Shown piece by piece: positions 1 through 64,000 of a stretch of 64,000 nt of DNA. The DNA lies in assembly GCA_029884455.1 (NCBI GenBank), contig JAOUHU010000009.1, positions 1-64,000 of the forward strand, given 5' to 3'. A program made the position numbers and the translations under genes. Every line of letters begins with the position of its first letter. The first letter of the stretch is position 1. The notes under the pieces were generated by a model. The model worked only from the letters and a program-made list of their open reading frames with translations. It did not search any database and had not been told where the DNA came from. This stretch comes from Gammaproteobacteria bacterium. GTDB taxonomy: Bacteria; Pseudomonadota; Gammaproteobacteria; Steroidobacterales; Woeseiaceae.

Positions 1-787
1 CTTTCTCGGTGGGCAGTCGACCGCTGGTGAATAGCCGTCCAATAGCGATGACATGCTGGTAGCCGAGATGCCATACGGTCCTGGTGTCACTCACCGGGTC
101 GAGAAAATGGATATGTGTGCCTACGAGACCGGCCGGATGCGGGCCGCTGAACTCGGCGTGCACATACTGGTCACCGTCGGGACACAGGATCCCGGATGCA
201 GGCGCTGTGCAGACGTAGACCTTTACGTCGCCGAGGCGGCCGACGACCTGCAATCCGTATCGGAAGTCGTCGCCGGCGTCGGCAATGATGACGGCGGGAT
301 CCGCGGCGAGCGGATTGGTATCGATCGCGGTAACAAAAATCGCGGCGGGCTGCGCGGCCGGGTCCGGAACGTGGCTGAACGGACGCGTGCGCAACGCGGT
401 CCAGAGGCCCGACGCAAGCAATACCCGGCGCACCTGGTCGCCGGACAGTGTCGCCAGCTGCTCCGTTCCGAACGCCTCGAATTCGTCGGCAGCATCACCG
501 TCGAGGCGTATCACCACGGACTGCAGTGCGCGTCTGGCGCCACGATTAATTGCGGTAACTTCGCCTGCTCCCGGAGCGGTAAAGCGGATATCCGGGCAGT
601 ACTTGGCTGTAAACAATGTCTGGCCGCTGCGTACCTGGTCGCCGACGCTCACGGCCATGGTCGGGCGCAAATCATTCACATCGGTCGCGACCACGGCGAC
701 AGTTGATACCCCGTGTGCCTCGCCGATGCTCTGCTCGGGGCGACCTTGCAACGGGATCGTCAGGCCTTTCTTGATGCTTATCTGCAT
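1..787 (-). CDS. nqrA: Na+-translocating NADH:quinone reductase subunit A (partial, C-terminus off left edge)
   Basis: Not in the ORF track because it has no stop inside the window. I translated it by hand from an ATG at 787 on the minus strand. The product begins [15 protein letters not shown] and stays open for 262 codons, about 60% of the usual ~445. NqrA hallmarks are [23 protein letters not shown] near residue 70-95, [14 protein letters not shown] in the middle, and [18 protein letters not shown] followed by [16 protein letters not shown] near the edge. NqrA is the peripheral cytoplasmic quinone-interacting subunit of the NqrABCDEF sodium pump; the other subunits should lie to the left. 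It starts 40 nt after the stop of a UbiA-family gene on the same strand, so the two may be co-transcribed. No strong ribosome binding site is visible before the ATG. Confidence 0.93.
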
Positions 788-827
788 GCGAAACGAGGTG
801 ATTTCGAGAAGCGCGCGGGCAAGGTCG

Positions 828-1814
828 TCAAGACTGCCAGAATGCGACGAACAGGGCCGCAGCCATCAGCCAGAGCGAGCCGACCGTATGAATGCCAAGA
901 GTGGCCTCGATTGCTTTGGTCATGCGGTGCCGATCGTTGACGCCAATGCGAATCGCGCTGGCTGCCTGAAAGGCAGGAATCAGCAAGACCGCCGGCAAGA
1001 GCAGCGTGCCAATTGGCAATGGTCCGAGGATCGACAGCCAGGCAACCACAGCGGCGGCGAACAGGTGCATGCTTGCGTATAACATCGCCGTGCCCTGATG
1101 GCCGAGTCGAACCGGCAAAGTCCTCTTGGCCGTTGCGCCATCGGCGGCGATGTCAGGGACCTCGTTAATCAGCAAGATGGCCGCGACCCAGGCACTGATC
1201 GGCAGCGAAAAAATAACTAAAGCGGGGCTGATGTCACCGCTCTGCAGCCAGGCCGCTCCGGTCACCGGCAATATGCCGAATCCGAACGCAACAGCGGTTT
1301 CGCCAAGTCCCAGGGAACTCAGGCGTAGTGGCCCAAGAGAATACAGCACCGCGAGCAATACACCGGCGACACCAAACCACAGTACCAGAACACCCTTGAT
1401 CAACAACAATATCAACCCGGCAATTGCCGCCACCGTCAGCAGGCTGATTCCGAGGCGCGCCATGCTGCCGGACGACATGATGCCAGCCTGGATAAACCGG
1501 GAGCCGCCGGTATAGGGATATATCCGATCAGTATTCTGTCGGTCAGTGCCGCCGGCATCGTCGCCGACATCGTTCAGCACATTGGCTCCGCCATGCACGC
1601 AAAGGGTTGCAAGCAGCGCCAGCAGGAATACCACAGCGTCGAAACTGCCTGCGGCCATGAAACCCCACGCGGTTCCGGCAAGTACCGGCAGCAGGGACGC
1701 CGGGAAAAACTTCGGTCGCGTGGCGTGAAAAAGTCGCTTCATCAGCCCTGCCGCGCCCGAACCAATAAATTCATCCGGCCGCGGCCCGGCCGTCGGTGCA
1801 TCATCAAGGGACAT
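828..1814 (-). CDS. UbiA-family prenyltransferase (MenA-like)
   Basis: Integral membrane protein of 328 residues from the ATG at 1814, which has AAAGGA nine bases upstream; the track's 1835 start is a TTG. The aspartate motif [14 protein letters not shown] fits the NDxxDxxxD prenyl-diphosphate/Mg2+ site of the UbiA superfamily. A second acidic stretch, [22 protein letters not shown], is the usual second motif. About eight hydrophobic segments follow. The family transfers polyprenyl chains to aromatic acceptors such as 4-hydroxybenzoate or 1,4-dihydroxy-2-naphthoate. The sequence resembles MenA-type members more than classic UbiA, but the acceptor cannot be fixed from sequence. Its position just before nqrA suggests a role in the quinone used by NQR; that is inference. 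Confidence 0.85.
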
Positions 1815-1904
1815 CTGGCTCAATCCTTTGCGCAAGCTGAATGTAACGATTCAGCAGTTTGTAATGAACTCGAGGGCGCCAGTATAACTTCTTCGCTGCC
1901 AAAT

Positions 1905-2108
1905 CTAATGATTACCCGTCATTGCCCGGAGCAGACGGTGTATCAATAGTATGCCAACCAGGACCAAGGGCAGTAAGGCCGGAAGATGGTGCGCGCTGCC
2001 AAGCTGGTGCGCCAGCAGGTCCAGCCAGCTTTGATGCCCGTCCGGCAGGTCAGCGTGCGCAGCAATACTGGTGGTTGCTAATAGCAGTGCAATAACAATT
2101 CGCCGCAT
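1905..2108 (-). CDS. Small exported membrane protein of unknown function beside the hyp operon
   Basis: Not recognised. A 67-residue product from the ATG at 2108, preceded by a strong GGGGAGG ribosome binding site (the track starts at an upstream TTG). It begins with a clear Sec signal peptide, MRRIVIALLLATTSIAAHA, with a likely cut after AHA. A short soluble stretch rich in His and Leu (HQSWLDLLAHQLGSAHHLP) is followed by one C-terminal transmembrane helix, LLPLVLVGILLIHRLLRA. It is divergent from hypC across about 155 bases. The signal peptide, good ribosome binding site and position suggest a real gene. The histidines could bind a metal or heme, but this is speculation. Confidence 0.6.
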   Translation of the reverse strand: MRRIVIALLLATTSIAAHADLPDGHQSWLDLLAHQLGSAHHLPALLPLVLVGILLIHRLLRAMTGNH

Positions 2109-2263
2109 TTTGGCCTCCCCAGGACTCAATCAGGAAAAGTTTGTCAGATCGCAGAATAGGCGCGAGCAAGCGCTACCAAAATAGGCGTTATTACGTAGGG
2201 TTTCAGGCCACTCGCGAACCTATGATAGTCAGGCCATATATTGTGTCGTCAGCGGGGATCGAT

Positions 2264-2491
2264 ATGTGCCTTGCCGTGCCGATGAAAATCAAAGCGATAG
2301 ACGGGTTTCAATGTACTTGCGAGGCACGCGGCATCGAGCGTGACGTCAGCCTGTTCATGCTGCAGGGCGAGGCGCTGCAGCCGGGTGACCACGTGCTCGT
2401 ACACGTTGGCTATGCAATCCAGAAGGTTTCCGCGAATGAAGCCTTTCAGTCCTGGCGATTATTCGATGAAATACTGAACAGCGCGATCTGA
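2264..2491 (+). CDS. hypC: Hydrogenase maturation factor HypC
   Basis: The start is set at the internal ATG at 2264, because HypC proteins begin MCLAVP and Cys2 is the functional residue that carries the Fe(CN)2CO unit between HypD and the hydrogenase large subunit. The upstream 41 codons of the track ORF are not credible. The product is 75 residues, normal for the family, starting MCLAVPMKIKAIDG and containing the typical GDHVLVHVGYAIQKVS segment. GGGGATC before the start may act as ribosome binding site. It is the first gene of the plus-strand hypCBDFE operon, 22 nt before hypB. Confidence 0.95.
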   Translation: MCLAVPMKIKAIDGFQCTCEARGIERDVSLFMLQGEALQPGDHVLVHVGYAIQKVSANEAFQSWRLFDEILNSAI

Positions 2492-2513
2492 ACAAGACCA
2501 GAGGGCAACGACG

Positions 2514-3299
2514 ATGTGCAATTCCTGTGGTTGTAATCTGACGCCGGGTAATGAACACCTGGTCAGCGCGGGCGGTCATCTGCACACGACAGCTGCTGGC
2601 ACCGAGTCCGTGCAGGTTCTGCAGGGGCTGCTGAACGCGAACGATGAACAGGCCATGCACAATCGCGAGCACTTTCGCGAGCATGGCGTGCTCGCCATCA
2701 ACCTGATGTCGTCGCCAGGCGCCGGCAAGACATCGCTGCTTGAAGCGACGATCGACGCAATCAGCGATGACTTTCGAATTGCGGTCATTGAGGGTGACCT
2801 TGAAACTGAAAACGATGCTGTGCGCATTCGCAGCAAGGGTGTGCCGGCAATCCAGATCAGCACCGGCAGCGCCTGTCACCTGGATGCGCACATGGTGCAT
2901 TCCGCCTTGCACGAATTAGATCTCGATACTGTCGACATTGTTTTTGTCGAGAATGTCGGCAACCTCGTTTGCCCGGCGAGCTTCGACCTGGGCCAGCGCT
3001 TTAACGTCGCATTGCTGTCGACGCCTGAGGGTGACGACAAGCCAGCGAAGTACCCGGTGATGTTTCGCGCCGCCGACCTGGTGCTGGTCTCCAAGTGCGA
3101 CCTGCTCAGCGTGCTTGACGATTTTGACCCGGCCAGGGTTCGTGCCGGTATCCGGCAGCTGGCGAGTGACGCGCCGGTGCTGGAACTGTCCGCCAGAACC
3201 GGCCATGGGCTCAGTGCCTGGACGGACTGGATCAGGCTTGCAGTTCGTGAGCTGACAGACCTTGCCGCGGTTTCGCATGCGCATGGAAAAGTTGCGTGA
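2514..3299 (+). CDS. hypB: Hydrogenase nickel incorporation GTPase HypB
   Basis: 261-residue SIMIBI-class GTPase that with HypA inserts nickel into the hydrogenase large subunit. It begins MCNSCGC, the N-terminal high-affinity nickel CxxCGC motif. The P-loop SPGAGKTSLL is at residues 67-76, followed by switch motifs including EGDLETENDAVRI and the SKCDLL guanine-specificity region. Only a few histidines lie between the CGC motif and the G domain, so it lacks the long polyhistidine nickel-storage stretch of some homologues. The stop overlaps the GTG start of hypD by 4 nt (GTGA), indicating translational coupling. Confidence 0.96.
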   Translation: MCNSCGCNLTPGNEHLVSAGGHLHTTAAGTESVQVLQGLLNANDEQAMHNREHFREHGVLAINLMSSPGAGKTSLLEATIDAISDDFRIAVIEGDLETENDAVRIRSKGVPAIQISTGSACHLDAHMVHSALHELDLDTVDIVFVENVGNLVCPASFDLGQRFNVALLSTPEGDDKPAKYPVMFRAADLVLVSKCDLLSVLDDFDPARVRAGIRQLASDAPVLELSARTGHGLSAWTDWIRLAVRELTDLAAVSHAHGKVA

Positions 3300-4429
3300 A
3301 CAGGACTGCGACAGACTGGCTTAAAGCGTTGCACGAACTCGGCATCCGGGAGCGTGTCCGCATCATGAACGTTTGTGGTGGACACGAGCGGTCGATTTCG
3401 GTTGCCGGATTGCGCAGTGCGCTGCCGGACAATATCGAACTGGTGCCGGGTCCGGGTTGCCCTGTTTGTATCTGCCCCGAGGAAGACGTCTTTGAAGCCA
3501 TCCAGCTGGCGCTGCACGAAGACATCATCCTGGTGGCCTTTGGCGACATGCTTCGAGTCCCGGTCAACGTGCCGCGCCGCGAGCCACGCTCACTCGAACA
3601 GGCGCGCGCTGTGGGCGCGGACATTCGACCGATCGCGTCACCGATGGATGCCGTGCGCATCGCCATCGGGAATCCGCAACGCAAGGTCGTGTTTTTCGCC
3701 GCCGGTTTCGAGACCACCACGGCACCGGTCGCGGCAATGCTGGCCGAGGGCGTGCCGGACAATCTGTTCGTGCTGCTGTCGGGCCGGCTGACCTGGCCGG
3801 CGGTTGCAATGCTGCTCGATTCCGAGGCCCCGGGCTTCGACGGCCTGATCGCGCCCGGACACGTGTCGACGGTGATGGGACCCGAGGAGTGGCAGTTCGT
3901 AGTCGACAAGCATCGCATTCCGGCCGCGATTGCCGGCTTTCGTGCCGACACATTGCTGGCCGCTATGGTTTCGGTACTTCGCCAGTGGCAGAGCGGCCGC
4001 GTGTTTCTCGACAACTGTTACCCCGAGGTTGTTCGACCCGGCGGTAACCCCGAGGCGCGCCAGCAGCTCGAACGCGTCATGCAGGTGGTTGATGCAAACT
4101 GGCGCGGAGTAGGCGTCATTCCGGCTTCCGGTTTCAGTCTGCGTGCCGAGTATTCGGTGCACGATGCGCGCCGCGAGTTCCCACGTTACGCGGACGACTC
4201 GCGCAAGCGCGTCGGCGAAATGCCGCCGGGTTGCGATTGCGCCAGGGTTGTGCTCGGCAAGATCTATCCGAACCAGTGCCGGCTGTACGGGCATGCCTGC
4301 GTACCGCGCAAACCGATCGGGCCGTGCATGGTGTCCGATGAGGGTGCCTGCCGAATATGGTGGTCGGCCGGTCACCGCGATAATCGCTGGGTGAGGGAAC
4401 CGGACCATGCGGCGCGCGCTGTCGGTTGA
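3296..4429 (+). CDS. hypD: Hydrogenase maturation Fe-S protein HypD
   Basis: 377-residue scaffold on which the Fe(CN)2CO cofactor is built with HypC. It starts at a GTG overlapping hypB. Conserved motifs are VCGGHE (usually CGGHT/CGTHT), GPGCPVCICPEED, FFAAGFETTTAP, GFDGLIAPGHVSTVMG and the C-terminal cysteines that bind the [4Fe-4S] cluster (MPPGCDCARVVLGKIYPNQCRLYGHACVPRKPIGPCMVSDEGACRIWW). The Glu replacing Thr in the first motif and the shortened N-terminus (the motif lies near residue 25) mark a divergent HypD branch rather than damage, since all cysteines are present. The 3' end overlaps hypF by 23 nt. Confidence 0.95.
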   Translation: MNRTATDWLKALHELGIRERVRIMNVCGGHERSISVAGLRSALPDNIELVPGPGCPVCICPEEDVFEAIQLALHEDIILVAFGDMLRVPVNVPRREPRSLEQARAVGADIRPIASPMDAVRIAIGNPQRKVVFFAAGFETTTAPVAAMLAEGVPDNLFVLLSGRLTWPAVAMLLDSEAPGFDGLIAPGHVSTVMGPEEWQFVVDKHRIPAAIAGFRADTLLAAMVSVLRQWQSGRVFLDNCYPEVVRPGGNPEARQQLERVMQVVDANWRGVGVIPASGFSLRAEYSVHDARREFPRYADDSRKRVGEMPPGCDCARVVLGKIYPNQCRLYGHACVPRKPIGPCMVSDEGACRIWWSAGHRDNRWVREPDHAARAVG

Positions 4430-6701
4430 AACGCTCGACTTTGACCCGGACCGTGACCGCGCCATCGCGCTCACGCTCTCGGGGCACGTGCAGGGCGTCG
4501 GCTTTCGGCCGTTTGTCTACCGGCTCGCGAACGAGTATGGCATTCGCGGTCAGGTACAGAACCGGCTCGGCGAGGTCGAAATCATCGCCTGCGGCCACCC
4601 TGATGCACTGGCGCGTTTTTGCCGCGATCTGCTGCAGCGTGCTCCGCCGCTGTCCCGCCCGCAGATCAGCCGCCAACGGGCGCTCGAACCTGCAGTCTAC
4701 GAACACTTCGATATTGTTGCGAGTTCGGCCGGCGCCGAGCCACGTGTATTCGTGCCGCCGGATTTTTTCATGTGCGACGATTGTCGCCGCGAGCTGCGCG
4801 ATCCGTTTGACCGGCGATTTCAGTACCCGTTCATCAATTGCACCCAGTGCGGCCCGCGCTACACCCTGATCGAGTCGCTGCCCTACGACCGTGCGAACAC
4901 CAGCATGCGGGACTTCGCACTTTGTGCTGCATGCGCAGCGGACTACCTCAACCCGGCTGATCGACGCTTTCACGCCGAGCCGGTGGCCTGCCCGGCGTGT
5001 GGCCCCGCGCTGCACTTCATGGCCGATGGCGAGGTAACCGCTGATAAGCCGCTGCGGCGCGCGCTCGACAGCCTGCGCGACGGTCGCATTGTTGCCGTCA
5101 AGGGGGTCGGCGGTTATCACCTGATGTGCGATGCGCAGGACGCAGCCGCCGTAGCCCGGCTGCGGACGCGAAAACATCGCCCCGACAAACCGCTCGCGGT
5201 CATGTTTCCGATCTCAGGCGGGGATGGGCTGGACATGGTTCGTCGCCATGCGACGCCGGATGCCGACGAGGCAGCGCTGCTCGCGAGTCCGTTGCGGCCG
5301 ATTGTGCTGCTGCGGAAAAAAACCGGTACCGGCATCGCCAGCAATGTCGCACCTGGCCTGGGTGAGATCGGGGCATTGCTGCCCTACAGCCCGCTGCACC
5401 AGTTGCTGCTTGACGCCTTCGGCCGCCCGCTGGTCGCGACATCGGGGAACATCAGCGGCGAGCCGGTATTGACAGACAACGATGAGGCTGCCACCGGCCT
5501 TGCTCCGGTCGCCGATGCTTTTCTGCAGCACAGTCGTCGCATCGTCCGGCCGGCTGATGATTCCGTGTACCGCAAAATTGCATCGGTTCTGCGTCCGCTG
5601 CGCATTGGTCGTGGTGCGGCGCCGGCTGAACTCACATTGCCCTGGTACCAGGACTGCCCGACGTTGGCGGTGGGTGGCCAGATGAAAGCCGCGATTGCAC
5701 TGAGCTGGGAGGACCGCATCGTGGTGTCGCCGCACATCGGCGAAATGGACAGCCCGAAGAGTCTCGCTGTACTCGAACGCCTCGCGGACGATTTGCAGTC
5801 GCTGTACAAGGTCAAGGCAGAACGTATCGTTTGTGATGCGCACCCGGCTTATACGACGCATCGTTGGGCGCATCGCCAGTCCGCGCTGCCGGTCGAGCAC
5901 GTGTGGCACCACCACGCGCACGCAAGTGCGCTCGCCGCCGAGGGCGGTCTGGGCACACAGAGCCTGTTATTCACCTGGGACGGCGTCGGGCTCGGCGAGG
6001 ATGGCAGTCTCTGGGGCGGTGAGGCATTGCTTGGTGGTGCCGGTCATTGGCAACGTGTGGCGAGCCTGCGCCCGTTTCGACTGCCAGGAGCGGATCGCGC
6101 CGGACGGGAACCCTGGCGAAGTGCCGCGGCGTTGCTTTGGGAGTGCGGGCAATCGTGGCCCGACTGCCCGGACCGCACCGGTCTCGCCGCGGCGGCCTGG
6201 CGGGCGCAGCTGAACTGCCCGCAAACCACAGCGGCTGGCCGCCTGTTCGATGCGGCGGCGGCGCTCGTTCTCGGGCTCAATTTCGCCAGTTTCGAGGCGG
6301 CCGGGCCGATGCAGCTCGAGGCGATCTGCCGGCGTCGTCAGCCGCCCATAGGCTTGCCGCTGGTCAAGGACCATAACGGCATCTGGCGCAGCGACTGGGA
6401 GCTGCTGCTGGCACTGCTGCAGGACAGTTCGATCAGCGCCGCGCGGCGCGCTGAGATCTTTCACTCGAGTCTCGCGCACGCGATCCTGGCGCAGGCGCGC
6501 CACGTTCGGGACGAGCGTGCGGTCAGCAGGGTCGGGCTCTGTGGCGGTGTATTCCAGAACCGGGTGCTGAGCGAAGAGGTCGCGGAGCTGCTGCGCAATG
6601 ACGACTTTGAAGTTGTCATGCCGCGCCAGCTGCCGTGCAACGATGCGGCACTTTGCGTTGGTCAGGCAGCCGAGATCGCGGCACGTGCCGCGAACGGGTG
6701 A
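4407..6701 (+). CDS. hypF: Carbamoyltransferase HypF
   Basis: 764-residue multidomain enzyme that makes the cyanide ligands from carbamoyl phosphate together with HypE. Domains in order: acylphosphatase-like (ALTLSGHVQGVGFRPFVYRLA, residues ~20-100), two zinc-finger pairs (CDDCRREL, CTQCGPRYT, CAACAADY, CPACGPAL, ~115-205), YrdC-like domain (KGVGGYHLMCDAQD to SGNISGEP, ~210-400), and a Kae1-like carbamoyltransferase domain with HHHAHASALAAE, FTWDGVGLGEDGSLWGGE and GLCGGVFQNRVL. Full family length with no gaps. It overlaps hypD at its start and is followed 5 nt later by hypE. Confidence 0.97.
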   Translation: MRRALSVETLDFDPDRDRAIALTLSGHVQGVGFRPFVYRLANEYGIRGQVQNRLGEVEIIACGHPDALARFCRDLLQRAPPLSRPQISRQRALEPAVYEHFDIVASSAGAEPRVFVPPDFFMCDDCRRELRDPFDRRFQYPFINCTQCGPRYTLIESLPYDRANTSMRDFALCAACAADYLNPADRRFHAEPVACPACGPALHFMADGEVTADKPLRRALDSLRDGRIVAVKGVGGYHLMCDAQDAAAVARLRTRKHRPDKPLAVMFPISGGDGLDMVRRHATPDADEAALLASPLRPIVLLRKKTGTGIASNVAPGLGEIGALLPYSPLHQLLLDAFGRPLVATSGNISGEPVLTDNDEAATGLAPVADAFLQHSRRIVRPADDSVYRKIASVLRPLRIGRGAAPAELTLPWYQDCPTLAVGGQMKAAIALSWEDRIVVSPHIGEMDSPKSLAVLERLADDLQSLYKVKAERIVCDAHPAYTTHRWAHRQSALPVEHVWHHHAHASALAAEGGLGTQSLLFTWDGVGLGEDGSLWGGEALLGGAGHWQRVASLRPFRLPGADRAGREPWRSAAALLWECGQSWPDCPDRTGLAAAAWRAQLNCPQTTAAGRLFDAAAALVLGLNFASFEAAGPMQLEAICRRRQPPIGLPLVKDHNGIWRSDWELLLALLQDSSISAARRAEIFHSSLAHAILAQARHVRDERAVSRVGLCGGVFQNRVLSEEVAELLRNDDFEVVMPRQLPCNDAALCVGQAAEIAARAANG

Positions 6702-6706
6702 GGTAC

Positions 6707-7708
6707 ATGGAAGACGAGCGCATAACTCTTGCACACGGCAACGGCGGTCGATTCATGCGCGAATTGATCGAGGAAGTGTTTGCGCGGAACCTTGCCGATT
6801 CCGATCTCGATACAGAGGCGGATGCCGTGCCAATTGCACTGAATGGCGGCGAGGTGATGATCACCACCGACGGTTTCACCGTGCAGCCGCTCGAATTCCC
6901 GGGTGGCGATATCGGCTCGCTGGCTGTGCACGGCACGGTTAACGACCTTTCGGTGGCCGGTGCGCGGCCGATGTACCTGACATTGAACGCGTTCATCGAG
7001 GAGGGGCTGGAAATCGCGTTGCTCGACCGGCTCATTGCCAGTCTAGCTGCAGCCGCGCGCGAGGCGAACGTCAAGGTCAGCGCCGGCGACACCAAGGTGT
7101 TACGCAACGGCGAGGGTGGCGGACTGTACCTGGCCACGACCGGCGTCGGCATCCGCTTGCCGGGCGCGCGGCTGTCGATCAGTAACATCCGGGACGGCGA
7201 CGTCATCCTGGTCAGCGGTTCGGTCGGTGACCATGGCACCGCGATCATGCTGGCGCGCGAAGCGTTCGGCCTGCGCGGCGACGTACGGTCGGATTCTGCC
7301 CCGGTCGCGGAGCTGACCGAGGCACTGCTGCAGTTCGACGGCCTGCGGTTCATGCGCGACCCGACACGCGGCGGGATCGCCTCAGTGGCTAACGAGATTT
7401 GTCGTGCCACCGGCCTCGGCGTGCGCTTCGAGGCGTCGATCCCGGTCAAGGACCCGGTGCAATCCGTATGCGAAATGCTCGGCTACGACCCCTATTACCT
7501 CGCTTGCGAGGGTCGCGTCGTCGCGGTCATTGCAGCGGATCAGGCGGACGCGGCACTGCGTACCTGGCGGCAATGCCGGCGCGGACAGGATGCGGCGCGC
7601 ATCGGCACAATTTCGGCTGCCAACTCGCGTGTGATCCTCGAGACCGGCCTGGGTGGCGAGCGCTTCCTTGAAGAGCTTGAGGACGATCCCTTGCCGCGCA
7701 TCTGCTGA
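6707..7708 (+). CDS. hypE: Hydrogenase expression/formation protein HypE
   Basis: 333 residues from the ATG at 6707, which gives the family start MEDERITLAHGNGGRFMRELI; the track ORF begins 72 nt earlier inside hypF. HypE takes the carbamoyl group from HypF onto its C-terminal cysteine and dehydrates it to a thiocyanate that supplies Fe-CN. The invariant C-terminal tail PRIC is present (DDPLPRIC). The AIR-synthase-like ATP site is represented by GDTKVL and DPTRGGIAS. Spacing to the next gene is only 10 nt, so the kinase downstream probably belongs to the same transcript. Confidence 0.96.
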   Translation: MEDERITLAHGNGGRFMRELIEEVFARNLADSDLDTEADAVPIALNGGEVMITTDGFTVQPLEFPGGDIGSLAVHGTVNDLSVAGARPMYLTLNAFIEEGLEIALLDRLIASLAAAAREANVKVSAGDTKVLRNGEGGGLYLATTGVGIRLPGARLSISNIRDGDVILVSGSVGDHGTAIMLAREAFGLRGDVRSDSAPVAELTEALLQFDGLRFMRDPTRGGIASVANEICRATGLGVRFEASIPVKDPVQSVCEMLGYDPYYLACEGRVVAVIAADQADAALRTWRQCRRGQDAARIGTISAANSRVILETGLGGERFLEELEDDPLPRIC

Positions 7709-7718
7709 CGGCGTCACG

Positions 7719-9302
7719 ATGCATCGAGCCGGCTCAGGAATCGCCCCGCTTAATACTGAGCTGCTCGAGCGGCTGTCGGATCCGGCAGCTTTCGATTTCC
7801 CGCCGGGCAAAATTGAAACCATTGAGACGCATATTTCATGGGTGATCCTGACGGACCGTTATGCCTACAAGATCAAGAAACCGCTGCGGCTCGAGTTCCT
7901 GGACTTCGGCACGCTCGAGCGACGCAAGTTCTTTTGCGACGAAGAAATCCGCCTGAACCGCCCCTGGGCGCCGGACATTTACCTCGATGTCATCGCGATT
8001 ACCGAGGATGGCGAGCGGCTTCGCTTCGGTGACCACGGCCGAACGGTCGAATATGCGGTCAGGATGCGCCGCTTCGATGAAAGCCTGCGCCTCGACCGCC
8101 AGCTCAGCGCGGGGCAGCTGACTGCCGCGGACATGCGCGAACTCGGTGAGTCGATCGCCGCCAGGCACATGGCGGCCCCGATAGCAGATGTAGCAGACCG
8201 TGCGCGCACACTGCGCATGACGAGTGCGCTAATTCGTGACAATTTTGCGCCATTGCACGGCCAGACCAATGCGGACACTTTGACATCACTACTGGAATGG
8301 ACAGAGGCCGAGCTTGCAGCCACTGCTACCCTGATTGAGCAACGATTTGATGCCGGTTTTTTTCGCGACTGTCATGGCGATCTGCACCTGGCAAACCTGG
8401 TACGCATGCCCGGTGGCATCCGCACCTTCGACTGCATCGAGTTCAGTGAGGATATGCGTCGCATCGATGTCATCTGTGATACCGCTTTTCTGGTCATGGA
8501 CCTGGTCGCGAATGCTCGCAGTGATCTCGCCGCCGGTTTTCTGAATCGCTATCTGGAGTGCTGTGGAGATTATGCTGGCGTGGCACTGCTTGACCTTTAC
8601 TTCGTCTACCGGTCGCTGGTGCGCGCCAAGGTCGCCGTGATCTGCAGCCAGGAATGCGAGCTGCAGAGTGAACGCCTGAGAAATCTCGCTGATGCCGATC
8701 GTTACTGCCGCATAGCGTTGCGCCAGACCTGGAAACCGGCACCGATGCTGGTGATCATGAGCGGACTGTCCGGGTCGGGAAAAACCTGGGTCTCGAGCCA
8801 GCTTTTGGCGCGCTTGCCAGCGATCCGCATTCGCTCGGATGTGGAACGCAAGCGCCTGTTCGGCATTGCCGAGGGTGCGGCCAGCGGGTCCGGAATTGGC
8901 GAGGGTATTTATTCTTCGCAATCGGGTCAGGACGTTTATGAGCACCTTTTCAGGACTGCCCGGTTGCTGCTGGATACACGGCACAACGTAATCCTTGATG
9001 CTGCGTTCCTGCAGCAAAAGTTCCGGGATGCTGCACTGGAAATCGCCGCTGGCCGTGGATACTCGGTCGTTATCGTCGATGTTCGGGCGCCAATGGCATT
9101 GCTGCGCGAGCGTCTGCAGTGGCGCCGCGAATCAGCGGCTGATGCCTCAGAAGCGGATTTCGATGTACTTGATTACCAGCTTGCCGCGGCAGAAGAACTT
9201 ACGGCGAGTCAACTGCAACGCACGATCGTGTTTGAGAATATCGAGGGCTGCAGCGTTGATCGCCTGGTTGCAGACATACGGCGCAAGGCAGGGACAGCCT
9301 AG
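7719..9302 (+). CDS. Fused aminoglycoside-phosphotransferase-like / P-loop kinase protein in the hyp operon
   Basis: 527 residues from the ATG at 7719. The N-terminal ~340 residues are an APH-like kinase fold: a lysine-bearing strand YAYKIKKPLRLEFLDF, the catalytic loop CHGDLHLANLV and the metal segment FDCIEFSEDMRRIDVICDTAFLVMDL. The C-terminal ~170 residues are a P-loop kinase of the AAA_33/zeta-toxin-like type with Walker A GLSGSGKT near residue 350, SDVERKRLFG, and a lid region RLQWRRESAADASEADFDVLDYQLA. This fusion family is known but its substrate is not. It follows hypE by 10 nt, so it is likely co-expressed with hydrogenase maturation genes, and its stop overlaps the stop of hypA on the other strand by 4 nt. 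A role in hydrogenase biology is inference from position. Confidence 0.8.
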   Translation: MHRAGSGIAPLNTELLERLSDPAAFDFPPGKIETIETHISWVILTDRYAYKIKKPLRLEFLDFGTLERRKFFCDEEIRLNRPWAPDIYLDVIAITEDGERLRFGDHGRTVEYAVRMRRFDESLRLDRQLSAGQLTAADMRELGESIAARHMAAPIADVADRARTLRMTSALIRDNFAPLHGQTNADTLTSLLEWTEAELAATATLIEQRFDAGFFRDCHGDLHLANLVRMPGGIRTFDCIEFSEDMRRIDVICDTAFLVMDLVANARSDLAAGFLNRYLECCGDYAGVALLDLYFVYRSLVRAKVAVICSQECELQSERLRNLADADRYCRIALRQTWKPAPMLVIMSGLSGSGKTWVSSQLLARLPAIRIRSDVERKRLFGIAEGAASGSGIGEGIYSSQSGQDVYEHLFRTARLLLDTRHNVILDAAFLQQKFRDAALEIAAGRGYSVVIVDVRAPMALLRERLQWRRESAADASEADFDVLDYQLAAAEELTASQLQRTIVFENIEGCSVDRLVADIRRKAGTA

Positions 9303-9670
9303 CAGGACGCGGCAGGCCTGCTGGTAGCCGGAGTCAGCTCGATGCTTTGCAGCAGCAATTCGTCGCCGCTGATGAGATGCGTACGAAAGTCGCCACAGGT
9401 CTTGCACAGCAACCGGTTCGGCGGGACCGTTGACTCTTCGCCGCAGCGGCTGCAGCGCACCACGACCTCCGCTGCAGCGATGCTCAGTTCGGCATGTTCT
9501 GCGATTGTGCCCGCAGCTGCCAACGGGTATGCGCGTTGCAGCAACCGCGGTTCAATACCCGACAACGGTCCGAGTCGCAGCACGATTCGGGATACGCTCA
9601 GTGCGTTTTTTTCGCGCGCGATCCTCTCGACCTGGTCGAGAAGCGCGCTGCAGACGGATAGCTCATGCAC
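9299..9670 (-). CDS. hypA: Hydrogenase nickel metallochaperone HypA
   Basis: The correct start is the GTG at 9670, giving (M)HELSVCSALLDQVERIA; His2 of the MHELS motif is the nickel ligand. The track ORF starts 105 nt too early. The product is 123 residues with the zinc-ribbon CSRCGEESTVPPNRLLCKTCGD. HypA delivers nickel together with HypB. It is the last gene of the minus-strand hya operon: its GTG overlaps the hyaF stop by 8 nt, and its own stop overlaps the end of the kinase gene on the plus strand. hypA is thus split from hypB-F, which lie in the opposing operon. Confidence 0.94.
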   Translation of the reverse strand: MHELSVCSALLDQVERIAREKNALSVSRIVLRLGPLSGIEPRLLQRAYPLAAAGTIAEHAELSIAAAEVVVRCSRCGEESTVPPNRLLCKTCGDFRTHLISGDELLLQSIELTPATSRPAASC

Positions 9671-10694
9671 CAGCGGGCAGAAACGCGAATTGCCCGGCGT
9701 CGCATTGCGGGCAACGCCAGTGTTCTGGGAGGTCACGAAATTCAGTGCCAGCCGGAATCTGCTCGAGTGGATCACCTGCGGCGGGATCGTAGAGATACCA
9801 GCAGATCCGGCATTCGTACCGCGTCGCGTTGGTGTCGGGCCAGTACGGCGTCAGCAGTCCCGCGAGGCGCTGCGCCGAATCCTGCAGGTCCTCCGGTGCG
9901 GCACAAATGACCGCGGGTACATCGATGACTTCGAGTGTGTTCAGGATCAGCGTGTTCATCGAATTGTAGAAACGTACCCACCAGACGTTCGGCACCTGGG
10001 TGCTGATGACCTGGCACTTGCCATACGCACGCGACAATGTGTCAACCGGGCCGCGGCCGAGTTGTTCATCGAGGAACACCAGGTCGGCATCCGACAACGG
10101 CAGCAGCGTGAGGTTGATCACGTGCGGCTTGCCGCTCAGCTCGTAGTCCTGCACGTGCGATCGCAATTCGACCAGCAGCGACAATGCATTCATGAGATCG
10201 GCGGAATCGTCGCCCGGCCGGGCAACAATCTCACGCTTGCCGGCGGCTGCCATGCGAACCACGTGCGGAGCGTCGGCAACTTCGAGTATGTCAGCGATGA
10301 TGCGATCTGCATCGTCGAGGTACAGTGTGCGCCACACACCCGCGAGCACCGCTTCCTGCGTCCGTGCACGCAGCTCGCCGTTGAAACTGATAGCGACCTC
10401 GCCTTCGCCAAGTATCTGGTTGACCAGGCCGCGATTGTCGTCATCAAGCGCCGTCAGGTTCGCGAGTTGCGGCGCTGCGCAGTGCGGATATCTTGCCAGC
10501 GCCTGTTGCAGCCATTGCATCGCGTCGCGAGCTGCCGCGAGGTTCTGCACGGCGTCCGGCTCCGGCAGCTCCGGAGGTCTGTAGGACCACATTTCGCTGG
10601 GCATATCGATGTAGGACAGGACCTGGCCGTCGTGTTCCTCCGGCTGACTGCGGGGGCCGATCACACGCACAGGAATCGATCCAATATCCATCAT
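9663..10694 (-). CDS. HyaF/HupH hydrogenase assembly protein fused to a C-terminal rubredoxin
   Basis: 343 residues. Residues 1 to ~285 match HyaF/HupH: an N-terminal MPSEMWSYRPPELPEP segment, GEGEVAISFNGELRARTQEAVLAGVWRT and a central VWWVRFYNSMNTLILNTLEVIDVPAVI block. The last ~55 residues are a rubredoxin domain with both CxxC knuckles (YECRICWYLYDP and WRCPQCDAGQFAFLP), equivalent to HupI. In most oxygen-tolerant hydrogenase operons HupH and HupI are separate proteins; both assist assembly and protection of the small-subunit Fe-S clusters under oxygen. The reading frame is continuous through the junction, so this is a genuine fusion. The start overlaps hyaE (ATGA). Confidence 0.9.
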   Translation of the reverse strand: MMDIGSIPVRVIGPRSQPEEHDGQVLSYIDMPSEMWSYRPPELPEPDAVQNLAAARDAMQWLQQALARYPHCAAPQLANLTALDDDNRGLVNQILGEGEVAISFNGELRARTQEAVLAGVWRTLYLDDADRIIADILEVADAPHVVRMAAAGKREIVARPGDDSADLMNALSLLVELRSHVQDYELSGKPHVINLTLLPLSDADLVFLDEQLGRGPVDTLSRAYGKCQVISTQVPNVWWVRFYNSMNTLILNTLEVIDVPAVICAAPEDLQDSAQRLAGLLTPYWPDTNATRYECRICWYLYDPAAGDPLEQIPAGTEFRDLPEHWRCPQCDAGQFAFLPAGA

Positions 10695-11113
10695 GAAATC
10701 TCGGTGACGACCGGAATACTGAATCCGGGCGCCCGCCGCGGAGCGCTCAGCAGAAGTTCGCCGATTTTCTCGAGATATTCGCTCCAGTCCCGAATCCGGG
10801 TCAGCGAACCCACGAAATCACCGCCGCGTACAAATACCAGCGCCGGGTACTCGGTAAAACCGTAACGGCGCCGCAACGCGTTGCCATCACCAAAGACATC
10901 ACGCACCACGCCGGGCCGCAATTGGCCATCGAAGGCTGTGACCAGTTCTGGCAGGACCACCGCGACATCGGTTGCATCGCGCACCGTCGTCGTGTCGCCC
11001 GGGAAAAACAGCACGTTCATGCCCGGCATGGCGACAAAATCATCGTGGCTGGCCAGCGAAACATCCGCGTAGCCGAGCTCGGTGACGAGCCGATCGACGA
11101 GTGCATGGCTCAT
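10691..11113 (-). CDS. hyaE: Hydrogenase small-subunit chaperone HyaE/HupG (thioredoxin-like)
   Basis: 140-residue protein with a thioredoxin fold lacking the CxxC redox pair, as expected for HyaE/HupG. The stretches MNVLFFPGDTTTVRDATDVAVVLPEL, VVRDVFGDGNALRRRYGFTEYPALVFVRGGDFVGSLTRIRDWSEYLEKI and the C-terminal IP segment are typical. The family binds the Tat signal peptide and precursor of the hydrogenase small subunit. It overlaps both neighbours by 4 nt (hyaD upstream, hyaF downstream), indicating translational coupling. Confidence 0.88.
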   Translation of the reverse strand: MSHALVDRLVTELGYADVSLASHDDFVAMPGMNVLFFPGDTTTVRDATDVAVVLPELVTAFDGQLRPGVVRDVFGDGNALRRRYGFTEYPALVFVRGGDFVGSLTRIRDWSEYLEKIGELLLSAPRRAPGFSIPVVTEIS

Positions 11114-11721
11114 GGCCGCGCTCCACCCGGCAGGGGGCGGCCGTGTTCATAGTCATGGATGGCGAGTGCGCCGGGACCGGTTCGCTCCCGCGCCGGCAGC
11201 ACCGTCTTGCGGCGTTCGAATTCGATGCCCCAGTCTTGCAGTACCTCGCGGGCCAGTGCCAGCGCCGGCTCGACCTGGGCTTTCACGCCGGGGGTCAGGC
11301 TGCCGCCATAGTCGTTAAGGATTGCGGGTTGCACGCCGACCAGTGCAACCTGGCCCGGGAACTCGCCCGACAGTTTTGCTGACGACAACACTTCCTGGAA
11401 GCCTGCCTGGTGCATGCTGACTTTTTTTGCGGCCATATAACTGGGCACGGCGTCGCCAATGATGAGTTTCAGAGTCGCCGGCGCCAGGCCGAAATCGATG
11501 GCGTCGAAGATCAGCAGGCGCCCAGCCGATCGCACCCAGGGCAGCAGAAAAATTCCCTGCGTGCCGCCATCCATCAGCCGCACACCGGGTTCGAACTCGT
11601 AGCGCTCATTCAGGGCCTCGATGCAGCGCACGCCAAAGCCCTCATCGGCCCAAAGCACGTTACCGATACCGAGGATCAGCGTGTCGAAGTTGTGATGGCA
11701 AGTATCCACGGCATCAGTCAC
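11110..11721 (-). CDS. hyaD: Hydrogenase maturation protease HyaD
   Basis: 203-residue nickel-dependent endopeptidase that removes the C-terminal tail of the large subunit after metal insertion. Three metal ligands fit the family: Glu in GIGNVLWADEGFG, Asp in IFDAIDFG and His in VSMHQAGFQEVL. The region VALVGVQPAILNDYGGSLTPGVKAQVEPAL is characteristic of HyaD/HupD. The C-terminus carries about 20 residues beyond the core. It overlaps hyaC by 8 nt and hyaE by 4 nt. Its substrate is the adjacent large subunit, which has a cleavable tail. Confidence 0.95.
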   Translation of the reverse strand: MTDAVDTCHHNFDTLILGIGNVLWADEGFGVRCIEALNERYEFEPGVRLMDGGTQGIFLLPWVRSAGRLLIFDAIDFGLAPATLKLIIGDAVPSYMAAKKVSMHQAGFQEVLSSAKLSGEFPGQVALVGVQPAILNDYGGSLTPGVKAQVEPALALAREVLQDWGIEFERRKTVLPARERTGPGALAIHDYEHGRPLPGGARP

Positions 11722-12409
11722 GGTACGTGCGCCAGCCGTTGATGATCGTCCTGACGCTGCTCTGAGAACTCACGAGGTCGGCGCGGATCGCCATGTATAT
11801 ATGAATGATGGTAAATACGATAAACAACCACATGCCGAGGATGTGCAGCATGCGCACCTCCTGTGAGCCGCCCAGCAACGGGATGGCCCAGCCAAACCAG
11901 GCGTCGGCCCAGCTGCCGAGGCCAAGCCCCTCGCCGTACAGGGCGAAGCCGGTCACGATCATGAAAAAACCCAGCAGCACGTTGAAAATCCACATGGCGA
12001 ATTGGGCCAATGCATTGTGGCCCACATTGGGCGGCGCCTCGCGGCGCAGGAACAGGTAGAACTTCACTTCTTCAATGAGATCGTGCCACCAGGCACGGCG
12101 CCAGACGGGCAGATAAAGCAGCTCACGCGAATACTTATTGCCGACGAAACCCCAGTAAATGCGCACCGCGAAACCGATCGTAAATACGTAAGCGGCAATG
12201 AAGTGAATCAGCCGCAGATTGCCCATCAGGAAATGTTCGCTGGCTTCGCCCGGCGGGCTCGACAAGGGATTCGCGATCAGGTAGCCGGTGACCGCCAGCA
12301 CCAGGATCGACAAGGCATGCAGCCCGTGCCAGATGCGGACCGGCAATTCGAAAACGTAAACCGGCTGCCGTTGGCTGCCTGGAACGCTGTCTGCGGCGGT
12401 ACTGGCCAT
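11714..12409 (-). CDS. hyaC: Ni/Fe-hydrogenase b-type cytochrome subunit HyaC
   Basis: 231-residue membrane diheme cytochrome b that anchors the hydrogenase and passes electrons from the small subunit to the quinone pool. Four hydrophobic helices are visible: ALSILVLAVTGYLIA, LIHFIAAYVFTIGFAVRIYWGF, FAMWIFNVLLGFFMIVTGFALYG and LHILGMWLFIVFTIIHIYMAI. Candidate heme-ligating histidines are RIWHGLHAL, LIHFIAAY, RMLHILGMW and TIIHIYMAI. It lies 17 nt after the large-subunit gene and overlaps the protease gene by 8 nt. Confidence 0.95.
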   Translation of the reverse strand: MASTAADSVPGSQRQPVYVFELPVRIWHGLHALSILVLAVTGYLIANPLSSPPGEASEHFLMGNLRLIHFIAAYVFTIGFAVRIYWGFVGNKYSRELLYLPVWRRAWWHDLIEEVKFYLFLRREAPPNVGHNALAQFAMWIFNVLLGFFMIVTGFALYGEGLGLGSWADAWFGWAIPLLGGSQEVRMLHILGMWLFIVFTIIHIYMAIRADLVSSQSSVRTIINGWRTYRD

Positions 12410-12425
12410 GCGTCAATTCTCCTCG

Positions 12426-14211
<1,786 letters not shown>

Positions 14212-14219
<8 letters not shown>

Positions 14220-15303
14220 GCTGCGCCCCCTTTGCTTCGCTGCTCCTCAGGCGGCTTACCGCTGTTGCAGCAGCGTGCGCGGCCACGCCGACCGCTGCAG
14301 CGCCGGCAAGTACGCCGCCGATCCTGTCGGCTGTGGCCTCGACGCCGCCCATTGCGCCAAAATTCGTAACTGCGTTGTAGAAAGAGCCCTTATCCCAGAA
14401 ATTGTCCTCTGCGCAGCCCAGGCAGCCGTGCCCGGACTTGACCGGCCAGGACAGGCCGCCGTTCCATTCCAGCGTCGAGCAGGCGTTGTACGTTGTTGGT
14501 CCCTTGCAACCGACCTTGTACAGGCAGTAGCCCTTCCGCGCGCCTTCATCGTCAAAGCGCTCGACGAACTGGCCGGCATCAAAGTGCGGGCGCCGGTAGC
14601 ATTTGTCATGCAGGCGTTGCCCGTAGAACATTTTCGGCCGGCCCTGGCGGTCGAGCTCGGGCAGTGCATCGAATGCAATCATGTAGGTGATGACGCCGGT
14701 CATGACTTCGGCAATGGGCGGGCAGCCCGGCACCTTGATGACCGGCTTGTCGAGTATGACCTTGTGGATCGGCGTAGCCCGCGTCGGGTTTGGCCGTGCC
14801 GCCTGCACGCAGCCCCACGACGCACAGGATCCCCACGCGATGATTGCCTTGCAGTGGTCGGCCATGTAACGGAGCTTTTCGACATAGGGTCTGCCGCCCT
14901 GGATGCAGTACATGCCGTCCTCGTTGAGGGGCGGATTGCCCTCACAGGCGAGGATGTACTGGCCGTCGTATTTCTCGACAGTTTGGGCCAGCAGTTCCTC
15001 GGCCTGGTGCCCCGCAGCCGCCATCAGCGTGTCGTCGTAGTCGAGCGAGATCATTGACAGTATGACGTCGCCGGCGAGCGGATTGCCGGAGCGGATAAAC
15101 GACTCCGTACAACAGGTGCACTCAAGGCCGTGCAGCCAGATAACCGGCGTGCGCGGTTTGGTCTCGAGCGCATGCGCAATCGTGCCCGCGAATTCGGGAC
15201 CGAGCCCGAGCCCTGCCGCGGTGAGACTGCAAAATTTGAGGAAGCTTCGGCGCGTAATGCCATGCTGGCGCATAACTTCATAGAATGTTTCGTGAGCCGG
15301 CAT
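14212..15303 (-). CDS. hyaA: [NiFe]-hydrogenase small subunit HyaA, six-cysteine proximal cluster (oxygen-tolerant type)
   Basis: 363-residue precursor with a twin-arginine signal, [20 protein letters not shown], and likely cleavage before LETKPRTP (residue 46). Proximal-cluster cysteines are in [11 protein letters not shown] and [11 protein letters not shown], plus VPGC. The supernumerary cysteines equivalent to Cys19 and Cys120 of E. coli Hyd-1 are both present (residues 64 and 165), which marks the [4Fe-3S] cluster of oxygen-tolerant enzymes. Medial and distal cluster cysteines lie in [33 protein letters not shown] and [10 protein letters not shown]. The C-terminal hydrophobic stretch [22 protein letters not shown] is the membrane anchor. 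First gene of the operon. Confidence 0.98.
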
Positions 15304-15531
15304 CGACGATCTCCATTGTGATTGGAATGCAATCCGGCTGGTCGCGGTCTGTATCCGGCACAGCCACTCAGCAACGATTATGATGCGCCGGACGGAAACT
15401 GCGGCCTATTGTGGTTCTTACCTACAATGCCGCCACGCGCATCGCTTGGGTCAGTACTAGTACGCATGGCCGGTGCAAGCGTCGTGCCGCAGTATTTTTT
15501 CCGTCGCGCCTCGTACGGGCTGACCAATACA

Positions 15532-16674
15532 ATGGATGTCCTGTATCTAGTCCTGGTGTTACTCGTCGTGACGCGAGTGTTTGCGGAACTCGCGGCGCGG
15601 TCGGGTCTGCCTTAAGCGAAACGTTCAGGTCGATTGTCGATCTCGGCATGTTCTTCCTGATGCTGCTGGCCGGCGTGCGCATGGAGCCGCTCGACTTCGC
15701 GCGTACCTCGAAGCTGGCGATACTGGTCGCTGTCGGTGGCATGGTCGTGCCGATCGCTGCGGGAATTTTGCTGGGCCTCATTGTGCTTCCCGAATCGCCG
15801 CTCAAGCTGGTGCAGTGCCTGTTACTGGGTACAGCACTCGCGATTACCGCCGTTCCGGTCGCCGTGCGGATATTCATGGATATCGGTCAACTCGAGACTC
15901 GCGTAGGCAAAACAGTCGTCGCTGCGGCATTGTGGGACGACCTCATCAGCCTGTTCCTGCTCGCCATCGTCATCGCAGCCATGGGCGAGGGCGCCGGTAG
16001 TGAATTTTACCTGTATTCCATCTTTCCGCTCATTGCCAAAGTCGTATTCTTCTTCGCGGTTACGATCCCGGCCGGGTTATTCCTGTTTGCACGCATCGCC
16101 GGGTACTTTCGGTATCTGCGTTTCCCGGAGGTCGATTTCAGCATGATGCTGATGGCGGCCCTGGCCTACGCGATATTTGCCGAACGCATGGACATGCATT
16201 TCATAATCGGCGCGTTTCTTGCCGGCATGTTCTTCCACCCGAACGTTGTGGACAGGCATGTCTACGAGCGTGTCGAGAACCAGATGTCGGGTATCACACA
16301 GGGGTTTTTCGCGCCAATCTTTTTTGTCTCGGTGGGTATGCAGCTGGATTTCAGTGCAGTCACTGCGACTCCGGTTTTCGTCACTGTCTTTGTACTCATT
16401 GCGCTGTGCAGCAAGATTGTCGGTGCTGGTCTGCCGGCATACTGGGTGGGCCATTCCCGGCATGAAGCGCTGATGGTAGGTGTTGGCATGAGCGGTCGCG
16501 GTGCGGTCGAGCTGATTGTTGCCGGTATGGCGCTGCAGGCGGGGGGTCTTCCTGCTGCCGGATCCGCCACCACCGATTGTTCGCGCCCTTTATTCTTCAA
16601 TCGTCATCATGGCGCTGGTTACTACCATAGCGACACCCGTCATCCTGAAATTCCTGGCATCACGCCAGCCTTGA
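15532..16674 (+). pseudogene. Broken CPA2-type cation/proton antiporter (KefB-like)
   Basis: Three reading-frame pieces belong to one gene. The ATG at 15532 opens MDVLYLVLVLLVVTRVFAELAARSGLP and then hits a stop at 15615. Antiporter sequence resumes in another frame with FRSIVDLGMFFLMLLAGVRMEPLDFA, but the ~40 residues that normally join these parts (the second helix) are missing, so there is an internal deletion plus frameshift. The core continues through helices to GRGAVELIVAGMALQAG. At a run of six G near 16541 the frame shifts again; removing one G gives VFLLPDPPPPIVRALYSSIVIMALVTTIATPVILKFLASRQP and a stop at 16674. The homopolymer shift could be a sequencing error; the missing segment is harder to explain that way. 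Confidence 0.8.
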
Positions 16675-16837
16675 GCGCAGGCGCTATGTCGGAACATTCG
16701 AAGGCGACATGGTCGATGAGATCTGCGGACCGGGACTTGCCCGGGTCGATTGAGTCGTCCATGACGAGGTGCACGACAGGCTGATCGCCGAGGTATATCC
16801 AGTAACCGGTGGAGCTAAAGGGAATGACTGAATCGGT
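16640..16837 (-). pseudogene. VOC-fold (glyoxalase/extradiol dioxygenase superfamily) gene fragment
   Basis: Found by reading the minus strand downstream of ligC. An open stretch without a start reads TGYWIYLGDQPVVHLVMDDS, then SADLIDHVAFECSDIAPALK, and soon stops. GYWIYLGDxPVVHLV and DHVAFECSD are the paired beta-strand/metal-ligand motifs of VOC-fold proteins. The N-terminal half (the first beta-alpha-beta module) and the C-terminal end are absent, and a TAA lies immediately upstream at 16838-16840, so this is a decayed remnant. It lies tail to tail with the broken antiporter gene, 7 nt after the ligC stop, suggesting that it was once the last gene of the lig unit. Confidence 0.6.
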
Positions 16838-16846
16838 TTATGTGCA

Positions 16847-19030
<2,184 letters not shown>

Positions 19031-19190
19031 ATGTTTCAGCCATGGGCGCGTTAAGGTCGGGTATTTCCATTACTCGTCAATTAGCATGGACCTATAGCTG
19101 GTGTACAGTTCTGCATTACATTTCTGCCGGCGTCATGTTGAACTGTTGGCATAGCCGGATCCGGGGAGAGCATTAACGTGGCTGGAACAG

Positions 19191-21141
<1,951 letters not shown>

Positions 21142-21142
<1 letters not shown>

Positions 21143-22377
21143 TGAACAGGCATTCCGGAACCGGCCCGCTCGGGCATGTTCGTGTGCTCGATCTCAGCCG
21201 GATCATGGCGGGCCCCTGGGCCAGCCAGATACTCGCCGACCTCGGCGCGGACGTGATCAAGATCGAACGACCGGGTGCCGGCGACGACACGCGCAGCTGG
21301 GGGCCGCCTTTCTTGCAGGACACGGCTGGGAACGAGACCCGGGATTCTGGCTATTACCTGTGTGTCAATCGCGGCAAGCGTTCGGTGACACTTGATATAT
21401 CCAGGCCTGAAGGCCAGGCTGTTGTGCGTCGCCTCGCTCGCGAGTGCGATATCGTGCTGGAGAATTACAAGGTCGGCACACTCGCGCGTTACGGTCTCGC
21501 CTTCGAGGACCTGCAGCGTGAAAATCCGGCGCTGATCTACGCGTCCGTGACCGGCTTTGGACAGGATGGGCCGCGCAAATCGCAGGCCGCTTACGATTTC
21601 ATGATCCAGGCGATGGGCGGCCTGATGAGTATTACGGGCGAGGCCGACGACAAGCCGGGCGGTGGCCCGCAAAAAGTCGGTTTACCAATCGTCGATCTCA
21701 TGACCGGCATGTACGCCACGGTTGCGGTGCTGGCGGCACTGGCGCGACGTGCCGAAACCGGCAAAGGTGACTACATCGATCTTGCCATGCTCGACGTGCA
21801 GCTCGGCTTTCTCGCAAACCAGTCCATGAATTTCCTGCTCACCGGGAGGTCACCAAAACGGCATGGCAACAGCCATCCAAATATTCAGCCGCAAAACGTT
21901 TATGCGTGCCGGGATGGCAAGATCGCCGTCGCGGTGGGCAATGATGATCAGTTCGCAAAGTTCGTCGAGCAGCTGGGGTGCGCTGAAATGGCGGACGACG
22001 CACGTTTCAAAAGAAATTCGGACCGGGTGCATAATCTTGCGGCCTTGAACGCGATGATTACTGACGCCCTTGCGTGCGATGACATGGCTGCGTGGGTAGG
22101 CCGCATGGAAAACGTCGGCGTACCGTGCAGTCCCATCAACTCGATTCCGGATGTGTTACAGGAGCCGCAGCTTAAACATCGTGGCATGCTGCGCGAGCTC
22201 GATCACCCACTGGCCGGAAAAGTGCCGCAGATCGTGAGCCCGATGCGGTTCCGGAATGCTCCGTTGCAATTTGAGCGGGCGCCGCCGGTCCTGGGTCAGC
22301 ACACGGACGAGGTACTGCAACAGCTGGGGCTGGATACCGCAGCGGTCCAGGAATTGCGGGACAAAAATGTCATCTGA
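21142..22377 (+). CDS. Family III CoA-transferase (CaiB/BaiF type) linked to the lig genes
   Basis: 411 residues from the ATG at 21142. Family III CoA-transferase motifs: GHVRVLDLSRIMAGPWASQILADLGADVIKIERPGAGDDTRSWGPP, NRGKRSVTLDISRPEGQAVV and ENYKVGTLARYGL. The catalytic Asp is expected in PIVDLMTGMYATVAVLAAL. Such enzymes move CoA between small organic acids (formyl-, carnitine-, mesaconyl-, citramalyl-CoA and others); the substrate cannot be read here. It is translationally coupled to ligI, so a product of the pyrone pathway or a related dicarboxylate is a natural guess. It also overlaps the upstream candidate start of dusA. Confidence 0.85.
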
Positions 22378-22396
22378 GCGAGTTACCCGGCACAGC

Positions 22397-23362
22397 ATGG
22401 ACAACAGGATATTGGTTGCCCCGATGATGGATTGGACCGACCGGCATTGCCGTTATTTCATGCGGCTGCTGTCGCCGAGCGCACGTCTATACACAGAGAT
22501 GGTAACGGCTGCGGCGATCGTGCACGGCGACCACGAGCATTTGTTGCGTTACAACGCGGCCGAGCACCCCATCGCGCTGCAGCTCGGTGGCAGCGACGCC
22601 GGCTGGATGGCGACGGCGGCGCTCGCTGCGGCCAACTATGGTTACGACGAGATTAATGTCAATGTGGGTTGCCCGAGCGACCGCGTGCAGAGCGGGCAAT
22701 TTGGTGCCTGTCTGATGGCGAGCCCGGATATTGTTGTGCGCTGCTACAAGGCGATGCGCGCAGTCGTCGCTATACCGGTCACGATCAAGACGCGCATCGG
22801 TATCGACGCGCACGACAGCTACGACTTTCTGCGGCGATTCGTTGATCCGCTGATTGATGCAGGCTGCCGAACTTTTATCGTGCACGCGCGCATTGCACTG
22901 CTTGATGGCTTGAGCCCCAAGCAGAATCGTAGCGTGCCGCCGCTTGACTACGAACGCGTCTATCGCCTGAAAAGCGACTACCCGGATTTACAGGTCGTGC
23001 TGAATGGTGGCGTGCGAACGCTGGCACAGGTCGATGAGGTGCTGCCTCATGTCGACGGCGTGATGATCGGTAGACAGGCCTACCAGCAGCCATACTTTCT
23101 TGCCGAGTTAGAGCAGCATCTGCATCCGGAGTGGCCGATGCCGGGGCGTCGCGCCGTGGTGGAGCAGATGCTCCCGTATATAAAGAGTGAACTCGCCGCG
23201 GGCGAGCGCCTGTCGCGCATTACGCGCCACATGTCGGGATTGTTTGCCGAACAGCCGGGTGCGCGAGCTTGGCGCCGCACGCTTGCAGAAAATGCGTATC
23301 GAGAAGGCGCGGGCATTGAAGTTGTTATCGCCGCCCTCGACACAATGTCGATGGCGGCCTAA
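22397..23362 (+). CDS. dusA: tRNA-dihydrouridine(20/20a) synthase DusA
   Basis: FMN-dependent enzyme that reduces U20/U20a of tRNA. The ATG at 22397 gives MDNRILVAPMMDWTDRHCRYFMRLLS; an in-frame ATG at 22367, overlapping the previous gene, would add ten residues and cannot be excluded. Hallmarks are YTEMVTAAAIVHGDHEHLLRYN, HPIALQLGG, NVNVGCPSDRVQSGQFGACLM with the catalytic Cys, TIKTRIGID, LNGGVRTLAQV and HMSGLFAEQPGARAWRRTLAENA. The product is 321 residues, normal for DusA. Its function is unrelated to the lig genes; the overlap is probably incidental. Confidence 0.95.
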   Translation: MDNRILVAPMMDWTDRHCRYFMRLLSPSARLYTEMVTAAAIVHGDHEHLLRYNAAEHPIALQLGGSDAGWMATAALAAANYGYDEINVNVGCPSDRVQSGQFGACLMASPDIVVRCYKAMRAVVAIPVTIKTRIGIDAHDSYDFLRRFVDPLIDAGCRTFIVHARIALLDGLSPKQNRSVPPLDYERVYRLKSDYPDLQVVLNGGVRTLAQVDEVLPHVDGVMIGRQAYQQPYFLAELEQHLHPEWPMPGRRAVVEQMLPYIKSELAAGERLSRITRHMSGLFAEQPGARAWRRTLAENAYREGAGIEVVIAALDTMSMAA

Positions 23363-23419
23363 GGATTCCGCCGTTACAATATCGGGTCCTGCAACAGCAA
23401 CCGAGCGATAAATCCCCAG

Positions 23420-24244
23420 ATGAGCGCGAAAACAGCGAACCAAGGAAAGCAGCCATCAATGGCTGACCTGGCCGACATACATGAACTTTATGAGGAGTCG
23501 GTACAGAACGTCGAGCACGAAGTTGCCTTCCTGAAGGCTACGTTTGCCGAACGGACGGGCCGCGTTGCGCATACTCTGCGCGAAGATTTTTGCGGCACGG
23601 CCAGCCTCGCCTGCGAATGGGTCAAACAGGGGGGCGATTATTCCGCCATCGGGGTCGATATCGACGCGGCCGTGCTGGACTGGGGCAGGCAGCATCGCGT
23701 CAGCCGCCTGGCCCCGGCGGACCAGGCCCGCGTCAGGCTGATTGAATCGGATGTGCAGACCGTCGAAACGCCGCCGGTGGACCTGCTCGTGGCGTTCAAT
23801 TTCAGTTACTGGATATTCGATGAGCGGGCGCAAATGCTGAATTACCTGCGCCGTTGCTACCAGGCAATCAAGAGCGATGGCCTGTTGTTCCTGGACCTGT
23901 TTGGTGGTCCCGAATCCATGGAAGAAACCAAGGAAAAGACCAAGCACGACGGTTTCACCTATATCTGGCACCAGGCAAAATTTCACCCGGTAACCAATCA
24001 CCTGCAGTGCTACATACATTTCAAGTTCAAGGACGGTTCCAGGATCAAGCGGGCATTCAGCTATTCCTGGCGGCTTTGGACGGCGCCTGAGATTCGTGAC
24101 CTGCTGCTCGATGCCGGCTTCAGCAATGTGACAGTCTACTGGGAGGGCGAGGACGAACACGGCGACGGCAATGGCGAATTCACGCCAAATGCCAAAGGCG
24201 AGGCCGACTTGGCCTGGGTTGCCTATGTGGTCGCTGAAAAATAA
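23420..24244 (+). CDS. Class I SAM-dependent methyltransferase, unknown substrate
   Basis: 274 residues. A Rossmann-type SAM site is visible: DFCGTASLACEWVKQGG (motif I), AIGVDIDAAVLDWGRQH (acidic loop after beta 2), LIESDVQTV and LLVAFNFSYWIFDE (motif IV). It then has LLFLDLFGGPESMEETKEKTKHDGFTYIWHQAKFHPVTNHLQCYIHFKFKDGSRIKRAFSYSWRLWTAPEIRDLL. The C-terminal half resembles a conserved proteobacterial methyltransferase group of unknown target. It follows dusA by 57 nt and precedes the cyclase by 30 nt; both may share a transcript. Confidence 0.75.
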   Translation: MSAKTANQGKQPSMADLADIHELYEESVQNVEHEVAFLKATFAERTGRVAHTLREDFCGTASLACEWVKQGGDYSAIGVDIDAAVLDWGRQHRVSRLAPADQARVRLIESDVQTVETPPVDLLVAFNFSYWIFDERAQMLNYLRRCYQAIKSDGLLFLDLFGGPESMEETKEKTKHDGFTYIWHQAKFHPVTNHLQCYIHFKFKDGSRIKRAFSYSWRLWTAPEIRDLLLDAGFSNVTVYWEGEDEHGDGNGEFTPNAKGEADLAWVAYVVAEK

Positions 24245-24274
24245 CCTTGTATTTTAAACAGTTACATACGCGGA

Positions 24275-25171
24275 ATGGCTAAGGACCTGGAAGTTGCGAT
24301 CTTGTTTGCTGACGTCGTTGGCAGTACCCAGCTATATGACAAGTTCGGTGACACCAAGGCCAGCGAAACCGTTGCCAAGTGCGTCGAAGTAATGAAGGAC
24401 GCGACCCACCAGTTTAACGGCACGGTGATCAAGACCATTGGCGACGAGATCATGGCGACGTTTCCATCCGTGGACGAGGCCATGGCTGCTGCAATCCTGA
24501 TGCAGGCGCGCATATCAGCTGAAAACAAGCAGGAAGGTCGAATCCCGGTATCCATTCGCATTGGTTGTCACTTCGGACCGGTCGTGCAGGAACAGAACGA
24601 TATCTTCGGCGCGGCGGTGCACACCGCCAATCGCATGACTTCGCAAGCCAAGGCCAGGCAGATCGTCATCTCCGGCGATACGGTCAAGAAAATGACGGAC
24701 AAGTACCGTGAGCAGACGCGACAGATTGATGTGGCGACGGTGCGCGGCAAACTTGATGAGGTAGCGCTGTACGAGTTGTTGTGGAATCCCGATGAGGCAA
24801 CCAGCATGCTGCCGACCATCGAATGGGAGGGGCAGGAGCGTAAGGACGCCAAGGTTGAGCTCTCGTTTCGAGAGCAGAAAGTCGTGGTCAGCGACAAGTG
24901 CAAAAGTGTCACCCTCGGTCGTGCCGATGACAATGATCTCGTGATCAAAGGTAACCTGATTTCGCGAATCCACGCGAAGGTCGAGATGCGGCGCGGCAAG
25001 ATCATGATCATTGATCAAAGTACCAATGGCACGTTTCTGCAGAACGTGCAGGGCGTCGAGAGCTTCGTGCGCCGCGACAGCATTGAATTGCAGGGGGAAG
25101 GTACCATCGGTCTTGGCAAGGCCGAAGAGCCTGGCGCATCGCTCGCTATCCACTACCGGACGCTGGCCTAG
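24275..25171 (+). CDS. Class III adenylate/guanylate cyclase with C-terminal FHA domain
   Basis: 298 residues. Residues 1-~170 form a class III cyclase homology domain: the first metal Asp in ILFADVVGSTQLYDKFGD, the second in TIGDEIMATFPS, then HFGPVV and the transition-state region AAVHTANRMTSQAKARQIVIS. Residues ~195-298 form an FHA domain with the phosphothreonine-binding signature TLGRADDNDLVI, ISRIHAKVEMRRGKIMIIDQSTNGTFL. No signal peptide or transmembrane segment is seen, so it should be cytosolic. The FHA domain suggests control by, or docking to, a Ser/Thr-phosphorylated partner; no such kinase gene is nearby. The nucleotide product is inferred, not proved. Confidence 0.88.
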   Translation: MAKDLEVAILFADVVGSTQLYDKFGDTKASETVAKCVEVMKDATHQFNGTVIKTIGDEIMATFPSVDEAMAAAILMQARISAENKQEGRIPVSIRIGCHFGPVVQEQNDIFGAAVHTANRMTSQAKARQIVISGDTVKKMTDKYREQTRQIDVATVRGKLDEVALYELLWNPDEATSMLPTIEWEGQERKDAKVELSFREQKVVVSDKCKSVTLGRADDNDLVIKGNLISRIHAKVEMRRGKIMIIDQSTNGTFLQNVQGVESFVRRDSIELQGEGTIGLGKAEEPGASLAIHYRTLA

Positions 25172-25182
25172 GAAAAGAAAAA

Positions 25183-25220
25183 GGGGTCAGAGCCCTTTCT
25201 TGAGAAAGGGCTCTGACCCC
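25183..25220. repeat. REP-like palindrome, copy 1
   Basis: A perfect inverted repeat: 18-nt arms GGGGTCAGAGCCCTTTCT and its complement around a TG loop. It fills the 56-nt gap between the convergent cyclase and pckG stops, so it could also act as a bidirectional transcript-end hairpin. The same core, GGGGTCAGAGCCCTTT, recurs at 53653-53721. Palindromes of this kind are commonly dispersed by REP-associated tyrosine transposases (TnpA-REP/RAYT); no such gene is in the window. Confidence 0.85.
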
Positions 25221-25227
25221 GTTTGCT

Positions 25228-26970
25228 CTATCCCAATTCCTTGGCGATGCGTTTTTGCTCGGCGCGAAGCTCATCGGGCAAGCGCTCGCCGTAACTCTCG
25301 AGGTACACGCCGATAGCGTCGATTTCAGCGCGCCACTCATCCTCGTCAATCGAAGTCAACGCCGACATGTCATCGTCGCTGACCGCCAGCCCGGTCATGT
25401 CGATGTCACCGCTCGCCGGCAGGTAACCGATGGCGGTTTCGACCGCCGCGACACGCTCCTCGCAGCGCTCGATGATCCAGCGCAGCACGCGCAGGTTATC
25501 GCCGAAACCGGGCCACAGGAATTTGCCATCCTGGCCCTGACGGAACCAGTTGACATGGAATATTTTCGGCAATCGAGGGGAACGGTCGGCAAACGACAAC
25601 CAGTGTGCCCAGTAATCGGCGAAGTTATAGCCGCAGAAGGGCTTCATCGCCATCGGGTCACGACGCACCACGCCAACCTTGCCGACATTGGCTGCGGTTG
25701 TCTCTGACGCGACCCCGGCACCGACCAGCACACCGTGCCGCCAGTTCTTCGCCTGGTACACCAGCGGTGCTACGGACTTGCGGCGGCCGCCAAAAACGAT
25801 GGCGGAAATTGGCACGCCTTGCGGCGCTTCGGCGAGCCTGGAATAGGCCGGATTGTTCTGCGCGGCAACCGTGAAACGCGAATTCGCGTGCGCTGCCTTG
25901 CCGTTCGCCGGATCGTACGGCCGCCCCTGCCAGTCAATTGCCGGTGCGCCCTCGTTCTTCCCTTCCCACCACGGCTCGTTATTCGCGGTACGCGCCACGT
26001 TGGTAAAAATGGTGTCATGCCGGATCATGGCGTAGGCGTTCCTGTTGGTCTCTTCGTTGGTACCCGGTACCACGCCAAAGTAACCGGACTCCGGATTGAT
26101 GGCGCGCAAGGTGCCCCCGTCATCGAGATGTAGCCAGGCGATGTCGTCGCCAAGCGTCCAGACTTTCCAGCCGGGCTGCGACTCGGGCGGGATCAGCATG
26201 GCAAGATTGGTCTTGCCACAGGCCGACGGGAAAGCACACGCAATGTAGTGTGTTTCCCCATGCGGATTTTCAATGCCAACGATCAGCATGTGCTCGGCGA
26301 GCCAGCCTTCCTTCCTGGCCTGGTAGCTGGCGATGCGCAGTGCATGGCATTTCTTGCCCAGCAGGGCATTGCCGCCGTAGCCCGAGCCGATGCTTTTGAT
26401 GGACAGCTCTTCAGGGTAGTGCATGATGAAACGCCGTTCCGGATCCAGGTCGCCGGTAGAATGCAGGCCTTTCACGAAGCTGCCGTCGCGTTCGATGCGT
26501 GCCAGCGCTGCCGAGCCCATGCGTGTCATGAGCTTCATATTCACTGCTACATACGCGCTGTCGGTGATTTCCACGCCGCAGCGGGAATACGGCGAGTCGA
26601 TCGGCCCCATGCAATACGGGATAACATACAGGGTGCGCCCGCGCATCGCGCCCGCAAACAGCGCATCCATTTTCGCGTGGCCATCGGCCGGGCTCATCCA
26701 GTGATTGTTGGGTCCGGCATCGATCTGCCGCTCGGTACAGACGTAGGTCAGGTGCTCGACGCGCGCAACGTCACTCGGATCGGACAGATGCAGGTAGCAA
26801 TTTGGATAGCTGTCCTGGTTCAGCGCCGCCAATGTGCCATCGTCCGTCATTTGACGGATCAGGTCTGCAAATTCTTCGTCGTCTCCCGTACACCAGTGTA
26901 TGGCTTCAGGCTGAGTAAGCCGTGCGACCTCATCAACCCACTTTCGCAGGGGTGAGTGGTTAGCTGTCAT
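25228..26970 (-). CDS. pckG: Phosphoenolpyruvate carboxykinase (GTP)
   Basis: 580-residue gluconeogenic enzyme converting oxaloacetate and GTP to PEP, GDP and CO2. Family motifs are DPERRFIMHYPEELSIKSIGSGYGGNALLGKKCHALRIAS, the P-loop with reactive cysteine FPSACGKTNLAMLIPP, GDDIAWLHLDDGGTLRAINPESGYFGVVPGTN, IVFGGRRKSVAPLVYQAKNWRHGV and the nucleotide-binding MKPFCGYNFADYWAHWL. Length is close to other GTP-type enzymes. It is monocistronic on the minus strand with a recognisable -10 upstream. It would be needed for growth on aromatics feeding pyruvate/oxaloacetate, such as through the lig route. Confidence 0.97.
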   Translation of the reverse strand: MTANHSPLRKWVDEVARLTQPEAIHWCTGDDEEFADLIRQMTDDGTLAALNQDSYPNCYLHLSDPSDVARVEHLTYVCTERQIDAGPNNHWMSPADGHAKMDALFAGAMRGRTLYVIPYCMGPIDSPYSRCGVEITDSAYVAVNMKLMTRMGSAALARIERDGSFVKGLHSTGDLDPERRFIMHYPEELSIKSIGSGYGGNALLGKKCHALRIASYQARKEGWLAEHMLIVGIENPHGETHYIACAFPSACGKTNLAMLIPPESQPGWKVWTLGDDIAWLHLDDGGTLRAINPESGYFGVVPGTNEETNRNAYAMIRHDTIFTNVARTANNEPWWEGKNEGAPAIDWQGRPYDPANGKAAHANSRFTVAAQNNPAYSRLAEAPQGVPISAIVFGGRRKSVAPLVYQAKNWRHGVLVGAGVASETTAANVGKVGVVRRDPMAMKPFCGYNFADYWAHWLSFADRSPRLPKIFHVNWFRQGQDGKFLWPGFGDNLRVLRWIIERCEERVAAVETAIGYLPASGDIDMTGLAVSDDDMSALTSIDEDEWRAEIDAIGVYLESYGERLPDELRAEQKRIAKELG

Positions 26971-27028
26971 TTAACTTATGCTCGACTGGACGCAGCCTCG
27001 CGGCGGTGCCCGATTGAGAAGGTGCGTA

Positions 27029-27034
27029 ATTATA
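27029..27034 (-). promoter_or_regulatory. -10 box of the pckG promoter
   Basis: On the minus strand the sequence reads a perfect TATAAT about 60 nt upstream of the pckG ATG. A TTGCAT lies upstream at a long 19-nt spacing, so the -35 is weak and an activator may be required. Confidence 0.5.
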
Positions 27035-27183
27035 CGCGCCGTGACCTTGCTGGATGCAAGCCGCAAAATTTCGAAGCAGCACAATCGCGATATGCCGCAA
27101 ACCAGCGCTTTTGAATTGACATATTCGTGCTGCTACGACGGCAAAAAAAGTGCTGCAGGCCTCGCCGGCAAAGGCCTGGCAAC

Positions 27184-27222
27184 TGTGAGCGACTTCACGA
27201 GCAATCTGTGAGGCCGTTCACA
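27184..27222. promoter_or_regulatory. Two tandem CRP/Vfr/Clp-type operators upstream of the DUF11 cluster
   Basis: TGTGA-N6-TCACA occurs exactly at 27207-27222 (TGTGAGGCCGTTCACA), and TGTGA-N6-TCACG with one mismatch at 27184-27199. Their centres are 23 bp apart, about two helical turns, so two dimers could sit on the same DNA face. This is the half-site and spacer geometry of the cAMP receptor protein family. They lie about 105-145 nt before the first DUF11 gene and over 200 nt from pckG. Binding and the regulated direction are inferred. Confidence 0.55.
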
Positions 27223-27327
27223 AACCGGCGACAAATAGGGGTTTCTCCGTGCGTTGCTTCATCAATTCGCCGACAGTTCCAAGGGCCGCGCATTGAAGCG
27301 TCGGCGCTCCTGCGAGAGGAACAAATC

Positions 27328-28341
27328 TTGAAGACAGTAAACCAGCGACTCGCTGCAATGTCCGCACAGCTGCAAGCAACATTATGCGCTTGCGTGTTTA
27401 TCATCTTGTGCACGACAGCCGGCGCCGTAGGTACACCGGTTGGCACGGTGATTCAGAACACAGCGACTGTTACATTTGATCTTGCCGGCACTCCGGTCAC
27501 GCTGCAGTCGAACGTCGCCACGATTACCGTGGTCGAGCGCATCGACGTCATCGTGACGCGGCAAAGTCCGCAAATCCTGGTCGCGCCGGGTGATACCGGT
27601 CGCGCGATCCTGTTTACCGTGAGCAATACGGGCAATGGCAGTGAGGCTTTTGCACTGGCAATTGACAGCCTGATTGGCGGCGACGATTTCGATCCGGTCC
27701 CGGCTGTGCCGGCAATCTATTTCGACACCGACGCTAGCGGCGATTTCAATATTGGCGACGTGGCCTACAACCCGGGCGTAAATGATCCGGTGCTGGCGGC
27801 CGATGCATCCCAGAATTTCTTCATCGTCAATGACATTCCGGCGCTGGTCGTGAATAGCCAGATTGGCTTCAGCCAACTTACGGCGACTGCGCTGACCGGT
27901 TCGGGTGCACCCGGCACCGAATATCCTGGCCAGGGTGACGGCGGCGTTGATGCCGTCATAGGTACGACCGGCGGCGAGGACGCTGATATCGGAGAGTACC
28001 TGGTCTCGGATGTGGTCCTGAACGTCGTGAAATCGCAGCTCGTCAGTGACCCGTTTGGCGGTACACAGCCGGTTCCCGGCGCAACGATTACCTACACGGT
28101 TACGGTCGAGGTCACGTCGAGCGGCACAGCTACCGCGAGTGTCTTCAGTGACCTGATCCCGACCTACACAAGCTTCGTGCCGGCCAGCATCGCGCTGAAC
28201 GCGTTGGCGCTGACAGATGCCATCGACGCTGATGCAGGTGAGTACGACACGGCAGGTGCGCCACGCGTGGTGGTGCGCCTGGGCGACCTGACACAGGCGG
28301 ACGGCGTCCAGACCGTCGTCTTCCAGGTGACCATTGATTAG
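27328..28341 (+). CDS. Exported DUF11-like repeat protein A
   Basis: I place the start at the TTG at 27328 because GAGAGGA precedes it by 7 nt and it yields a proper signal peptide, LKTVNQRLAAMSAQLQATLCACVFIILCTTAGA; the ATG at 27358 is the alternative. The 337-residue protein is acidic, rich in Thr, Val, Gly and Asp. After the signal it has the motif GTVIQNTATVTFDLAGTPVTLQSN, shared with the later cluster genes. A C-terminal DUF11-like (conserved repeat) module reads SDPFGGTQPVPGATITYTVTVEV then SVFSDLIPTYTSFVPASI and the closing VVFQVTID. The central DTDASGDFNIGDVAY stretch may bind calcium. Function unknown, probably periplasmic or surface. Confidence 0.75.
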   Translation: MKTVNQRLAAMSAQLQATLCACVFIILCTTAGAVGTPVGTVIQNTATVTFDLAGTPVTLQSNVATITVVERIDVIVTRQSPQILVAPGDTGRAILFTVSNTGNGSEAFALAIDSLIGGDDFDPVPAVPAIYFDTDASGDFNIGDVAYNPGVNDPVLAADASQNFFIVNDIPALVVNSQIGFSQLTATALTGSGAPGTEYPGQGDGGVDAVIGTTGGEDADIGEYLVSDVVLNVVKSQLVSDPFGGTQPVPGATITYTVTVEVTSSGTATASVFSDLIPTYTSFVPASIALNALALTDAIDADAGEYDTAGAPRVVVRLGDLTQADGVQTVVFQVTID

Positions 28342-28381
28342 GGTAATTCCTGATGTAACGAGCGATGAAAAGGGGAACGCA

Positions 28382-28864
28382 ATGAAATACCTGATGAGCG
28401 CAACTTTAACCCTGCTACTGCTGAGTCTGCCTGTGGCAGCCCAGGAGCAGGGATCTTTGAACGTCATGACGACGGTGCAGAAAGAAGAAGTTTTCGTCAA
28501 TGACGCGGGCGAGAGCGAAACACGACTGGTACCGGCCAACACCGTGGTGCCGGGCGAAGCCGTTATCTACACGATCACATTTCAGAATGTGGGCGACGAA
28601 CCGGCCGGCAATGTCGTCATCACCAACCCGATTGCAGAGACACTGAGCTATGTAGACGGTTCTGCATTCGGCCCGGGCATGCAATTGCAGTTTTCGGTTG
28701 ATGGCGGGCAAAACTTTGCTGCCGCAAACGCCTTGACTGTCGAGGAAGACGGGACCGCGCGACCGGCCGGTCCTGCTGACTTCACTCACATTCGCTGGGT
28801 GATGCAAAACGAACTGGCAGTGAACGCAATGGCAACAGCGCGTTTCACCGCTGTATTGAAATAG
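28382..28864 (+). CDS. Exported single-module DUF11-like protein B
   Basis: 160 residues from the ATG at 28382, preceded by AAAAGGGG. Signal peptide MKYLMSATLTLLLLSLPVAAQEQ with a cut near VAA|Q or AQ|E. The rest is essentially one DUF11-type beta-sandwich: VPANTVVPGEAVIYTITFQNVGDEPAGNVVITNPIAETLSYVDGSAF, then FSVDGGQNF and the closing HIRWVMQNELAVNAMATARFTAVLK. The track ORF adds 16 unlikely residues. It lies 40 nt after protein A and 25 nt before protein C; all read in one direction and probably form one operon. Confidence 0.78.
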   Translation: MKYLMSATLTLLLLSLPVAAQEQGSLNVMTTVQKEEVFVNDAGESETRLVPANTVVPGEAVIYTITFQNVGDEPAGNVVITNPIAETLSYVDGSAFGPGMQLQFSVDGGQNFAAANALTVEEDGTARPAGPADFTHIRWVMQNELAVNAMATARFTAVLK

Positions 28865-28889
28865 TTTTAACCACAAAGGGAGTACCGTG

Positions 28890-30020
28890 ATGAAAGTAGC
28901 AATACACAGTCTCAGTCGGAGCTTGCGGCTGGGCATAACCGCCGGTGCCCTGTTGCTTGCGCAACAGGCGCTGGCATTGGGTACGGACGCGGGTGTGACG
29001 GTGTCGAACCAGGCAACTGTTGCCTACACCGTTGGTACCGCCGCACAGACGCCGATCGAGTCCAGCCCGACAGGCAACGCGACGCCGGGAGCAGGCGCTC
29101 CGACCACGTTCCTGGTTGACCGGCGTGTCGACTTCACGCTGGTCGAGACCAGCGGTGGTCCGACCACACCGGTCGCGCCGGGTGATGCCGATGTCATCGC
29201 CTCGTTCACGCTGACCAATAACGGCAATGCGATCATGGACTTTGATCTTGCGGTAGCCGACTTCGCAGGCGCTGTCTTTGGCAATGCAGACACGACCGAT
29301 CTCGGCAACTACCGGATTCGTGTCGCTAACGGCGATGGCGCTGGTGGCGTACCCGACCTGGGAACCGACCTGGATTTCGTCGACGAGCTGGCGGAGGACG
29401 CGGTGGTTGAGATTTACGTGTTCGCCGACGCGCCACTGACAGTAAGTAACGGTGACTACGCTAACATCCAGCTCACCGCAACGGCAGCCGACGATGCCGA
29501 CGCAGTCGCGACGCCCGGTACACTCGACGCCGTGCTGGCAGAAAGCCCCGGAGTCGACGATCCGGCAGTTATCGAAAGCGTGTTTGCCGATACTGACAAC
29601 AACGGATTCGAGCAGGCAGAAGACAGCTACGAAATTATTTCTGCCGCCCTCGAAATCACCAAAGTTGCAACCGTGTTTTCCGATCCATTCGGCTCCGGCA
29701 AAGCGCTGCCCGGTGCTGTTGTCGAATACATTGTTACCATCGACAACACCACCGGCGCGGCTGATGCAACCGGCATAACGCTGACCGATCTCATCCAGAT
29801 CGCGGACGTTGTGCTGCAAAACGGTGTGTATAACGCCGGCGCATCGAACATCTCGTTTAACGCTGGCGCTTCGTTCTGCAATGCCGACGATGCGGTCGAT
29901 ACGGACGCTGACGGTTGTTCCTATGACATCGGCACTGGCGCGCTAAGCATTACGGTTCCCGATGTCACAGCAGGGACGTCAACTACTGTCCGATTCCAGG
30001 TATTGATCCCGAATACCTAA
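28890..30020 (+). CDS. Exported DUF11-like repeat protein C
   Basis: 376 residues from the ATG at 28890 (AAAGGGAG seven nt upstream; the preceding GTG is the track start). Signal peptide MKVAIHSLSRSLRLGITAGALLLAQQALA. The mature start, GTDAGVTVSNQATVAYTVGTAAQTP, repeats the motif seen in protein A and in the giant downstream protein. The C-terminal module, SDPFGSGKALPGAVVEYIVTIDNTTGAADATGITLTDLI ending TVRFQVLIPNT, closely parallels that of protein A, so A and C look like duplicated genes. The acidic stretches DTDNNGFEQAEDSYEI and DDAVDTDADGCSYDI resemble calcium-binding loops. Function unknown. Confidence 0.78.
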   Translation: MKVAIHSLSRSLRLGITAGALLLAQQALALGTDAGVTVSNQATVAYTVGTAAQTPIESSPTGNATPGAGAPTTFLVDRRVDFTLVETSGGPTTPVAPGDADVIASFTLTNNGNAIMDFDLAVADFAGAVFGNADTTDLGNYRIRVANGDGAGGVPDLGTDLDFVDELAEDAVVEIYVFADAPLTVSNGDYANIQLTATAADDADAVATPGTLDAVLAESPGVDDPAVIESVFADTDNNGFEQAEDSYEIISAALEITKVATVFSDPFGSGKALPGAVVEYIVTIDNTTGAADATGITLTDLIQIADVVLQNGVYNAGASNISFNAGASFCNADDAVDTDADGCSYDIGTGALSITVPDVTAGTSTTVRFQVLIPNT

Positions 30021-30043
30021 GTCGACAGCGATGACTGATCACG

Positions 30044-33000
30044 GTGCTTAACGGACCTCAGAAGTCCAACGGGCGACGGGCCACCCGCAAGGGTGGCCCT
30101 CGCTACGTTCTGGCGCGGCGATTTGTCGCGTGTCTCGGGGCCTTGCTGGTCACCGGGATTGCGTTCGCCAGTCCACCGGGGGCAGTCATTTCAAACCAGG
30201 CAGAGCTCGCTTATCAGCCGACGCCCGGGGTGAGCGTCACGGTCACCAGCAATGCGGTAACTGTCACCACGGCGGTCGTGCGAGCACCGTCGAGTGTGGA
30301 ATTCACGCGAGTGCTCGGCGCGGGCACCGGCAGCTACCAGGAAACGGTTGGGCCCGCGGCCTGCGAGCAGGGTGGGAGTTTCGTCTTGCTGGCCGATCCG
30401 GTGCTTATCGGTGGTGTTCTGATCGACCCGACGCAGCTGCACGAGGTCAGTGCCGCGGCCGCCTACACGTTGGCTGAGTCGGCCTTCATGCGCCTGGCGG
30501 ATGCAGACCAGAACCTGGACTTCCAGTTAATTGACTACGCCGTGGTCACCGTCAGCAATACGACCAGCGGCGATACCGAAACCATTCGCCTCAGCGAAAC
30601 CGGTCCCAACACCGGAGTATTCGCAGGATTTGTACCCCTGGCTGGCGGTACTGCAAGCAGCGGCGACTGCGCGCTGCAGGGCCAGTCCGGTTCGTCGATC
30701 GTGGTGCAATACGTCGACCCGGCCGATGGCGGGGATACTGCCAGCGATACGGCCTTGCTCGATCCGGTGCAGCGAGTTTTCGAATCCGTGTCAGGCACTG
30801 CAATCAGCAATGCCAGCATTGAACTGGTCTATGCCAGCAGCGGATTGCCCGCGATTGTCTACGGCAATGATGGCGTAAGCCAGTTTCCGTCAGTTATCAG
30901 CAGCGGTGGCACCGTGATGGACAGTGCAGGAACGTCGTACACGTTTGGTCCGGGTGAGTACCGCTTTCCGGTTGTTCCCGATGGCGACTATCGACTACTG
31001 GTGACGCCGCCGCCCGAATACACCGCACCATCCCTTGTATCGATCAGCGACCTGCAAAATCTGCCCGGGGCGCCTTACGCGCTGCAGCCGGGATCTTTTG
31101 GCAACGCCTTCAGCAAGTCAGGCGGCATTACATTTTCGCTCGACATTCCCGTCGATCCGCGCGAATCCGCGTTGTTCCTGCAGAAGGCAACGACGACCAC
31201 CGTCGCAGCGCCAGGTGATTTCGTGCGCTACGAGTTACAGCTTGAAAACAGTTCCACGGCCGGAACGTTCAGCGACGTGCAGATCGTCGACCAACTGCCA
31301 CCGGGCGTGCGATATGTTGCGGATTCAACCCGCATTGATGCACAGGCTGCACCCGACCCGGTACTGGGTGCGGATCTGCGCACGCTCGAATTCCGCATCG
31401 CGACTCTGGCTGTCGGGCAGCGTGTAACGATCACCTACGTGGTCGAAATTATCGGTGGCGAGCGCAACCAGGACCTGGTTAATCGTGCCACCGCCACGAC
31501 CAGCGCCGGGCTGGTCTCCAACGAGGCGAGCGCCACAATTCGCCTCACCGAGGACCTGTTCCGGAGCACTGGCACGATCATCGGCCGTGTACTGGAAGCG
31601 GGCTGCAGCCAGCAAACATTTTCCGAAGAACAGGGCGTAGCCAATATACGCGTTTACCTCGAGGATGGACGCTATGCCGTCAGCGATGCGGGAGGCCGCT
31701 TCCATTTCGAAGGCTTGGAGCCTGGAACCCACGTTGCACAACTCGATACCTTCACGGTACCCGAATACTTTGATGTCATCGGCTGTGACGATGCGCCGGC
31801 CTTCGCCGGCCGCGCCGATTCCCAGTTCGTCAAGCTTGCTCCGGGCAGCCTGCTGCGCGCCGATTTCTACCTGCGACGCAAACCACGGCCCGAAGGGCGC
31901 ATTGACCTCGAATTGCAGAGTTCCGGGACCGACAGTGCGGAACAGGTCGCCTACGAATTGACGCTGCGCGGCAAAGGCAACGTGGCGGTCGACAATATCA
32001 GGCTGATGTTCCTGCTGCCGGACGGAGTGCACTACCTGCCGGGCACGATGCGTATCGGCGATGCGCATGCCGGCGATCCGGTGATTCAGGACAGCATGCT
32101 GTCGATGCCGATTGCAGATCAGTTCGGCGACTGGCTGAGCACCGTCCGGTTTGTCGCCGCGATCGATGCTGATGTCACCGGCGAACATTCGACCAAAGCG
32201 CTGGCAAGATTCGATTCGCCGATTGCGGCAGATCAGCAGACGCCGGTCGCTGAAACAAAGATGGTTCGGGATGCCGCGGTGAGCAAGAATGAAGGCTACG
32301 TTCTGGACCTGAAGTTCGACGTTCTGTCGGCGAGCCTCTCCGCCGAGGACGAACTCAAGCTTGACCTGCTGATCGAGGACTGGCAGGGCGTCAGTGACAT
32401 TCGTATTGTCGCCACCGGGCATAGCGACAGCGCCAGGATCAGTGCACGAAACCAGCACCTGTTCGAAAACAATTACGTATTGTCAGAGGCGCGTGCCATG
32501 GCCGCGGCATTCTATGTCGCAGATGCGTTGCAGGTGCCCAGGGAAAATATCCAGGTGACCGGTCGTGGTGCTGACGAGCCGGTAGTCAGTAACGACACCG
32601 CCGCCGGTCGCCAGGCTAACCGGCGCGTGGAAATGGTGCTGTCGGGTTCGCGCCGCAGCAAACCGTCGTTCCTGCAGGTGACCCAGGAATCCAGCGGTAC
32701 CATGGTGACGCCGACGCTGGGGGCGATTCCTGGTGAGGAGACAGAGCGTAATCGCGCCAGGTCCGATGACGAACTGGATGCCGGAATGCCGGCGTCGCAA
32801 GTTGAGCCGGGTATCGAAACATTGCAGCCGGGCGTCGCATTGCTGCTGCCGCAGAGAGGTTTCCAGCCGGCTTTGCCGGTGACCAAGGTATCGGTGCAGC
32901 ATGAGCCGACCCAGAGCATCAAGATCTATCTCAATGACAGCCCGGTGAGCGAGCTGAACTTTGATACTACGGCAGTGAATGCTGCGAAAACCGTCGCCGT

Positions 33001-35905
33001 TTCCCGTTGGAAGGGTGTTGATCTCAAGGACGGCGACAACCAGATCCGTGTCATTGTTTCCAATGCCGATGGCAGCCGCGCTGCTGCCTTTACACGCAGT
33101 GTGTACTATTCCGGAGCACCGATCCGCGGTGAGTTTGTCGCCGGCCGGTCGAGCCTGGTCGCCGATGGCAAAACGCAGCCTGTTGTTGCTGTGCGCATGT
33201 TTGATCGCGCCGGCAAACCATCGCGTACCGGCACCATCGGTACTTATCGCGTCGATGCCCCGTATCGGTCGGCATGGGACGTGGACAACGAACGCAAGAA
33301 CAAGCTGGTCAGCATTGGTCCGCGCGAACCGAGTTATCGTGTCGGTGCTGACGGCATCGTGCTGATTGAACTCGAGCCAAGCACGCAGTCGGGCGAGGTA
33401 GTACTCAACTTCAAATTTGACCATGAACGCGAACAGCAGCTACGCGTGTGGCTGAAGCCCGCCGATCGCGAGTGGATCCTGGTCGGTTTCGCGGAAGGCA
33501 CGGCGGCCTACGACACCTTGTCGGACAACCTGTCAGCTGCCTTGGCCGCAGGTCATGAGGAAGGTTACGTCGACGAGGGGCGGGTAGCATTCTTTGCCAA
33601 GGGCAGCATCAAGGGCAAATACCTGATGACTATTGCCTACGATTCAGACCGCGAACGCAGCGAGACGCGCAACAGTTTTGACACGGTGGTCGATCCGAAC
33701 GCCAATTACCCGTTGTATGCGGACACCAGCGAACAGCGCTTCGAGGCGCCAAGCCAACGAAAGCTCTACGTCAAGCTCGAGCGCAGCCAGTTCTATGCAT
33801 TGTTCGGTGATTACGATACCGGCTTGTCGGTTACCGATCTGGCGCGCTACGAGCGGCGCTTCAATGGTTTCAAGAGTGAATACCGTGGTGACAACATCGG
33901 CTATACCGCGTTTGCTGCAGAAAGTAACCAGGGTTTTCATCGGGACGAGATTCGCGGCGATGGAACCTCAGGCCTGTACCGCCTGAGTGTTGCGCCGATC
34001 ATCGCCAACAGCGACAAGGTACGCCTCGAAGTACGCGACCGTTTTGACTCTGGCCAGGTGATCAGTACTACCAATCTGCATCGCTTCCTGGACTACAACC
34101 TTGATGCGCAGAACGGCAGCCTGTACTTCAAACGACCGGTGCCAAGCCGTGACCAGGATTTCAATCCGGTCTATATAATCGTCGAGTACGAGTCGGCATC
34201 CGACGCGGATCAAGACATTGTGGCCGGCGGTCGAGTATCGATCGGCAATGCCGTACGAACACTGGAAGCAGGTGTGACCTACGTCAGTGACGACACTGCT
34301 GGTGCCGAGGCGGACCTGAGCGGCGTCGATCTGCGCTGGCAGGTTAATCCGCAGGCGGAATTCAAAGCCGAACTGGCAAGTACCAGCTCGATCGTCGCGG
34401 GTGTGCCGCAAGACGGCACGGCGAAATCGCTCGAACTCGAGTACAACGGCGAGAAAGCGGACGTGCGCGCCTTTGTCCGCGAAGTCGAAAACGGTTTTGG
34501 ACTCGGCTATCAATCGGCCGCTGACCGTGGATTCCGCCGGCTCGGCGTCGAGGCGCGCGGCAAATTCAGCGAGCAATGGGCAGTCGAGGGCGAGGCGGGC
34601 TGGCAACAGAATCTGGAAACTGAAGACATTCGCGTACTTGCTATCGGGCGCGTGCGCTACGAACGCGACTCATTTAGTACCACGCTGGGCCTTACGCATG
34701 CTGAAGACGAGTTTGAAGACGGCGAGACGCGATTGAGCGACATTGCCGAACTTGGCGTGGCGCAGCGCATGTTCGACGATCGATTGACGCTTCGTGCCAG
34801 CGGCAGCTCGGCGATTTCCGGGGATGCCGAAAATACTGATTATCCAACGAGTTTCGTGCTGGGTGCGGATTACAAGCTGCTAAAGGATGTATCGCTGGTA
34901 GGCGAGTACGAAGATGCCAGTGGTGTTGGTCTGGACGCGACCATGACGCGAATTGGCATTCAGGCGACGCCGTGGAACCGCACGCAAGTGAATACGTTTG
35001 TTACCAACGAGGTGACCGAATTCGGGCCGCGCCTGTTTTCCAATGTCGGCCTGGTGCAGGGATTCCAGCTCAACGAACGCTGGTCGCTGGACTTTGGCGT
35101 TGACCAGAGCAATACCTTGCGAGATGCCGATGCCCGCCAGTTCGACCCGGATCGCGAGCTGGCCACGGGATCGAACCAGGAGGACTTCCTGGCAGCTTAT
35201 GTCGGTGCCATGTACAGCGCCGGGATGTGGAGCGCGAATTCGCGCTTCGAGCACCGCAATTCCGATCGAGAAGAGCGCAATACCTTGCTGGCAGGATGGT
35301 ATCGCGAGCCGGTCGCCGGTCATGGCATGTCAGCGGGCATGACCCTGCTGCAAAACGATACCATTGGCGGTGACGATATGACCTCAGTGGCGTTAAAGGG
35401 AGGCTGGGCCTATCGCAAGTCGGACAAGCGCTGGTCCTTCCTGAATCGCACCGACCTGATCTTCACTGATGCAACCCAGGGCGGCCAACAGTTGTTGTCC
35501 TGGCGCCTGATAAATAATTTCAATGCCAATCGGCGCCTCGGCGCCGCGGCCCAACTGTCGTTGCAATATGCATTCAAGTTTGTGCGCAGTGAATTCGACG
35601 GCGATGGCTACTCGGGGTTTACCGACCTGATCGGGGTCGATTGGCGCCGCAGCCTCAGCCAACGCTGGGATTTCGGCGTCAATTCCAGTATTTACCATGC
35701 CTACCAGTCGGGCGTTTTCGACTATGGTGCCGGCATGGATGTCGGCTTCCGCTTGCTGGACAATATGTGGCTTAGTGCGGGATACAATGTCAGCGGTTTT
35801 TACGATGCCGATTTTACCCAGGCACGTTACACGGCACAGGGACCGTTCCTGCGATTCTCAGTCAAGGCCGACCAGCACTTTCTGCAGAAAGTAACCGCCA
35901 GATAG
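30044..35905 (+). CDS. Giant envelope protein: DUF11 modules, SdrD-B-like domain, OmpA domain, Ig-like linker, C-terminal beta-barrel
   Basis: 1953 residues from a GTG at 30044. A signal peptide is buried about 25 residues in (RRFVACLGALLVTGIAFA|S), followed by SPPGAVISNQAELAYQPTPGVSVTVTSNAVTV, the same opening motif as proteins A and C. Domains by rough position: DUF11-like 375-470; SdrD-B/carboxypeptidase-regulatory-like 510-585 (GTIIGRVLEAG, GVANIRVYLEDGRYAVSDAGGRFHFEGLEPGTH); second DUF11-like 620-710; OmpA-C-like 750-865 (ATGHSDSARIS, ARAMAAAFYVADAL, GRGADEPVVSN, NRRVEMVL); Ig/invasin-like 955-1140; then a long beta-rich region from ~1145 with alternating amphipathic strands to FLRFSVKADQHF, read as an outer-membrane barrel. 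An OmpA domain in mid-protein, before the barrel, is unusual. Function unknown. Confidence 0.75.
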   Translation: MLNGPQKSNGRRATRKGGPRYVLARRFVACLGALLVTGIAFASPPGAVISNQAELAYQPTPGVSVTVTSNAVTVTTAVVRAPSSVEFTRVLGAGTGSYQETVGPAACEQGGSFVLLADPVLIGGVLIDPTQLHEVSAAAAYTLAESAFMRLADADQNLDFQLIDYAVVTVSNTTSGDTETIRLSETGPNTGVFAGFVPLAGGTASSGDCALQGQSGSSIVVQYVDPADGGDTASDTALLDPVQRVFESVSGTAISNASIELVYASSGLPAIVYGNDGVSQFPSVISSGGTVMDSAGTSYTFGPGEYRFPVVPDGDYRLLVTPPPEYTAPSLVSISDLQNLPGAPYALQPGSFGNAFSKSGGITFSLDIPVDPRESALFLQKATTTTVAAPGDFVRYELQLENSSTAGTFSDVQIVDQLPPGVRYVADSTRIDAQAAPDPVLGADLRTLEFRIATLAVGQRVTITYVVEIIGGERNQDLVNRATATTSAGLVSNEASATIRLTEDLFRSTGTIIGRVLEAGCSQQTFSEEQGVANIRVYLEDGRYAVSDAGGRFHFEGLEPGTHVAQLDTFTVPEYFDVIGCDDAPAFAGRADSQFVKLAPGSLLRADFYLRRKPRPEGRIDLELQSSGTDSAEQVAYELTLRGKGNVAVDNIRLMFLLPDGVHYLPGTMRIGDAHAGDPVIQDSMLSMPIADQFGDWLSTVRFVAAIDADVTGEHSTKALARFDSPIAADQQTPVAETKMVRDAAVSKNEGYVLDLKFDVLSASLSAEDELKLDLLIEDWQGVSDIRIVATGHSDSARISARNQHLFENNYVLSEARAMAAAFYVADALQVPRENIQVTGRGADEPVVSNDTAAGRQANRRVEMVLSGSRRSKPSFLQVTQESSGTMVTPTLGAIPGEETERNRARSDDELDAGMPASQVEPGIETLQPGVALLLPQRGFQPALPVTKVSVQHEPTQSIKIYLNDSPVSELNFDTTAVNAAKTVAVSRWKGVDLKDGDNQIRVIVSNADGSRAAAFTRSVYYSGAPIRGEFVAGRSSLVADGKTQPVVAVRMFDRAGKPSRTGTIGTYRVDAPYRSAWDVDNERKNKLVSIGPREPSYRVGADGIVLIELEPSTQSGEVVLNFKFDHEREQQLRVWLKPADREWILVGFAEGTAAYDTLSDNLSAALAAGHEEGYVDEGRVAFFAKGSIKGKYLMTIAYDSDRERSETRNSFDTVVDPNANYPLYADTSEQRFEAPSQRKLYVKLERSQFYALFGDYDTGLSVTDLARYERRFNGFKSEYRGDNIGYTAFAAESNQGFHRDEIRGDGTSGLYRLSVAPIIANSDKVRLEVRDRFDSGQVISTTNLHRFLDYNLDAQNGSLYFKRPVPSRDQDFNPVYIIVEYESASDADQDIVAGGRVSIGNAVRTLEAGVTYVSDDTAGAEADLSGVDLRWQVNPQAEFKAELASTSSIVAGVPQDGTAKSLELEYNGEKADVRAFVREVENGFGLGYQSAADRGFRRLGVEARGKFSEQWAVEGEAGWQQNLETEDIRVLAIGRVRYERDSFSTTLGLTHAEDEFEDGETRLSDIAELGVAQRMFDDRLTLRASGSSAISGDAENTDYPTSFVLGADYKLLKDVSLVGEYEDASGVGLDATMTRIGIQATPWNRTQVNTFVTNEVTEFGPRLFSNVGLVQGFQLNERWSLDFGVDQSNTLRDADARQFDPDRELATGSNQEDFLAAYVGAMYSAGMWSANSRFEHRNSDREERNTLLAGWYREPVAGHGMSAGMTLLQNDTIGGDDMTSVALKGGWAYRKSDKRWSFLNRTDLIFTDATQGGQQLLSWRLINNFNANRRLGAAAQLSLQYAFKFVRSEFDGDGYSGFTDLIGVDWRRSLSQRWDFGVNSSIYHAYQSGVFDYGAGMDVGFRLLDNMWLSAGYNVSGFYDADFTQARYTAQGPFLRFSVKADQHFLQKVTAR
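30078..30099 (+). other. GNRA-tetraloop hairpin inside the 5' end of the giant ORF
   Basis: GGGCCACCC-GCAA-GGGTGGCCC is a perfect 9-bp stem closed by a GCAA tetraloop, 34 nt after the assigned GTG and before the signal peptide codons. No U-run follows, so it is not a classic terminator. It could modulate translation, or mean that the true start lies differently; no in-frame ATG exists between the hairpin and the signal peptide. Confidence 0.5.
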
Positions 35906-35943
35906 CCCTGCGATTTCTGGTTTAAACGTGTACTCTCGGCGGC

Positions 35944-37863
35944 GTGATCTCGCTCGCTGATTTTTTTTCCATCGATAGTCCGTTGCAACAATTGCTGCCG
36001 GGGTTCCAGCTGCGCGCCGGGCAGGCCTGGATGGCCGAAGCAGTCGCCGATACCATTGCCAGCGGCAGCAAACTGGTGGTCGAAGCCGGCACCGGTACCG
36101 GCAAGACTTTCGCTTACCTGCTGCCGGCCTTGCAGAGCGGCAAGAAAACCATCATCTCGACCGGCACCAAGGCCTTGCAGGACCAGTTGTATCATCGCGA
36201 TTTGCCGCTGGTCGGCAAGGCGATCGGGCGGCCCGTCAGCACGGCGCTGCTCAAAGGCCGTGCCAACTACCTGTGCCTGCATCGACTCGACCAGCTTGCG
36301 GAGGTTGGCAGCACGCTGCGCGACGATCTGCGCGAGATTCGCGAATGGCGTTATCGAACCCGCAGCGGTGATCGCGCTGAACTCAGCGAGGTTGCAGAGG
36401 ACTCCGGCGTCTGGCCGCTGGTGACTTCGACGGTTGACAACTGCCTTGGCCAGAAATGCCCGGAGTACGCCAATTGCCATGTTGTGAAAGCACGTCGCGC
36501 TGCCCAGGAGGCCGATCTGGTCATCGTCAATCATCACCTCTTGCTTGCCGATCTCGCCATGAAGGAACACGGTTTCGTCGAGTTTCTGCCAGGTGCAGAG
36601 GCATTCATCCTCGATGAGGCACACCAGATTCCGGATCTTGCGGTGCAGTTTTTTGGTGTCAGCCTGGGCAGCCGCGAGCTGGAACGCATAGTCGAGGAAA
36701 TTCGTGCTGCGACGCTGCCGTTCCAGCAGACCGAGCTGCAGCGCCGCATTGACAAGTTGCAGCTAAGTATCCAGTCGCTGCGCGCGCACGCACCGCGCCA
36801 GGAGGGCAAGCACCAGCTGGCCGAAGTGCTGCCGGACATTCGCGACGACTTGCAGGCACTGCAATTGGCACTGGGCGACATGCAACGGGCGCTTGCAGAG
36901 TTCGCGGATTCTGGTGTCGATTTGCAGCAATTGCATGTACAGGTCATGACAGCGCTCGAGCGCCTGGCATTGCTGGTAAATGATGAAACGTGGGATGGAC
37001 TGCGCTGGCTGGAAGTCAATCCGCGCTCATTGCGGCTGCACCTGACGCCCCTCGATGTCTCGGCGACACTGCACGGCATGTTCAACAATCCGGGCCAGGC
37101 CTGGATATTCACTTCGGCAACGCTGGCCGTCGCCGATGATTTTTCGCACTTCCTCGCGCGCGCGGGTCTTGTCGGGGTCACCGCGCTGTCATTCCCGAGT
37201 CCATATGAGGTACACGAGAATGGGTTGGTGTATCTGCCGCACCATCTTCCGGAACCGTCAAACGCATTGCATACCGCCGCCATGCTTGAGTCGGTGGTTC
37301 CGTTACTGGACCTGACCAGTGGCGGCGTGTTCTGCCTGTTTACCAGCCACCGTGCCTTGAACAATGCCCGGCAGTGGTTCAAGACTCACAAAAAGGTCCT
37401 GGCTGGCCGCAAGCTGCTGGTGCAGGGCAGTGTGCCGCGCGATGATCTGTTGCGACGTTTCCGTGACGCAGGAAATGCGGTACTGCTTGGCACCGGCAGC
37501 TTTTGGGAAGGGGTCGATGTGCGCGGCCAGGCGCTGACGATTGTGGCGATCGATAAGTTGCCGTTTGCATCGCCCGCGGATCCGTTGCTGCTGGCGCGGC
37601 TTGAATACATCCGGCGGCAGGGCGGTAACGGATTCACCGAACACCAACTGCCACAGGCGGTGCTGGCGATGAAGCAGGGCGCAGGCCGATTGCTGCGTGA
37701 CCAGGATGATTATGGCGTCATTGTGCTATGCGACCCGCGCATCATGAGCAAGAGCTATGGCGGGATGTTTCTCAACAGCCTGCAGCCGATGCCATGCACC
37801 TCGTCGCTGGACGATGTTGCACGATTCTTCGCGCGGCACGAGAACCGGCGGGCCAGCGCATGA
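35944..37863 (+). CDS. yoaA: DinG/YoaA-family ATP-dependent DNA helicase
   Basis: 639-residue XPD-like Fe-S helicase starting at a GTG. Walker A EAGTGTGKTFAYLLPAL, motif Ia ISTGTKALQDQL, four cluster cysteines (NYLCLHR and DNCLGQKCPEYANCHVVKAR), motif II LDEAHQIPD, and C-terminal motifs GVFCLFTSHRALNNA, LGTGSFWEGVDVRGQALTIVAIDKLPF and QGAGRLLRDQDDYGVIVLCDPR. YoaA helicases help resolve damaged replication forks, in E. coli together with the Pol III chi subunit. It overlaps tsaB by 4 nt (ATGA), a synteny common in Gammaproteobacteria. Confidence 0.93.
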   Translation: MISLADFFSIDSPLQQLLPGFQLRAGQAWMAEAVADTIASGSKLVVEAGTGTGKTFAYLLPALQSGKKTIISTGTKALQDQLYHRDLPLVGKAIGRPVSTALLKGRANYLCLHRLDQLAEVGSTLRDDLREIREWRYRTRSGDRAELSEVAEDSGVWPLVTSTVDNCLGQKCPEYANCHVVKARRAAQEADLVIVNHHLLLADLAMKEHGFVEFLPGAEAFILDEAHQIPDLAVQFFGVSLGSRELERIVEEIRAATLPFQQTELQRRIDKLQLSIQSLRAHAPRQEGKHQLAEVLPDIRDDLQALQLALGDMQRALAEFADSGVDLQQLHVQVMTALERLALLVNDETWDGLRWLEVNPRSLRLHLTPLDVSATLHGMFNNPGQAWIFTSATLAVADDFSHFLARAGLVGVTALSFPSPYEVHENGLVYLPHHLPEPSNALHTAAMLESVVPLLDLTSGGVFCLFTSHRALNNARQWFKTHKKVLAGRKLLVQGSVPRDDLLRRFRDAGNAVLLGTGSFWEGVDVRGQALTIVAIDKLPFASPADPLLLARLEYIRRQGGNGFTEHQLPQAVLAMKQGAGRLLRDQDDYGVIVLCDPRIMSKSYGGMFLNSLQPMPCTSSLDDVARFFARHENRRASA

Positions 37864-38555
37864 AAATACTGGCGCTGGATACGTCATCGATTGCATGCAG
37901 CGTTGCGCTGCAGATCGGCGACCGCAAGGCTGCGCGACATACTGAGCACGAGCGCGAACACACGCGATTGCTGCTGCCGATGATTCGTGCGGTACTCGAT
38001 GAATTGGCTGTTGAGCTCAAGGATCTTGATGCAATTGCGCTGGGTAATGGCCCGGGCTCGTTTATTGGCATGCGCATCGGCGCATCCGTAGCACAGGGCC
38101 TGGCGCATGCTGCGAACCTCCCGATTGTGCCGGTTTCATCATTGGCCGCCGTCGCGAGCGAGGTATTTGCCGAACAGCATGCTGCTGAAGTCGTCGTGAC
38201 CCAGGACGCACACATGAATGAGGTGTATCTCGGTTATTTTTCGCGGGATGCGGCCGGCCTGCCGCTGGCACTGATAACAGAGCGACTGCACCGGCACGAG
38301 GCAATTGCAGAGCTTGCCGCGGCGCGCAGCGGCGCGCGCCTCGCGGCCGGCGCTGGCTGGGCCTGCTATCCGGCACTGCTGGCGGCAAACCGCCAGTATT
38401 TCGATGGCACCAGCAAGGTGTTGTACCCGAGTGCCACCGCGGTGTTGCGCATCGCTGTGCAGGCCCTGGCTAACGGTGCTGGCATTGCACCGACTGAGGT
38501 GGTTCCTGCCTATTTGCGGCATGTTGTGGCGGCAGTGCCGGCGGGGAGTTCGTAA
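37860..38555 (+). CDS. tsaB: tRNA threonylcarbamoyladenosine biosynthesis protein TsaB
   Basis: 231 residues from the ATG at 37860, which overlaps the yoaA stop; the track ORF starts 132 nt early. ASKHA-fold partner of TsaD in t6A37 synthesis: MKILALDTSSIACSVALQIG, EREHTRLLLPMIRAVLDE, the family signature AIALGNGPGSFIGMRIGASVAQGLAHAANLPIVPVSSLAAVA and TQDAHMNEVYLG. Length equals that of E. coli TsaB. A Pho-box-like site overlaps its last codons. Confidence 0.95.
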   Translation: MKILALDTSSIACSVALQIGDRKAARHTEHEREHTRLLLPMIRAVLDELAVELKDLDAIALGNGPGSFIGMRIGASVAQGLAHAANLPIVPVSSLAAVASEVFAEQHAAEVVVTQDAHMNEVYLGYFSRDAAGLPLALITERLHRHEAIAELAAARSGARLAAGAGWACYPALLAANRQYFDGTSKVLYPSATAVLRIAVQALANGAGIAPTEVVPAYLRHVVAAVPAGSS

Positions 38556-38583
38556 CAGATCTGTAATATAGTGCTGCTGTAAT
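38550..38583 (+). promoter_or_regulatory. Pho-box-like operator and -10 of the phoB promoter
   Basis: TCGTAAC-AGAT-CTGTAAT (38550-38567) has the 7+4+7 layout of a PhoB box (consensus CTGTCAT-N4-CTGTCAT). Exactly 10 nt downstream lies TGTAAT (38578-38583), a good -10. PhoB-activated promoters have this arrangement, with the box replacing the -35. It would give autoregulation of phoBR. Confidence 0.55.
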
Positions 38584-38623
38584 GTTCGGGCCGCGCGCCA
38601 TGGCGCGCTTTCAAGAACCGAAG

Positions 38624-39319
38624 ATGACTGCGACCAAGATACTGATTGTTGAAGACGAAGCGCCGATTCGAGAGATGATTGCCTTTCACCTCGGGCGAGC
38701 CGGTTTTGTCGCAATCGAGGCTGCAAATTGTCGGGATGCGCGTGAACTGCTGGCGAATGAGCGACCTGACCTGGCGCTGGTGGACTGGATGCTGCCGGAC
38801 ATGAGCGGCCTGGAGCTTACCCGGATGCTGAAACGGGATCGGGCGAATGATGACCTGGCGATCATCATGCTGACAGCGCGTGCCGACGAGTACGACAAGG
38901 TCGCTGGCCTGGAGGGTGGTGCCGACGATTACATCACCAAGCCATTCTCGCCGCGTGAGCTGGTTGCAAGAATCCAGGCGGTGCTGCGACGAGCCGGCCA
39001 TATTGACGACGAGCCGCTGGTCGCGGGTGATTTGCACCTCGATGCCGCCGGACATCGGGTGAGTGTCAATGGCAAGGAAATTCGGCTCGGACCCACAGAG
39101 TATCGGTTGCTGCATTTTCTTATGACCCACCCGGACCGGGTTTTCAGCCGGGCGCAGTTGCTGGACCGCGTCTGGGGCGCCAACGTCTATATAGAAGAGC
39201 GTACCGTCGATGTGCACGTGCGCCGTCTGCGCAAGGCACTCGCGGCCGGGGCGGGCGCGCAATACATTCAGACCGTGCGCGGCGCCGGCTATCGATTTTC
39301 GGCCAAAGACAAGAGCTGA
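38624..39319 (+). CDS. phoB: Phosphate regulon response regulator PhoB
   Basis: 231 residues from the ATG at 38624 (MTATKILIVEDEAPIREMIAFHL). Receiver domain with the acidic pocket VEDEAP, the phospho-acceptor Asp in ALVDWMLPDMSGLEL, Thr in IIMLTAR and Lys in GADDYITKPFSPRELVARIQ. The OmpR-type winged helix runs from ~130: GPTEYRLLHFLMTHPDRVFSRAQLLDRVWG, ERTVDVHVRRLRKAL and QTVRGAGYRF. Pairing with phoR 6 nt downstream, phoU and pst genes nearby, and Pho-box-like sites supports PhoB rather than another OmpR-type regulator. Confidence 0.95.
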   Translation: MTATKILIVEDEAPIREMIAFHLGRAGFVAIEAANCRDARELLANERPDLALVDWMLPDMSGLELTRMLKRDRANDDLAIIMLTARADEYDKVAGLEGGADDYITKPFSPRELVARIQAVLRRAGHIDDEPLVAGDLHLDAAGHRVSVNGKEIRLGPTEYRLLHFLMTHPDRVFSRAQLLDRVWGANVYIEERTVDVHVRRLRKALAAGAGAQYIQTVRGAGYRFSAKDKS

Positions 39320-39325
39320 CCGCGT

Positions 39326-40615
39326 GTGAGTGAGTCGGGGCGAAAAGTAGTCATTGGCATCGGCCTGCTGTTGGCCACTGGTGCGCTGATCGGTTGGAGC
39401 TATGGCCACGTTGAGCGCGGCCTGTTGATTGCGGCACTGCTGATATTGGTCTGGATGCTACGCAGTCTTATTATCTTCGAACGCTCGATTCATAGCGGCG
39501 AGTTCAACGCCTTCCAGTATGGCGATGGCATCTGGCAGCAAATGGCGTCGCGATTTCGTTACGAGCGTGACCGCGGTGACCGGTACAAAAGCCAGCGATT
39601 GCAATTGCTGAAGGAAATCCGCAGATCGACGCGCGCCATGCCGGATGGCGCTATTATTCTCGATGAACAGCTGGAGATCATTACCTGTAACCGGGCAGCA
39701 AAAACCCTGGTCGGGCTGAAACCGAAGAAAGACCGTGGCCAACGGGTCGACAACATCATTCGCGATCCTGCGTTAACCGAGCTGCTGCGGGCCGACGACC
39801 CGACCATGACGGTCGATATCGAATCGCCGATGCAGGACAGCGCCTGGCTGAATTGTCGCCTGGTGCCCTACGGGGCGGGCCAGAAATTATTGATCATTCG
39901 GGATGTTACTGAGCGCATTCGGCTGAACAAGATGCGGCGGGATTTCGTCGCCAATGCCTCGCACGAATTGCGCTCGCCGTTGACGGTTATTTGCGGATAC
40001 CTCGACAGTTTGGCCGGTGATGCTGCCGTGCCGGAGGACCTGCGGCAGCCGATCCTGCAGATGCAGGCGCAGGCGCAACGCATGTCCATCATAGTTGCAG
40101 ACCTGATGCAATTGTCGCGGGTCGAGAGCAGCGGCCGTGCCGGCGACGAGGAACATGTCGACGTCACAGCTGTCCTGACGGCGGCTGCGCGTGCCTATGC
40201 GGGCCTGGAGTCGTCGCCGGACATCCAGGTTGAGGGCGACGCGTCGATCCGGATTCTCGGCATCACTCGTGAAATCGAGTCCGTCGTGGCGAACCTGATT
40301 TCAAACGCGGTCCGGCATACACCTAAATCCGGGCACCTTAAGCTGTGCTGGCGCAAGGCAGAAAATGGTGCCGAACTTATCGTCAGCGACGATGGCGAGG
40401 GTATCGCCGAGGAACATATACCGCGATTGACCGAAAGGTTTTTTCGCGTCGATCGCGGCCGCAGCCGCGAGGGTGGCGGCATCGGACTGGGCCTGGCCAT
40501 CGTCAAGCACATCCTGCAGCGGCACGATGCGCGGCTCGAGATCAGCAGTACGCCGGGCCAGGGCAGCGAGTTTCGTTGCTGTTTTCCCGCGGCGCGCATT
40601 TCCGCGGCAACGTAG
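39326..40615 (+). CDS. phoR: Phosphate regulon sensor kinase PhoR
   Basis: 429 residues from a GTG at 39326. Two N-terminal hydrophobic segments (VVIGIGLLLATGALIGWSYG and GLLIAALLILVWMLRSLIIF) with almost no periplasmic loop, the basic PhoR linker (FRYERDRGDRYKSQRLQLLKEIRRSTRAMPDGAIILDE), a PAS domain (~100-190), HisKA with phospho-acceptor DFVANASHELRSPLTVICGYLDSL, and a HATPase domain (LISNAVRHTPKSG, VSDDGEGIAEEHIPRLTERFFRVDRGRSREGGGIGLGLAIVKHIL). The minimal periplasmic part fits PhoR sensing through PhoU/Pst. Confidence 0.95.
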   Translation: MSESGRKVVIGIGLLLATGALIGWSYGHVERGLLIAALLILVWMLRSLIIFERSIHSGEFNAFQYGDGIWQQMASRFRYERDRGDRYKSQRLQLLKEIRRSTRAMPDGAIILDEQLEIITCNRAAKTLVGLKPKKDRGQRVDNIIRDPALTELLRADDPTMTVDIESPMQDSAWLNCRLVPYGAGQKLLIIRDVTERIRLNKMRRDFVANASHELRSPLTVICGYLDSLAGDAAVPEDLRQPILQMQAQAQRMSIIVADLMQLSRVESSGRAGDEEHVDVTAVLTAAARAYAGLESSPDIQVEGDASIRILGITREIESVVANLISNAVRHTPKSGHLKLCWRKAENGAELIVSDDGEGIAEEHIPRLTERFFRVDRGRSREGGGIGLGLAIVKHILQRHDARLEISSTPGQGSEFRCCFPAARISAAT

Positions 40616-40617
40616 TT

Positions 40618-40692
40618 TTGTCACAAAAATGCAATATTTCGGTCACCATTTCGAAATACAAAGCCCGTAGCTTGTCGTCACAATTTCGAAAC
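40618..40692 (+). promoter_or_regulatory. Array of Pho-box-like repeats upstream of the porin-phoU unit
   Basis: 11-bp units run in tandem: TTGTCACAAAA, ATGCAATATTT, CGGTCACCATT, TCGAAAT (40618-40657), each a 7-mer plus 4-nt spacer. A -10-like TAGCTT follows after 10 nt (40668-40673). A second box, TCGTCAC-AATT-TCGAAAC, lies at 40675-40692, making a 15-bp direct repeat (GTCAC[C/A]ATTTCGAAA) 35 nt apart. The layout matches tandem PhoB binding and lies directly after phoR. Confidence 0.6.
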
Positions 40693-40708
40693 AGGGACAT
40701 GACTTGCA

Positions 40709-41806
40709 ATGAAACTGATACATGGCACGTGCGTTGCGTTAATTTCGTTGATGCTGCTGGCGCCCGCATCGAACGCGGCGGAAGAGAACTGGGCGGATCG
40801 AATCACTTTCAGTGGCGACTTGCGGCTGCGTTATGAAGTCATCGAACTGGAACTGGCTGAAAAGCGCGATCGGGCCCGGTACCGCGCACGCCTGGCAATG
40901 GCCATGCAGGCCAGCGACTCGGTGAGCCTGGTTATGCAGCTTGCATCCGGTGCCGAGGATCCGGTGTCCAGGAACGTCACCTTTGACGGCGGTTTTTCCG
41001 GCGACGACATTGGCTTCGACCTGGTTTATGCGGACTGGACCGCGGCCGAAGGCCTGCACGTATTGGCAGGCAAGATGAAGAACCCCCTGTACCGGGCTGG
41101 CGGCAATTCGATGACCTGGGACAGTGACCTGAACCCGGAGGGCCTGGCGCTGACCTACAGCAAGGGACTGTTTTTCGGTACCGCCGGCCGATTCTGGGTC
41201 GAGGAGCGTGCCAGCGACGACGACTCAACACTGACAGCCGTGCAGCTGGGTGGCAAATTCGATGTCACGGAGAACGCCGTAATCACCGCTGGCGTTGGCT
41301 ATTTCGCCTTCAGTAATACGGTCGGTAACACTCCGTTCTACAACGGCTTGCCAAAAGGTAACTCGGTTGACACACAACTCCTGTATCTCTACGAATACAA
41401 GGACACCGAAGTATTTCTGCAATTCGATACCAAGGTCGGTGACATGCCGCTGCAACTTTTCGCGCATACCACGCGCAATGGCGAGGTTGACGAGCAGGAC
41501 AACGGCCTGGCATACGGCGCCAGGCTGGGGTCAGCCAAAGACCCGGGCCAGTGGGAAGTTGCACTGGCCTACCACGACATCGAAGCGGATTCGCTGCTTG
41601 GTACTTTCAACGATTCGGACTTCGGTGGCGGTGGCACGGGCGCAAATGGGCTTATTTTCAAGACCAGGTATGTCGTGGCGAAAAATATCGCGCTGGCCGG
41701 CAGCTACTTCAGCAACACGGTCAACGCCAATTCCTCGAGCATTTCAAGCCTGCCCGAACTGGACTATGATCGGTTGCAACTCGACGTCGAATTCAGGTTT
41801 AACTAA
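40709..41806 (+). CDS. Putative outer-membrane porin of the phosphate regulon
   Basis: 365 residues with signal peptide MKLIHGTCVALISLMLLAPASNA|A. The mature part is beta-rich with alternating hydrophobic residues and aromatic girdles: ITFSGDLRLRYEVIE, RARYRARLAMAMQASDSVSLVMQLASG, GFDLVYADWTAAEGLHVLAGKMKNPLYRAGGNSMTWDSDLNPEGLALTY and the terminal strand YDRLQLDVEFRFN. It fits the 'putative porin' family. Position between phoR and phoU, 16 nt before phoU, with Pho-box-like repeats upstream, suggests a phosphate-starvation-induced porin analogous in role to PhoE or OprP; anion selectivity is not shown. Confidence 0.8.
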   Translation: MKLIHGTCVALISLMLLAPASNAAEENWADRITFSGDLRLRYEVIELELAEKRDRARYRARLAMAMQASDSVSLVMQLASGAEDPVSRNVTFDGGFSGDDIGFDLVYADWTAAEGLHVLAGKMKNPLYRAGGNSMTWDSDLNPEGLALTYSKGLFFGTAGRFWVEERASDDDSTLTAVQLGGKFDVTENAVITAGVGYFAFSNTVGNTPFYNGLPKGNSVDTQLLYLYEYKDTEVFLQFDTKVGDMPLQLFAHTTRNGEVDEQDNGLAYGARLGSAKDPGQWEVALAYHDIEADSLLGTFNDSDFGGGGTGANGLIFKTRYVVAKNIALAGSYFSNTVNANSSSISSLPELDYDRLQLDVEFRFN

Positions 41807-41822
41807 GCAGGTCTACCCAAGC

Positions 41823-42530
41823 ATGCAAGCATCTGACCTAACTCAGCACATCTCGCGGCGCTTTAACGAGGATCTGGAAGAGCTGCGTAACAAGGTAATG
41901 GCGATGGGCGGTCTCGTTGAGTCGCAACTGTCGAAAGCAATAGCCGCCGTTGTCAGCGGCGACAGCGAGCTCGGGCTGGAAGTCGCCAACGACGACTACA
42001 AGGTGAATGCTCTTGAGGTCAGTATTGATGAAGGTTGCAGCCGCATCCTTGCAACGCGCGCCCCGGCGGCGGGTGACCTGCGGCTGATTGTTGCGATCAT
42101 CAAGACTATTACCGATCTTGAACGCATTGGTGACGAGGCCGAAAAAATCGGCTTCCTTGCCTCGCGACTTGCGGCCATGGACCGGCCACCGGATTCGTAC
42201 CGCGAACTGAAGACGCTGGGCATGCATGTGCTGCAAATGCTGCGCGATTCGATGAATGCATTTGCACGACTGGATGATGCGGCGTCGATCAAAATCGTGC
42301 ACGAGGACGAACGAGTCGACGATGAATACGAGGCAATCCAGCGCCAGTGCATTACGTTCATGATGGAGGACCCACGAACAATCAAGCGTGTTATGAACGT
42401 GACCTGGGCGGCACGCTCGCTGGAACGGATCGGCGATCACACCAAGAACATTTGCGAGTATGTAATTTACATGGTGCAGGGCCGCGACGTCCGGCATACT
42501 GACCTGTCTGAGTCTGCACCGGAAAAATGA
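41823..42530 (+). CDS. phoU: Phosphate transport regulator PhoU
   Basis: 235 residues from the ATG at 41823; the track ORF starts far upstream inside the porin gene. Two three-helix PhoU modules with the repeated metal-cluster motif: KTITDLERIGDEAEKIG in the first and TWAARSLERIGDHTKNICEYVIYMVQG in the second. The opening MQASDLTQHISRRFNEDLEELRNKVMAMGGLVESQL is typical. PhoU represses PhoR signalling when phosphate is plentiful. Here it is separated from pstSCAB by dsbB and dapE and instead follows the porin, an arrangement unlike the pstSCAB-phoU operon of enterics. Confidence 0.94.
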   Translation: MQASDLTQHISRRFNEDLEELRNKVMAMGGLVESQLSKAIAAVVSGDSELGLEVANDDYKVNALEVSIDEGCSRILATRAPAAGDLRLIVAIIKTITDLERIGDEAEKIGFLASRLAAMDRPPDSYRELKTLGMHVLQMLRDSMNAFARLDDAASIKIVHEDERVDDEYEAIQRQCITFMMEDPRTIKRVMNVTWAARSLERIGDHTKNICEYVIYMVQGRDVRHTDLSESAPEK

Positions 42531-42537
42531 AACGACC

Positions 42538-43032
42538 GTGGTCCTGCCGGCAAAACGCGTACTGAATTTCGCAGCCTTCCTGGCCTGCGCCGGCATGATG
42601 GCTTTCGCGCTGTTTGCGCAGCATGTGCTGCTTCTGGAACCGTGTCCGCTTTGCGTACTGCAACGAGTGGCTGTGATTGGCAGCGGCATTGCGTTCCTGG
42701 TCCTGGCGCTGTGCAACAGGAATTCTGGCTGGGTACAGCGAATTTTTCTTGCGTTGCTCGGACTGTTTTCTCTGGGTGGCCTGGTCGTGGCCGGCCGGCA
42801 CGTCTGGCTGCAGCATTTACCGCCCGACAAGGTGCCATCCTGCGGGCCCGGTCTCGGCTACATGCTGGACAATTTCCCATTCGCGGACGCGCTGAAGATG
42901 GTGTTCACGGGGTCGGGAGAGTGCGCCAAGATCGACTGGTCGCTGCTTGGAATTTCGATGCCCGGCTGGGTATTCATTGCGTTGCTTACGCTGCTGGTTT
43001 TCGGCCTGTGGAATAATCTGGCACGTTCCTAG
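42538..43032 (+). CDS. dsbB: Disulfide bond formation protein DsbB
   Basis: 164-residue inner-membrane quinone reductase that reoxidises DsbA. It starts at a GTG 7 nt after phoU. Four transmembrane helices are apparent. The first periplasmic redox pair is EPCPLCVLQR and the second pair is KVPSCGPGLGYMLDNFP ... GSGECAKIDWSLLGISMPGW. Arg of the quinone site follows the first pair (LQRV). Length is normal. Its only evident link with the neighbours is position. Confidence 0.93.
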   Translation: MVLPAKRVLNFAAFLACAGMMAFALFAQHVLLLEPCPLCVLQRVAVIGSGIAFLVLALCNRNSGWVQRIFLALLGLFSLGGLVVAGRHVWLQHLPPDKVPSCGPGLGYMLDNFPFADALKMVFTGSGECAKIDWSLLGISMPGWVFIALLTLLVFGLWNNLARS

Positions 43033-43053
43033 CTTGCGCTTTGCTGCAACGGA

Positions 43054-44226
43054 TCAGTCGGCGTTCGGCCGCAATAGCAGCAGCTCCATGATACGACGGT
43101 ACATGGACGTCAGCGTGATGACATCGCCGATCGCAACATGTTCATCGATCTTGTGGATTGTTGCGTTGACCGGGCCAAGCTCGACGACGTCGGTTCCGGC
43201 CGGTGCGATAAAGCGGCCATCCGACGTGCCACCGCCCGTGGACAGGAGCGGTGCCTTGCCGGTGTGTTCCTGAATTGCGGTCTTCACTGCCTCGATGAGA
43301 TCGCCGGCCGCGGTGAGGAACGGTTCACCGGACAGGTGCCACTTGAGTTCATAGTCAAGATCATGTGCCGCGAACACCGCCTCGACTCGCGCCTGCAGGG
43401 TTTGGTAGGTCCACTCGGTGGAATAGCGGAAATTGAAACGCGCCTTGAGTTCGGCCGGGGTGACATTCGGAAAACCAGTTCCGGCCTGAAGGTCGACGAC
43501 CTGAAAGCTCGTGGGCGGGAAAAATTCATTACCCCGGTCCCACTCGATCGTATGCAGTTCAGCCAGCAGCGGTGCGAAGCGCCGGATCGGGTTGTCCGCC
43601 AGTTGCGGGTAGGCTACGTGCCCCTGAATGCCGCGCACCGTCAGTTTGCCGCTGAGTGAGCCGCGCCGGCCGATGCGGACCATATCGCCGAGCTGGCCGT
43701 CGCTGGAGGGTTCACCCAGTACGCACCAATCGATGTGCTCGCCGCGTGCCTGCAGTGTCTCAACCACGCGCAGCGTGCCGTCACGAGCGCACCCTTCCTC
43801 GTCGCTGGTAATCAGGACCGCAAGGCTGCCGGCGTACTCCGGGTTGGCGGCGATAAACTGCTCGATTGCCACAATCATGGCGGCAAGCCCGCTTTTCATG
43901 TCTGCTGCGCCGCGGCCATACAGGCTGCCGCCGCGGACGGTCGGTTCGAATGGCGGCGAGCTCCAGTCGCTCTCGAGACCCGGTGGCACGACATCGGTAT
44001 GCCCGGCGAAGCACAACACCGGGCCAGATTCGCCGCGTCGCGCGTACAGGTTGCTGACCTCGGCAAAGGGCATGCACTCGCATTTGAACCCCAGCGCGGC
44101 GAGCCGCTCGGCAAGTATTGGCTGGCAGCCGGCATCGTCTGGCGTGACTGAACGACAACGCAACAGTGACCGCAGCAGTGCCATACTTGGATGCTCGAGC
44201 TGGTCTTTATCCGGACTTTCAGTCAA
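43054..44226 (-). CDS. dapE: Succinyl-diaminopimelate desuccinylase DapE
   Basis: 390-residue M20 dizinc hydrolase of the lysine/meso-DAP pathway. Metal and catalytic motifs: FAGHTDVVPPG, YGRGAADMKSGLAAMIVA, TSDEEGCARDGTLRVVE, dimerisation-domain segment GIQGHVAYPQLADNPIRRFAPLLAEL and the C-terminal STGGGTSDGRFIAPAG with the last zinc His in NATIHKIDEHV. It is convergent with dsbB and divergent from pstS. Another gene of the same pathway, dapD, lies 5 kb away on the same strand. Confidence 0.96.
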   Translation of the reverse strand: MTESPDKDQLEHPSMALLRSLLRCRSVTPDDAGCQPILAERLAALGFKCECMPFAEVSNLYARRGESGPVLCFAGHTDVVPPGLESDWSSPPFEPTVRGGSLYGRGAADMKSGLAAMIVAIEQFIAANPEYAGSLAVLITSDEEGCARDGTLRVVETLQARGEHIDWCVLGEPSSDGQLGDMVRIGRRGSLSGKLTVRGIQGHVAYPQLADNPIRRFAPLLAELHTIEWDRGNEFFPPTSFQVVDLQAGTGFPNVTPAELKARFNFRYSTEWTYQTLQARVEAVFAAHDLDYELKWHLSGEPFLTAAGDLIEAVKTAIQEHTGKAPLLSTGGGTSDGRFIAPAGTDVVELGPVNATIHKIDEHVAIGDVITLTSMYRRIMELLLLRPNAD

Positions 44227-44311
44227 TTCTCAGTAACCCTCATAACTATAAGAAAATGCTACAAAAAAAGGAAAAGCCTGAGTCGACCATGGGAGCATCA
44301 TTGGCACCCGA

Positions 44312-44345
44312 TTGCAACAATTCGGTAACAATCCATCGCTATGCT
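44312..44345 (+). promoter_or_regulatory. Pho-box-like operator and -10 of the pstS promoter
   Basis: TTGCAAC-AATT-CGGTAAC (44312-44329) repeats the 7+4+7 Pho-box layout, and TATGCT (44340-44345) lies exactly 10 nt downstream as -10. The box lies 63 nt before the pstS start and may also affect the divergent dapE gene. It deviates clearly from the E. coli consensus, so support comes from geometry and similarity to the boxes before phoB and the porin gene. Confidence 0.5.
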
Positions 44346-44392
44346 GTGCGCAGCCTGAACGTCGGGCCTGCTTTCCATAACGGAGGAAATTC

Positions 44393-45457
44393 GTGGCAAA
44401 CAAAAGTACAGCGTTGGCAACATTCACCTGTGGCCTGATCCTGGCCGCATTATGCGGCACGGCCGGCGCACAGTCAGCCCGCGATCATATCTACATTGTC
44501 GGTTCGTCGACGGTTTATCCATTTTCCACGGTTGTTGCCGAGCGTTTCGGACGTGGCAGCGATTTCAAAACGCCAAAGGTCGAGTCCACCGGCACCGGAG
44601 GCGGCCTGAAACTTTTTTGTGACGGTGTCGGCGTCGACTATCCGGATATTGCGAACGCCTCACGCGCAATTAAAGCATCCGAATTGGCGAGTTGTGCGGC
44701 GAACGGCGTTGATGACGTGATCGAAGTCAAGATCGGTTACGACGGCATCGTGCTCGCAAATTCACAGCGTGCGCCGTCGATGGCCTTATCACGATTGGAA
44801 ATATTTCTTGCGCTGGCCAAGCAGATACCGGGCGAAGGCGTGCATGAGCTGGTCGACAATCCACACCGGCTCTGGTCGGACATTAACCCGGCATTGCCGG
44901 CGACGCGTATCGAGGTACTTGGTCCACCACCAACCTCGGGCACGCGGGATGCATTCGTCGAACTTGCAATGGAAGGCGGTTGTTCGGCGATTGCCTGGAT
45001 CAAGGAATTGAAAAATACCGATGAGGCTCGCTACCGCTCCATATGTCACTCCATTCGCGAGGATGGCGCGTACGTGGAAGCCGGCGAAAACGATAATCTG
45101 ATCGTGCAGAAGCTCGACGCGAACCTCAGCGCGATGGGCATTTTCGGCTTCAGCTTTCTTGACCAGAACGCGGAGCTGGTGCGTGGTGCCGCCGTAGACG
45201 GCATAGTACCAAGCTTTGACGCAATCGCGGATGGCTCCTACCCGGTGGCCCGGCCGTTGTATTTTTATGTGAAGAAGACGCACGTCGATGTCATCCCCGG
45301 ATTACGCGGTTTTCTGCGCGAGTTTTCCAGCGAACGGGCCTGGGGTGATGACGGCTACCTGTCCGAGCGTGGACTGATTCCGATGCCGGCCGAGGAACGT
45401 GCCCTGGTAGCGGCAACTGTGCGCGATTTGGTGCCAATGGACGTGGCGAGTAATTAA
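44393..45457 (+). CDS. pstS: Phosphate ABC transporter substrate-binding protein PstS
   Basis: 354 residues starting at a GTG with GGAGG six nt before it. Signal peptide ANKSTALATFTCGLILAALCGTAGA|Q. Phosphate-pocket motifs are VGSSTVYPFSTVVAERFG, VESTGTGGGLKLFCDGVG, ASRAIKASE and GPPPTSGTRDAFVELAME. It belongs to the longer PstS branch (PBP-like 2) common in marine and alpha/gammaproteobacteria. First gene of pstSCAB. Confidence 0.93.
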   Translation: MANKSTALATFTCGLILAALCGTAGAQSARDHIYIVGSSTVYPFSTVVAERFGRGSDFKTPKVESTGTGGGLKLFCDGVGVDYPDIANASRAIKASELASCAANGVDDVIEVKIGYDGIVLANSQRAPSMALSRLEIFLALAKQIPGEGVHELVDNPHRLWSDINPALPATRIEVLGPPPTSGTRDAFVELAMEGGCSAIAWIKELKNTDEARYRSICHSIREDGAYVEAGENDNLIVQKLDANLSAMGIFGFSFLDQNAELVRGAAVDGIVPSFDAIADGSYPVARPLYFYVKKTHVDVIPGLRGFLREFSSERAWGDDGYLSERGLIPMPAEERALVAATVRDLVPMDVASN

Positions 45458-45468
45458 CCGGGCAGAAG

Positions 45469-46857
45469 ATGCAGGGCAACACTCTCATACTGATTCTGGC
45501 CGCAACCAGCGTCGTGGCCTTTTTCATGGGGCGAGCCCGCTCGCTCAAGCTTGCCGGCGCGCCGCGGATTCGCGGCGCGCTGCATTCCTTGCCCGGCTAT
45601 TACGGTTATTTCACCGCGATCTGGTGCCTGCTGCCGGCGTTGCTGGTGCTGTCATTGTGGCTGAGCCTGGAGTCACGCCTGATTATTGCTTTACTGGTGG
45701 AGCAGTTGCCTGCCGCGCAGCAGGCTTTGTCGGCTGGCGAACTGAATCTCTTGCTGAATAATATCCAGAACCTGGCCAATGGCGACGCGATCAGCGGTAC
45801 CGCCGACGCGATGCTGCAGGACGCCGCCAGCCGGTACTCAAGTTACATGATCGCCAGCCGCCGCTTGCTTGCGGTAGTGACGCTGGCGGTGGCAGGGATT
45901 GGCGGTGTGCTGGCCTGGCGGCGCGTCCATCCGGCACTGCGGGCGCGCAACAAGGTCGAGCAGATCGTGCTGGTCTTGCTGGTGGCAGCGTCGAGTATTG
46001 CGATCCTGACGACCATCGGCATCGTGCTGTCGGTGGTGTTCGAAGCACTGCGGTTCTTCCAGAAAGTACCGTTATCAGAATTCCTGTTTGGGCTGAACTG
46101 GAGTCCGCAGACGGCGATACGCGCCGACCAGGTCGGGTCATCCGGCAGTTTTGGTGCGCTGCCGCTGTTTGCGGGCACACTATTGATTACCAGCATTGCA
46201 ATGGTGGTAGCAGTTCCGGTTGGCCTGATGACCGCGATCTACCTGGCGGAATATTCGTCGCGCGCAGTGCGTGCGGCCGCCAAACCGTTGCTCGAAATCC
46301 TGGCCGGAATACCGACAGTGGTTTACGGTTTTTTTGCTGCACTCACGGTGGCGCCCTGGGTACGGCGAGCTGGCGAGGCGCTGGGACTGGAAGTTGCGTC
46401 CGAGAGCGCACTTGCAGCGGGCCTGGTCATGGGTGTCATGATCATTCCGCTGGTCTCGTCACTGACGGATGACGCTATCAACGCGGTGCCCAGTGCCATG
46501 CGCGACGGTGCGCTGGGGCTTGGCTCGACCCGCTCCGAGACCATGCGCAAGGTGATTTTGCCGGCGGCGTTGCCGGGTATTGTCGGCGGGGTCCTGCTTG
46601 CCATCTCGCGCGCGATCGGCGAAACCATGATCGTGGTGATGGCAGCCGGCCTGGCCGCCAACCTGACCGCAAACCCGTTTGCAGCAGTTACCACGGTCAC
46701 GGTGCAGATCGTGACATTGCTGGTTGGTGACCAGGAATTCGACAGCGCCAAAACCCTGGCCGCGTTCGCGCTCGGCCTGATGCTTTTTACGGTAACCCTG
46801 AGCCTCAATGTTGTGGGGCTGCGCGTGGTGCGCAAGTATCGAGAGCAGTATGAGTGA
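45469..46857 (+). CDS. pstC: Phosphate ABC transporter permease PstC (long form)
   Basis: 462 residues, about 140 more than E. coli PstC. The N-terminal ~200 residues hold extra helices and a loop (MQGNTLILILAATSVVAFFMG, the segment after LHSLPGYYGYFTAIWCLLPALLVLS), as in PstC proteins with an N-terminal DUF3708-type region. The permease core follows: TSIAMVVAVPVGLMTAIYLAEYSSRAVRAAAKPLLEILAGIPTVVYGFFA, and the EAA loop DGALGLGSTRSETMRKVILPAALPGIVGGVLLAISRAIGETM. It overlaps pstA by 8 nt. Confidence 0.94.
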   Translation: MQGNTLILILAATSVVAFFMGRARSLKLAGAPRIRGALHSLPGYYGYFTAIWCLLPALLVLSLWLSLESRLIIALLVEQLPAAQQALSAGELNLLLNNIQNLANGDAISGTADAMLQDAASRYSSYMIASRRLLAVVTLAVAGIGGVLAWRRVHPALRARNKVEQIVLVLLVAASSIAILTTIGIVLSVVFEALRFFQKVPLSEFLFGLNWSPQTAIRADQVGSSGSFGALPLFAGTLLITSIAMVVAVPVGLMTAIYLAEYSSRAVRAAAKPLLEILAGIPTVVYGFFAALTVAPWVRRAGEALGLEVASESALAAGLVMGVMIIPLVSSLTDDAINAVPSAMRDGALGLGSTRSETMRKVILPAALPGIVGGVLLAISRAIGETMIVVMAAGLAANLTANPFAAVTTVTVQIVTLLVGDQEFDSAKTLAAFALGLMLFTVTLSLNVVGLRVVRKYREQYE

Positions 46858-48121
46858 GGTGACGCGCGGCAAGGTCAGCGCCGGCCTGGCCCGGCGGCGG
46901 CGCAAGGAGCGTTTGTTCCGCTTGTGTGGAATGCTGGCGACCACCGTCGGCATCGTGTTCCTGGTGGTGTTTTTTGCGGACCTGATCGGCAAAGGTAGCA
47001 GCGCGTTCCGGCAGACTTTCCTGCGACTCGAAATAAGCTTCGACACCGCGGTCATCGCGCCGCAGGGCAGCATCGATCTGCAATACGCGGATTTTGACCT
47101 GCTGGCGAGAAACGCATTGCGTGACCTTTTTCCCGACGTCAGCGGCCGCAACCCGTTGCGCGAGCTGAATCGCTTGCTGAGCGTCGGTGCCGGTTACCAG
47201 CTGCGCGACATGCTGCAGCAGGACCCAGGTTTGCTTGGCTCGGTGCAAAGTGTCTGGCTGCCGGCCTCGTCCAGTGTGGACATGCTGCGAAAGGGCAACA
47301 TTGATGCATCGATCGACGCTGCACTGCGACCGATCAGCGATGCGCAACTCGCCTGGGTAGCCGCGTTGCAGCGCGACGGGCGGCTGGAATTGCGCTGGAA
47401 TCGTGCTTTCTTCAGTAACGGCGACTCCCGCGAGCCGGAGCTCGCGGGTATTCGTGGCGCATTGATGGGCTCTTTTTACATGTTGCTGGTGACGCTGGCG
47501 CTGGCATTACCGATCGGCGTCGCTGCTGCGATTTACCTGGAAGAGTTTGCGCCACGCAATCGCTGGTCCGACCTGATCGAAGTCAATATCAATAACCTTG
47601 CAGCGGTGCCGTCGATTGTCTTTGGCCTGCTGGGCCTGGCCGTGTTCATTAACTGGGCAACTCTGCCGCGATCCGCGCCGCTGGTCGGCGGGCTGGTCCT
47701 GGCACTGTTGACGTTACCGGTGATCATCATTGCCTCACGCGCAGCGATCAAGTCGGTGCCGCCGTCGATACGTGACGCGGCGCTGGGTCTCGGCGCATCC
47801 AGAATGCAGGTGGTATTTCACCATGTGATGCCACTGTCGCTGCCCGGCATGCTGACCGGAGCGATTATTGGCATGAGCAGGGCGCTCGGCGAGTCTGCGC
47901 CACTGCTGATGATTGGTATGGTGGCATTCATCGTCGACGTGCCGGGTGGCTTTTCAGATCCGGCAACGGCGCTGCCGGTGCAGATTTACCTTTGGGCCGA
48001 TAGCCCTGAACGCGCCTTCGCAGAGCGGACCTCAGCGGCCATAATGGTACTGCTGGGATTCCTGATGCTGATGAACCTGGCGGCCGTGGTCTTGCGCAAG
48101 CGTATGGAACAAAAGTGGTAG
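46850..48121 (+). CDS. pstA: Phosphate ABC transporter permease PstA (long form)
   Basis: 423 residues from the ATG at 46850, against about 296 in E. coli. After TM1 (LCGMLATTVGIVFLVVFFADLI) comes a ~150-residue, largely soluble segment (LRLEISFDTAVIAPQGSIDLQYADFDLLARNALRDLF to WNRAFFSNGDSREPEL), the DUF3333-type insert known from many alpha- and gammaproteobacterial PstA proteins. The core then reads SFYMLLVTLALALPIGVAAAIYLEEFAP, VNINNLAAVPSIVFGLLGLAVFI and the EAA loop DAALGLGASRMQVVFHHVMPLSLPGMLTGAIIGMSRALGESAPLLMIG. Confidence 0.94.
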   Translation: MSEVTRGKVSAGLARRRRKERLFRLCGMLATTVGIVFLVVFFADLIGKGSSAFRQTFLRLEISFDTAVIAPQGSIDLQYADFDLLARNALRDLFPDVSGRNPLRELNRLLSVGAGYQLRDMLQQDPGLLGSVQSVWLPASSSVDMLRKGNIDASIDAALRPISDAQLAWVAALQRDGRLELRWNRAFFSNGDSREPELAGIRGALMGSFYMLLVTLALALPIGVAAAIYLEEFAPRNRWSDLIEVNINNLAAVPSIVFGLLGLAVFINWATLPRSAPLVGGLVLALLTLPVIIIASRAAIKSVPPSIRDAALGLGASRMQVVFHHVMPLSLPGMLTGAIIGMSRALGESAPLLMIGMVAFIVDVPGGFSDPATALPVQIYLWADSPERAFAERTSAAIMVLLGFLMLMNLAAVVLRKRMEQKW

Positions 48122-48132
48122 GAGTGGACTGA

Positions 48133-48975
48133 GTGTCGGATCGAATGTCAAAAGCAAAAGACACGCTGCCGGAGCAGCCGTCCGACATTGGCAAGACAGT
48201 TGGCAATGTTCGCAGTGCCAACCCGTACGTTGTTGCCGAGAATGTCAATGTCTACTACGGCGACAATCACGCCATCAAGAACGTGTCACTCGAGATCGGC
48301 ACGAAGGAAGTTATCGCCTTGATCGGTCCGTCCGGTTGCGGCAAATCGACCTTTCTACGCTGCCTGAATCGCATGAATGACTCTATCGAAAATGCCAGGG
48401 TCAGCGGTCATATCAGCCTGGCCGGTACAGATATCTATAGTAAGGACCTGGATCCGGTCGCATTGCGGGCACGAGTCGGCATGGTATTCCAGAAACCGAA
48501 TCCGTTCCCGAAGAGTATTTACGACAATGTTGCCTACGGGCCGCGCATTCACGGTCTCGCCGCGAACCGAGCCGAACTCGACAATATCGTGCATACCAGC
48601 CTGGAAAGAGCCGGCCTGTTGAAGGAGGTCATTGACCGGCTCGACGAACCGGGTACCGGCCTGTCGGGCGGCCAACAACAACGGCTGTGTATAGCGCGGA
48701 CCATCGCGGTCGATCCGGATGTCATCCTGATGGACGAACCTTGTTCCGCTCTTGATCCAATCGCTACCGCCCGCATCGAAGACCTGATGTACGAGCTGTC
48801 AGAAGATTATGCAATCGTCATCGTCACGCACTCGATGCAACAGGCCGCGCGAGTATCGCAACGCGTCGCGTATTTTCACCTTGGATCACTGGTCGAAGTC
48901 GACGAAACGAACAGGATCTTCACCAACCCGCGGCACCGGCTTACCGAGGACTACATCACCGGTCGGATTGGATAA
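48133..48975 (+). CDS. pstB: Phosphate ABC transporter ATP-binding protein PstB
   Basis: 280 residues. The GTG at 48133 is kept because TAGGAG precedes it by 8 nt; an ATG at 48148 is the alternative. ABC ATPase motifs: Walker [21 protein letters not shown]-loop [21 protein letters not shown], signature [16 protein letters not shown], Walker [16 protein letters not shown] and H-loop [27 protein letters not shown] is diagnostic of PstB. Last gene of the pst operon; no phoU follows. Confidence 0.97.
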
Positions 48976-49083
48976 CCTGCTGACCAATTCGATGTTGGTC
49001 GTGAGTGACGTGTTTTTCGACCGAAGTAAAGCGCAGCGTCAGCGAGCCATGAGGGAGAGAAATACGTCATTCGCGACCAGTCT

Positions 49084-49434
49084 CTAACGGTTTTGCAGGA
49101 ACTCCGAGAAGCGTTTTTCAGAGAAACCGACCGCGATGAAATGATCATCCTCGAGTACCGGGCGCTTGATGAGCGTCGGGCTTTCGATCATGACTGCCAG
49201 CGCCTTGTCATGCGTCAGCTCATTGCGGTCGACCTCGGGTATCTTGCGCCACGTCAGGCTGTTCTTGTTCAGCAGGCGCTGCCAGCCGATGCGCTGCACC
49301 CAGCGTTCCAGCATCTGGATACTGAGTCCGTCTTCGCGTAAATCGTGAAACCTATGCTCGATGTTCCTGGCCCGCAAAAAATTCCTCGCGTTCCTGCAGG
49401 TCTCGCAACTCTTGATGCCGTAAACCGTCAGCAA
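49084..49434 (-). CDS. ArsC/Spx-family thioredoxin-like protein (YffB type)
   Basis: 116-residue thioredoxin-fold protein: MLTVYGIKSCETCRNARNFLRARNIEHRFHDLREDGLS. It has a CETC pair at the position where YffB/Spx/ArsC proteins carry CxxC or a single Cys, then the ArsC-family core GWQRLLNKNSLTWRKIP and the cis-Pro region LIKRPVLEDDHFIAVGFSEKRFSEFL. True arsenate reductases are longer and have a different active site, so YffB-like is preferred. Its function is unclear. It lies 5 nt after dapD on the same strand, a pairing common in Gammaproteobacteria. Confidence 0.85.
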   Translation of the reverse strand: MLTVYGIKSCETCRNARNFLRARNIEHRFHDLREDGLSIQMLERWVQRIGWQRLLNKNSLTWRKIPEVDRNELTHDKALAVMIESPTLIKRPVLEDDHFIAVGFSEKRFSEFLQNR

Positions 49435-49439
49435 TGCAA

Positions 49440-50270
49440 TCAGCCTGGCTCGATATTACGCAGCAATTCATTGAGGCTGGTTTTGGCGCGCGTCTTTTCG
49501 TCCACGCGTTTGACAATAACCGCGCAGTACAATGAGTACTTGCCATCCCTGGATGGCAGGTTTCCCGATACCACCACCGACCCCGCCGGTACCCGGCCGT
49601 AGCTTATGCTGCCGCTGTCGCGATCATAAATTCGTGTGCTCTGGCCGATGTACACTCCCATTGAGATCACTGAGCCTTTCTCAACGATAACGCCCTCGAC
49701 GATTTCCGAGCGTGCGCCGATAAAACAATTGTCCTCGATGATTGTTGGTGCTGCCTGCACAGGTTCCAGTACACCGCCGATGCCAACGCCACCGGACAGG
49801 TGCACGTTCTTGCCGATCTGGGCACAGCTGCCGACGGTGGCCCAGGTATCTACCATGGTGCCGGAATCAACGCGGGCACCGATGTTGACGTAACTCGGCA
49901 TCAGCACCACATCCTTGGCGACGAACGCACCGCGACGTACGATGGCATCGGGAACAACGCGCACGCCGTCACGTCGGAAATCGGCGGCCGTGTAGTCGGC
50001 ATACTTGAGCGGCACTTTGTCGAAAAACCGGCTGTGCGAGCCGGCCATGACCGCGTTGTCCGTGAGGCGAAAACTCAGTAACACGGCTTTCTTAAGCCAT
50101 TGATTCACATGCCAGCCATCGGCTTGCGGTTCTGCAACCCGAACCGTGCCGGCATCGAGCAGCGCCACTGCATCGCGCACCGCCGCGCGAAGCTTCGCGG
50201 CGTCCGCCGCATCGGGCATCTGGCCGCCGTGCTCAAAACCGCGTTCGATGATATCGATCATGTCTTGCAT
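49440..50270 (-). CDS. dapD: 2,3,4,5-tetrahydropyridine-2,6-dicarboxylate N-succinyltransferase DapD
   Basis: 276-residue left-handed beta-helix acyltransferase, fourth step of the succinylase lysine/DAP pathway. Features: helical N-terminus [16 protein letters not shown], then [37 protein letters not shown], and hexapeptide repeats through [92 protein letters not shown]. The start overlaps the glnD stop by 13 nt, so the two are transcribed together. Confidence 0.97.
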
Positions 50271-52855
50271 TTATTGTCCAGTTTATCGACTAAAGCGTTC
50301 TGCAGGCGAGTTTTTGCGGATTCATCGAGCGGTTTGCCGGCTTCGTCGCAAATATAAAATACGTCCTCGGCGCGCTCGCCAATGGTCATGATTTTAGCAG
50401 CGTCAATATCGATGCCGAGATCGATAAAGACCTGCCCAACCTTGCTCAGAAGCCCTGGCTGGTCAGCGGCGACCAGGTTCATTACGGTGCGCCCATCCGG
50501 TGTGTTCTTGCCAAATTGCACGCTGGTATTGGTGTTAAACATGCGCAGGCGACGCGGCGCGGTGCGAGTTACCTTCGCTGTCTTCTCGTCGGCTGCGGTC
50601 AGTATGCGCGTTAGCGAGCGGCGAATCTTGCTAAGCCGCGCCTCGTCTATTTCCATGCGCTTGTCCAGCTCCATAAAAATGTAGGTATCGATGCTGTAGC
50701 CATCGGCGATCGGCACGATACGGGCGTCGACGATATTCATTCCCAATTCGTCGAGCACCGCCGTGGCATGCGCAAACGTATGCCGTATTCGCGGTGTGTA
50801 GAGCACCGCCTCGACACCGTCGCCGTTCTCCTGCAGGCGTACATCGACCAGGCTATCGGTGCCCTGGCGATCAGCACGCGCCAGCAGTTCCGTGTGCCAG
50901 ACGATTTCATCGCTGCGGTGACGCAGGTAGTAACCGTCGCTGAACAACTTCCAGACCGCGTCGACTTGCTCGCTGCGCATCTTGCGTTCCGCGAGCGTCT
51001 GCTTCGCCTGGGATTTTTTCTCGCTGATCAGCTGCTCGCGATCCATAGGATTTTCCAGGCCGCGGCGTAATGCCCGCTGCGTCAACTCGTACAAGTCGCC
51101 GAACAGCGTCGACTTCCACGAGTTCCACAGCTTCGGATTGGTGCCCCGCACGTCGGCGACCGTGAGCACATACAGGTAATCGAGGTGCAGCGGATCGCGG
51201 ACCAGCGATGCAAACTCGTCGATTACGGCCGGGTCGCCGAGGTCTTTTTTCTGTGCGGTGGTCGACAGGATCAAATGATTGCGTACCAGCCAGGCAACGA
51301 CGCGAGCGTCGTATTCACTCATGCCGTGTTCAAGGCAAAACGCCTCCGCGTCAACGGCACCCAGTTCGGAGTGATCGCCACCCCGACCCTTGGCAATGTC
51401 GTGAAACAGGCCGCCGAGGTAGGCAATTTCCGGTTTCTCAAACGACTGCATGATCTTGCTGCAGCGCGGATACTCGTGATCGAAACGCGACAAGGCAAAG
51501 CGGCGCAAGTTGCTGACCACGAACAAGGTGTGTTCGTCTACCGTATAGGCGTGAAACAGGTCGTACTGCATGCGACCAACGATCCGGCCGAATGACGGTA
51601 TGTACAGGCCGAGTACGCCATAAAGATTCATGCGCCTGAGTTCGTGAGTGACGCCGGCCGGGGCCCGCAGGATGGCAAGGAACAGGCGATGATTCCGCGG
51701 GTTCTGCCGGAACTCTTCATCGATCAGGTGCAGATTGCGCTTGATCAGGCCGACCGTATAGGCGCTGACACCGCGAATTTCCGGATTTTGCTGCAGTAGC
51801 AGGAACAGTTCGAGCAAGGCGGATGGATCGCGCCGGAAGACTCGGTCATCGACCGTCTGCAGATAGCCGTTCTTCACCTGGAATCGCTGGTTTAGCGGCA
51901 CTGGCTCGGCCGACGGGTCCATCAGGATTGCTTCTTCGAACAGCTGCAACAACATTTCGTTGAGACGGCTCAGGTCCATCACGGTGCGGTAGTAGCGCTG
52001 CATCAGTTGTTCGACCGCCAATGTGTAGCGAGCATCTTCGTAACCGAGCATTTTCGCCAGGTTGATCTGGTGATCGAACAGCAACCGGTCCTCGCGCCGG
52101 CCGGTCAGGATATGCAGGGCAAAGCGGATGCGCCACAGGAACTGCTGGCCTTCGTGCAGGCGCCGGACCTGGCCCGGCGTCAGGAACCGGTGTTGTACCA
52201 GCTCGGCCAGTGTGTCCACGCCGAAATAACGCTTCGCCACCCAGCCAATCATCTGGATATCCCTGAGTCCACCAGGGCTGCTCTTGACGTTGGGTTCCAG
52301 CTTGTACGCGGAATCGTCGTAGCGATGATGGCGCTCGATCTGCTCCTTGCGCTTTTCAGCAAAGAATTTCGCGGGCGGCCAGATCCTGTCGGCCGCGATC
52401 GCTGCCTGCATGTCGATATAGAGCTCCGCCGGACCCGTAATCAAGCGCGACTCCATGAGCGTCGTGACCACCGTGAGGTCGGCCTTGGCCTCGTCATGGC
52501 ATTGCGCCACGGTGCGGGCGCTTTGGCCGATCTCCAGGCCGACGTCCCACAAGGCGGTGATGAAATTTGACAGTTGCGCCTTGCAGGTGTCGGAAAACTT
52601 TTTCGGCAGCAGTACAAGAATATCGACGTCGGAATAGGGGTGCAGCTCGCCGCGGCCATAGCCGCCGACCGCGACCAGGGCAGCCGTGCCGACACAGTCC
52701 GGCGCGTATTCTTGCCAGAGCTGGGTCACGATCGAGTCAACCACGGCTGCACGCTCATGCACCAGCACAACAACCGACTCGCCGGCCAGGAATCGGGCTC
52801 GAATATCGGCGTTGGCAGCGTCCAGCTCGGCGCGATTCGTGACTAAATAACTCAT
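50258..52855 (-). CDS. glnD: [Protein-PII] uridylyltransferase/uridylyl-removing enzyme GlnD
   Basis: 865-residue nitrogen sensor that uridylylates PII under nitrogen limitation and reverses it with glutamine. Nucleotidyltransferase motif [24 protein letters not shown] (~65-90), HD phosphohydrolase motif [24 protein letters not shown] (~450-475), and two C-terminal ACT domains ([38 protein letters not shown] and [45 protein letters not shown]). Full length. It lies 18 nt after map on the same strand. Confidence 0.97.
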
Positions 52856-52873
52856 TGAAATATCAAGCTAAAA

Positions 52874-53638
52874 TTATCTATCAGCGGAGCCAAGCGTGAG
52901 TACCTCGTAGCCGGTTTCGGTCACCAGCACGGTGTGCTCCCACTGTGCCGACAAACTGTGGTCCTTGGTGACCACGGTCCAGCCATCGGGCAGCAGTTTT
53001 ACCGCCGCCTTGCCGGCATTCACCATGGGTTCCACGGTCAGCGTCATACCTGCCTTGAGCTCAAGTCCGGTACCGGCTGAACCGTAGTGCAAAACCTGCG
53101 GGTCCTCGTGAAATACGCGGCCGATACCATGGCCGCAGTACTCACGGACGACCGAAAACCGGTTTTTTTCCACGTGCTTCTGAATTGCCGCACCAACATC
53201 GCCGAGCCGTTTGCCTGCGGCGAGCTCCGCAATGCCCAGCCACATACCCTCAAACGAAACATCCGACAAGCGCTGCGCCTGTACGCTGGGCTTGCCTACA
53301 AAGTACATGCGGCTGGTATCGCCATGAAATCCATCCTTGATTACCGTAACGTCGATATTCACCACGTCGCCGCTCTTCAGCGTGCGTTCGCCGGGGATTC
53401 CGTGGCAGACCACGTGATTCACCGAGGTACAGATTGATTTGGGGAAGCCGCGATAGTTGAGCGGTGCCGGAACGGCCTTCTGCACTTCGACAATATAGTC
53501 ATGACAGATCGTATCCAGCTGCCCGGTAGTCACGCCGGCCTGCACGTATGCGCCGATCATGTCCAGCACGTCGGCCGCCAGGCGGCCCGCGACACGCATT
53601 TTGTCCTGTTCTTCAGCTGTTTTGATCGTAACTGTCAT
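52874..53638 (-). CDS. map: Methionine aminopeptidase type I
   Basis: 254 residues. Removes N-terminal Met from nascent proteins. Pita-bread fold motifs: [54 protein letters not shown] (His and two metal Asp), [22 protein letters not shown] and the metal Glu of [48 protein letters not shown]. It is divergent from rpsB, the standard gammaproteobacterial order; a REP-like palindrome begins 15 nt upstream of its start. Confidence 0.97.
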
Positions 53639-53652
53639 CGTGCGCTCAAAAA

Positions 53653-53721
53653 GGGGTCAGAGCCCTTTTTCTACCACATATGGGTTACGCCCATATCTGG
53701 GAAAAAAAGGGCTCTGACCCC
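53653..53721. repeat. REP-like palindrome, copy 2 (with inner hairpin)
   Basis: Outer arms GGGGTCAGAGCCCTTTTT (53653-53670) and its exact complement (53704-53721) enclose a smaller hairpin, ATATGGG-TTACG-CCCATAT. The core is identical to copy 1 at 25183 except for arm ends and loop. Its placement in the map/rpsB promoter region is notable, because the element lies only 15 nt from the map start codon and about 27 nt from the rpsB -35. Confidence 0.85.
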
Positions 53722-53747
53722 GGTCGGTTTATGTAGTGGCAAGGCCA

Positions 53748-53776
53748 TTGTTGCTAGCGACCGGCTATGGTATAAA
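53748..53776 (+). promoter_or_regulatory. Sigma-70-type promoter for rpsB-tsf
   Basis: TTGTTG (53748-53753), 17-nt spacer, TATAAA (53771-53776), followed at once by a GC-rich GCGCGCGCCC discriminator typical of ribosomal and stringently controlled promoters. It leaves a leader of about 107 nt before the rpsB ATG, long enough for S2 feedback on its own mRNA; I did not resolve a known leader fold. Confidence 0.7.
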
Positions 53777-53890
53777 GCGCGCGCCCTAGAGGCAATTAAT
53801 CCACACGAACACCGTCACGTCACGCTGGGTGCCCCACCAAAAAAGGGGTTGCGAGTCGGGGTGTTCGGAGGCCTAACCCGGAGAAATAAC

Positions 53891-54883
53891 ATGGCAGACG
53901 TATCCATGCGCCAGATGCTTGAGGCTGGCGTGCATTTTGGTCACCAGACCCGTTACTGGAACCCGAAGATGGCACCCTACATCTTTGGTGAACGTAACAA
54001 GATTCATATCATCAATCTTGAAAAGAGCCTGCCCATGGCTCGTGAAGCCGCTGCATTCGTCAAAGCGACGATTGCCGATGGCGGCAAAGTCCTGTTTGTC
54101 GGCACCAAGCGCGCCGCGCGCGAGTCGATGCGCAATCACGCTGTGCGCTGCGGCATGCCATTTGTCAGCTATCGCTGGCTCGGTGGCATGCTGACGAACT
54201 ACAAGACCATTCGCCAGTCCGTGAAGCGACTGATGACGCTGGAGAAAATGGCGGAAGAGGGCGGTTTTGAAGGCCTCACCAAGAAGGAAGTGCTGGGTCT
54301 GAGTCGCGAGCAGGAAAAGCTTGAGCGCAGTCTTGGCGGCATCAAGGAAATGCCCTCTTTGCCCGACGCCCTTTTTGTTGTCGACGTTGATCACGAAGAC
54401 ATAGCAGTTCGGGAAGCACGCAAGCTCGGTATCCCGGTAGTCGCCATTGTTGATACCAATTGTTCGCCGGAGGGCGTGGATTACATCATTCCGGGTAATG
54501 ACGACGCGATGCGCGCGATCGAGCTGTACGCCGGCATGATTGCCGATGCGGTGCTGGACGGTAAGGCATCGCTGCCTGAAGTTGCCCTGGGTGAGGACGA
54601 GTTCGTGGAACTGGACTCCGAGGGCAACGTCAAGAAGGCCGCCGGGCGGAAGAAAAAACCGGCAAAGAAGGCGACGATCAAGAAGAAAGTCGCTGCCCGA
54701 CCTGCAATCGATATGGCCGAGGCGGCGGCGCCAGTCGACGCAGAAGATGCTGCCGAGGCGAAAGTAGCGGCCAGGCCCGAGGCACCGGCGAAGAAGACTA
54801 CCAAGAAGGCCGGCAAGACAACCACAAAGAAGACCGCCAAAAAGTCCGTCAGGAAAGCGGATGGAGATGGCGATGACGATTAA
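53891..54883 (+). CDS. rpsB: 30S ribosomal protein S2 with a ~95-residue lysine/alanine-rich C-terminal tail
   Basis: 330 residues from the ATG at 53891 ([47 protein letters not shown]); the track start is far upstream. The S2 core is complete: [88 protein letters not shown]. Canonical S2 ends near residue 240; here a tail continues with [25 protein letters not shown], an acidic-alanine linker, and [33 protein letters not shown]. This resembles histone H1-like low-complexity tails. The tail's last codons overlap the start of tsf. Confidence 0.96.
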
Positions 54884-55748
54884 TGCTGCGCTCGTCAAGG
54901 AGCTGCGTGAGCGTACCGGTGCCGGCATGATGGAATGCAAAAAAGCACTGGTTGAGGCGAGCGGGGATCTGGATGCCGCGGCGGAAGTGTTGCGGATCTC
55001 CGGCCAGGCGAAGGCTGACAAGAAGGCCAGCCGCATTGCTGCCGAAGGCCGGGTGGTTGTGGCGGAGGGCAATAACGAAGCCGTCATTGTGGAGATCAAC
55101 TCCGAAACCGACTTCGTTGCGAAAGACGAAAATTTTGTCGCGTTCGCCGATGCAGTTGCAGCAGTTGCGCTGCAGTCGGACGCCAGGGACGTGGTCGAGC
55201 TGGTTGAGCAAGAACTCGCTGATGGCAACACTGTCGAAACCGCCCGCACGGAACTGATCGCGAAAGTTGGCGAGAACATCAGCGTGCGCCGCATGGCACG
55301 CGTCGCATCCAGCGGCGTAATCGGCAGCTACTTGCACGGCGCCCGCATTGGCACGCTTGTAGCGCTGCAGGGTGGCAGCGCGGAATTGGCGCGCGATCTC
55401 GCAATGCATGTCGCGGCCAGCAATCCGCAGTGTATCGATGAGTCCGGAGTGCCTGAGGCGGTACTTGAATCGGAACGCCGCATCGAGACGGAGAAGGCGC
55501 AGGGTTCCGGCAAGCCGGCCGAAATCATCGCAAAGATGGTGTCCGGCCGGATCAACAAGTTCCTCAAGGAAATAACCCTGCTGGGCCAGCCCTTCGTCAA
55601 GGATCCGGATACCAGCGTTGCCAAGCTGCTGGCGGCAGCCAATGCCACTGTGACCGCGTTCGTGCGCTTCGAGGTTGGCGAAGGCATCGAAAAAAAGGTC
55701 GACAATTTTGTCGAAGAGGTCATGGCCCAGGTCAAGGGTGCGCGCTGA
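54873..55748 (+). CDS. tsf: Elongation factor Ts
   Basis: 291 residues from the ATG at 54873 ([41 protein letters not shown]); ATGs at 54867 and 54861 would add two or four residues, and GGAG six nt before 54873 favours that one. UBA domain at the N-terminus, then the EF-Tu contact region [23 protein letters not shown] and the dimerisation core. EF-Ts recycles EF-Tu-GDP. The gene begins 11 nt before the rpsB stop, so translation is coupled, whereas rpsB and tsf are usually separated by a gap. Confidence 0.95.
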
Positions 55749-55869
55749 GGTTTCTCGCTTAAGCTATTGATTTAATAGAGACCAGTAACAGCGAATACGC
55801 TAGAATAACGGCCGCCCCGGGGGTTACCAAAGCGCCCGGCAGTCGTTTCACAACAGAGAAGGCTTGCTG

Positions 55870-56592
55870 ATGAGTGATTCCCCGGTCCGGTACCGTCGCG
55901 TCCTGCTAAAGCTTAGCGGCGAAGCATTGATGGGTGACCTGGACTACGGAATCGAGCCGCAGGTAATTCAACGCATGGCCGCCGAGATCGCAACGGTGCA
56001 GAAGACCGGCATCGAAATTGCGATCGTCATCGGTGGTGGCAATATCTTTCGTGGCGCAGGCCTTGCGCGCGCCGGTATGGACCGCGTTACCGGCGATTAC
56101 ATGGGCATGCTGGCAACCGTCATGAATGCGCTCGCCATTCAGGATGCGCTCGAGTCCAAAGGCGTTTTTGCACGCGTCATGTCCGCGTTGCAGATTCACG
56201 ACGTCTGCGAAGACTATATCCGGCGCCGCGCCGTGCGCCACCTTGAGAAAGGGCGCGTGGTGATTATGGCGGCCGGTACTGGCAATCCGTTTTTCACGAC
56301 TGACACGGCGGCAAGCCTGCGTGCTATCGAAATTGGTGCCGATATTTTGCTCAAGGCCACCAAGGTGAACGGGGTCTACGATTCGGACCCGGTGACCAAC
56401 CTTCGCGCCAAACACTATAAGACGGTGAGTTTTGATACCGTGCTTGCTGACAAACTGATGGTCATGGACGCGACAGCAATTGTGATGTGTCGCGACAACT
56501 GCCTGCCGTTGCGGGTATTCGATCTCACGCGTGAAAATGCCTTGGTCGAAGCCATGTCCGGTCGGGAAATCGGCACCCTGGTGACCGCCTGA
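55870..56592 (+). CDS. pyrH: UMP kinase
   Basis: 240 residues from the ATG at 55870 ([33 protein letters not shown]); the track begins at a TTG two codons earlier. Amino-acid-kinase family: [84 protein letters not shown] and [25 protein letters not shown]. Phosphorylates UMP to UDP. A weak possible promoter (TAGAAT at the -10 position) lies in the 121-nt gap after tsf. Confidence 0.97.
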
Positions 56593-56626
56593 CGGCAGCA
56601 GCAAATATGAATTAGGGGCAAGTATT

Positions 56627-57184
56627 GTGTTGAATGAAATCAAGAAGCAGGCGGCCGATCGCATGGCAAAGAGCGTCGCGGCTCTGAAACTGGAGTTGAC
56701 CAAGCTGCGTACAGGTCGGGCACACACCAGTTTGCTGGATCATATAACGGTTGAGTACTACGGCAGCCAGGTGCCGCTGAACCAGGTTGCCAATGTCGGC
56801 GTCGAGGATTCGCGCACGCTCACCGTGTCTCCGTGGGAGAGGAACATGGTGTCAGTGATCGAGAAGGCAATTATGACCTCCGACCTCGGATTGAATCCTG
56901 CATCGGCCGGCAACCTGATCCGTGTGCCGTTGCCGGCGCTGACCGAGGAACGCCGCAAGGACATGATTCGCGTAGTACGCAATGAAGCCGAAGGTGGTCG
57001 TATCGCAATTCGCAATATTCGGCGCGATGCGATCAGCGATATCAAGGAATTGCTCAAGGAAAAGATGATCGGTGAAGACGAGGAGCGTCGCGGTGAAGAC
57101 GAGATTCAGACGATCACCAATAAGTATGTCGCCGAGATCGACAAGGTACTGGCCGACAAGGAAGCTGAGTTACTCGAGGTCTAG
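56627..57184 (+). CDS. frr: Ribosome recycling factor
   Basis: 185 residues from a GTG at 56627 with AGGGGCAAG upstream; (M)[56 protein letters not shown] aligns with E. coli RRF from residue 1. The C-terminal coiled coil [54 protein letters not shown] is intact. Splits post-termination ribosomes with EF-G. It sits in the standard pyrH-frr-uppS order. Confidence 0.97.
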
Positions 57185-57211
57185 AAACCTTCCCGGGTAT
57201 TGCAGCTCTCA

Positions 57212-57946
57212 ATGACATCAAATCCGAACATTCCCAAGCATGTTGCCGTAATCATGGACGGTAATGGCCGGTGGGCGCGAAAGCGTGGCTTGCCGCGGCA
57301 TATGGGGCATCGTTCGGGTGTATCGGCGGTACGCAATATTGTCGAGGTCGCCGCGAAACGTGGTGTTGATTACCTGACACTGTTTGCATTCAGCAGTGAG
57401 AACTGGAACCGGCCACGCGAGGAAGTCAGCAAGTTGATGGGCTTATTTGTCGAAGCTCTGCAACGAGAAGTTGATGAACTGCATCGTAATAATGTAAGGC
57501 TCGAATTTATCGGCGCGCGACAGCAGTTGCAGGCAAAGTTGTGCGACATGATTTCGGCCGCCGAGCGGCAGACGCACGCTAATAACGGCCTGCGCCTGCA
57601 GGTGGCCGTGGCTTACGGCGGTCGCTGGGACATTGTGCAGGCAGCGCAGTCGCTGGCGAAGCAGGTCGCAGCCGGTGAGCTGCAGCCGGGTGCCATTGAC
57701 GATGCGGCATTCTCGAACGAGTTGGCACTGAAGGGAGTTCCTGATCCTGATTTGCTCATCCGCACCGGTGGCGAGCAGCGCATCAGCAATTTTCTGCTGT
57801 GGAATCTCGCCTATGCGGAATTGTGGTTTTGCGACACCCTTTGGCCCGATTTCGGCGAGCAGCAGTTCGACAATGCGCTGGAATTTTATGCGCAGCGTGA
57901 ACGCCGTTACGGGCATACTGCTGAACAGGTAGAGGCGGCCAGTTGA
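57212..57946 (+). CDS. uppS: Undecaprenyl diphosphate synthase
   Basis: 244 residues from the ATG at 57212 (MTSNPNIPKHVAVIMDGNGRWARKRGLPRHMGHRSG), with catalytic Asp in MDGNGRWA. Further cis-prenyltransferase motifs are LTLFAFSSENWNRPREEV, RLQVAVAYGGRWDIVQA and DLLIRTGGEQRISNFLLWNLAYAELWF. It condenses eight isopentenyl units onto farnesyl diphosphate, giving the lipid carrier for peptidoglycan and LPS. The stop shares its last base with the cdsA ATG. Confidence 0.96.
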   Translation: MTSNPNIPKHVAVIMDGNGRWARKRGLPRHMGHRSGVSAVRNIVEVAAKRGVDYLTLFAFSSENWNRPREEVSKLMGLFVEALQREVDELHRNNVRLEFIGARQQLQAKLCDMISAAERQTHANNGLRLQVAVAYGGRWDIVQAAQSLAKQVAAGELQPGAIDDAAFSNELALKGVPDPDLLIRTGGEQRISNFLLWNLAYAELWFCDTLWPDFGEQQFDNALEFYAQRERRYGHTAEQVEAAS

Positions 57947-58728
57947 TGAAGCAGCGAATTCTGACCGCGATAATTGCGTTGGCGATTCTCGGCGTGCTGT
58001 TGTTTTTCTCGCCGCCATTCTTGGTCAGTGCCGTCATTGGCTTGCTGTTGCTTGCAGGCGCTTGGGAATGGTCCGGGTTCCTGGCCAGGCGCAACAATAC
58101 AACGCGTGTCGTATACGTTCTCATGATTGGTGTCCTGATCGTCGCCATGACGACTGTGCCGGCACCACACAAGGAAATAATTTTGATGTTCAGCCTCGCC
58201 TGGTGGGCGATTGCGCTGTTCTGGACGTTTTTTTTTCCGACACCGATTGCCGAACCTGTGCGCTGGCTGGTCGGCGTATTGGTGCTGGTGCCGCTGCACG
58301 CGGCATTGATGCTGTTGTATGCCGCTGGTCCGACTGTCCTGTTGTTCGCGTTGTTGGTTGTCTGGGTTGCGGACAGTGGCGCTTACGCCGCGGGCAAGAC
58401 GCTCGGCCGGGTGAAGCTAGCGCCGCAAATCAGCCCGGGCAAGACCTGGGAAGGTGTTATTGGCGGATTGCTTGCGGTCATGTTGTTGATTGGCCTGCGT
58501 TCCTTCAAGGTCGAAACCAATTTCGCCGTGCTGGTGCCGTTTTGCCTCGGCGCTGCTGCTTTGTCGGTAGTCGGTGACCTGACGGTCAGCATGTTCAAGC
58601 GCACCGCTGGCTTGAAAGACAGTGGCACGCTGTTCCCTGGCCACGGTGGCGTGCTGGATCGCATCGACAGCGTGGCTGCCGCAGCACCATTGTTTGCGCT
58701 TGGACTGAAGTGGGCAGGTGTCCAATGA
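57946..58728 (+). CDS. cdsA: Phosphatidate cytidylyltransferase CdsA
   Basis: 260-residue polytopic enzyme making CDP-diacylglycerol from phosphatidate and CTP. About seven to eight transmembrane helices. The C-terminal family signature is SMFKRTAGLKDSGTLFPGHGGVLDRIDS, preceded by VADSGAYAAGKTLGRVKLAPQISPGKTWEGVIGG. Starts at the ATG at 57946. Its stop overlaps the ATG of a 42-codon ORF where dxr would be expected. Confidence 0.95.
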   Translation: MKQRILTAIIALAILGVLLFFSPPFLVSAVIGLLLLAGAWEWSGFLARRNNTTRVVYVLMIGVLIVAMTTVPAPHKEIILMFSLAWWAIALFWTFFFPTPIAEPVRWLVGVLVLVPLHAALMLLYAAGPTVLLFALLVVWVADSGAYAAGKTLGRVKLAPQISPGKTWEGVIGGLLAVMLLIGLRSFKVETNFAVLVPFCLGAAALSVVGDLTVSMFKRTAGLKDSGTLFPGHGGVLDRIDSVAAAAPLFALGLKWAGVQ

Positions 58729-58853
58729 AGCAATATTCAGTTGCTGTTCAGTTGCGCTGGCTCAGAGTCAGTGCATTGTCGCGGGAACCGGCCGGCTCGG
58801 CCGTGGTCCACTTGTACAGGAAACCAGACGGGGCGTCGATTGCCAATGGGTGA
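58725..58853 (+). pseudogene. Probable remnant of dxr (internal deletion), or a short unrelated ORF
   Basis: In most Gammaproteobacteria dxr (DXP reductoisomerase, ~390-400 codons) lies between cdsA and rseP. Here only a 42-codon ORF remains. It starts with ATGA overlapping the cdsA stop and reads MKQYSVAV, similar to the MKQ-hydrophobic opening of Dxr. It ends with a stop overlapping the rseP ATG by 8 nt (ATGGGTGA). Couplings at both ends are what one expects if the original start and stop of dxr survived a deletion of over 1 kb. The interior (QLRWLRVSALSREPAGSAVV) has no intact GxTGSIG NADPH motif, so no function can remain. The homology is weak; the argument rests on position. Confidence 0.45.
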
Positions 58854-60189
58854 CTTGCTGATCAGTTTGCTGGCTTTCATCGTCGCGATAAGCGTGCTGG
58901 TCGCCGTGCACGAATATGGCCACTACATAGTCGGTCGTTGGACCGGCATGAAGGTATTGCGGTTTTCGATTGGCTTTGGCAAGCCGATCGTCAGCTGGGT
59001 GCGCGGCAAAGATCGCACCGAGTATTGCCTGTCCGCGATTCCGCTTGGCGGCTATGTGCGATTTCTCGACGGTCGCGAAGGCCCGGTGTCGCCGGAAGAC
59101 CAGGGGCGTGCGTTTGATCATCGTCCTGTCGCCGCCCGTATCGCAGTCCTGTTAGCAGGCCCGGCATTCAATTTCCTGTTCGCTATCCTTGCCTACTGGG
59201 TGATTTTCGCGAGCGGCGTGCCGACGCTGTTGCCCGCGGTCGGTGAGGTCGCGCCCGGATCACATGCGGCCCGTGCCGGATTGCAGACCGGTGACCGTAT
59301 TCTCGCGGTGGGTAACGCGAATACCGGCGACTGGGAAACGGCGCTGGTTGGGATGCTTGATCAGATGATCAGCGGTGGCGACATAACGTTGACCTTGCGT
59401 AATGACGCTGGCGTGCAGCGTTCCGCGACACTTGTCGTCGGCAGTGACGCGGCGCGGCTGACCGAACCGGGCATGTTGTTTGACGGTCTCGGCTTCGTCC
59501 CCTGGCAACCGCCGGCCGTGATTGCGAATGTTACGCCGGGCGGCGCCGCCAGCGAAGTTGATCTTGTTGCCGGTGACCGGGTAATTGCCGTTGCCGGTAG
59601 CCCGGTGCGTACCGCGGATGACCTGATCCGCGAGGTGTCGTCACGGCCCGGCGAAACGGTTGCCCTGCAATATTATCGTGACCAGGAGTTGCGGGATGTT
59701 GACATCACTATCCGCGCAGAAACCACGCAGCAGGGAGTGATCGGTCGCATCGGCGTTGCCGTCAGCAGCGATTATGGCGATCTTGCCTACTTGCGCAAGT
59801 TCGGCCCGCTGGCCGCCGTGAGTGAGTCTGTTGAGAAGACCTGGGCGACGATGACCTTCACGGTCCGCATGCTGGGGCGAATGGTGACTGGCGATGTCTC
59901 GTTGCGGAACATTAGCGGGCCTATCAAGATTGCGGAATATGCCGGCGACTCCGCGGCACGCGGCAGCCGCGAATTTTTGACATTTCTGGCGCTGGTCAGT
60001 ATCAGCCTCGGCATTCTCAATCTGCTGCCTGTGCCAGTACTTGATGGCGGGCAGATCGTATTCCAGACCGTCGAGCTGCTCAAAGGCAGCCCGGTTTCGG
60101 AACGCTCGCAAATTCTCGGCCAGCAGTTCGGTATCGTTGCCTTGATATTGCTGATGAGCTTCGCGTTTTACAACGACTTGACGGGATAG
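58846..60189 (+). CDS. rseP: RIP site-2 metalloprotease RseP
   Basis: 447 residues from the ATG at 58846. Zinc site HEYGHYIVGRWTGMKVLRFSIGFG in the first transmembrane helix, the C-terminal metal motif LLPVPVLDGGQIVF, and two PDZ domains between them (PAVGEVAPGSHAARAGLQTGDRILAVG and PPAVIANVTPGGAASEVDLVAGDRVIAVAG). It cleaves anti-sigma factors such as RseA and remnant signal peptides in the inner membrane. Full length for the family. bamA starts 11 nt later, so outer-membrane assembly genes follow directly. Confidence 0.96.
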   Translation: MGDLLISLLAFIVAISVLVAVHEYGHYIVGRWTGMKVLRFSIGFGKPIVSWVRGKDRTEYCLSAIPLGGYVRFLDGREGPVSPEDQGRAFDHRPVAARIAVLLAGPAFNFLFAILAYWVIFASGVPTLLPAVGEVAPGSHAARAGLQTGDRILAVGNANTGDWETALVGMLDQMISGGDITLTLRNDAGVQRSATLVVGSDAARLTEPGMLFDGLGFVPWQPPAVIANVTPGGAASEVDLVAGDRVIAVAGSPVRTADDLIREVSSRPGETVALQYYRDQELRDVDITIRAETTQQGVIGRIGVAVSSDYGDLAYLRKFGPLAAVSESVEKTWATMTFTVRMLGRMVTGDVSLRNISGPIKIAEYAGDSAARGSREFLTFLALVSISLGILNLLPVPVLDGGQIVFQTVELLKGSPVSERSQILGQQFGIVALILLMSFAFYNDLTG

Positions 60190-60199
60190 CGGTATTGCA

Positions 60200-62587
60200 A
60201 TGAAGAATTGCAGCAAAATCGGGTTCGCCCTGCTTATGACATGGTTGCTGCTACCGCCGGCTGTCGTGGCGGATGAGTTCGTCGTAACCGACATGCGGGT
60301 GGAAGGCCTGCAACGAATTTCCGAGGGTACGGTGTTCAACTATTTGCCAGTCAATATTGGCGATACGGTCGACGACATCCGTATCCAGGAGTCGATTCGT
60401 ACACTGTATTCACAGGGTCTTTTCGACAACATCGAAATGCGTCGCGACGGCGGCCTGTTGATCATAGCTGTGCATGAGCGGCCGTCGATCGAGAGCTTCC
60501 AGATTGAAGGTAACAAGGACATCAAGACCGAAGACCTGACGGAGTCGTTGCGCGGTGTCGGTCTTGCCAAGGGACGTACCTTTGATCCTTCCATCCTGGA
60601 AAACGTGCAGATGGCGCTGCGCGAGCAATACTATGATCGCGGCAAGTACGCCGTTAAGGTTGATTCGTATGTTCAGGAACGGCCGAACAACACGGTTCGC
60701 GTCGGTTTCAATATTGTGGAGGGCGACCGGGCCAGGATTCGGCAGGTGAACATCGTCGGCAACCAGATTTTCAGCGAGGAAGATATTCGCGAGAACTTTG
60801 AACTTGATACCGCCAACTGGCTGTCATGGTTCAGGCAGGACGATCGTTATTCGAAGGAAGCTCTCGAGGGAGACCTTGAAAAACTGCGATCCTTTTATAT
60901 GGACCGCGGCTATGCGGATTTTCGCGTCGACTCAACGCAGGTCGCGATTTCGCCGAACAAGAAGGATATTTTCGTCACCGTAGGCGTGCATGAAGGCGAG
61001 TTGTACAAGATTTCCGAAGTAAAACTGGTCGGCGACATGGTGATTCCCGACTTGCTGCTCAGGGCGATGGTGCTGGCGCAGCCTGGCTCGATCTTCAACC
61101 AGGCATTATTGACCCAATCGGTCGAACTGATGAAGTTCCGGCTTGGCGAACAGGGTTACGCGAATGCCGAAATTGAACCTGTGCCGGAACTGGATTACGA
61201 CACCAAGGAAGCGGCGGTTACTTTTTACGTAGATCCGAAAAGTCGCGTCTATGTGCGTCGTATCAATTTCAAAGGTATCGACCAGGTCGACGATGAGGTT
61301 TTGCGACGCGAAATGCGCCAGATGGAGAGCGCCTATCTTTCCAATCGGCTTGTAGAGAGATCCAAGATCCGACTGCAACGCCTGCCGTACATCGAATCGG
61401 TGGAAACCAAAAACGTGCCGGTGGCCGGAAGTCCGGATCTGGTCGATGTTGATTTCGAGCTCAAGTACCGGATGCCGGGCCAGTTCAGCGGTGGTATCGG
61501 CTACTCGGAATCGCAGAGCCTGATGTTGAACGGTAGTATCGTACACACAAATTTTCTTGGTACCGGCAACCGCGTTGCGCTGGAGCTGGTATCCGGTCGT
61601 TACCAAAAGCTGTACAGCCTGTCGCACACCGATCCGGCAAGGACTATTGACGGTGTGCGGCGCACTGTTGGTGTCAACTATCGCGATATCACTCAATTCA
61701 CCTCGTCATCATCGGATTTCTCGACCACCAGCGCCGGCGCTACGCTGGATTACGGTTATCCCATCTCCGAATTCCAATCGGTATCTTTCGGTCTGAACTA
61801 CCAACATGCGGAATTGCTGTCGTCAACCAACAGTACGCAGCAGGCGCAGGACTGGGTGCTGAATAACGGCGATCCGTTTCTCGAAACGGTTGGTAATGGC
61901 GGTGTGTTTTTTGGTACGGCGTACGATGCGGTCGAACTGGTAGCGGGTTGGTCATTCGATAGCCGCAATCGGGCTTTGTTTGCCGATCGCGGTACCTCGC
62001 AGCAGGTCTATGCCGCGGTGACGATTCCCGGCAGTGACGTCGAGTACTACACAGCGCGTTACAATTTCACCAAGTATTTTCCGCTCAGCCGGCGCTGGAC
62101 GCTGGCCTATAATCTCGAGACAGCAATCGGCCAGGCGTTGGGCGACACCACGGCAATACCGCCATATAAACAGTTCTACGGAGGTGGTCCCAATTCTGTG
62201 CGCGGCTTCAAGGAGTCCTACCTCGGACCCCGTGACACCTTCGGTAATCCCTACGGGGGCAACGTTATGTTTGCCAGTCAGTTAGAGCTTATACTGCCGC
62301 TGCCGCAAAAGTTCGCGACCCAGGCCCGGGCGAGCCTGTTCTACGATCTCGGCAACGTTTTTAATACCGGCGAGGTCAATTTCACGGACAAGCTGGGATC
62401 GCCGGTAGAATACAAGCCGGACTTCGACGAACTGCGTGCGTCGGTAGGTATTGGCGTACAATGGCTGTCCCCGATGGGATTGTTCCGATTCAGCTATGCG
62501 TTCCCGCTGAACGAGTATGCAGGCAACGACAGGTACTACAAAGATGAGCTGGAACGATTCCAGTTCTCCATTGGACAAGCGTTTTAA
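60200..62587 (+). CDS. bamA: Outer membrane protein assembly factor BamA
   Basis: 795-residue Omp85 protein. Signal peptide MKNCSKIGFALLMTWLLLPPAVVA|D. Five POTRA domains over residues ~25-425 (first: FVVTDMRVEGLQRISEGTVFNYLPVNIGD; fifth: VYVRRINFKGIDQVDDEVLRREMRQMESAYLS). The C-terminal 16-strand barrel holds the conserved loop-6 sequence NSVRGFKESYLGPRD and a terminal strand ending in Phe (ERFQFSIGQAF). It folds beta-barrel proteins into the outer membrane; the giant DUF11/barrel protein and porin of this window would be clients. Confidence 0.98.
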   Translation: MKNCSKIGFALLMTWLLLPPAVVADEFVVTDMRVEGLQRISEGTVFNYLPVNIGDTVDDIRIQESIRTLYSQGLFDNIEMRRDGGLLIIAVHERPSIESFQIEGNKDIKTEDLTESLRGVGLAKGRTFDPSILENVQMALREQYYDRGKYAVKVDSYVQERPNNTVRVGFNIVEGDRARIRQVNIVGNQIFSEEDIRENFELDTANWLSWFRQDDRYSKEALEGDLEKLRSFYMDRGYADFRVDSTQVAISPNKKDIFVTVGVHEGELYKISEVKLVGDMVIPDLLLRAMVLAQPGSIFNQALLTQSVELMKFRLGEQGYANAEIEPVPELDYDTKEAAVTFYVDPKSRVYVRRINFKGIDQVDDEVLRREMRQMESAYLSNRLVERSKIRLQRLPYIESVETKNVPVAGSPDLVDVDFELKYRMPGQFSGGIGYSESQSLMLNGSIVHTNFLGTGNRVALELVSGRYQKLYSLSHTDPARTIDGVRRTVGVNYRDITQFTSSSSDFSTTSAGATLDYGYPISEFQSVSFGLNYQHAELLSSTNSTQQAQDWVLNNGDPFLETVGNGGVFFGTAYDAVELVAGWSFDSRNRALFADRGTSQQVYAAVTIPGSDVEYYTARYNFTKYFPLSRRWTLAYNLETAIGQALGDTTAIPPYKQFYGGGPNSVRGFKESYLGPRDTFGNPYGGNVMFASQLELILPLPQKFATQARASLFYDLGNVFNTGEVNFTDKLGSPVEYKPDFDELRASVGIGVQWLSPMGLFRFSYAFPLNEYAGNDRYYKDELERFQFSIGQAF

Positions 62588-62602
62588 GGAATGGAATTTA
62601 AT

Positions 62603-63139
62603 ATGAGTTTTGTAAAGAAAGGTGTTTCGGTATTTATTGGGATTGCGTTGATCGCCGGGTTTGCATTGCCGGCCGATGCACAGAATCTTCGCATTGGCGT
62701 TGTGAACATTCAGGCGCTGATGGAACAGGCACCACAAACAAAATCGGCAATGGATGCGCTGCAGGAAGAGTTTGCACCAAGGCAACGCGAGTTCATTGCG
62801 AAGCAGAAGGAATTCGAGGACCTGCAGGCGAAGGCGCAAAAAGATGCGGCCGTGATGGGAGAGACCGAGCGACGCAATGCAGAGAAGGACTTGCGCGACC
62901 TGCAACGTGAAGTTACACGTTTGCAGACTGAGTTTCGCGAAGACCTGAATCTGCGACAGAATGAGGAACTCGGCAAACTGCAGCGCGCGCTGCTCAAGGA
63001 AGTGCAGGACTATGCGCAGCAGGAAGGCTACGATCTTATCGTGGGGGATGGCGTTTTGTTCGCAAGCACGGCGGTGAATATTACACCGGCTGTGCTGCAG
63101 GCCGTCGAAGCGAATTTCCAGGCCACAGGCGCACGTTAG
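62603..63139 (+). CDS. skp: Periplasmic chaperone Skp/OmpH
   Basis: 178 residues from the ATG at 62603 (MSFVKKGVSVFIGIALIAGFALPADA|Q); the ATG at 62591 abuts the bamA ribosome-binding-like AAGGA too closely to be a start. Mature protein begins NLRIGVVNIQALMEQAPQTKSAMDALQEEF, followed by the long coiled-coil tentacles (RQREFIAKQKEFEDLQAKAQKDAAVMGETERRNAEKDLRDLQREVTRLQTEFREDLNLRQNEEL), then the beta-body ending YDLIVGDGVLFASTAVNITPAVLQAV. Trimeric holdase for unfolded outer-membrane proteins. Confidence 0.95.
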   Translation: MSFVKKGVSVFIGIALIAGFALPADAQNLRIGVVNIQALMEQAPQTKSAMDALQEEFAPRQREFIAKQKEFEDLQAKAQKDAAVMGETERRNAEKDLRDLQREVTRLQTEFREDLNLRQNEELGKLQRALLKEVQDYAQQEGYDLIVGDGVLFASTAVNITPAVLQAVEANFQATGAR

Positions 63140-63179
63140 TATCGGCGTTGCCAGGTTGGCCGGATTTGTGGCTCCAGTA

Positions 63180-64000
63180 ATGCCAATCCGTCTCGGAGAA
63201 CTCGCCAGGCAATTCGACTGCAAGTTGTTGGGTGACGCCGAGGTGCAGATCGCATCTGTCGCCTCGCTTGGCAGTGCCGGTCCGGACGCGCTGAGCTTTC
63301 TCTCGGGTGCTGCATTCAAGCAGCAGCTGGCGACTACCAGGGCAGCTGCCGTTATCGTCAGGGCGGCCGATGCGAAGGACTGTCCGACAGCAAGCCTGGT
63401 CCATGAAAATCCGTATGCGTGCTATGCGCGTATCGCCGACTTTCTGTATCCGCCGCCGGCTATCGAGCCCGGCATCCATCGATCGGCTGAGCTTGCCGCG
63501 AGCGCTCGCATTTCACCTTCCGCACAAATCTCTGCACATGTTTGCATCGGCGAGCGCTCGATCATTGGTGACCACACGTACATTGCGCCTGGCTGTATCA
63601 TCGGCGATGACTGCAGGATCGGTAGCAACGGCAGGATGCTGGCGAACGTTACGGTAGTGAGCAGGGTTACGATTGGTAATCGTTTTATACTGCACCCGGG
63701 CGTGGTAATTGGTTCCGACGGGTTTGGCAATGCAATGACGCCCCAGGGCTGGGTCAAGGTGCCGCAACTGGGCGGAGTACGCGTCGGCGACGATGTGGAA
63801 GTCGGTGCCAACTCAGCCATCGACCTTGGCGCGCTGGAAGACACAGTGATTGGCGACGGCGTACGCATCGATAACCTGGTGCACGTAGCGCACAACGTCA
63901 AGATTGGCGCACATACCGCCATTGCGGGGCAATGTGGTTTTTCCGGCAGCGTGACCATTGGTCAGCGCTGCATGTTCGGCGGCCAGTCCGGTGTGGCCGG
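63180..64000 (+). CDS. lpxD: UDP-3-O-acylglucosamine N-acyltransferase LpxD (partial, C-terminus off right edge)
   Basis: Absent from the ORF track because no stop occurs before the edge; translated by hand from the ATG at 63180 (MPIRLGELARQFDCKLLGDAEVQIASVASLGSAGPDALSFLSG). An in-frame GTG at 63168 is an alternative start. 273 residues are present of about 340. The uridine-binding N-terminal domain is followed by hexapeptide repeats (ISPSAQISAHVCIGERSIIGDHTYIAPGCIIGDDCRIG), HPGVVIGSDGFGNAMTPQGWVKVPQLGGVRVGDDVEVGAN, and the catalytic His region IDNLVHVAHNVKIGAHTAIAGQCGFSGS. It adds the second 3-hydroxyacyl chain in lipid A synthesis. It reads IDLGAL where most homologues have IDRGAL. Confidence 0.95.
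   Translation, partial: MPIRLGELARQFDCKLLGDAEVQIASVASLGSAGPDALSFLSGAAFKQQLATTRAAAVIVRAADAKDCPTASLVHENPYACYARIADFLYPPPAIEPGIHRSAELAASARISPSAQISAHVCIGERSIIGDHTYIAPGCIIGDDCRIGSNGRMLANVTVVSRVTIGNRFILHPGVVIGSDGFGNAMTPQGWVKVPQLGGVRVGDDVEVGANSAIDLGALEDTVIGDGVRIDNLVHVAHNVKIGAHTAIAGQCGFSGSVTIGQRCMFGGQSGVA

Follow-up and report, generated by a model that had tools for sequence, protein, structure and literature searches.

Does one protein combine two assembly factors of oxygen-tolerant [NiFe]-hydrogenases, and what would such a union say about how these factors work? The question is raised by a gene in the window (the whole stretch of 64,000 nucleotides that was analysed), which a sequence-only reading described as a HupH-like protein with a complete rubredoxin as its C-terminus. 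The same reading took the fusion as direct evidence that the two components act at the same place and in a 1:1 ratio, with the rubredoxin delivering or removing electrons during cluster assembly in the small subunit.

Several published observations bear on the two components. One article describes hoxO and hoxQ as coding for specific chaperones (PMC5186783), and the title of a paper cited in PMC3772215 assigns the Rhizobium hupGHIJ operon a role in maturation of the iron-sulfur subunit. According to PMC10583674, Cupriavidus necator without the rubredoxin HoxR shows an EPR spectrum that resembles that of the small-subunit C19G variant. Its authors read this as initial evidence that Cys19 depends on HoxR to bridge correctly when the [4Fe-4S] cluster is converted to Cys6[4Fe-3S] in air.

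In this study, we examined the fusion gene, its operon and its junction, compared them with related loci, and weighed what the architecture implies for maturation of the small subunit.

Results

A HupH-rubredoxin gene in an intact hydrogenase operon

The open reading frame begins with ATG, has no internal stops and is present in one copy in the whole genome, a draft in 151 contigs with 88.9% completeness and the only assembly of its species used here. That it encodes a HupH-like protein with an in-frame, complete rubredoxin at the C-terminus was confirmed by Pfam matches and by the four Cys residues. Both domains lie well above the curated cut-offs (HupH_C, 196 bits versus 23; rubredoxin, 77 bits versus 23). 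The first score, together with a location after hyaE in a hydrogenase operon, places the N-terminal part among the HupH/HyaF/HoxQ proteins; the C-terminal part matches the entire 47-position PF00301 profile with two CxxC motifs, as in the HupI/HoxR rubredoxins. An AlphaFold model of the protein, built from a 3-row alignment, had a pLDDT of 36.9, too low for use. In the HupH part, dN was 0.22-0.25 and dS 1.4-1.6, similar to the values between split relatives; dN was also low in the rubredoxin part, where dS was saturated.

On the minus strand, the genes follow the order small subunit, large subunit, cytochrome b, HyaD protease, HyaE, fusion and HypA, i.e., an intact hyaABCDE-fusion-hypA arrangement (Table 1). 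The small subunit motifs LECTCC and DGMYC align with LECTCC and DGMSC of C. necator HoxK. Since this six-cysteine motif is a mark of the O2-tolerant proximal cluster, the operon is predicted to encode a six-cysteine, O2-tolerant (group 1d-like) [NiFe]-hydrogenase. An APH/AAA_33 kinase-like protein is encoded at 7653-9302, convergent with hypA; a homolog (65% identity) also adjoins hypA in one relative (G015).

Table 1. Features of the hydrogenase region in the window
Feature	Position	Strand	Details
hypC, hypB, hypD, hypF, hypE	2141..7708	+	strand opposite to hya operon
hypA	9299..9670	-	PF01155; GTG start at 9670, overlaps fusion stop by 8 bp
HupH/HyaF::rubredoxin fusion gene	9663..10694	-	343 aa
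Rubredoxin domain	9681..9821	-	residues 292-338; PF00301, E=9.8e-22; Cys295/298/328/331
Junction/linker	9819..9836	-	DTNATR; site of ATGA/GTGA stop-start overlap in relatives
HupH_C domain	9852..10196	-	residues 167-281; PF04809, E=1.6e-58, two stretches
hyaE/hoxO	10691..11113	-	PF07449; 4-bp overlap with fusion start
hyaD/hoxM maturation endopeptidase	11110..11721	-	TIGR00140
hyaC/hoxZ b-type cytochrome subunit	11714..12409	-	TIGR02125
hyaB/hoxG large subunit	12426..14219	-	PF00374; 63% to HoxG
hyaA/hoxK small subunit	14212..15303	-	TIGR00391; Tat signal model; two extra cysteines

The junction in split relatives

Among 119 relatives, genes for HupH and rubredoxin are neighbors in 25 loci and are split in every one, as expected from the claim that the two are normally separate genes. 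In 24 of these loci the HupH stop and the rubredoxin start overlap or abut; nearly always they share a 4-bp ATGA or GTGA, and the rubredoxin is read in the +2 frame. The sole exception (L023) has a gap of 28 bp. Alignment to L003, the relative that fits best, shows 11 bp missing from the window at this point; the ATGA is among them, and their loss restores the frame exactly. Going upstream from the rubredoxin, the last in-frame ATG, GTG or TTG occurs approximately 97 codons from the end of the fusion, inside HupH, so that no start codon is left for a separate rubredoxin.

A frameshift at the junction, which the sequence-only reading had named as the finding that would overturn it, was checked by comparison with relatives. 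A one-base error joining two genes would leave both the overlap (ATGA) and the leader of the rubredoxin untouched; in the window the overlap is lost and 11 bp are missing relative to L003. A one-base frameshift was rejected on these grounds, and the junction looks like the product of a deletion.

Occurrence and origins of the architecture

Class and phylum surveys and two order searches, analyzed with purpose-built HMMs, yielded both genes, split, at 86 non-identical loci; the genes are fused only in the window and at three loci of Salmonella. The same architecture is present in S. enterica arizonae and diarizonae and on a Salmonella plasmid, and the Salmonella protein is 93-95% identical between these two subspecies. 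The HupH::rubredoxin architecture thus already exists in Salmonella, and the window is a second case, a precedent that the sequence-only reading overlooked, as it did the missing hybE/hoxT. Keyword searches of one literature collection found no paper describing such a fusion, and text searches in two Salmonella Hyd-5 papers gave no match for the accessory-protein terms used.

When 75 HupH proteins were placed in a maximum-likelihood tree, the window was nested in a supported clade formed by its own genus, whose members have split genes. Well-supported branches force two changes to the fused state on this tree, which gives two independent origins, one in the window lineage and one in Salmonella. 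The window protein shares the single-ORF architecture of the Salmonella HydG-type fusion, but not common descent of the fusion.

Two candidates were rejected. G827/L072 seemed fused by its in-frame coordinates, and a stop codon was found between the genes. L093 was matched end to end and proved to be a split HupH followed by a rubredoxin::HybE fusion; its record is titled as an Exiguobacterium profundum metagenome-assembled genome, yet its HupH groups with Pseudomonadota loci, and it is probably mislabelled or contaminated. Separately, Escherichia coli IBS28 (L033, 4782-6400) carries a remnant of a Salmonella-like hyd operon in which the rubredoxin, a protein in the HydH position and hypA are left, with a frameshifted Tat-signal fragment upstream.

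Absence of HybE

In the nearest relatives, hybE (hoxT) is located between the rubredoxin gene and hypA. It is missing from this place in the window (9663-9670), and HybE was not found anywhere in the genome at its 88.9% completeness; nor was it detected in the fused Salmonella operon. HybE is encoded downstream in 83 of the 86 split loci (the exceptions are L049, L136 and L137) and is missing in both fused lineages. With Salmonella counted once, fusion and HybE absence are associated (Fisher exact p=0.0026), a value computed from related loci and only two events. In eight of the 83 HybE-bearing split loci (L075-L078, L082, L093, L100 and L102), the rubredoxin is itself fused to HybE.

Discussion

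We consider it likely that the fusion is real and recent, arose by deletion in a lineage that also lost hybE, and yields a working maturation factor of two domains that serves the small subunit of an O2-tolerant membrane-bound [NiFe]-hydrogenase. Complete domains, a complete six-cysteine operon, low dN in the HupH part and conservation of the Salmonella protein across subspecies argue for function. A recent short deletion would have taken out the 4-bp stop-start overlap of two genes that were already coupled, and hybE/hoxT would have been lost from between the rubredoxin gene and hypA in the same lineage. The roles in binding and cluster assembly are drawn by analogy from the literature on C. 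necator and Rhizobium: binding of the small-subunit precursor is most likely the task of the HupH/HoxQ part. During the rearrangement of the proximal cluster from [4Fe-4S] to Cys6[4Fe-3S] in air, the HupI/HoxR-type rubredoxin tethered to this part may exchange single electrons or give protection, and the fused protein would keep this redox partner at the bound precursor.

The same junction could in principle be explained by local mis-assembly that deleted the boundary between two real genes. The genome is a draft and its nearest relatives, with approximately 70% HupH identity, have split genes; however, the 11-bp deletion restores the frame exactly and removes the ATGA, it is not a homopolymer slip, and the downstream gene order is clean up to the overlap with hypA, all of which makes an artefact highly improbable. 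A real fusion could also be neutral, a by-product of compaction in which a deletion joined adjacent coupled genes and removed hybE, and the product was tolerated without gain or the locus had begun to decay. With a 4-bp overlap and translational coupling in relatives, one short deletion is enough to fuse the genes without selection; hybE is deleted as well, and elsewhere the rubredoxin has been joined to its other neighbor. We regard this explanation as unlikely nevertheless, given the low dN kept in both domains, the four intact Cys residues, the complete operon and the retention of the Salmonella fusion across subspecies.

A further explanation, compatible with a functional maturation factor, ties the fusion to HybE loss: normally the rubredoxin would serve HupH as well as HybE, and a lineage without HybE could tether it to HupH alone. 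We offer it tentatively. It is consistent with the distribution of HybE among fused and split loci, and the title of Fritsch 2011, cited in PMC3772215, lists HoxR along with HoxT as contributing to O2 tolerance; against it stand the small number of events, the phylogenetic non-independence of the loci and the three split loci that also lack HybE. About as tentative is a direct functional link, in which tethering to HupH replaces or bypasses the step that HybE would perform when the O2-tolerant proximal cluster is assembled. The shared absence provides a concrete, testable idea on the division of work between HoxR and HoxT in assembly of this cluster.

These considerations narrow what can be read from the fusion. 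What stands is that the two genes are usually separate, that they are fused in the window, and that genetic work in the literature assigns both to cluster maturation of the small subunit. The view of the fusion as direct evidence of co-location and a 1:1 ratio is not supported, because adjacent, coupled genes fuse easily and the rubredoxin is joined to HybE in other loci, and the fusion says nothing on the direction of electron flow. It supports, without proving, a joint action of HupH and rubredoxin on the small subunit, and a second independent fusion of these two assembly factors is modest evidence for such action. The fused protein would also be convenient for capturing the complex in which the small subunit is assembled.

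Comparison with known systems

The closest parallel in architecture is the 353-aa HupH::rubredoxin protein of Salmonella enterica Hyd-5, whose gene is the seventh of nine in a plasmid-borne operon. The Hyd-5 operon is given as hydABCDEFGHI in PMC3940037, a gene order that matches the fused-locus operon, and by operon position we assign the fusion to HydG. It resembles the window protein in domain order, in its complete rubredoxin, in its place after a HyaE-like gene and in an operon where hybE was not found. It differs in its sequence (34-35% identity), its longer linker, the HoxV/HupK-like gene and then hypA that follow it, and its separate origin by the tree.

In C. necator, HoxQ and HoxR are homologs of the two halves of the window fusion (44% and 54%, respectively) and belong to the same kind of operon, but hoxQ and hoxR are two genes with a 4-bp overlap, followed by hoxT (hybE) and hoxV. 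The rubredoxin::HybE proteins, e.g., in Azospirillum thermophilum and Paraburkholderia phymatum, are like the window protein in that the same rubredoxin is joined to a neighboring hydrogenase chaperone; their partner, however, is the downstream HybE/HupJ and not the upstream HupH.
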